A DNA stretch of 27,167 bases, from IMG/VR virus record IMGVR_UViG_3300046171_000071, positions 1 to 27,167 of that record. One strand, given 5' to 3'. This document shows, piece after piece, positions 1 to 27,167 of this stretch (the first letter of the stretch is position 1; each line of letters begins with the position of its first letter). The notes under the pieces were generated by a model. That model was given only the letters and a program-made list of their open reading frames with translations. It made no database searches and was not told where the DNA came from. Source of the DNA: a virus. The position numbers were made by a program, and so were the translations under genes.

Positions 1-36
1 CCGTGAAAGTAGCTTGCCGGAAGTACCTTTTATCAT
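1..36 (-). CDS. N-terminal part of a 41-residue protein spanning the window junction
   Basis: On the minus strand an ATG at 36-34 overlaps the TGA of the preceding gene (35-33) as ATGA, the usual tight operon junction. It reads exactly 12 codons (MIKGTSGKLLSR) to the left edge. If the window is circular, the frame continues without interruption from base 27167 (VTRDPEKNPSDR...) to a TGA at 27080-27078, giving a 41-residue basic protein. I do not know its function. It sits between the gpZ-like gene and the ParB-methyltransferase gene, just before the packaging genes. The alternative is that the two edges are unrelated and this is chance, but the frame agreement and the ATGA overlap favour a real gene. 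Confidence 0.6.
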   Translation of the reverse strand, partial: MIKGTSGKLLSR

Positions 37-650
37 CTGCGCTTCGCTGTTCGCTTGGCTGCGGTGAAAAATGTTGCAAAATGCCGGTCAAATACCCGCC
101 CCGCTTTCTTCTTTGCGTCTTCATAGAATGGAAACCGCTTTGGAATGCGTGCGTCTGTTTCGTGCAGCAAATACAAACGCTTTAGCGGATACCTATTCTT
201 TGTTCGGCGTTCCAATATCATCCACTGATCGCCGACCTTTTGCACGAACGCCTTCGGTCTGTTTAAAACTGTTTGTGGATGCACGCGGTTATATGTTGCC
301 TTGCCGCTGACCCTTGGTCGCTCTTGTGCTGGTATAGATATATAACGACCGCGCTTCTGTTTCGTGCCGCCTTCAGCTTGATTGACCAGATAGTCTTTCT
401 CAAACCTATCATATACACGCGCAATTAGTTTGCGCTTGTTAGGCGATCTATCAACGCGGAATGCCTGTCGTGCAAACTGTTTGGCCTTTACGTCAAACGA
501 TCTGGGGAATGTTTCCTTGACTATCTCATCACGCACATCGAACGCAGTCTTGTTGATTGCCCTATGCGTGGCAAATGGTATCTGGTTCTTGCCAAACGCA
601 TCCATTGCCTTTGCAAACGCGCTGATATTGCTTTTGACGTTGATCTGCAT
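33..650 (-). CDS. Minor tail protein, lambda gpZ-like (tentative)
   Basis: This 205-residue, very basic protein has the pattern of a widespread phage structural family. An N-terminal helical region (about residues 8-50, with FATHRAINKTAFDVRDEI) is followed by a mixed region (SFDVKAKQFARQAFRV) and a basic C-terminus. In lambda, gpZ (192 aa) helps finish the tail for joining to the head. The start ATG at 650 overlaps the TGA of the upstream zinc-ribbon gene (TGATG), so the two are translationally coupled. In lambda-like order Z lies between FII and U; here nothing Z-like is there, and this gene instead sits upstream of the packaging genes across the circular junction. The assignment rests on recalled family resemblance, so it could be another neck or tail protein. 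Confidence 0.5.
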   Translation of the reverse strand: MQINVKSNISAFAKAMDAFGKNQIPFATHRAINKTAFDVRDEIVKETFPRSFDVKAKQFARQAFRVDRSPNKRKLIARVYDRFEKDYLVNQAEGGTKQKRGRYISIPAQERPRVSGKATYNRVHPQTVLNRPKAFVQKVGDQWMILERRTKNRYPLKRLYLLHETDARIPKRFPFYEDAKKKAGRVFDRHFATFFTAAKRTAKRR

Positions 651-835
651 CAGTGCTGTGTCTCGCTATCTAATTCCAATATGACGACTGTGCCGTGGCA
701 ATCGCGTGCGTCAAAGATGATGCCATCGCATTCAGTGCAGTTGATCGTGCCACTGTTGGCCTCAACGACCGCATAGGTTGCCTTGCCGCAGATGCCGCAA
801 TCGACTTCATCTTCAAAGAATAGCACATATTCCAT
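650..835 (-). CDS. Small acidic zinc-ribbon protein
   Basis: A 61-residue acidic protein with two CxxC knuckles, CGIC at residues 13-16 and CTEC at 33-36, spaced as in a four-cysteine zinc ribbon. The C-terminus is hydrophobic and acidic (GTVVILELDSETQH). Function is unknown; such ribbons bind DNA, RNA or protein. It is the first gene after a strong terminator, and no Shine-Dalgarno sequence precedes its ATG. The start lies only about 8 bases after a possible -10 element (844-849), which suggests a leaderless transcript. It overlaps the next gene by TGATG. If the promoter is real, this gene heads the late operon. Confidence 0.7.
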   Translation of the reverse strand: MEYVLFFEDEVDCGICGKATYAVVEANSGTINCTECDGIIFDARDCHGTVVILELDSETQH

Positions 836-843
836 TGCGTGAC

Positions 844-870
844 ATTATCCGCAAAACAAAAGGCGGTCAA
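844..870 (-). promoter_or_regulatory. Possible late promoter overlapping a terminator
   Basis: Minus strand: TTGACC (870-865) resembles a -35 box and GATAAT (849-844) resembles a -10 box, with a 15-base spacer, shorter than the usual 17. The -35 lies inside the terminator hairpin and the U-tract fills the spacer. It would restart transcription immediately after early transcripts stop, producing an almost leaderless message for the gene at 835. Based on consensus matching only. Confidence 0.35.
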
Positions 871-880
871 TGCCGCCCTT
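852..880 (-). terminator. Rho-independent terminator ending the early minus-strand block
   Basis: Minus strand: a GGCGG/CCGCC stem (877-873 and 866-862) with a six-base loop, preceded by A-rich sequence and followed by TTTTGTTTT. It lies 20-50 bases after the stop of the gene at 903-1475 and before the gene starting at 835. The strong stem and long U-tract make this one of the clearest signals in the window. Confidence 0.85.
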
Positions 881-902
881 TGCTTTCCCTTGTTGTTGAC
901 GT

Positions 903-1475
903 TTAATTGGCGTTGTATTGCCGCTGAAACTCAGCCAGATTGAACCACCCATTCTTGGCCGCTGATCTCTTTTGCTCTCTAGCCTTGGCTTTGTTGTTAT
1001 AGCTAGACATTGCTTTGTTGAAATCTTTTTTGTTACGCAACGCATTGAGCCGGTAAATGTAACCTGTGCCGGTATTGCCACCGCAACGCTCAATTAGCTT
1101 GACGCTTTTCATCCGGCTAATGTGACCAGATATCGACCCTTTTGCTTGATCAAAGCCATTGACCAAAGCCAGATCAGAAACGGCTTTTGTGGTGAACGTC
1201 TTTTGCGGATGAAAGTTTTCACGCAGTATTTCGTAAACATCCCAGCCGGTAATCTTTCTGCCAGCATCGATTGTTTGCTGTGTTGGCGCGGGTTTTGCAA
1301 CCGGCGGGCTAACTCTTGCCGGATGCTTAAATTCTATTTTGTGCGCGTCAACTCTTAACGGTTGATCAACAACTTCCAGCTTTGTAATGGTGCAATGCTT
1401 TTCCAATCCCAAGGCGATCAGTTCAGCGAGTGCATTGATTGAACATTCTACATTGATCAGATATTTCTTTTCCAT
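903..1475 (-). CDS. Winged-helix-like protein of unknown role
   Basis: 190 residues. The first ~45 are a small mixed alpha/beta segment, residues 48-70 a proline/alanine-rich linker, and residues ~75-145 look like a winged helix. Within the last region WDVYEILRENF is a first helix, ISGHISRMKSVKLIERCG a recognition-type helix with the following turn, and TGYIYRL a wing strand. The C-terminus is strongly basic (RNKKDFNKAM, KAKAREQKRS). This suggests a DNA-binding regulator or structural DNA protein, but I recognise no named family. The ATG is preceded by GGGAGTTTGACAA, a good Shine-Dalgarno; a near-identical leader (GGGAGTTTGCAAA) precedes the gene at 2242. It is the last gene before the terminator at 852-880. 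Confidence 0.75.
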   Translation of the reverse strand: MEKKYLINVECSINALAELIALGLEKHCTITKLEVVDQPLRVDAHKIEFKHPARVSPPVAKPAPTQQTIDAGRKITGWDVYEILRENFHPQKTFTTKAVSDLALVNGFDQAKGSISGHISRMKSVKLIERCGGNTGTGYIYRLNALRNKKDFNKAMSSYNNKAKAREQKRSAAKNGWFNLAEFQRQYNAN

Positions 1476-1494
1476 TTGTCAAACTCCCATATGA

Positions 1495-1650
1495 CTATTG
1501 TGGATTTGGGTTTTCTATTAATCCTGACCCGTGACAAACATCGCAATCATCTTGCACTTCGCTGCCACAAGGGTCACTGGCTCCACGCTTGCCAACCCAA
1601 TAAACAAGCCAGCCATCGCCCAGACATTCTGGGCATTCAATATCATCCAC
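1495..1650 (-). CDS. Small DnaJ-type zinc-finger protein
   Basis: A 51-residue reading frame with the zinc-finger pattern of DnaJ central domains: CPECLGDG at residues 6-13, a middle cysteine (28), then CDVCHGSG at 36-43. Pairs of CxxCxGxG are characteristic of that fold, and the composition is acidic. The only usable start in frame is GTG at 1650, which overlaps the stop of the upstream small membrane-protein gene by 8 bases. The stop at 1495-1497 is followed 19 bases on by the next gene's ATG, with its Shine-Dalgarno between. Free-standing DnaJ-like zinc fingers are common small phage proteins of unknown role. The cysteine pattern supports this frame over the alternatives. Confidence 0.65.
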   Translation of the reverse strand: MDDIECPECLGDGWLVYWVGKRGASDPCGSEVQDDCDVCHGSGLIENPNPQ

Positions 1651-1759
1651 CGAACCGCACCATCAACGCCCAGATGTTGTAATCCTGCGTAATTGCGTTA
1701 GTGCCAAACGTAATGACCAGTGCGGTCACAAACAGCATTCCAATAGCATCCTTAACCAT
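1643..1759 (-). CDS. Small membrane peptide (38 residues)
   Basis: ATG at 1759 lies one base after the lipoprotein stop, preceded by GGGGGC. The product MVKDAIGMLFVTALVITFG... has one hydrophobic stretch (about residues 6-19) long enough for a membrane helix, then a short polar tail. Tight packing between the lipoprotein and zinc-finger genes, and an 8-base overlap with the latter, support a real gene. No function can be assigned. Confidence 0.45.
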   Translation of the reverse strand: MVKDAIGMLFVTALVITFGTNAITQDYNIWALMVRFGG

Positions 1760-1760
1760 A

Positions 1761-1985
1761 TCAAGCCCCCAACACGCTATGCCCACGCCCGCGCAGACAA
1801 TCATTTAACATTTTGATCTTTGACCCGCCGATCTGCAAATAAGGCGTTGCCTCAATAACAAGCTGGCGGCATTCAACAACGTCACGCTGGTAAAGCTGCG
1901 CTTTATCACCGCTGACGCGCAGATCAGCGACCGGCGTATAAGAACAACCGGCCACCAATACTGCTATGACAATCAAGCCGCGCAT
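1761..1985 (-). CDS. Small lipoprotein
   Basis: 74 residues starting MRGLIVIAVLVAGCSYTP: a short signal peptide with lipobox VAGC, so the mature protein would be lipidated on Cys14 and anchored in a membrane. The mature part (DKAQLYQRDVVECRQLV) resembles small envelope lipoproteins seen in other marine phages, with two further cysteines, ECR and NDC. ATG at 1985 overlaps the TAA of the upstream gene by one base (TAATG); a TTG two codons earlier is a weaker alternative. It lies outside the lysis block, so a host-envelope role such as superinfection exclusion is possible but unproven. Confidence 0.75.
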   Translation of the reverse strand: MRGLIVIAVLVAGCSYTPVADLRVSGDKAQLYQRDVVECRQLVIEATPYLQIGGSKIKMLNDCLRGRGHSVLGA

Positions 1986-2242
1986 TACCAATCACACTCA
2001 ATTTGCGATGGATCATAGTTGTCGCGCAATTCATCATTTTCCGGCAAACCTTCCAGATAACATCTTGCATTGCGCCGAATTTCTAAAGGCAACAAACCTT
2101 GCAAGCTTAAAGAACAAGCCATTAAATAAATTCCAAACGCATCACGTTTTTCTTGTTCCCACGATTGTTGATCTTTGTTGACACCATAATCAACTAATAG
2201 GCGCATCAAGTCACGCACCCGAATGTCTTGTTCAAAACTCAT
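1985..2242 (-). CDS. Hypothetical helical protein
   Basis: 85 residues, mostly charged and helical (RDLMRLLVDYGVNKDQQSWEQEKRDAF), ending in an acidic tail. It has no membrane segment and no motif I recognise. The start at 2242 has a good Shine-Dalgarno (GGGAG about 8 bases upstream) and the stop overlaps the lipoprotein start by one base. It is the first gene after the replication-type gene and a 70-base gap with repeats. Confidence 0.65.
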   Translation of the reverse strand: MSFEQDIRVRDLMRLLVDYGVNKDQQSWEQEKRDAFGIYLMACSLSLQGLLPLEIRRNARCYLEGLPENDELRDNYDPSQIECDW

Positions 2243-2283
2243 TTTGCAAACTCCCGTTTTGCTGTGATAATTAAAAGTCGTAT

Positions 2284-2310
2284 CAGGTTTATTAACACCT
2301 GTCTACACCT
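2284..2310 (-). promoter_or_regulatory. Repeat cluster in the gap after the replication gene
   Basis: In the 70-base gap between 2242 and 2313 there is an inverted repeat CAGGT/ACCTG (2284-2288 and 2297-2301, 8-base loop). Two direct AGGTGT copies on the minus strand (2310-2305 and 2300-2295) lie exactly 10 bases apart, one helical turn. This could be an operator or a weak processing/termination hairpin. There is no clear U-tract, so I do not call a terminator. Confidence 0.35.
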
Positions 2311-2312
2311 TT

Positions 2313-3044
2313 TCACACATCAGCACCAACTTTCTTCAATTCGGCAATCACGTCTGGCCGGTTTTGCTTGTAAAAGGTTCGCATCCCGTCACTAAGCGTT
2401 TGCCACTGATCCAGCGTGATCATCTTGCGTTGTGGCGGTGTCCATTCGCTTGATTGCCCGTTAAACGGCTTAGAATAGCCCGTGGCGCGCTTTGGCTTCT
2501 TTTTGGCATCTCGTATGCACCAGTTCTGCCAAAAGGCTGTGAGGTCAATGTAGGCGGCTTTATTGCCGTTCTGTTTATCCCATAGCCTTATTGACTCTAA
2601 TACTTCGGCTGCATCGAGACCTTTGCTTTGAGCAAATTGGCGATCAGCCTCATCAGGTTCCCAATCAACAACTTTGGTTTTTCCCTTTTTATTATTTATT
2701 GTTCTATATTGTTCGGGTGACATATGGGTGTCACTATGGGGTGACATAGCTGTGTCACTAGGTGACAGGTTGTCACTATGGTTGGTCTGCAATGGGATGA
2801 TTTGGTATCTATTGGTCTTGTTTGATCGCTTTTCTATCGACAACAGCCCCATTTCTTCAAGCTTTTGCACCTTGCGGATCACAGTTCTTTCGCTGCAATC
2901 AGCCGCAATTGACAGCCATTTCATAGACGGCCACGCCACATTATAATCGTCATTATAACGGTCACAGATGCCAATCAGCACCAGCTTGGCGGTACTATCG
3001 CCCAGCGATTGTTCTAACGCCCAAGATACTGCTTTAATGCTCAT
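2313..3044 (-). CDS. Winged-helix replication protein (initiator-like)
   Basis: 243 residues from MSIKAVSWALEQ. Residues 1-70 form a winged-helix domain of the helix_turn_helix kind common in phage replication proteins (AWPSMKWLSIAADCSERTV, then RKVQKLEEMGLLSIEKR). Residues ~75-115 are a polar linker encoded by the GTGACA/TGTCAC array. The C-terminal part carries LTAFWQNWCIRDAKKKPKR, typical of O-protein-like initiators and helicase loaders. ATG at 3044 has GGGGGAA just upstream and overlaps the previous gene by 11 bases; an ATG 7 codons earlier is less likely. With no polymerase, primase or helicase seen here, this would recruit host replication machinery. The architecture recalls lambda O, whose gene contains ori. 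Confidence 0.7.
   Translation of the reverse strand: MSIKAVSWALEQSLGDSTAKLVLIGICDRYNDDYNVAWPSMKWLSIAADCSERTVIRKVQKLEEMGLLSIEKRSNKTNRYQIIPLQTNHSDNLSPSDTAMSPHSDTHMSPEQYRTINNKKGKTKVVDWEPDEADRQFAQSKGLDAAEVLESIRLWDKQNGNKAAYIDLTAFWQNWCIRDAKKKPKRATGYSKPFNGQSSEWTPPQRKMITLDQWQTLSDGMRTFYKQNRPDVIAELKKVGADV
2672..2776. other. Candidate replication origin inside the initiator-like gene
   Basis: Six alternating GTGACA/TGTCAC hexamers (2717-2776) are followed, in the coding direction of the gene, by an A/T-rich tract (2712-2672, including TTATTATTTATT). Clustered binding sites plus an adjacent easily melted region inside the replication gene is the layout of lambdoid ori. This is inference from layout; protein binding is not shown. 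Confidence 0.5.
2717..2776. repeat. GTGACA/TGTCAC inverted hexamer array
   Basis: Plus-strand starts: GTGACA 2717, TGTCAC 2729, GTGACA 2741, TGTCAC 2753, GTGACA 2762, TGTCAC 2771. The orientation alternates and the spacing is 12,12,12,9,9, always a multiple of three. The array therefore encodes a repeated Ser-Pro/Ser-Asp-Thr linker in the minus-strand protein without breaking the frame. Confidence 0.85.
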
Positions 3045-3309
3045 CGTTTTCCCCCAATATCTCAATGGTCAACGCCGCATATCCTATAATGTCCAGCAAG
3101 CTATCAAGATGCCGACAATCGTTTGACTGTAACCGCGCCATTTTGACGCCAATCATCGCAACGCCGTATTGCTCCGGTGTGACTTCTTTTTTAAACACGC
3201 GCGACATTCGCTTTGCGCCTTCACACCAGTTTTTGCGTAAATCGCCATAGTTTGACCCGCGTTGGGTCATAATATCTTGCACAGTCTGCAATGCTTTTGA
3301 ACGGTTCAC
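3034..3309 (-). CDS. DUF6378-type protein
   Basis: 91 residues matching the pattern I recall for DUF6378 phage proteins: an N-terminal RGSNYGDLRKNW, a central MIGVKMARL, and a C-terminal HLDSLLDIIGYAAL. The fold resembles MazG-like all-alpha proteins, and a nucleotide-related role has been suggested only by that resemblance. The start is GTG at 3309 overlapping the upstream stop by GTGA. The 3' end overlaps the initiator-like gene start by 11 bases, which suggests coupled translation. Confidence 0.75.
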   Translation of the reverse strand: MNRSKALQTVQDIMTQRGSNYGDLRKNWCEGAKRMSRVFKKEVTPEQYGVAMIGVKMARLQSNDCRHLDSLLDIIGYAALTIEILGENDEH

Positions 3310-3722
3310 AGTATTATTTCCTTTATCATATGAAATTCATCAATTGGCACTTCGGCCATTAGCCCATAATCGCGCTCAATGCCGCGATCCCGTCTGCCGC
3401 CTATCGTTGTCGCAAAATCGACTTTAAAGCTGCAAGCCCCTATCCAGTCAGTCCAGCGCACTATTAAAAAGGTCGGTATGCCGGTTTCAAACGCCACTTG
3501 CCGCGCATACATCATTTTGTGAAGGTGGATTAGTGACGTTTTATATCGGTTGCGCGGAAATGTCCGGCACTTGACTTCGGCAAATGCCTCGATCTTGCCT
3601 TGCCGCGTTAGCGCAAAATCTAATTGACAATACTGCGGCAACTTGATCGGGTCGCATTTCCACGCTGTGCCGATTTCACTGATCGTTATCAGTTCCATCT
3701 TGAGATTGTGTTCGGTTTCCAT
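3306..3722 (-). CDS. PD-(D/E)XK nuclease-like protein
   Basis: 138 residues from ATG 3722, chosen because AAGGAG lies 9 bases upstream (an ATG two codons earlier is too close to it). The core reads LDFALTRQGKIEAFAEVKCR: an aspartate, then E-V-K after a beta hairpin, the D...ExK signature of the PD-(D/E)XK fold. A conserved-looking helix follows (HLHKMMYARQVAFETGIPTFLIVRW). Related phage proteins are annotated as nucleases or Holliday-junction-like resolvases. It overlaps the zinc-ribbon gene upstream and touches the DUF6378 gene downstream (GTGA). The specific substrate cannot be read from sequence. Confidence 0.65.
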   Translation of the reverse strand: METEHNLKMELITISEIGTAWKCDPIKLPQYCQLDFALTRQGKIEAFAEVKCRTFPRNRYKTSLIHLHKMMYARQVAFETGIPTFLIVRWTDWIGACSFKVDFATTIGGRRDRGIERDYGLMAEVPIDEFHMIKEIIL

Positions 3723-3861
3723 TTTCATCCACTCCTTTATGGGTCATCTTGCACACCGGACAAAGCCATATGTCGTTTTCCTTTGACATATAGCTTCGGC
3801 ACTTAGGGCATCTGCCTTGTGCGTATAATATAGCAAATTCACCATCACCGTTTTGGATCAT
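3676..3861 (-). CDS. Small zinc-ribbon protein
   Basis: 61 residues from ATG 3861 (MIQNGDGEFAILYAQG), with CPKC at residues 18-21 and CPVC at 33-36, a compact zinc ribbon, and a polar, acidic tail (DENGNRTQSQDGTDNDQ). A longer reading frame extends to 3972, but that part overlaps the upstream gene and reads like out-of-frame sequence. The start overlaps the upstream gene end by 17 bases. Function unknown; it sits between two nuclease-like genes and an unknown gene. Confidence 0.6.
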   Translation of the reverse strand: MIQNGDGEFAILYAQGRCPKCRSYMSKENDIWLCPVCKMTHKGVDENGNRTQSQDGTDNDQ

Positions 3862-4102
3862 TAAAATGACCTTTCGGGAAAAACGGTATAATGTTCGACC
3901 GCTTGTTTGTGACCCGCACAAAATCGGCTTCGCAAATAGCCAATGGTTCGGGATTGCCCGTATTACGCTCATAAATCCAGACGTTTACGCCGGTTCTGCG
4001 TTTGACAATGTTAACGGTCAAATCTTTCACATCGATCCACGTTTCGTTTGAGACCATCGTATATTCGCGGTCGCCAACCGTCTTTTTGCTGTCATCATCC
4101 AT
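3845..4102 (-). CDS. Hypothetical protein
   Basis: 85 residues, beta-rich in the middle (ETWIDVKDLTVNIVKRRTGVNVWIYER), with a basic, proline-containing end. No recognised domain. The start at 4102 overlaps the upstream resolvase-like gene by 8 bases (ATGGATGA) and the end overlaps the zinc-ribbon gene, so it fits a tightly packed operon. The evidence is position and openness of the frame only. Confidence 0.55.
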   Translation of the reverse strand: MDDDSKKTVGDREYTMVSNETWIDVKDLTVNIVKRRTGVNVWIYERNTGNPEPLAICEADFVRVTNKRSNIIPFFPKGHFNDPKR

Positions 4103-4523
4103 TTATATGCTCCCGAATAATCATCATCGCGGTTTCCAAATCAGTTTCAACCGCATATCGCCAGTCATATTGCTCTGCAACATCTTGATTTGGCGACCAG
4201 CCAGCAAGCCCCACTATAGCCGCCACTGGCAAGCGCACGCGGGTTTTCATCCGGTCTAGCCGGTAAAACAGCACAGGCAGTTTTTCAGCGACCGCAGCGG
4301 CAGTGCAAACCTGATCCCACCAGTCACTAGATACGCCAGATTTGTATCTTTTGCATTCGATAACCATCGGAAAGTCGCAATCAGTCGTCACCAAGTCGCC
4401 AAGATGCGCTTGCCGCGTTTGATCCAATTCCCGCACAAAATTAAGCCCAAGATGGTCATAAAGTTCTTTGGCTATTTCATATTCATAGCCGCGACCTTTG
4501 TTTCTCGATTTGCTGCCAGACAT
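4095..4523 (-). CDS. Holliday-junction-resolvase-like PD-(D/E)XK nuclease
   Basis: 142 residues from ATG 4523 (MSGSKSRNKGRGYEYEIAKE). The order of motifs is that of Hjc/Hje-type and related nucleases: a glutamate in the first helix (YEYEIAKEL), a polar loop with an aspartate (HLGDLVTTDCD), then MVIECKRY (E-C-K), followed by a helix with tryptophans. Such enzymes cleave branched DNA before packaging or during recombination. The frame stays open to 4679, but the upstream part overlaps the divergent gene at 4629 and looks non-coding. It is the first gene of the leftward early operon, divergent from the exonuclease/annealase operon. Confidence 0.65.
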   Translation of the reverse strand: MSGSKSRNKGRGYEYEIAKELYDHLGLNFVRELDQTRQAHLGDLVTTDCDFPMVIECKRYKSGVSSDWWDQVCTAAAVAEKLPVLFYRLDRMKTRVRLPVAAIVGLAGWSPNQDVAEQYDWRYAVETDLETAMMIIREHING

Positions 4524-4628
4524 ATCTGCCCCCGTTTCAGTTGCCCTATCCTTGCCTATAACGCCCATATCTGTAAAGTGAAAAAATACCTGTTGCATTT
4601 TGGGAACGATCTGGGCTAACGTGTTGCT
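4524..4628. promoter_or_regulatory. Divergent intergenic region, presumed early promoters
   Basis: 105 bases separate the leftward (4523) and rightward (4629) operons, so both should be driven from here. Partial boxes can be found (for the rightward operon TTGCCT, 16 bases, TAAAGT; for the leftward TTCACT, about 15 bases, TTATAG), but none is close to consensus. I see no clear operator palindrome and no strong Shine-Dalgarno before 4629. Confidence 0.35.
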
Positions 4629-5477
4629 ATGAAAAAACGGGAAATCAGTGATCTTTGGAAAACCGCAGGGTTTAGCCATTTGTCGGCCAGTCAGTTACTA
4701 CGCTCACCGGCAAAATGGATATTCGACTATTTGCATTTAACCAGCGAAGAACGCCGCGATGTTGGCGTTGGTGAACGTGCTGCAATTGGCACGTCAGTCC
4801 ATACCGCAGTGCAGTCTATAGTGTCCCACGGGGCTGATATTGATGAAGCCATTGAAGCCGCACAGATCGCGTTTGACTTTCACCCAGCCGATGAAGATGA
4901 TGTGCTGCGTGTGAAGTTTCGTGAAGTTATACCGGCTATGGTTCATCAGGGCGTGAATATTTGTGTAGAAAACGGTTTCACTGGCGCGATTGACGAAGAA
5001 CGCATTGAATGTTGGTTAGATGATGTGAACTTGCCGATCCTTGGCTTTGTTGATCTGCTTGTTGAAGGGTCGATGTTTGCTGAAATGAAAACCAAAGCAC
5101 CGCGCAAAACAAAGCTGTTAAAAGACGGGTCGCAAGGCTGGGCGAAGGCCACGCTGCCTAAAAAGCCGGAGTTCGCTCACATATGCCAAGCCGCTATTTA
5201 CTGGCACGCGCTGCGCGTTACGCCGTCAATCATCTACATCGCAGAACACGATGCGGTCATCTTCAACGCTTATAACTGTGAAGAATTGCAAGCGGATAGC
5301 ATCAACAACGCGCTGAATGAAATGCGGCAAAAAGCATTGATCCGGCAAAATCTATTGCGCGTCAGCACCGATCCAAAAGTGCTGGCATCTATCACCGACC
5401 CCGACTGGGGTCATATGTATCAATGGAAAATGAAAGATGAGTGGTTAGAAAGGGCGAAAGAATTATGGAAAATATGA
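4629..5477 (+). CDS. RecB/Cas4-like exonuclease for phage recombination
   Basis: 282 residues with the PD-(D/E)XK motifs of the RecB/Cas4/YqaJ-like group in order: LSASQLLRSPAKWIFDYL (~19-36), GTSVHTAVQ with the motif I histidine (~58), ILGFVDLLVEG with the metal-binding aspartate (~142), MFAEMKTKAP with E-x-K (~151-155), and QAAIYWHA (motif QxxxY, ~188). The glycine-rich wedge and basic patch between them are typical. Such enzymes resect double-stranded ends and hand single strands to an annealase. Here the next gene is an ERF-type annealase overlapping by 13 bases, so the pair should form a Red-like recombination unit. The ATG has no strong Shine-Dalgarno. Confidence 0.8.
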   Translation: MKKREISDLWKTAGFSHLSASQLLRSPAKWIFDYLHLTSEERRDVGVGERAAIGTSVHTAVQSIVSHGADIDEAIEAAQIAFDFHPADEDDVLRVKFREVIPAMVHQGVNICVENGFTGAIDEERIECWLDDVNLPILGFVDLLVEGSMFAEMKTKAPRKTKLLKDGSQGWAKATLPKKPEFAHICQAAIYWHALRVTPSIIYIAEHDAVIFNAYNCEELQADSINNALNEMRQKALIRQNLLRVSTDPKVLASITDPDWGHMYQWKMKDEWLERAKELWKI

Positions 5478-6058
5478 AATTGAATAGTGCGCTAAACGAT
5501 TTCCGCAAGGCGGCAACCGTTGGCAAGTCTGGCAAAAACCCGATGTTCAAAAGCCAATATAGCACGCTTGGGGATGTGCTGACTGCGTTGAACGGCATTG
5601 CTGATTACGGGCTTTCATTCCAACAGTTTTTTAGTGACGACTGCATTGTGACGGTTGTGGCGCACGTTGAAACCGGCGAACAGTTTACCAGTGCAATACC
5701 AGTGCGGCCAGAAAAGAACACGCCGCAATCATACATCAGTTGCGTGACATATCTGCGCCGCGCAAGTTTGATGACAATGTTTGGATTGAATGCCGATGAC
5801 GATGATGGTAACTTGGCATCTGGTTCTGGCGCGTTTCCCTCCCGTTCGCAGCCTAAACCAAAGAGGCCAGTCGCTGCATCCACTCCGGCGGCTGGCCTCA
5901 CCTCCAACGATGTTCTAGCTGAAAAATTAGATGCGTGTAAAAGTGTGCGTGATGTCAACGCGCTTTACACTGCGCTGTATGGTGCCAGCGGCATAAAAGC
6001 ACCAGCCGACCAAATAGCAATGTTTTCAAAACGGAAGGAAGAATTGTCCAATGACTGA
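5465..6058 (+). CDS. erf: ERF-family single-strand annealing protein
   Basis: 197 residues from ATG 5465 (MENMKLNSALNDFRKAA). The N-terminal ~110 residues show the ERF pattern: KNPMFKSQYSTLGDVLTALN (helix and turn), YGLSFQQFF, then alternating beta strands with an Arg-Arg-Ala helix (CVTYLRRASLMTMFGL) and an acidic loop DDDDGN. A proline/alanine linker (~130-155) leads to a helical C-terminal domain. ERF proteins form rings that anneal complementary single strands. The longer frame from 5441 would overlap the exonuclease more and lacks a better start. It is coupled to the exonuclease (13-base overlap) and to the next gene (8-base overlap). Confidence 0.85.
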   Translation: MENMKLNSALNDFRKAATVGKSGKNPMFKSQYSTLGDVLTALNGIADYGLSFQQFFSDDCIVTVVAHVETGEQFTSAIPVRPEKNTPQSYISCVTYLRRASLMTMFGLNADDDDGNLASGSGAFPSRSQPKPKRPVAASTPAAGLTSNDVLAEKLDACKSVRDVNALYTALYGASGIKAPADQIAMFSKRKEELSND

Positions 6059-6302
6059 ATATGACAACACCAATCGCGGCGCGATTTTTAAGAACAACGA
6101 CAAGACCGCCGACAATCAGCCAGACTACACTGGCAAGATCAATGTGGATGGCGTTGAAAAGCGGATTGCGTTGTGGATAAGGGAAAGCGCAGCGGGCAAC
6201 AAATATATGTCAGCTTCGATCAGCGATCCGATGCCACCGAAAGAACAGGATGCGCCAAGGGCAGAACAAATGCAGCCTTTAGAAGATGCGATACCGTTCT
6301 AA
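6051..6302 (+). CDS. Small DUF736-like protein with SSB-type C-terminal tip
   Basis: 83 residues. The N-terminal part (NRGAIFKNNDKTADNQPDYT, then GKINVDGVEKRIALWIRE, KYMSASI) matches the beta-strand pattern of DUF736-like small proteins, a possible OB-like fold. The C-terminus is a disordered acidic tail ending EDAIPF, very like the DDDIPF tip by which bacterial SSB recruits repair proteins. It directly follows the ERF annealase with an 8-base overlap. I infer a single-strand-binding or SSB-mimic role in the recombination unit. Size is below that of typical SSB (about 170 aa). Confidence 0.6.
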   Translation: MTEYDNTNRGAIFKNNDKTADNQPDYTGKINVDGVEKRIALWIRESAAGNKYMSASISDPMPPKEQDAPRAEQMQPLEDAIPF

Positions 6303-6507
6303 AAAGAAAATCACATATGCACCGGCCTCGAATGCTTTGGGTCGGTGCGTATGGTGCGACAAGACCCTGCGCCTTAGTGATCCAGACTGGATTGTTGATG
6401 GCGGCAAACAAACACTGCATCTTGGATGCTTTCGGGAAAGATTGGATATTTTAAATGCAAATAGAAAAGAACGTGCCAGTGCCGCCAGCCGGTCGCAGCA
6501 AGATTGA
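6286..6507 (+). CDS. Small zinc-finger protein
   Basis: 73 residues, basic, with CVWC (residues 21-24) and, after a 21-residue loop, HLGC (46-49). This CxxC...HxxC arrangement fits a single zinc finger. The C-terminal half is polar and helical (RLDILNANRKERASAASRSQQD). It overlaps the upstream gene by 17 bases and the downstream gene by 53. Function unknown; its place in the recombination operon suggests nucleic-acid binding. Confidence 0.6.
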   Translation: MRYRSKKKITYAPASNALGRCVWCDKTLRLSDPDWIVDGGKQTLHLGCFRERLDILNANRKERASAASRSQQD

Positions 6508-6658
6508 AATCATAAATGATATGGAAATTGGCGACAGCGTGCTTTGTAGAACTTATGAACAAGCAATGTCGCTGCGTGATGCGCTGCGTTATCGCGGTCT
6601 AAAATACACCACCCGCAAAATTGAAAACGAAGGCTGGCGTGTCTGGAGGCTGGCATAA
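6455..6658 (+). CDS. Small conserved phage protein (MEIGDS...VWRL type)
   Basis: 67 residues: an N-terminal VPVPPAGR, then MEIGDSVLC, a helix (EQAMSLRDALRYRGLKY), and a C-terminal beta end FTTRK-like (YTTRKIENEGWRVWRL). This is a pattern I recognise from many small uncharacterised phage proteins that pair 'EIGDS' with 'TRK...VWR'. It may bind nucleic acid, given the basic helix, but no function is established to my knowledge. It overlaps the upstream gene by 53 bases and ends in TAATG with the next start. Confidence 0.65.
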   Translation: MQIEKNVPVPPAGRSKIEIINDMEIGDSVLCRTYEQAMSLRDALRYRGLKYTTRKIENEGWRVWRLA

Positions 6659-6825
6659 TGGTGCCGACAAGACAGCAAATTATTGACACGCTAAAAATAC
6701 TGACCGTTGAAAAAGAAAGCGATGCTTTAGGCCGCAAATATAGCAATCGCAGCCTTCGCACCAGCGTCATCAGACCAGTCGTCAAAGGTCAGTTCAAGAA
6801 ACGTGGCCGCAGATATAAAATTTAG
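6658..6825 (+). CDS. Small basic protein closing the rightward operon
   Basis: A 55-residue frame from ATG 6658 (overlapping the previous TAA by one base) to TAG 6825: MVPTRQQIIDTLKILTVEKE..., ending KGQFKKRGRRYKI. Net charge is strongly positive, with a predicted helix at the N-terminus. No recognised domain. Its stop lies at the edge of the terminator hairpin, so it is the last gene of this operon. Confidence 0.55.
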   Translation: MVPTRQQIIDTLKILTVEKESDALGRKYSNRSLRTSVIRPVVKGQFKKRGRRYKI

Positions 6826-6846
6826 CGGCTTCGGTCGCTTTATTTT
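6824..6846 (+). terminator. UUCG-loop terminator between convergent operons
   Basis: Plus strand: AGCGGC, loop TTCG, GTCGCT (6824-6839; six pairs with one G-U), then TTTATTTT. UUCG loops on GC-rich stems followed by U-runs are classic intrinsic terminators. It overlaps the stop of the recombination operon and abuts the stop of the late minus-strand operon at 6840. On the minus strand the hairpin is followed by AAATTTTAT, so some bidirectional use is possible. Confidence 0.8.
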
Positions 6847-7235
6847 GTCAGACCCTTCATTTTTTCAAATGACCGCATCCCGCCAAGGCCAAGCATACCC
6901 ATCAAAACAGTCAGCAATGATGACATATCAAACTGCGGCAGATCGGGCAATGTAATGCCAGCATAAGCACTGCCAAAGATAATGAACGGGGCAAGCACAA
7001 AATGCCAAGCAAGCGCAATGCCACAAGTCCAGCCCACAAATGGACGCCAGCCAGCTACAAAGATGCTGCGGTGCTGCGCTTCAGCTTTGTTGATCTCTAG
7101 CTGCCCCTTGGCAAGTTCTTGTGCGTGCCGGTCAGCCATTGTCGCAAGTTCGTGCGCCAGCTTATTCTTTTGATCTTTATCTTCGATAAATTTATCCAGC
7201 AAACCCGTCACTGGTGCAATTAAAGCTTCAATCAT
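6840..7235 (-). CDS. 3TM holin (GTA-type)
   Basis: 131 residues from MIEALIAPVTGLLDKF. The N-terminal half is an amphipathic, charged helix (DKDQKNKLAHELATMADRHA), followed by SIFVAGWRPFVGWTCGIALAW, a second hydrophobic span (FVLAPFIIFGSAYAG) and a third (SSLLTVLMGMLGLGG), ending FEKMKGLTK. This is the pattern of the GTA_holin_3TM family (Pfam PF11351), seen in gene transfer agents and phages of alphaproteobacteria. It would form the lesion that releases the endolysin. The start at 7235 overlaps the upstream gene by ATGA; the longer frame to 7364 covers that gene and is unlikely. Last gene of the late operon. Confidence 0.85.
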   Translation of the reverse strand: MIEALIAPVTGLLDKFIEDKDQKNKLAHELATMADRHAQELAKGQLEINKAEAQHRSIFVAGWRPFVGWTCGIALAWHFVLAPFIIFGSAYAGITLPDLPQFDMSSLLTVLMGMLGLGGMRSFEKMKGLTK

Positions 7236-7432
7236 TTCTTTGCCTCGCTTCCCATCCAGACCGCAAAAGCACCAGTGGCCGCGCCGACTATCGTGCTGAC
7301 AAATGCGGTTTGTTGCGTTGTGGCCGATGCACCCAGCCCCATAAACCAGTCGCAGACATTCCACGCCATAAACGTAAACGCCAGCATCATAAAGCGCGGA
7401 ATAATTTTATATTCCAAAATGATCTTACTCAT
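7232..7432 (-). CDS. Small two-span membrane protein, holin-like
   Basis: 66 residues from ATG 7432 (MSKIILEYKIIPRFMMLAF). It has two predicted membrane helices (MMLAFTFMAWNVCDWFMGL and TAFVSTIVGAATGAFAVWM) joined by a short polar loop, and a basic end (GSEAKK). Size and topology fit a class II holin or antiholin, and similar proteins sit beside endolysins in other marine phages. It overlaps the lysozyme gene by 8 bases and the 3TM holin gene by 4, so all three should be translated together. Which of the two membrane proteins is the actual holin cannot be told from sequence. Confidence 0.7.
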   Translation of the reverse strand: MSKIILEYKIIPRFMMLAFTFMAWNVCDWFMGLGASATTQQTAFVSTIVGAATGAFAVWMGSEAKK

Positions 7433-7871
7433 CGATTGCCCGCATCCGATCAATTAACCGGCCAGCGCGGTTTGGCACTTGCCTTGCCCATTTGCTATCT
7501 GCCATCTGGGTTGCCGCTTCATCATAGTCATAATTAGCAATAGCCGCACGCAGCTTTAAGAAGCGACCCAACCGGCTGCGGCCTAGGTTAAACGCCATAT
7601 TAGCCAATATTAGCTGGCATTCTTCCGGCAAATCATCCCAATTTTCAAACAATGACCGGCAATCTTCGACAGTGACAGCAATATCAAGCGCAAATAGCTG
7701 CCGACAGCGTTCCGGTGTGATTTGCGTGCCGACAGGTTTGCCGTGTTCCGCATCAGCTTCGCGGATCAAATGCCCGATGCCGACAGTGGGCAAGCCCAGA
7801 TGGTCTAAATATATGTCCAGCCGCACGCCCTCATCGCTGGCAATTTCTTCACGCAGTTGATCCATATTCAT
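7425..7871 (-). CDS. Endolysin, T4-type lysozyme (GH24)
   Basis: 148 residues with the T4 lysozyme catalytic triad at the same spacing: Glu14 (ASDEG), Asp23 (DIYLDH) and Thr29 (LPTVGIGH), matching T4 Glu11, Asp20 and Thr26 with a constant offset of three. The C-terminal lobe contains the family helices (LILANMAFNLGRSRLGRF, WARQVPNRAGRLIDRM). It hydrolyses the MurNAc-GlcNAc bond of peptidoglycan. No signal peptide or SAR segment is present, so export depends on a holin, consistent with the two membrane proteins immediately downstream. The start overlaps the upstream gene by ATGA. Confidence 0.93.
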   Translation of the reverse strand: MNMDQLREEIASDEGVRLDIYLDHLGLPTVGIGHLIREADAEHGKPVGTQITPERCRQLFALDIAVTVEDCRSLFENWDDLPEECQLILANMAFNLGRSRLGRFLKLRAAIANYDYDEAATQMADSKWARQVPNRAGRLIDRMRAIDE

Positions 7872-8287
7872 TTTCTCATCTCCAAAACAACAGCCAGCGT
7901 TTTAGCCCAGCTATCGCGTTCCGCATCTTCTGTGAAGCGCGTTGGCGACAAGCGCATACTGTATTGCCGTACTGACGTAATTGGCAAGAACAAGCACCTT
8001 CTGGCATCGGGTGAAACAAGGCACAAAACATCATAATCTTCTTTCGTTGGCAAATGTTTCGTTTTGCAACCGTGACCCATTTGGAAATGGTGACGCGGAG
8101 ATCGACCATCTTTATTACCCAATAAACTAGCAGTCTTGACTTGTATGCGTAAAAAAGTCTGATCAAGGAATGCCAGCACATCAATTCTATCCATCGGGCA
8201 ATGCGTTGCTTTCCAGCCCATAGACAATATCGAACACAAAGCAATATGTTCTCCAATCAATCCCGTTGTGGTGGCACTATTTAACAA
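7868..8287 (-). CDS. PD-(D/E)XK endonuclease-like protein
   Basis: 139 residues if it starts at TTG 8287; a second TTG nine codons on is possible, so the start is uncertain. The order TTTGLIGEHIA (glutamate in helix 1), MDRIDVLAF (aspartate), then FLRIQVKTASLL (Q-V-K) is the E...D...QxK form of the PD-(D/E)XK fold, as in proteins annotated 'PD-(D/E)XK endonuclease'. The rest is basic with several histidines and cysteines. It sits between a membrane-anchored virion-type protein and the endolysin, an odd place for a nuclease. It could act on host DNA late in infection or be a stray cargo gene. Confidence 0.55.
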   Translation of the reverse strand: MLNSATTTGLIGEHIALCSILSMGWKATHCPMDRIDVLAFLDQTFLRIQVKTASLLGNKDGRSPRHHFQMGHGCKTKHLPTKEDYDVLCLVSPDARRCLFLPITSVRQYSMRLSPTRFTEDAERDSWAKTLAVVLEMRK

Positions 8288-8774
8288 TAGCAGATGCCGC
8301 CTCTATCATTACAGCCAAAAACAGCCCAATGATAACCACAATGCAACCAATAACAATAGCCCCAAATTTCACATTTTCTAGCATCTCTTGCTGCCGCAGC
8401 AATTCCGCTTGCCTAGCCCTTGCACGCGCTTCTTTGGCTTCTTGTAAGCGTTTGGCACGTTCTGCTAGTATCGATGCCCAAGTGCCGTGACCAAAGCGGA
8501 AATCGACCATTCTGGCAACTTCTGCAATCTGTTCTGCCGCAAGCTTTGCATCGATCATTTCTTTTGCCACAGACTGCACGCCAAACTGATCGGCTAGACC
8601 AACACCGGATTTGCGGTTGCTGGCTTGCTGCACCTGTTTTTGACCGGTAAATAGGGCATCTATCTGACCGGCGATCTCGCCAATATCTTTGGCGGTGTTT
8701 ATGTTGCTTTTTATGAAATCTACGCTGGCTTTGACTAAACTGATGCCAGCAAGTGCCGCTGTGACTGGTTCCAA
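8277..8774 (-). CDS. Marine-phage conserved protein with C-terminal membrane helix
   Basis: 165 residues from TTG 8774 (read MEPVTAALAG...), chosen because GGAAGG lies 9 bases upstream; an ATG at 8810 has no such site. The body is helical and charged (SVDFIKSNINTAKDIGEIAGQI, DQFGVQSVAKEMIDAKLAAEQ, ERAKRLQEAKEARARARQAE), ending in one strong membrane span (FGAIVIGCIVVIIGLFLAVMI). I recognise this as a recurring conserved protein of marine alphaproteobacterial phages, usually placed near structural and lysis genes, without a known function. It overlaps the upstream gene by 40 bases and the next gene by about 11. Confidence 0.65.
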   Translation of the reverse strand: MEPVTAALAGISLVKASVDFIKSNINTAKDIGEIAGQIDALFTGQKQVQQASNRKSGVGLADQFGVQSVAKEMIDAKLAAEQIAEVARMVDFRFGHGTWASILAERAKRLQEAKEARARARQAELLRQQEMLENVKFGAIVIGCIVVIIGLFLAVMIEAASAIVK

Positions 8775-8968
8775 GACAATTGACCTTCCGCAAGTCGCTG
8801 ACACCGCCACTTCATCGGCATCAAATTAACAAGCTCCCCAACGTCCTTTGCCATAGTCATCGCGCGTGATCGGCAAGCTTCCCGCGTTTCACTGTAGATA
8901 ATCGAATGAAATTCTATGCAATCAGTCGGTGCGCCTATGACGCAAGCTAGAACGATTGCTTTAAACAT
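8735..8968 (-). CDS. Small secreted cysteine-containing protein
   Basis: 77 residues from ATG 8968 (an ATG immediately upstream at 8971 is equally possible). A short hydrophobic N-terminus (MFKAIVLACVIGAP) looks like a signal peptide or membrane anchor. The rest carries three further cysteines (DCIEF, EACRSRA, RCQRL), a pattern of small disulphide-bonded periplasmic proteins repeated in marine phages. The C-terminal ~15 residues overlap the next gene and may be non-essential. Function unknown. Confidence 0.6.
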   Translation of the reverse strand: MFKAIVLACVIGAPTDCIEFHSIIYSETREACRSRAMTMAKDVGELVNLMPMKWRCQRLAEGQLSWNQSQRHLLASV

Positions 8969-9134
8969 CATCTTTTCGACCGGTTAAAAACTTAACTGTG
9001 TCGGTTTCCCAGATGCGGATCAGCACCCAAACGCCCGTTGCAATAGCCACAATGTCCGGTGCCATACCAATCCACGCAGCAAATGTGCCTGTCCCAGCCG
9101 CAACGTCAATGATGACTTTGTTTTCTTCGTTCAT
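8961..9134 (-). CDS. Small single-span membrane protein
   Basis: A 57-residue frame: MNEENKVIIDVAAGTGTFAA..., with one hydrophobic helix (about residues 11-41, DIVAIATGVWVLIRIWE at its end) and a basic tail (GRKDDV). ATG at 9134 overlaps the fibre-gene TAA by one base and the 3' end overlaps the next gene by 8. The size, WVLIRIWE ending and position between fibre and lysis genes recall small holin-like proteins of marine phages. It could be a third lysis-associated membrane protein. Confidence 0.6.
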   Translation of the reverse strand: MNEENKVIIDVAAGTGTFAAWIGMAPDIVAIATGVWVLIRIWETDTVKFLTGRKDDV

Positions 9135-11080
9135 TAGCTTGCCTCTAATGCTGTGATGCGTGCTTCAAGTTCCTGTATAGTCTTCACCAGCAACGGCACC
9201 AGCTTAGACTGGTCTATGCCTTGATAATTTGGCACTGAACGTGTACCCATTACAGCCGCTGTGGTTTCACGCCACTGCTGGCCTTCTGCAAGTTCTTCTG
9301 GCTGCTCAACGTCTGCGCTGTGAATGACCTCATCAATAGCCGCTGTTAGTTCAACGCCATCATCGTCATAGGTTGCTTCAACGGCTGGTGTGTAGATGTC
9401 ACCTGTGGCTGCGCTGACTTCGTATTCCTCATCGCGCATACCGTCTTTGGTGCCGCTGATTGCCTCTGGCACAATGTCCTGCACCTCGTGGGCAAGGAAA
9501 CCATCGACAGGAACAGCATCATCGCCATCAGCAATCCACTCAAACCTAGCTGGCTTAAGTTGCTTGAGGCGGGTGGTTGCATCCCAATCGTATTCAACTG
9601 CGGTCTTTAGGCGGTAGTCTGATGATGTGTTGTAGGAAGTTGATGAACCGTTTGTGGTTATGCTTCCAACAGCAGTAGTGTCTGAATACAAACTTATAAA
9701 AGTTCCGGCACCACCAACACCTGCTTGAGTAACTAAATACCCACAAGTGGATGTTGTTTTTATGTAAAAACCGTTTGCTGTAGAACCATATAAAGTTGTG
9801 CCAGTAGTTTCTTTTGTTTGCGTTCCCACCAGCAGATTTCCGCTGCTGTCGATGCGCATCTTTTCTGTGGCATCTGCGTCTGCGTTTGTTGTGCCAAATG
9901 TTAAGTAGTGTTCGACACTAGTGCCGTCACGATGACCATAAATATAAGAACCAAGCTGGCCTTGTGGGTATGTTCCAGTGTGGCGGTCACGAAATTCAAT
10001 TTTATTAACGTCACCACCTGAGTTATCTCTACCAGACAGAACAATCTTTGCGCCACCATTGTCATCTACAGTGAGGTTTGCTGAATGGTCTACGGTTGTG
10101 CCTATTAAGACTTGACCGCTGCTGTCGATGCGCATCCGTTCTGCTGTGTATCCCGCACCAGATGACCTAGTATAGAACGACAAATAACCTGCAAGGTTGC
10201 CAGCAGTTCCGTTTTCTTTTGCACCTAAAATATTAGAAAAGTATGTTTGCACTGCGCCAGTGTAAGAACCACCAAAAGCAATTCCACCACCTTTATTTGC
10301 AGCAGCGGTATCAGGATTCAAGATTTGCATTTGCCAATCTTGTGAAGCACCCCTAAAAGAACCGTTTATTGTTACTTTTTCATTTGGCGAACTTGTCCCA
10401 ATGCCAACATTTTGGCTATTGTCTATAACAATTGCATCTGTGCCAGTGGTTTCAATATGGAGCTTTTCTGGATCGCTGCCGTGATTATAGTAAATGCGAC
10501 CACGACCTGTAACATTATCACTAAAAAGTATTTCTGATGTACCGCCGCCAGTGCTTTCTGTAGTGATATTTAGTTTAGCATTTCCACCACTGGCTACATT
10601 TTTTACGTCAACGCCTGTGGCTGTGGTGGCTACTTTGGCTGCGTTGTCGTAGTAAAGCGTGGCTGCACCATCATCTGTAAATGCAGCAAGGGTTTCACCA
10701 CCATCCGCAGAGCGAATAAACACGCCGCTAGTTCCTTGAATATAGAGTGACCCAGTGCCAGAATCTGTTATGAATGAGTTACTACCATCGTGATTGATGG
10801 TTAAGTCATTGCCAGCACCAAAGACAGCACTGTCGTTGTCGCCGAAAGTTATCCCAGCATTGGTTAAATCATTACCAAACAAAGACACCCACGCACTATT
10901 TGCAGCGTTTCGCGCTTTATATGTGTTGGTGCTAGTGTCAAACCAAAGCTGATAAGCATATGGCGTTGATGGTGCAGTCGCACCCGCGCTGATAGTCGCC
11001 GCAGCTTGCAGCGCATCATTTAGATCAGCCCGAAAGCTGGGAAAAGTCTGGTTGGCAATGTTAAAATCGTGCTGTGACAT
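9134..11080 (-). CDS. Tail fibre with peptidase S74 chaperone domain
   Basis: 648 residues. A short N-terminal attachment segment is followed by repetitive beta-rich shaft sequence, including twice-used RIDSSG units (EKMRIDSSGNLLVGT and ERMRIDSSGQVLIGT) typical of trimeric fibres. The C-terminal ~150 residues carry the peptidase S74 intramolecular chaperone: TSSDYRLK with the catalytic serine-aspartate, LKPARFEW, and VDGFLAHEVQDIVPEA, ending in a heptad-like coil (KLVPLLVKTIQELEARITALEA). S74 domains trimerise the fibre and then cleave themselves off. The protein should bind the host surface. The gene starts directly after the gpJ-like stop and is the last large structural gene. Confidence 0.9.
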   Translation of the reverse strand: MSQHDFNIANQTFPSFRADLNDALQAAATISAGATAPSTPYAYQLWFDTSTNTYKARNAANSAWVSLFGNDLTNAGITFGDNDSAVFGAGNDLTINHDGSNSFITDSGTGSLYIQGTSGVFIRSADGGETLAAFTDDGAATLYYDNAAKVATTATGVDVKNVASGGNAKLNITTESTGGGTSEILFSDNVTGRGRIYYNHGSDPEKLHIETTGTDAIVIDNSQNVGIGTSSPNEKVTINGSFRGASQDWQMQILNPDTAAANKGGGIAFGGSYTGAVQTYFSNILGAKENGTAGNLAGYLSFYTRSSGAGYTAERMRIDSSGQVLIGTTVDHSANLTVDDNGGAKIVLSGRDNSGGDVNKIEFRDRHTGTYPQGQLGSYIYGHRDGTSVEHYLTFGTTNADADATEKMRIDSSGNLLVGTQTKETTGTTLYGSTANGFYIKTTSTCGYLVTQAGVGGAGTFISLYSDTTAVGSITTNGSSTSYNTSSDYRLKTAVEYDWDATTRLKQLKPARFEWIADGDDAVPVDGFLAHEVQDIVPEAISGTKDGMRDEEYEVSAATGDIYTPAVEATYDDDGVELTAAIDEVIHSADVEQPEELAEGQQWRETTAAVMGTRSVPNYQGIDQSKLVPLLVKTIQELEARITALEAS

Positions 11081-13906
11081 TTAGAACCCCGTTGCAACGT
11101 AATCAAACAAACGATCAACCGCTGCGTTGCTGCTATTGTAAAACGTGATCGTGAACCCAGATGCCGACTTGCTAGTTATAGCATAATAATCGCCAGATTG
11201 CATATCCCCGACCGAAATTGATACCGCGCCAAGCGATTTGAATGGCGTGGCAAACGTGACCGCCTTTGCCCCCGCACCGCTTTGAATATCGTTTGCGCTT
11301 TGCGTTCTAGTCGGCAATCTAATTTCTGCGGTCAACTCCGATATGGCAGGCGTTTCTTTGCTGTCTGTGCTTGTCAGAACTGCCCTAAAACGCAATGCCC
11401 TTGCAGTATATGCTCCAACGACAAATTGCCGGTAAGCAGTCCACGTTGGGCTGCCAGCGGGGTCGTCTGTGGTGGTGCTGACAAATAGATCAACGTCAGT
11501 TGCACCGCCAGCCGGTGTGCCTGTGTGCTGGGATAATTGCGTAAACTTCAATGTTGCTGTGACGTTTGCTGTAAACGCTGTGCCAAGGTCAATATAACCA
11601 TCAAAATCATATGTTGCAGATGACCCAACAAAACCAGCACCAGAACCACCGCCAAACAAACCAGCCGCATCGTCAAAATTACCGGCAACGCTGTCAAACA
11701 GATTGGTTGTGTCGATCCGCAAAATATCATCAATCACAACACAATCGGTCTTTGTGCCTGTGAAATCGCTATGCTCCGAAAGACTTGTAACAAGGTTCAG
11801 CCCATCAATCTGGTCAACAAGTGCCACGCTGCTTGCTGCGTTTGCGCTTTGGATGCCAAACTTATTCACCGCTTTAACAAAATATGTGCCGGTTTTAGCT
11901 GGCGTGATAACGGTGTTTGTTGGCCTTGGCACTTTCTTGACAACGGTTTGCGCGTTGTTAAATGTCGCGCCGCTAATCAATGGCGAATGCCGAATGACAT
12001 AATGCGACAAATCTTGATCGGTTGATGCTGTCCAGCTTAAATCAGCATTTGCGCCAACAATATTAACGCTGAAATTAGTTACATCGGACGCCGCCGCAGC
12101 TTGCCCGACAATCGTATGGTTTGCAGTCACCCACGCTGAACGAACGCCCAAGCCATTGATGGCACGCCCGCGCACATTGTAAACCTCGCCAGCTTTGACG
12201 TTGGTTAAAGTGAAGCGGTTGCCGGACGCAATCCCAAGCGATTTGTAAATTGTATCTGTGTTTAGTTTAGCTTGCACTTCAAACTGCCGCGCATCGGTCG
12301 ATGTTGATGCCATATCAACAATCAAAACAGATATGGCTTGCTGATTAAACAGTTCTAAAACGTCAGATGTTGTGACTGTCGGGGCTGTTACTGTGTAAGG
12401 GTTGGGCAGTGCCGTATTGTCTTGCACAAATGCAGCTTCTTCAGCCGACCAGCTATAGACCGCGCTGTTTGTTTCGGTCAATATAACGTCAACAGTCGCT
12501 TGACTTTGATCAAAGTTCAGTCGCCAGCTTACAACTTCAAAGACTTTTTGCGTCCAGCCAAGCCGTGAATTTGTGATCATCACAGTGTCGCCAACTTGAA
12601 ATTTAAACGCGGTCATTTTGAATTTAGCTTTTACGCTGATCTCTTGCCGGTTCTTATAAAGAATTTGCTTTGCAATCCGCTGTGCCATTGATGAACTGGT
12701 CGTAAACGGCAAATCAAGGTTCAGATAATTACGCTCGCTGTTATCTTCTGTTTCAAATGTTGCGCTAGTAACCGGTGGATAGTCTGTCGCTTGCCATTCG
12801 GTTTCGCTGCTAACAAACTGACCTTTAACAGCATTAAAGCTATCACGCTTTGACACAGCGGTTTCGACCATCAAGCCACTGGCAAGGTCATCTTCGTCTA
12901 GCGTAACTGTTGGTGTGATATATGCGCCAGCACGCAACGACCATTTGCCGTTTGAATAGTACAGCGAACCATTCAATGCGGTTAGCATTTGTTCAAGGTT
13001 TGATCGTGGCGTGTTGCCAGTGTCCACAACGCCGTTGAATGTGTATCTTTTTTCTGTGCCGCCACCCGATAAAGTCACGCTTTCATCGCAGATATTTGCC
13101 GCTGAAATAAAGCTGGCATCATCTATTTCTGCCGCTGTTGCGCCAAGCCCATAAACATCATCAAGCAAATAATCGCGGATAACCAAAGCAGGATTGTCAG
13201 ACCAAACGGTTGTGGTCGTGCGCGGGTCGTAAATCTTGCGGCCTTTGATCAGCGCGGAAATGTTTGGCAAACCACTCGCAAAGCTGTCGGGGTGATTATC
13301 CAATCTGAAAACAGCATAGGCTTGATCTGTGACCTTATGCGTTGAATTGTTCCAATCGCTGCGAATGCTTAAAAGTATCGGATTGGATTGATCACCAACG
13401 CCCTTTAAAATAGGCTCAATACGGGCTTGACTGACTGTTGCGGTTTCAACTTCATAATATTGTGCCGGTGCAGTCACTTCAAAAATGCCATTGCCATTGC
13501 TATCAACAATAGTCAACTCATCATCATTGAAATAAAATTTTGTAAATTCCTCAATTTCGTGCGCCGCAAACACAATAGCCAGCGTCAATTCGTCTTGATC
13601 GTTAGCGTTTTCGGCAGTCGCCATAAAAAAGATATTGCCGCCGGTTCGCACTTGCCCATAAATCAGCTTGCGGGTGTCGTTGGATGATCTGCCAGTGATT
13701 GTTCGGGATGACGGAACGCCACCAGAACCACCGCCGCCTATATTGGGCAGCTTTGGTTTTGGCGCAAGTGCTTGAGCCGCACCACTTAAAACTAAGCTTG
13801 TTACAAAAGCAGATGTGCTAAAGCCAAGCGTCAAGCCTGCCGCAATCGTAAATGTCGATCCAGCCGTTACCCCTGCGACCACTGCCGCTGCAACTACCTG
13901 TGGCAT
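11081..13906 (-). CDS. Tail tip / central fibre protein, lambda gpJ-like
   Basis: 941 residues from ATG 13906, chosen for GGAAGG just upstream and 1-base spacing from the previous stop; the frame to 13936 overlaps that gene. The N-terminus has hydrophobic, alanine/glycine-rich stretches (VVAAAVVAGVTAGSTF..., TSLVLSGAAQALAPKPK) like lambda gpI, suggesting an I-J fusion. The body has beta-rich tip domains (RKLIYGQVRTGGNIFF, LEQMLTALNGSLYYSNGKWSL). Around residues 610-710 there is a fibronectin type III-like domain (ADLSWTASTDQDLSHYVIRH, then TGTYFVKAVNKFGIQS). It would form the tail tip and bind receptor together with the S74 fibre. Confidence 0.85.
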   Translation of the reverse strand: MPQVVAAAVVAGVTAGSTFTIAAGLTLGFSTSAFVTSLVLSGAAQALAPKPKLPNIGGGGSGGVPSSRTITGRSSNDTRKLIYGQVRTGGNIFFMATAENANDQDELTLAIVFAAHEIEEFTKFYFNDDELTIVDSNGNGIFEVTAPAQYYEVETATVSQARIEPILKGVGDQSNPILLSIRSDWNNSTHKVTDQAYAVFRLDNHPDSFASGLPNISALIKGRKIYDPRTTTTVWSDNPALVIRDYLLDDVYGLGATAAEIDDASFISAANICDESVTLSGGGTEKRYTFNGVVDTGNTPRSNLEQMLTALNGSLYYSNGKWSLRAGAYITPTVTLDEDDLASGLMVETAVSKRDSFNAVKGQFVSSETEWQATDYPPVTSATFETEDNSERNYLNLDLPFTTSSSMAQRIAKQILYKNRQEISVKAKFKMTAFKFQVGDTVMITNSRLGWTQKVFEVVSWRLNFDQSQATVDVILTETNSAVYSWSAEEAAFVQDNTALPNPYTVTAPTVTTSDVLELFNQQAISVLIVDMASTSTDARQFEVQAKLNTDTIYKSLGIASGNRFTLTNVKAGEVYNVRGRAINGLGVRSAWVTANHTIVGQAAAASDVTNFSVNIVGANADLSWTASTDQDLSHYVIRHSPLISGATFNNAQTVVKKVPRPTNTVITPAKTGTYFVKAVNKFGIQSANAASSVALVDQIDGLNLVTSLSEHSDFTGTKTDCVVIDDILRIDTTNLFDSVAGNFDDAAGLFGGGSGAGFVGSSATYDFDGYIDLGTAFTANVTATLKFTQLSQHTGTPAGGATDVDLFVSTTTDDPAGSPTWTAYRQFVVGAYTARALRFRAVLTSTDSKETPAISELTAEIRLPTRTQSANDIQSGAGAKAVTFATPFKSLGAVSISVGDMQSGDYYAITSKSASGFTITFYNSSNAAVDRLFDYVATGF

Positions 13907-13907
13907 A

Positions 13908-14312
13908 TTACACCTTCCACGCTTGCTTGGCCGCATCTAACGGCAAGAAAATAAGACCATCCTTGCCCATCGCGGCAACCTTATCACCGATAACCAATGA
14001 TAACGCATCACCCAATGGCGTGTCTATCAGTGCAACATCGCCCCGCTGTGCTTCAGATGGCTCTATTTCGCGCAACCTAGCCCCGACACTGGCCGCAAGA
14101 TCACCGCCGCCTATCTTTAGCAATGCCTTTGCAGAACCCGCTGCGGAGCGATATTGCCCGATAAAATCGTCAAAGCGTGACGATCCGCATATAGCTTTTT
14201 CCGCATATAAACAAAACAAGGCGCAATCGGCCTTGCCCCATTCAAACTTTTTGTGCCGCCATTCTTCGATGTGCGCTTGCAATCGATCCGGCCAATCTAT
14301 TAACCGCCCCAT
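13908..14312 (-). CDS. Tail assembly protein, NlpC/P60-like (gpK-like)
   Basis: 134 residues. WGKADCALFCLYAEKA carries the cysteine expected at the catalytic position of NlpC/P60 folds, and EAQRGDVALIDTPLG holds the strand after it. A clear catalytic histidine is not obvious in the expected place, so this matches the shorter, possibly non-catalytic DUF6950-type group. In lambda, gpK (peptidase plus NlpC/P60) sits between L and I; this gene has the same neighbours. The start at 14312 overlaps the upstream gene by 13 bases. It could process tail proteins or trim peptidoglycan at entry. Confidence 0.7.
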   Translation of the reverse strand: MGRLIDWPDRLQAHIEEWRHKKFEWGKADCALFCLYAEKAICGSSRFDDFIGQYRSAAGSAKALLKIGGGDLAASVGARLREIEPSEAQRGDVALIDTPLGDALSLVIGDKVAAMGKDGLIFLPLDAAKQAWKV

Positions 14313-14839
14313 TCGATTATCGCACCTTGAATTGAATTTACAAATTCAAAGCCCTTATCGTTGGCATCAATGATCTTTTGATCTTCGCTGGTGTATCGCC
14401 GCACCCGTGGCCTTTCCAAATCAATCAACCGGCTTTCCGCTGTTAGTGATACGTTGCAAGTTTCGCCTTCTTCGCTAATGCTCATCACATCCATCCGGCC
14501 AGAAAACACTTTATAGCTGCTAACAGTGCCGCCGGATATTGTGCCAATGTAAATGTTGGCGATCCTGTTCTTGTAATTTTCGGTCAAGGCCAATGATAAA
14601 ATGCTGCTACTGATCCCAGAAAGCGACATTGAAACGCCTTTTGCGCCAATCTCGCCAGTTTCTTCTATCGCAGATATGTTGATAATATCACCGCTGCCAG
14701 TGTAGGTATCGCTGCCAATGGTTAAATCGCTGTAACCGTTCCACAGCCGCAACGTGCCACTGTCAAACTCTAGTTCAACAGCAAAGAAACCAACAAAGCT
14801 GGCATCAGAAAAACCGGATGGAACACCGCTGCGGCTCAT
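14300..14839 (-). CDS. Distal tail protein, lambda gpL position
   Basis: 179 residues. Beta-rich with a pattern common in alphaproteobacterial phages and GTA-like elements: LRLWNGYSDLTIGSDTYTG, then a duplicate-looking ISAIEETGEIGAKGVSMSLSG, and a central KVFSGRMDVMSI. It is often annotated as a conserved tail protein of the DUF2163 kind; I have not verified that family number. The start overlaps the previous stop by ATGA and the end overlaps the NlpC/P60-like gene. Its place corresponds to lambda gpL, which connects the tail tube to the tip. Confidence 0.65.
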   Translation of the reverse strand: MSRSGVPSGFSDASFVGFFAVELEFDSGTLRLWNGYSDLTIGSDTYTGSGDIINISAIEETGEIGAKGVSMSLSGISSSILSLALTENYKNRIANIYIGTISGGTVSSYKVFSGRMDVMSISEEGETCNVSLTAESRLIDLERPRVRRYTSEDQKIIDANDKGFEFVNSIQGAIIEWGG

Positions 14840-15466
14840 AATGCTTCAACCGCTGCAAAGCTGATTGAATAAAAGCCAGCGTTGTTGATTGTCCAGACTG
14901 CTTCGTTATTAGATAGCCGGAAAACACCTTTGGCACCGCTTACTGTAACAGCTGCCCCATCTGCCGGTGATGACCGCAAATCCGGCCACAAGTTCAATGT
15001 GGCTTGACCGCTGGCGTTGCTGTCAACATCTTCCAGCACCTTGTAAAGCCGCGCCGATGCTGCACTGCCAAGCTGGATATAATCGCCAGCCCGCAAATAG
15101 CCAACCGCCGATGCCGGTAAACCGTCAATGTTTAATTCGTTGCCGGTTTGACTTGCACCATTAACAACTGGTGTGCCAGCCGCAGATGCCGCTGACCCGC
15201 GTGGCGTTGCGCCATTAGGATCGCCCAGCAAAAACGTGCCAAACTGACCACGCAACCGCAGCAAAAAGCTGTTCCAATATTCACTGTCAGAACGCTTTAC
15301 CGGTGGGAATCGTGATCGTTGCCGACCAACGTGCGCCAGCGTGTCGCACAACTTGCTGTGAAAATGTAAATGGGCTTTGACTGATAGAAACAACATCTGT
15401 TGCGGTAAACTCAACAGCCGCCACGCCAGTTTGCGTTGGAAATGTCAGTGGATAGGTTTCAGCCAT
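14836..15466 (-). CDS. Distal tail protein with one +1 frame break
   Basis: The true start is ATG 15466 (MAETYPLTFPTQTGVAAVEF), two bases after the tape-measure stop. The frame runs about 54 codons and stops prematurely. Dropping one base near 15304 (ATT CCC [A] CCG GTA) joins it to the downstream frame, KRSDSEYWNSFLLRLRGQFG and so on to the TGA at 14836, giving about 209 residues. QVVRHAGARWSATITIP plus PPVKRSDSEYW and RGQFGTFLLGDP is a pattern I recognise from marine-phage tail proteins in the lambda M/L position. A frame open from 15414 exists, but its first ~37 residues are out-of-frame sequence. The break is one of nine same-sign breaks. Confidence 0.75.
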
Positions 15467-15468
15467 AA

Positions 15469-17073
15469 TTAGCCCCCAAATGCGCTAGCGAATGAACCGC
15501 CGCGCCGCCTTGCATCAAGCACCGCAGATTTTGATGCCTCTTGAATTTGCGGCAACATTCCCATTACTTCGGCGCGTACTGTTTGCGATACGCCAGCCGA
15601 CAAGTTGATAGTTTGATTGACAACAACACTGCCGCCCATACCGCCGCCATTTGGCACAATCTTGCCGTGACCAGATGGCACGAACAATTCCGCGCCTTTT
15701 TCCCCAACCAAATGTGGCTGTCCAGCGGTTACACGACCGCCATTAGCCCTTGCTGGCAAGCCAGAAACCCAAGGAGGCACACCGGCTGACGTTGCGCCAG
15801 CACCGAATAGATTAAGACCAGATAAAAAGCTGCTAACTTTTGATGTGACGTTTTGCTGAATTTGTATGCGGATCAGATCGCTAATAATTGACCGCGCCAT
15901 TGATTTGAAAGCATCTTTGGCGTTCATAGTGCCGTCAATAACGCCAACAAGTGAATCTTCAAGGGATTTGACGCCGCGTGTGGCCGCATCCTGCATATTC
16001 TTTGTAACGTCCTGCGCTGCTTTTGTGTATTCGGTCAAAGAAGATGTGCTTTCTTTGATCGTGCCGGTGGTCATAGCGACTTTTTCTTTTACACGCTCAA
16101 AACCAACAGCCAAATCAGTGATCGGTTTTTTGGCCGCTTTGGTAATGTCCACAAGATTTGTAATATTCCCATCCAAATCCATCATTGCAACGCCAGCGTT
16201 TTCCATATTGAAAACCATTACATCGATTTCTTTTTCAAGTTGCGTTCCGAATGTAAACTTTTCCATTGTGATACCGACTTCAGCGGCAAGGTCGACAATG
16301 CCATTCAAAAATTTACGCAATCCGGCGGTGGCATAATTTAAGCCCTTCAAAACGTGGATCAGCACAAATTCGCCAATTTTAGCAAGAACCGGCAAAAATG
16401 TTGCTGTGATCTGATTGCCAAGAGATGACAGCACTTGCCCCAACTTATCAAATCGGTCATTTGCTTCTTCGACTGCTTTTGCCTGTTCGCCGGTCAATTC
16501 AATTGTGACAGCATTAAATTGATCGCGCAGATTGTTCATTTCTTCTGAACCATTCTGCAATGTGTTCACAAGATTGACGCCAGAACGACCAAACAGGTCA
16601 AACGCGATCCGCACGCGGTCAGCCGGTGCTTCGATTGTTTGCAGCCGGTCAGATACTTCATTTAACAATTCATTGGTTGGCCGCAGACTGCCAGCGGCAT
16701 CCATTACCTTGATGCCTAATGCTTCAAACGACCGCAAACCAGTGCCAATGCCGGTTGATGCCTCAGAAATAGAACGATTGAACCGCGTCAAACCTTTTTC
16801 AAGTTCTTCAGCGGATGCCCCCGTTTGACTGGCCGCAAATTGTAATGATTGTAATTCATTAACGGTCAAACCAAGGCGGCTAGATGCTTTAGCAAGGTCG
16901 TCAATCTTATCGGCAAACATTTTAAGTGCCGCCGCAGCACCCAAAGCGACAAGCGCACCCTGCACACTGACAACGGCCTTTTTGACGCGGGCTAATCCAG
17001 CCGCAACACCGCGAAATATCTTCTGGGTCTTATCAACGGCTGCGATAACAAAATTAAGTTTTTGTGCTGCCAT
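15469..17073 (-). CDS. Tape measure protein
   Basis: 534 residues. N-terminal coiled/helical region (LNFVIAAVDKTQKIFRGVAAG), an alanine-rich segment (GALVALGAAAALKMFADKI), long helices, a hydrophobic stretch near residues 225-245 (ATFLPVLAKIGEFVLIHVLKG), and the typical C-terminal ARANGGRVTAG...HLVGEKGAELFVPSG. This protein sets tail length; at roughly 1.5 angstrom per residue it predicts a tail near 80 nm, short for a siphovirus. It starts inside the end of the G/GT frameshift product (20-base overlap), as in lambda where H follows T. Confidence 0.92.
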   Translation of the reverse strand: MAAQKLNFVIAAVDKTQKIFRGVAAGLARVKKAVVSVQGALVALGAAAALKMFADKIDDLAKASSRLGLTVNELQSLQFAASQTGASAEELEKGLTRFNRSISEASTGIGTGLRSFEALGIKVMDAAGSLRPTNELLNEVSDRLQTIEAPADRVRIAFDLFGRSGVNLVNTLQNGSEEMNNLRDQFNAVTIELTGEQAKAVEEANDRFDKLGQVLSSLGNQITATFLPVLAKIGEFVLIHVLKGLNYATAGLRKFLNGIVDLAAEVGITMEKFTFGTQLEKEIDVMVFNMENAGVAMMDLDGNITNLVDITKAAKKPITDLAVGFERVKEKVAMTTGTIKESTSSLTEYTKAAQDVTKNMQDAATRGVKSLEDSLVGVIDGTMNAKDAFKSMARSIISDLIRIQIQQNVTSKVSSFLSGLNLFGAGATSAGVPPWVSGLPARANGGRVTAGQPHLVGEKGAELFVPSGHGKIVPNGGGMGGSVVVNQTINLSAGVSQTVRAEVMGMLPQIQEASKSAVLDARRRGGSFASAFGG

Positions 17074-17544
17074 CGTCTATCACCTTAAAATAAGCGAACC
17101 ATTCATTCAGTTCTGTCAGCGTCAATTCTTCAATTTCGGCCTGTGTTTTGTGTAGGCGATCCGCCAAGGCCATCATATTCAGCCTCAACGGGTCGCCCTT
17201 TAGTTTTTTTCCGCATCCTCGACAGTTTCAACATCGCCAAACATACGGCCAGCAATGTCAGATATTGTCGTCACGCTTTCTTTCATAAGATACATTTTAT
17301 CTTCTAGCGTGAATAGACGCTTGCCATCAACATCTTCGGCTTTTGCAATAATCAAATCAACCATTCCGGTCACTGTCATATTGCTTAGAAAGTCTTTGTG
17401 CTTTCTTTGCAGCTTATCAATGTCACCAGCGGTAATAGAACCAGAATAAATAACCAACGGTTGCCCATCTTCGCCCCACTCAAAAACCTCAATCCGGTTA
17501 CGTTGCAACGCACGCCGCGCTGCTATCTGTTCTCCCAAGCCCAT
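17054..17544 (-). CDS. Tail assembly chaperone GT-type -1 frameshift product
   Basis: Reading the gpG-like frame for 114 codons and slipping back one base at A AAA AAC (17209-17203) enters a frame of 49 further codons ending at TAA 17054-17056, for about 163 residues. The extension LKGDPLRLNMMALADRLHKT, then AEIEELTLTELNEWFAYFKV, is helical and reads like a real gpT part, ending just inside the tape-measure gene. In lambda the G and GT proteins bind the tape measure and recruit tube subunits, and their ratio is set by the slip. Both position and slippery heptamer match that system. Confidence 0.88.
17200..17544 (-). CDS. Tail assembly chaperone, gpG-like (unshifted product)
   Basis: 114 residues. 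N-terminal GLGEQIAARRALQRNRIEVFEW, a beta hairpin (QPLVIYSGSITAGDIDKLQRK), a helical middle (TVTGMVDLIIAKAEDVDGKRLF, YLMKESVTTISDIAGRMF) and an acidic end (GDVETVEDAEKN). It lies between the tail tube gene and the tape measure, exactly the place of lambda G, and ends right after the slippery heptamer. The ATG at 17544 has GGGG about 6-9 bases upstream. Confidence 0.88.
   Translation of the reverse strand: MGLGEQIAARRALQRNRIEVFEWGEDGQPLVIYSGSITAGDIDKLQRKHKDFLSNMTVTGMVDLIIAKAEDVDGKRLFTLEDKMYLMKESVTTISDIAGRMFGDVETVEDAEKN
17203..17209 (-). promoter_or_regulatory. -1 ribosomal slippery heptamer A AAA AAC
   Basis: Minus strand reads GCG GA[A AAA AAC] TAA. The heptamer is in the zero frame, followed at once by the stop of the short product. 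A AAA AAC and A AAA AAG are standard bacterial -1 slip sites, here in an uninterrupted run of seven A. The shifted frame opens into 49 codons with protein-like content. Confidence 0.9.
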
Positions 17545-17555
17545 TTTTTACCCCT

Positions 17556-17942
17556 TTAGATTGTGCCTTCAGTTAGGCCACCAGTGCCTTGCAATGAATA
17601 TGTGGCAGTGTTGATGCCATCAGATGAAACGCCGATTGAACGGCTGGTGACAATCGCTGAACCCGACAATTTGTGATCGCCAGTTGTATTGCCTTCCATA
17701 CCAAGAACCAGCGACACGGTATCGCCAGCGGCAACATTGTTTTGCGCTGTGTCTGTGTCGTCAAAATATGTTTCAACGGTTGCTGTGAAATCTTTGAAGC
17801 TGGCTTTGTATGTGTGCGCGGCATCGCCCATAACGGTATCTTGAATTGTTTCGGCGGTTTCATCCACGCTGAATGAAATCACTTCAGCCATTACATCTGT
17901 GCCGATTAGAACGACACCATCGTTTCCTTTAAAAGTCGCCAT
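17556..17942 (-). CDS. Major tail tube protein
   Basis: 128 residues. MATFKGNDGVVLIGTDVMAEVISFSV, then TYKASFKDFTATVETYFDD, GDTVSLVLGMEG, and SDGINTATYSLQGTGGLTEG match the beta-sandwich tail tube proteins common in alphaproteobacterial siphophages. It would polymerise in hexameric rings along the tape measure. AGGAG lies about 9 bases before the ATG, a strong site suited to an abundant product. Flanked by the completion protein and the chaperones, equivalent to lambda V. Confidence 0.88.
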   Translation of the reverse strand: MATFKGNDGVVLIGTDVMAEVISFSVDETAETIQDTVMGDAAHTYKASFKDFTATVETYFDDTDTAQNNVAAGDTVSLVLGMEGNTTGDHKLSGSAIVTSRSIGVSSDGINTATYSLQGTGGLTEGTI

Positions 17943-17953
17943 CGTTATATCTC

Positions 17954-18397
17954 CTAAACGGCAGTTTCAACGTCATTTTCTTTGGTGCGATATTGCACCG
18001 ATATTGTAAACCGACCAACGGCAACCGGCTGTTCGCCATCACCCGAATAGTCAGCCTCAAACGCGACAACCTGTGCATCTTTTGCCAGATTATTCAGCGT
18101 CACATCAGCGGCAATGGCTTCTTCAACCTCAACCGCAATCCCATCCAGCGCATTATCATAATTCGCTGTGCCAATTACATATGCCTCAACAGCAACGTCC
18201 AAAACCCGATTTACCGAACGCGCCAAAGTGATTGTATCAAATTCGGTGGCTTCGCTCTTGGTAAAAATACACAATGCCGGAAGCTTTGTTTGTTCCAGCG
18301 GAAAAACACGACTGCGAAATACGTTGCTGCCGGTGGTGGTCAATCCCGTTAGTGCTGTCACGATCTGGTCGCGTATTTGCTGCCGAACGTGCGCCAT
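17954..18397 (-). CDS. Tail terminator/completion protein, gpU-like
   Basis: 147 residues: MAHVRQQIRDQIVTALTGLTTTGSNVFRSRVFPL, then LPALCIFTKSEATEF, a beta-rich core (NRVLDVAVEAYVIGTAN), and a helix (GIAVEVEEAIAADVTLNNLA). This matches the fold pattern of lambda gpU-type tail terminators that cap the tube and contact the head. It overlaps the gpFII-like gene by one base and precedes the tube gene, the lambda order. The reading frame is intact. Confidence 0.78.
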   Translation of the reverse strand: MAHVRQQIRDQIVTALTGLTTTGSNVFRSRVFPLEQTKLPALCIFTKSEATEFDTITLARSVNRVLDVAVEAYVIGTANYDNALDGIAVEVEEAIAADVTLNNLAKDAQVVAFEADYSGDGEQPVAVGRFTISVQYRTKENDVETAV

Positions 18398-18695
18398 TAT
18401 TGTTTCTCCAATACCAGCGTGGTCATACCAGTGCCGTCATCCTGCACAATCCGCATCGTATAGGCCACCGCATTGATCGTGATAGTGTCGCCTTCAGCGG
18501 CTGTTGATACGTCTGCGGTGCGGCAAACAAATCGTGGCTGTTGTAATGCAAAGCCAACGCCACCACCAGCGTCAACCTCAACGAAATCATTGTCAAAGAT
18601 GCCATTGATCGTGGCCGCCGTTATAGGTTGCCGCAACCCCAAAATCATCAACGCCAACGAAAGATGGCGCGATCATCTGCGGTTTCTACCGCCAT
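18397..18695 (-). CDS. Head-tail joining protein, gpFII-like, with two +1 frame breaks
   Basis: The family pattern spans three frames. Start at ATG 18695 (MAVETADDRAIF); near 18659 an extra base (TTT [C] GTT) shifts into VGVDDFGVAAT; a second extra base between about 18613 and 18625 (for example ACC [T] ATA) shifts into TINGIFDNDFVEVDAGGGVG and on to FVCRTADVS, EGDTITINAVAYTMRIVQDDG and LVLEKQ. The last part matches gpFII-type joining proteins (CRTADV, GDTI, AYTVR patterns). Restored length is about 98 residues. The frame to 18657 usually called here starts at TTG inside the broken region. The gene sits between the small head-side genes and gpU-like, the lambda FII place. Confidence 0.68.
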
Positions 18696-18719
18696 TAGTC
18701 GGCATCCACTTTAGCTACT

Positions 18720-18878
18720 TTAGCCACTTTTAGCTGACCATAGCTTTGCATAGCCGCGATCAATCAGCTTGTTGGCCTCATCTTCGCGCACATCGTGATC
18801 TTCACCGGCCAGCATAATGCCGACTGATCCCGCTTGGCAGTCTTTGATCGTTGTGATTTTAATCAATCTATTTGGCAT
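18720..18878 (-). CDS. Small unknown head-side protein
   Basis: A 52-residue frame from ATG 18878, overlapping the upstream gene end by 11 bases: MPNRLIKITTIKDCQAGSVG..., containing HDVREDEANKLIDRGYAKLW. Its pattern (basic strand, GxxxxV turn, then a helix ending 'LIDRGYA') echoes the upstream protein (VAENVGLDLVNTGKVEV), so the two may be paralogues from a duplication. No function known; it sits before the head-tail joining gene. Confidence 0.6.
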   Translation of the reverse strand: MPNRLIKITTIKDCQAGSVGIMLAGEDHDVREDEANKLIDRGYAKLWSAKSG

Positions 18879-19086
18879 TTTTCTTTGTGTTCCGCTTTAC
18901 TAGGCTGGCCGCTGATTTCTTTGTTAGGCCAATTGCCCGATCAGTGATGCCCTGCTTTTCTTCATAAACTTCGACCTTGCCGGTATTGACCAGATCAAGC
19001 CCAACATTTTCTGCCACTTCAACAATGTCGCCCACTTCGTGCGCCTTGCCAGCAATTAAGATATTACGTTTGCATTTAATTTTCAT
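18868..19086 (-). CDS. Small conserved head-region protein
   Basis: 72 residues from ATG 19086 (MKIKCKRNILIAGKAHEVGD), with GGGGG about 6 bases upstream; an in-frame TTG four codons earlier is less likely. The first ~45 residues look like a small beta barrel (KRNILIAGKAHEVGDIVEVA, then LVNTGKVEVYEE), a pattern common in proteins that follow phage capsid genes. The tail is basic (KKSAASLVKRNTKKNAK). It might be decoration or connector related, lambda FI position, but no function is established. Confidence 0.6.
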   Translation of the reverse strand: MKIKCKRNILIAGKAHEVGDIVEVAENVGLDLVNTGKVEVYEEKQGITDRAIGLTKKSAASLVKRNTKKNAK

Positions 19087-19098
19087 ATTAGCCCCCAA

Positions 19099-19129
19099 GG
19101 GAAAAGCAGGGCGACCGGAGCCGCCCCGC
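19099..19129 (-). terminator. Terminator hairpin after the capsid gene
   Basis: Minus strand: a ten-pair stem GCGGGGCGGC/GTCGCCCTGC with tetraloop TCCG (19129-19106, two G-U pairs), then TTTTCCC. A strong stem with a UNCG-type loop just 8 bases after the capsid stop. The U-run is short, so partial readthrough is expected; this would lower expression of tail genes relative to capsid. Confidence 0.7.
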
Positions 19130-19136
19130 TAGTTAT

Positions 19137-20420
19137 TTAGGCATCAATGTCGAGACACGCAGCGAATGACTGGGCGTGACGTACGGCCAAGTCCATTTCC
19201 TGCATTACGCGGATGCGTACTGCACCGGTTGAACCGGCTGTGTATGGATCAACCAATACATCAGCGACACTATGAAAACCAAACAAAAGTTGACTAAAAT
19301 CGCCATATATCAATGCACTGGCGGTTGTTAATGTGCCTTTTGTAAGGTCAGATGGCACGTTGTTGGTAACTGCAACATCATAACCGTAAACGCTGTTCCA
19401 AGGCGCATCCATCAACATTACGCTGTCTGTTGACGCAACCTTTGGAGTGCTAGCCATATGTGACTTCACTTTAGGGTTAGTCAAGTAGGCAAGTGAATTG
19501 CCATTGATTGCAGCATTGTCAATTTCAACTTCTTTGACTAGGTCGGTGATGGCATCCCAAGTCAGTGCGCCACCGTTTGTGCCGATTGCGACTGAACCGA
19601 TACCGGCTGTTCCGATGATGCCTGTTGGCTCATTAGACCCGCCGCCTTCGATTGCAACGTCCTCAATTTTCTGGGCAATTGCATTTAAAAGGTCATCGCG
19701 GATGATTTGCTCAACAGATGGATCAGACTGGATCATCAACAAGCGGCTGATGTCTGTAAATGCACCCAATGACTTCGGTGACATTGTGATCTGTGAGAAA
19801 GTTGCATTCACCTCAGATGTTGCGCCATTTTCAGCAACGAAACCGGCTGAAACGCCAGTTGCCAGCTTTGGAATAGCAACGTCACCTTTGAGGCCAGTCA
19901 TAAAGCGTGCGCCAAGTTCATTGAACACCAAGCGCGAACGCAGTGCATCAACAAACTGATCACCCATATGATCTGTGCCGACCAAATTGCCTCCAGCCGA
20001 TGCTGTGCCAACAGTTAGGTCACGGCGGCCACCCCAGAATGAATCTGGAGCATAGAAGCCGCGTGCTTCGCGACCTTGACGCTTTGCAATTTCTTCAGAA
20101 ACTTCACGCTCAAGACCCTGCAAGCCAGAACCGTTTACCAGACCGCGAACAGCTTTTACAAACGAATATTGACGCTGCTCTTTAGCTGACATATCAACCG
20201 CACCGGCTGACTGCTCAAGTGGCTTTCCTTCGCCGATTGCGTCCAACAGAACGCCACGGAATTGTGCAACAGACTGACCTTCACCGATAGCTTTGTCAGC
20301 TAGGTCACGGCGGTTGTGTTTAACAGCAAGATTGATAATCTCGCTGGCATTCTTTTGAAAATCGCGCTTGGCTGCCTCAGTAGCGGCTTCGCGAATTTCC
20401 TCGTGATTTACTTCGGTCAT
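19137..20420 (-). CDS. Major capsid protein from an internal start
   Basis: A 427-residue product starting at the internal ATG 20420 (MTEVNHEEIREAATEAAKRD). The first ~125 residues are charged and helical like the cleaved delta/scaffold domain of HK97-type capsids, and the mature shell would begin near FYAPDSFWGG. The internal start has the best Shine-Dalgarno in the region, far better than the start of the long frame. The shell needs hundreds of capsid copies but few proteases, so this start probably supplies most capsid. HK97 and lambda use separate or nested genes for the same end. Confidence 0.75.
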   Translation of the reverse strand: MTEVNHEEIREAATEAAKRDFQKNASEIINLAVKHNRRDLADKAIGEGQSVAQFRGVLLDAIGEGKPLEQSAGAVDMSAKEQRQYSFVKAVRGLVNGSGLQGLEREVSEEIAKRQGREARGFYAPDSFWGGRRDLTVGTASAGGNLVGTDHMGDQFVDALRSRLVFNELGARFMTGLKGDVAIPKLATGVSAGFVAENGATSEVNATFSQITMSPKSLGAFTDISRLLMIQSDPSVEQIIRDDLLNAIAQKIEDVAIEGGGSNEPTGIIGTAGIGSVAIGTNGGALTWDAITDLVKEVEIDNAAINGNSLAYLTNPKVKSHMASTPKVASTDSVMLMDAPWNSVYGYDVAVTNNVPSDLTKGTLTTASALIYGDFSQLLFGFHSVADVLVDPYTAGSTGAVRIRVMQEMDLAVRHAQSFAACLDIDA

Positions 20421-21491
20421 TTTGACCTCCTTTTGTTTAATCACTGGTTCGACAAATTCAGCTTTGCGGTTCACGCCGACACCAGCGTCAGCGGGAACAG
20501 ATACAATGCTGGCTTCATACGGAACCCAAGATGAAATCGCGACTGTCCCATCACGCTCATTCTTTTGCTCCATTTCGCGGATTTGATAGCCGATGCTGAC
20601 GTTGCTTCGTATCCCATCCTTAACGTCTTGATACACCTCTTGAGCCAGTGCGCTTTTTCCAAAGCGAACCACAGACCGCAACTTGCGATCTGCTTGATCC
20701 AAATAGGTACGTTCAATAACGCCAATTTGTTTTGTCAGGTCGTGGTCTAACAGCAAAGGTGCGTGACCGCTATCCAACCTTGACAAATCTACTGCGCCAT
20801 CAGCGTGGCGCAAAACCTCTAAACCGAAAGAACGCTCAACGGGTTCTTCGCTTGAAATCGACATTCTGACGCGGCGGTCATCTTCTTCGACCATATCCGC
20901 AGCGCGTGCGCGAAACACAAGTTCGCCGCGATCAAGCCGATCCATTTCTTCATCGTCTTTATAACCAGCGGTTTCAACAACCGGCGGTGTCGCATCTGAC
21001 TTGCCGAAAGTGATAGTCACGCTGTCATCAGTTTCAACAATATTCTGAATGTGCCTATCCATTGGCTTTTGCTCATCCATCGGTTCAGCCCTTTCTATAA
21101 TCTCGCCAACATTATCAGCGATTTCTTCATTTAAATCTAGACCACGTTCGTCAATACGATCAAGCGCAGCATCTTTTGCCCTTGCCCAAGTCTGCCCAGC
21201 ATCACCGCCCCACGCTGCCCAAGCAACGCGACCTTTTGACGGATAACCTTCTTCGCCAGCACTAAACCCTTCAGCTTGCTTATCAACTTCGTGGCGGCTG
21301 AAAAAGCTGTGCATACGGCGCACAGTGTCGGCAGATAGTTCTTGCCGGTTAGCAAGCTGGGTCGCACGCGCAACCGCAACATCAGTGCCGCCTTGCTTGC
21401 CTTCTTCGCGCCACTTTTTAAATTTACGCGCTTCTGCGGCCATTCCTTCGGTCGGCTTCAAGTTGATTTCAACGCCTTTATAGGTCGCCAT
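19137..21491 (-). CDS. Prohead protease-major capsid fusion with N-terminal extra domain
   Basis: 784 residues from ATG 21491 (MATYKGVEINLKPTEGMAAE), with GGGGC upstream; an ATG five codons earlier is possible. Three parts are visible. Residues 1-110 are a small domain (RRMHSFFSRHEVDKQ, GYPSKGRVAWAAWGGDAG) known from phage proteins of unclear role. Residues ~210-345 are an S78/HK97-type prohead protease, with His ~250 (LLLDHD), Ser ~299 (IRSNVSIGYQ) and Glu ~326 (YEASIVSVPAD). Residues ~358-784 are an HK97-fold capsid with helical scaffold-like segment and core (SAGGNLVGTDHMGDQFVDAL, GFVAENGATSEVNATFSQIT). The gene overlaps the portal end by 14 bases. An internal Shine-Dalgarno and ATG at the capsid boundary suggest a second product. 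Confidence 0.88.
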   Translation of the reverse strand: MATYKGVEINLKPTEGMAAEARKFKKWREEGKQGGTDVAVARATQLANRQELSADTVRRMHSFFSRHEVDKQAEGFSAGEEGYPSKGRVAWAAWGGDAGQTWARAKDAALDRIDERGLDLNEEIADNVGEIIERAEPMDEQKPMDRHIQNIVETDDSVTITFGKSDATPPVVETAGYKDDEEMDRLDRGELVFRARAADMVEEDDRRVRMSISSEEPVERSFGLEVLRHADGAVDLSRLDSGHAPLLLDHDLTKQIGVIERTYLDQADRKLRSVVRFGKSALAQEVYQDVKDGIRSNVSIGYQIREMEQKNERDGTVAISSWVPYEASIVSVPADAGVGVNRKAEFVEPVIKQKEVKMTEVNHEEIREAATEAAKRDFQKNASEIINLAVKHNRRDLADKAIGEGQSVAQFRGVLLDAIGEGKPLEQSAGAVDMSAKEQRQYSFVKAVRGLVNGSGLQGLEREVSEEIAKRQGREARGFYAPDSFWGGRRDLTVGTASAGGNLVGTDHMGDQFVDALRSRLVFNELGARFMTGLKGDVAIPKLATGVSAGFVAENGATSEVNATFSQITMSPKSLGAFTDISRLLMIQSDPSVEQIIRDDLLNAIAQKIEDVAIEGGGSNEPTGIIGTAGIGSVAIGTNGGALTWDAITDLVKEVEIDNAAINGNSLAYLTNPKVKSHMASTPKVASTDSVMLMDAPWNSVYGYDVAVTNNVPSDLTKGTLTTASALIYGDFSQLLFGFHSVADVLVDPYTAGSTGAVRIRVMQEMDLAVRHAQSFAACLDIDA
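20420..20433 (-). promoter_or_regulatory. Strong internal ribosome binding site for the capsid
   Basis: Minus strand AAAGGAGGTCAAAATG: AAGGAGGT lies about 4-5 bases before the ATG at 20420, near-perfect complementarity to 16S rRNA. It lies exactly at the protease-capsid boundary inside an open frame. Confidence 0.85.
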
Positions 21492-22968
21492 CGTCTTGCC
21501 CCACATCTATTGATGGCTGCGCCGGTAATTTGTTGCCGAACGGCTGGAAAGCGGTGTCTAAGCCATAGCGGTCAGCCAGTTCGCTTTCGCGGTTAATCTG
21601 TTCAAAGATTTCTTCGGTATCGCGACCATATTGCGAATGCACATCCTGCAAGCTGACGATGCCGTTGTTCAGTGCGATCACGCTGGCGTTGATCTCTTTC
21701 TGTGGGTCAACCCAAGCAAAGCCGCGTGGCCGGTATATCACTTGATCGGCAAATAGGTCATATTTCCCCATTGGCAAATTGATACGGCCAACAGTGATAG
21801 CCATTTCTAGCCAAGCGCGATAGATCGGGTCAACAAACTGGTCAATCATAAATTGCTGGATTACTTTAAAATGGTCACGATCTTCGATAGTGCCTTGCCG
21901 GATTGATGAATAGCTAACGCCTTCAAGGTTGTTTGCCAGCGACACATAGCTGACACCAAGGCCGGACGCGATCCCGCGCAATATACCCTTTTCAAACTCC
22001 GCAAAGCTGTCAGTCGGGTTTTGTGGGTCAAATGCAGTGAACGACATTCCAGTCGGCAATTGCATAAAGCTGGCCCGGGGTGCCGCATCAATTATTGGGT
22101 TGTGATTGTCATAATCATCACCGACAAAGCCATCACCTTCGGGGCTAGTGAAAAAGCCCATCTTTGACGCAGCAACCCGCGCATTGACCAAAGTGGCTTC
22201 TTCGTAACCGTCTAGCATCTTTAACCGGCTTAATACGTTGCTCATCCAAGGCACGCCACGGGTTTGCCCAGCGCGGTCTTGCATATAGCAATGAATGATC
22301 TGATCGGCTGGCACAATCTTATGATGCCGCTTTGTGCGTGAACCATAGCCTTGATCGTGATGCGGGTGATCTTCAAACAGATAATAATTGACCGGCTTGC
22401 CAGTGCGCCGGTCTAATTCAACGCCCATACGCACTTCATTGCCGTTGTTTAGGCGTGCGTCATAACCTTCATCAAGATAATCGGCTTCAAGAAACTTTAG
22501 CGAAAAGCCAAATGGGTTTCCGGCTGGGTTCTTAATCTTCTGAATTAGCACTTCGCCATCGCGTGTTAGCGTCTCAATGAACAGCCGTTGCGCTTGTGAC
22601 CAAGATATGCGGCCATCAACAGTGCAAAAACCAGCCCTGCCCCACTGCTGCCAAGCCTGTTCAACGATCCTGTTGCCAACGCTATCCAACGAACCGTCAT
22701 CATTGCGCTTGCGAACCTGTATCCGAACGCCAGCCGCACCAACTACGTTTGTGGTCATTATCTGCAAATAACGCCGCGCATATGGATGATTGCGACTGAT
22801 TTCGCGGCACCTATCGCGCAGAATACGCAGTGATGGTTTGATTTCGCTATCTGCCGAACGGCTGCTTGATACAAAATCGCTGAATAGTCGGCCAGTATCA
22901 GCCCCGTGAAACGCCCTTGCCATCTTTTTTGGCTGGGGCTTTGCTTTGAAAAAGTCAAAGATGCCCAT
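21478..22968 (-). CDS. Portal protein, lambda family
   Basis: 496 residues: SLRILRDRCREISRNHPYARRYLQIMTTNVVGAAGVRIQ, WQQWGRAGFCTVDGRISWSQAQRLF, TRDGEVLIQKI, GVPWMSNVLSRLKMLDGYEEATLVNARVAASKMGF, and AEFEKGILRGIASGLGVSYVSLANNLEGVSYSSIRQG. All are in the order expected of GpB-type portals of the lambda family. Twelve copies form the channel through which DNA is packaged and to which the head-tail joiner attaches. Starts 2 bases after the previous stop. The frame is intact and of usual length. Confidence 0.92.
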   Translation of the reverse strand: MGIFDFFKAKPQPKKMARAFHGADTGRLFSDFVSSSRSADSEIKPSLRILRDRCREISRNHPYARRYLQIMTTNVVGAAGVRIQVRKRNDDGSLDSVGNRIVEQAWQQWGRAGFCTVDGRISWSQAQRLFIETLTRDGEVLIQKIKNPAGNPFGFSLKFLEADYLDEGYDARLNNGNEVRMGVELDRRTGKPVNYYLFEDHPHHDQGYGSRTKRHHKIVPADQIIHCYMQDRAGQTRGVPWMSNVLSRLKMLDGYEEATLVNARVAASKMGFFTSPEGDGFVGDDYDNHNPIIDAAPRASFMQLPTGMSFTAFDPQNPTDSFAEFEKGILRGIASGLGVSYVSLANNLEGVSYSSIRQGTIEDRDHFKVIQQFMIDQFVDPIYRAWLEMAITVGRINLPMGKYDLFADQVIYRPRGFAWVDPQKEINASVIALNNGIVSLQDVHSQYGRDTEEIFEQINRESELADRYGLDTAFQPFGNKLPAQPSIDVGQDDGDL

Positions 22969-22970
22969 TG

Positions 22971-23559
22971 TTAAAACCTCACCAAGATGGTTGCACCGGT
23001 TGTCTCACCAGCTTTTGCGCGTTCTATTTGCCGTTCTTTGGCATATTCCTTGCGAAAATAATCCCGCGCTTGGATTAATTCTTGATATGACAGCTTTGTA
23101 AGTGACCGGCCTTGAATGCTGTAGCTTGAAACATCAGCGTCACCCTTGCCCTGCAATAGACTTTCGATCTTCGTTATCATTATTTCGGCGTGACTGCGCG
23201 GATCAGCCCCGTTTACGTCCAAATCTTCAACCGCTGTAAATGTGCCACGCTCAATGACTACGCGGTTGCCAGATGCGGTTTCAGTGGCTTCTAGCTGCCA
23301 GTGATAAAAGCCAGCAACATAAGCGGCTGAAGTTGCGCTATCCACTTCAAAAACATATGTGCCGTTTTGTTCAGTTGCGGCAACTTTGATTTCAGTGCTA
23401 CCACCGGCAGTTATGCGTGCGACATATTCCATTGAATGCGTTGCAAGCGGATAGTCGCTTACCAGATCAGGTGCGCTTCCAAAGCAGATAATCGCCAATG
23501 ATGATTGTTTCGGGTGCTTGCCCATCAGGAGCTGCGTCTATATCAAATCTGTTTGCCAT
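22971..23559 (-). CDS. gpW-like head-tail joining protein with one +1 frame break
   Basis: The start is ATG 23559 (MANRFDIDAAPDGQAPETII), 3 bases after the terminase stop. The frame runs to ...DYLLWKRT and hits TGA. Removing one base near 23469 (ACC [T] GAT) joins it to DLVSDYPLATHSMEYVAR and the rest to TAA 22971, about 195 residues. The C-terminal ~60 residues (SHAEIMITKIESLLQGKG, RSLTKLSYQELIQARDYFRKE, ILVRF) are gpW-like, and the N-terminal half is beta-rich. gpW-type proteins sit below the portal. The longer frame often called from 23525 begins with out-of-frame sequence. One of nine same-sign breaks. Confidence 0.72.
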
Positions 23560-23562
23560 TAT

Positions 23563-25448
23563 TCACCGCCAAGAATTAACAAAGCCGCCCTGTCTTGGTC
23601 GGCGTGCCAGTGGGTTCGACTGTTGCGGCTGCGGTGGTGCTTCTGGTTCCGGTGCATTTACGACCCTGTCGGCAACAGCGTTAATATTCAGCGACAAAAT
23701 GCAAAGCGCAGCATATGCGTACACCCTGCAATCAAGTGCTTCGTTTCTTGTGCGCGTCTTGACAAAATCCCTGCGCTGGAAAGCCTTTTTGGTATTTAGT
23801 GACAATTTTTTCACTATTCGCAAGCTGCTGATAATACTCATCTGACCGACCGGCTGGGAAATGGCAATATCCCGCACCCTCTGATTGTATCCTAAGTCTG
23901 GAAAAAATCAATTCCTTGATCGGGAAAGTGCCGACGGTAAACAATTTTATCTTTCCAATGTTGTTTTTGCTAGGTCTGCCAACAAGCGGACGCTGTTCGC
24001 CGCCCATACCTTTGATGGCAAATATGCGTCTGCCTTCCCTTGGCCGAACAAAGTTGTAGACCGCTTGCGTGTAATGACCGCCACTGTCGATGCACGCAGC
24101 CCTAATGCCTAGCTGCCGCCCGCTTTCGGTCGTGAAACTGGCTTTTAGGATATTATCAAGATCATTCCACAGATGCGGCGTGGATGGGTCGCCATATAGC
24201 GTTTTGTAGGATATTGACCAGCTCTCCTCATCGCGTCCGAAACCGACCAATTCACATTCGAGCCGATCATCTTGCACGTCAATTCCGGCTGTTATAACAA
24301 CTATATCATCCGGCAGGGCATCGCCCCAATCATCTTCGCGGCTTTGAAAGTCAATATCACCGACAGTTTGGCCTTCATCTTCCCACGTTTCTGCCAAAAA
24401 CGTATTTACAAATACGCGGAGGGTCTCCGGCGACTTTTTGGCAACTAGAAAATCACGCGCTGCATCTGCAAGCGGCGTCCAAGGGCTATATAAGGCCACT
24501 TAAATGAAAACCGGCTATTTTATGCTCTGGATTTTGTGCAACCCACTCACCAGCCCTGACAGCGCGATAACGATCCGCGTCATCCCATACGCTGCCGCAG
24601 CCTTCGCATATATAGTTGGCGGTTTCGGGCTTGTCCTTTTCCCATTGCACTTGTGACCATTTCAGCACTTGCTTATGGCCGCAGTCGTGACACGGCACAT
24701 AATACTGCCGCTGGTCGCTTTCTTCATAAGCCAGTTCAATTCTGGACGCGCCTTTATTGGTTGGCGTGCTAACCATTACGATTTTGCGGTTATATGTAAA
24801 GGTTGACGTTCTTTTCCGGCCTAGATCGATTCGGATCGCCCTCTGTACCGGCTGAATGTGGGAACCTGATCCACCTCATCAAAGAAAACGCACCTAACAG
24901 GCCTAGATGCCAAGCCAGCCGGTGAATTAGCCCCGACCATAGCAATGTAGCCGCCAACAAATGATTTTTGCAGTAACGTGTTGCCACTATCGCGGCTGCG
25001 CGGGTCTTTTACCGCGTTCTTTAGAGCTGGCGTATCCCGCAGCATAGGCGCAAGCCGGTCGTTACTCCACATCTTGCTCATATCCAAAGTCGGCTGCACA
25101 ACAAGAATAGGGCGACGGGTCTTGCGATATATAATAGCCGATAGCGTTGTTTATGATTTCAGTCTTGCCAATCTGTGCGCCGGTCATAAAAACAATCGTT
25201 TCGGTTGCCGGATCGGAAATAGCACGCATCATCCCGCGCTGGTATGGTGCGCGGTCGGTTGACCATTTACCGGCCTCTGCGCTGCTTTCACGCGAAAGCA
25301 CGCGATACTGGTCTGCCCATTCATCAATGGCAAGATCAGGCGGCGGTGCTAGGCTGGCTAGTGTTTTCTGCGCTATCTTCGCCAGATTCGCTGCCCCGTA
25401 AAGGTTGAGTGACTCTGACTTCGACTTCGCTGATTTCTTTGAGTGCAT
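23563..25448 (-). CDS. Terminase large subunit, GpA family, with five +1 frame breaks
   Basis: Motifs of a GpA terminase follow in order across six frames. WADQYRVLSRESSAEAGKW and Walker A TGAQIGKTE; break near 25109; LAPMLRDTPAL and Walker B CVFFDEVDQVP; break near 24855-24859; SAGTEGDP; break near 24831; MVSTPTNKGASRIELAY with zinc CHDCGHKQ/CEGCGSVW; break near 24491; LYSPWTPLADAARDFLV, nuclease aspartates TAGIDVQDDRLE and CIDSGGHYT; break near 23777; then RNEALDCRVYAYAAL. Each break is a single extra base in the same direction, and no other stops or missing parts are seen. Restored length is about 626 residues. The start at 25448 overlaps the small subunit by 113 bases and is uncertain. 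The ATPase packages DNA; the nuclease cuts concatemers. Confidence 0.85.
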
Positions 25449-25875
25449 CGTAAATGTTATCTTTCAAAATGCTTTTTACTTCAATCAGTTTTTCAGCGGC
25501 GTAAACTTCGGGTGCCACCCGCTGCGGGAAGGCTAACAGCTTTTGCCGCATATTCTGGCTAACATCGATCCAAGCACGTTCCACATCGCTTGCCGGTATA
25601 AGTTGCTCCCTGATCTGCTCTTTTTCCATTTCGGCCAGATCAGCGCGTGCTTTTGTTAATCTGGTGCGGTGCGCGTTGTAATCATCGCCACTGGTATCGG
25701 CTTTTATGGATCGCTCTTTAAGGTAACGAATATAGCCTTGAATGGCTGGCACCAGTTCATAGCGGCCACGCTCCGCTTTCGGTATTACACCCTCTGCCGA
25801 TAGCTGTTGCACGCGGCGCGGCGTTAAATCTAACAGCTTGCTAATAAAATCAAGCGGAAACGTGGTCGGTGCCAT
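25336..25875 (-). CDS. Terminase small subunit, Nu1-like
   Basis: 179 residues. The N-terminal winged helix (DFISKLLDLTPRRVQQLSAE, GVIPKAERGRYEL) is the Nu1/MerR-like DNA-binding head that recognises the packaging site. A coiled middle follows (RTRLTKARADLAEMEKEQIREQ, then DVERAWIDVSQNMRQKLLAF), then PQRVAPEVYAAEK and an acidic end. The start at 25875 overlaps the methyltransferase gene by 26 bases; the end overlaps the large-subunit frame by 113 bases, long for this pairing. It forms a ring with DNA and recruits the large subunit. Confidence 0.88.
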   Translation of the reverse strand: MAPTTFPLDFISKLLDLTPRRVQQLSAEGVIPKAERGRYELVPAIQGYIRYLKERSIKADTSGDDYNAHRTRLTKARADLAEMEKEQIREQLIPASDVERAWIDVSQNMRQKLLAFPQRVAPEVYAAEKLIEVKSILKDNIYDALKEISEVEVRVTQPLRGSESGEDSAENTSQPSTAA

Positions 25876-27106
25876 TGTTCATCTCGTTAAATGTTTTGCC
25901 GGTTTTTTCGTTAATTGCTATTAAGCCGGTAAAGTCTTGCCAGCGTTTAACAATCACATCAACGTATTTAGGGTCAAGCTCCATCAACCTAGCTTGCCGG
26001 TTTGTTTTCTCGCACGCAATCAAAGTTGAGCCGCTGCCGCCAAAAACATCTAAAATAGTGTCACCGGACTTGCTGCTGTTTGCTAACGCTTTTTCTATTA
26101 GTTCAACCGGCTTTTGCGTTGGATGTACATATTCGCCAGTTGCACCTCTACTCATCTTCCAAATATCTGATTGGCTTTTATCACCCTGCCAGCCATCACC
26201 TTTTACATAGAAAATAAACTCGTGTTGCGGTCTATAATTAGACTGACCAAGACCAATGCTTTTTTTGTCCCACACAATGCAGTTTGCTATTTTTAGGCCA
26301 GCATCAACGATAGCGGCTTCAAACTCAGAATATGTTCGCCAAGTGAAACAAATATAATAAGCCGCACCGGATTTGCTTGAGGCGTAAGCAGCACTGATAG
26401 CTTGCCGCACTAAATTGATTAAATCATCTCCTTGAAACTCATCGCCCAGAATCATTCCGTGTGCCTTAACTATCGCGCCCTTAGGTGTAGACCCTGCCGC
26501 TCTACCACCGCCATAACTCATTCCATAAGGCGGGTCTGTAAAAACCATATCGGCTGGCCTAGTTTCCATTAATGTATCAACCGCATCGATGCTGGTGCTA
26601 TCCCCGCACATAACCCGATGCCGCCCAAGCTGCCAAATATCGCCTAGAACGGTTACTGGCGTTTCCGGCTCCGGTGGTACTTGATCCTCGTCAACCAGCC
26701 CCTCTGTTATAGCTTCGGCCATTAACGCGGCAAGTTCATCGTCATTGAAGCCGGTCTTGCTTAGATCGTAGTTTTCCAGATCAAGGTCGGCTAATTCCAA
26801 GGCCAGCAAGTCGTCGTCCCATTTCGCCTCTTGGCTAACGCGGTTGTCAGCTATGCGATAGGCTTTGATCTGGTTTGCCGTTAGGTCGGTTGCAATATGG
26901 ATAGGCACCTCTTTCAGTTGCAGCTTGCGTGCCGCCGCCAAGCGCGTATGTCCAGCGATTACAACCATTTCAGCGTCAACCACTATTGGCTGCCGCCATC
27001 CAAATTCCTTTAATGAACCGGCAACTTTATCCACCGCCGCGTCATTCTTTCGTGGGTTCTTCGCATATGGAATAACCTCATCGATCCCAACCGTTTGAAT
27101 TTCCAT
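25850..27106 (-). CDS. ParB-like nuclease domain fused to a beta-class DNA methyltransferase
   Basis: 418 residues. Residues 1-110 are a ParB/Srx-like domain (VIPYAKNPRKND, IVVDAEMVVIAGHTRLAAAR) usual in phage methyltransferase fusions. Residues ~150-395 are an N6-adenine or N4-cytosine methyltransferase: motif IV TDPPYG (190-195), then HPTQKPVEL (328-336), then motif I FGGSGS (355-360). Motif IV before motif I defines the beta class, which includes CcrM-type GANTC enzymes. In alphaproteobacterial phages such enzymes may imitate host CcrM or block restriction. AGGAG lies about 14 bases before ATG. Its end overlaps the small terminase start, so it is part of the packaging operon. Confidence 0.9.
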   Translation of the reverse strand: MEIQTVGIDEVIPYAKNPRKNDAAVDKVAGSLKEFGWRQPIVVDAEMVVIAGHTRLAAARKLQLKEVPIHIATDLTANQIKAYRIADNRVSQEAKWDDDLLALELADLDLENYDLSKTGFNDDELAALMAEAITEGLVDEDQVPPEPETPVTVLGDIWQLGRHRVMCGDSTSIDAVDTLMETRPADMVFTDPPYGMSYGGGRAAGSTPKGAIVKAHGMILGDEFQGDDLINLVRQAISAAYASSKSGAAYYICFTWRTYSEFEAAIVDAGLKIANCIVWDKKSIGLGQSNYRPQHEFIFYVKGDGWQGDKSQSDIWKMSRGATGEYVHPTQKPVELIEKALANSSKSGDTILDVFGGSGSTLIACEKTNRQARLMELDPKYVDVIVKRWQDFTGLIAINEKTGKTFNEMNNGTDHVSA

Positions 27107-27167
27107 TGTAAAACGAAACGCTCCTTTTTATTCTGTCGCTAGGGTTCTTTTCGGGGTCGCGCGTTAC
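27078..27167 (-). CDS. C-terminal part of the 41-residue junction protein
   Basis: Minus strand from the right edge: VTRDPEKNPSDRIKRSVSFY..., then TGA at 27080-27078. The frame is open at the edge with no start of its own. It is in register with the 12-codon N-terminal part that leaves the left edge at base 1, and it overlaps the methyltransferase start by 29 bases. Highly charged, function unknown. Confidence 0.6.
   Translation of the reverse strand, partial: VTRDPEKNPSDRIKRSVSFYNGNSNGWDR

Follow-up and report, generated by a model that had tools for sequence, protein, structure and literature searches.

Why should the coding sequence of a phage replication initiator carry six alternating GTGACA/TGTCAC hexamers beside an AT-rich run? 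The original prediction for this locus, which lies in a 27,167-base stretch of viral DNA that we analysed as a whole (the window), took the hexamers for initiator sites and the run for an unwinding element, as in lambda O/ori, and held that the origin and a repeated Ser-Pro-Asp-Thr linker had been shaped together. The features on which the question turns are as follows.

2313–3044, minus strand: gene for an O-like replication initiator of 243 aa with a winged-helix HTH_36 N-terminus; start codon ATG 3044
2799–3038, minus strand: winged-helix DNA-binding domain, residues 3–82 (AlphaFold2 model, pLDDT mostly >80, order H-H-H-H-E-E)
Inside the winged-helix domain, minus strand: putative recognition helix CSERTVIRK (AlphaFold2 model)
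2717–2776, minus strand: putative iteron array, six alternating GTGACA/TGTCAC half-sites (motif positions and conservation in relatives)
2762–2776, minus strand: dyad 1, GTGACA-N3-TGTCAC (coding-strand reading)
2741–2758, minus strand: dyad 2, GTGACA-CAGCTA-TGTCAC, N6 (coding-strand reading)
2717–2734, minus strand: dyad 3, GTGACA-CCCATA-TGTCAC, N6 (coding-strand reading)
2670–2710, minus strand: AT-rich tract, putative unwinding element (lowest 40-bp stability in the window)
2313–2663, minus strand: helical C-terminal domain (kept across differing HTH/array types)

The initiator gene and its hexamer array

The start of the gene was fixed at ATG 3044 because a related locus (L010) has a stop just upstream and the alignment of the relatives begins at MSIKA. 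The protein matches the HTH_36 profile (PF13730) above the cut-off (E=4e-10), as well as two PHROGs of replication initiation or O-like proteins (phrog_1032 and phrog_391; E=2e-19 and 6e-17). It gave no match to Phage_rep_O (PF04492), the lambda O family; the domain search found neither RepA_N (PF06970) nor Bac_RepA_C, and the RP-C model was matched weakly by 18 of the 24 alignment members. AlphaFold2, with an input alignment made up of window and locus sequences only, predicted a confident winged helix at residues 3–82, helices at 132–182 and 211–238, and disorder over residues 88–119, which match almost exactly what the array and the AT-rich tract encode. The nearest solved folds in Foldseek were RepA_N plasmid initiators, a weak similarity (best E=5e-3, whole-chain TM 0.24) that supports the modelled winged-helix fold and nothing beyond the fold; a sequence search of solved structures returned chance-level matches only. 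The C-terminal domain has no Pfam match of its own and is probably the replisome-recruiting part. Among the adjoining genes we recognised neither a DnaB helicase nor a P-like loader, and the next small genes had no family match; lambda and several relatives do have a helicase or loader partner gene, with none annotated in the relative C72C1. Such a partner is usual for lambda-type origins without strictly defining them. The small gene upstream of the initiator (3034–3309), which overlaps its start by 11 bp, matches DUF6378 and PHROGs labelled phosphofructokinase.

The hexamers begin at 2717, 2729, 2741, 2753, 2762 and 2771, exactly the steps of 12, 12, 12, 9 and 9 that had been claimed, and they encode the peptide repeat SDNLSPSDTAMSPHSDTHMSP. 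Six hexamers per 60 bp compare with a maximum of two when the window was randomised 200 times by a second-order Markov model. When the gene of a 99%-identical relative with the same array (L001) was subjected to 5000 synonymous-codon shuffles, with protein and codon usage fixed, six sites never arose and five arose in 2 of them. The inverted order of the hexamers had been called unusual, which it is not, because the lambda iterons are themselves inverted repeats (PMC6022878, PMC5043065). We consider the array better read as three palindromic TGACA/TGTCA dyads forming the functional unit than as six separate sites. The core of dyad 2, GACACAGCTATGTC, is identical in a relative (L287) whose protein is about 45% identical. 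An Rfam search over 2200–3200 found nothing, and promoter-like sites were no more frequent than expected by chance.

On the coding strand, the AT-rich tract (2710 to 2670) comes directly after the dyads. The A/T-rich run predicted beside the hexamers is indeed there, and by nearest-neighbour energy no other 40-bp stretch in the entire window is less stable; over 60 bp it ranks second. Cumulative GC skew, which had been suggested as a check, does not switch at the array, and gene orientation dominates the skew. Many HTH_36 initiator genes (L106, L107, L110, L322, L347 and others) have about three tandem repeats of 11–12 nt (such as TAACCATCAAT or CCTAACAATGAA) in the AT-rich tract just past their arrays; these repeats, detected by eye and simple autocorrelation only, could constitute a sequence-specific unwinding or single-strand binding element.

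Selection on the DNA of the array and the AT-rich tract

Another suggested check was the conservation of the hexamers at synonymous positions in relatives. Among 17 distinct relatives of the same HTH type, the half-sites are essentially fixed, with 1 of 30 bases variable as against 21 of 36 in the spacers. The synonymous difference per identical-residue codon pair, which is 0.2–0.45 along most of the gene, drops to 0.03–0.11 over codons 89–108 and to 0.000 over codons 105–120, on the AT-rich side, and is back up after codon 125. The resulting trough covers practically the same interval as the original prediction.

2673–2780, minus strand: synonymous-constraint trough delimiting the likely origin (synonymous differences, 17 relatives)

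The fall of synonymous divergence to 0–0.11 over this interval means that the DNA of the array and the AT-rich tract is itself under selection. In the 22 sequences of a second HTH class, whose array is different, synonymous divergence likewise dips over that array, at codons 81–112.

One possible explanation is that the repeats were selected as a Ser-Pro-Asp-Thr peptide linker, the DNA pattern being a by-product, and the array steps of the window, all multiples of three, do code for a repetitive linker. This protein-first reading is contradicted by the shuffles, which never reached six sites, and by codons that stay fixed while the residues change. The invariant TGACA-N6-TGTCA is found with SDTHMSP, YDNHMSH and SDIAVSP, and four relatives at 42–48% protein identity (C72C1, L282, L287 and L290) carry the same kind of dyad in quite different linker peptides. 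It is further contradicted by the step sizes in our survey of related genes (see below), which are mostly 21–24 nt and often 22. HTH class B1 and many further arrays have 22-nt steps, which shift the reading frame from one repeat to the next; their spacing is set by DNA geometry and not by peptide repetition. We therefore consider a peptide-driven origin of the repeats extremely improbable, and steps that are multiples of three are not general among the related arrays. The more general proposal of a joint shaping of origin and linker is supported, and it is the DNA that imposes the dominant constraint.

Alternatively, the array might be an autoregulatory operator, by which the protein blocks its own transcription without initiating replication. 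HTH proteins often bind their own genes, and the dyads do resemble operators. The conserved element, however, includes the AT-rich tract, which has no HTH half-sites and yet shows zero synonymous change and the lowest 40-bp stability in the window; moreover, the site lies deep inside the gene, as do the lambda and RepA_N origins. An operator in place of an origin thus seems unlikely to us, and the array may have an operator function in addition to an origin role.

Exchange of the HTH domain and the array, and its breadth

The homologues fall into several HTH types and C-terminal types, and the array follows the former. HTH type A, found with C1 (n=10) as well as C2 (n=6) C-termini, has five or six TGACA/TGTCA sites in every case. 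HTH type B1 is likewise paired with C1 (n=19) and C2 (n=3), always has four to six CTGCA/TGCAG/CCGCA sites, and lacks TGACA/TGTCA save for one site in one sequence. Proteins with near-identical C-termini and different HTH domains accordingly have different arrays. Most B1-C1 loci match the window at 75–88% up to about 3018 and at 85–91% from about 2711, with no similarity between, which places one swap boundary at codon 9 and the other where the array meets the AT-rich tract, and leaves that tract outside the block.

2712–3017, minus strand: exchangeable cassette of HTH domain and array (nucleotide similarity to class B1 relatives absent here, 75–90% on either flank)

Homologues without the array, which had been expected to speak against the prediction, do exist, but they carry a different HTH domain together with a different array. 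At the level of sequence, this comparison shows that phages trade the predicted DNA-binding half of the initiator together with its matching sites, as a single unit. The physical adjacency of HTH domain and array could be sufficient alone for their co-inheritance, which is no proof of recognition; we therefore argue for function from the long-term constraint within each HTH class, not from co-inheritance.

The same pairing bears on whether the array is some other cis site that lies in the initiator gene by chance, such as one for packaging (pac) or partition. In C72C1 the terminase small-subunit gene is close to the replication gene, and the window encodes a ParB-like/methyltransferase fusion. 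The terminase genes of the window, however, are about 20 kb from the array, and the array type tracks the HTH type, not the neighbouring genes. We reject a pac site on these grounds and regard any such other cis site as very unlikely.

Some observations concern the window outside the initiator. The fusion of a ParB-like domain to a DNA methyltransferase (25850–27106; phrog_498 and ParB-like PHROGs) adjoins the small terminase gene. The terminase large subunit (23732–25448) appears to be broken up into several short minus-strand ORFs that differ in frame (25448–25062, 25099–24821, 24776–24486 and 24499–23732), as if by frameshifts from sequencing errors or decay. Head protease and major head protein regions lie within one 789-aa ORF (19137–21506). 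A scan of genome contigs for a host prophage found no relative.

Our survey covered 231 unique genes, representing 47 HTH types (clusters below 80% identity). A linker 6-mer array above the synonymous-shuffle expectation was called in 39 of the 47 clusters and in 0 of 47 for the control, the last 240 nt (p<0.05, both strands counted; a few clusters stand at 0.045–0.05). In 32 of 47, the least stable 30 bp start between −10 and +60 nt from the array end, where about 10% would be expected. The positive control, lambda O, gave an array at p=0.007, with its 40-bp stability minimum starting 2 nt past iteron 4; the surveyed genes of Acinetobacter AP22 and Vibrio D59 gave no clear array. A lambda-style intragenic origin thus appears to be widespread in a different initiator family, HTH_36. 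Our search of the openly accessible literature found no paper stating the intragenic-array pattern family-wide for HTH_36 initiators. Synonymous constraint combined with the in-linker array test could place origins in many unannotated phages.

The survey also pointed to a residue that might be related to the half-site. In the putative recognition helix, an Arg just ahead of the conserved Lys/His (ERTVxRK) tends to go with TGAC, and Ala, Tyr, Gly, Ser or Gln at that position with TGC (Arg: 10 TGAC, 1 TGC; non-Arg: 6 TGAC, 18 TGC; Fisher p=5.6e-4, with related clusters). Because the association was noticed before testing, the clusters are related and the crude classifier miscalled some arrays, we treat it as a lead only. 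Taken together, the results could mean that the HTH_36 phage initiators are one large family in which the winged helix and the in-gene iterons form a self-contained specificity cassette, recombined at two fixed points, the gene start and the array/AT-tract boundary, to change replication identity, with one recognition-helix residue (Arg for TGAC, others for TGC) predicting the half-site class. We offer this joint reading tentatively and think it somewhat more apt to fail than to hold. If it is true, cassette swaps may allow phages to escape from decoy origins or origin-directed nucleases. Since HTH domain and sites travel as a unit and the remainder of the gene stays, natural variants could serve as matched sets for working out the DNA-recognition rules of winged-helix initiators.

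A putative origin and the systems it resembles

Judged from comparative sequence data, the array and the AT-rich tract (about 2670–2780) are very probably the replication origin of the phage, a lambda-like one that lies within the initiator gene itself. The gene has the layout seen in lambda, pSK41 and pPR9, so the best reading is an intragenic origin to which the HTH domain of the same gene would bind. The proposal of initiator sites and an unwinding element has strong comparative support, which is not experimental proof. The N-terminal winged-helix domain would bind the TGACA/TGTCA dyads as dimers, and the strained nucleoprotein complex would open the AT-rich tract. The C-terminal helical domain, tethered by a disordered peptide that the origin itself encodes, would then recruit a helicase or primase of the replisome. 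HTH domain and dyads make up a single cassette that is inherited together. The array, the DNA-level constraint, the cassette swap and, in the model, a disordered linker peptide are established here. The analysis narrows the likely origin in a group of uncultured phages down to about 110 bp, and it adds evidence of selection on DNA within a coding sequence, mapped swap boundaries, and breadth among HTH_36 initiators.

In plasmid pSK41, a winged-helix N-terminal domain binds Rep boxes inside rep, the C-terminal domain contacts primase, and the protein can do without the linker that the origin encodes (PMC5703833). The window gene is like such RepA_N initiators, its closest solved fold, in its winged-helix N-terminal domain, in-gene sites, origin-encoded linker and separate C-terminal domain; unlike these Firmicute plasmid proteins, it is without RepA_N and Bac_RepA_C domains. 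In pPR9, the RepA_N domain and the ori (about 500 bp) have been replaced by a phage-type pfam13730 (HTH_36) domain, with the C-terminal domain kept, and the hybrid mini-replicon replicates (PMC5703833). The pUSA03 rep, named in a review as another such hybrid, is RepA_N in the record examined and thus no evidence for HTH_36. This gene (L381, 101–1060) contains four copies of TGTCAAAAGGACAC at 23-nt steps, with AT-rich repeats of 15 nt after them; the half-sites are close to TGTCA/TGACA, and the layout is as in the window.

The DNA-binding domain of Vibrio cholerae PLE RepA covaries with three semi-palindromic iterons while its C-terminal domain is conserved, and its specificity swaps have occurred repeatedly and were shown to be functional (PMC8263062). 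The PLE origin, however, is intergenic, whereas the window array sits between two protein domains of one gene. Gene 18 of Salmonella phages P22 and L has differing iterons in related initiator genes, proposed as origins (PMC8022706); unlike the window array, these repeats are of other sequence and come from single genomes with no selection test. In repABC plasmids the origin lies within the sequence that codes for the initiator, RepC, and includes an AT-rich region that is essential; in contrast to the window, no iterons were found in repC of p42d (PMC3155836).

A close parallel in design is lambda, where O dimers bind 18–19-bp hyphenated inverted-repeat iterons inside O and about 40 bp of adjacent AT-rich DNA melt (PMC6022878, PMC5043065). 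The window differs in that its protein is HTH_36 and not Phage_rep_O, in having three dyads of another sequence in place of four iterons, and in that no P gene was recognised next to its initiator. In both, palindromic iterons about 20–24 nt apart are followed within the initiator gene by an AT-rich tract of some 40 bp, with an N-terminal DNA-binding domain encoded ahead of the array and another domain after it. The lambda-type intragenic origin is already known as a kind, and the putative origin of the window joins that kind.
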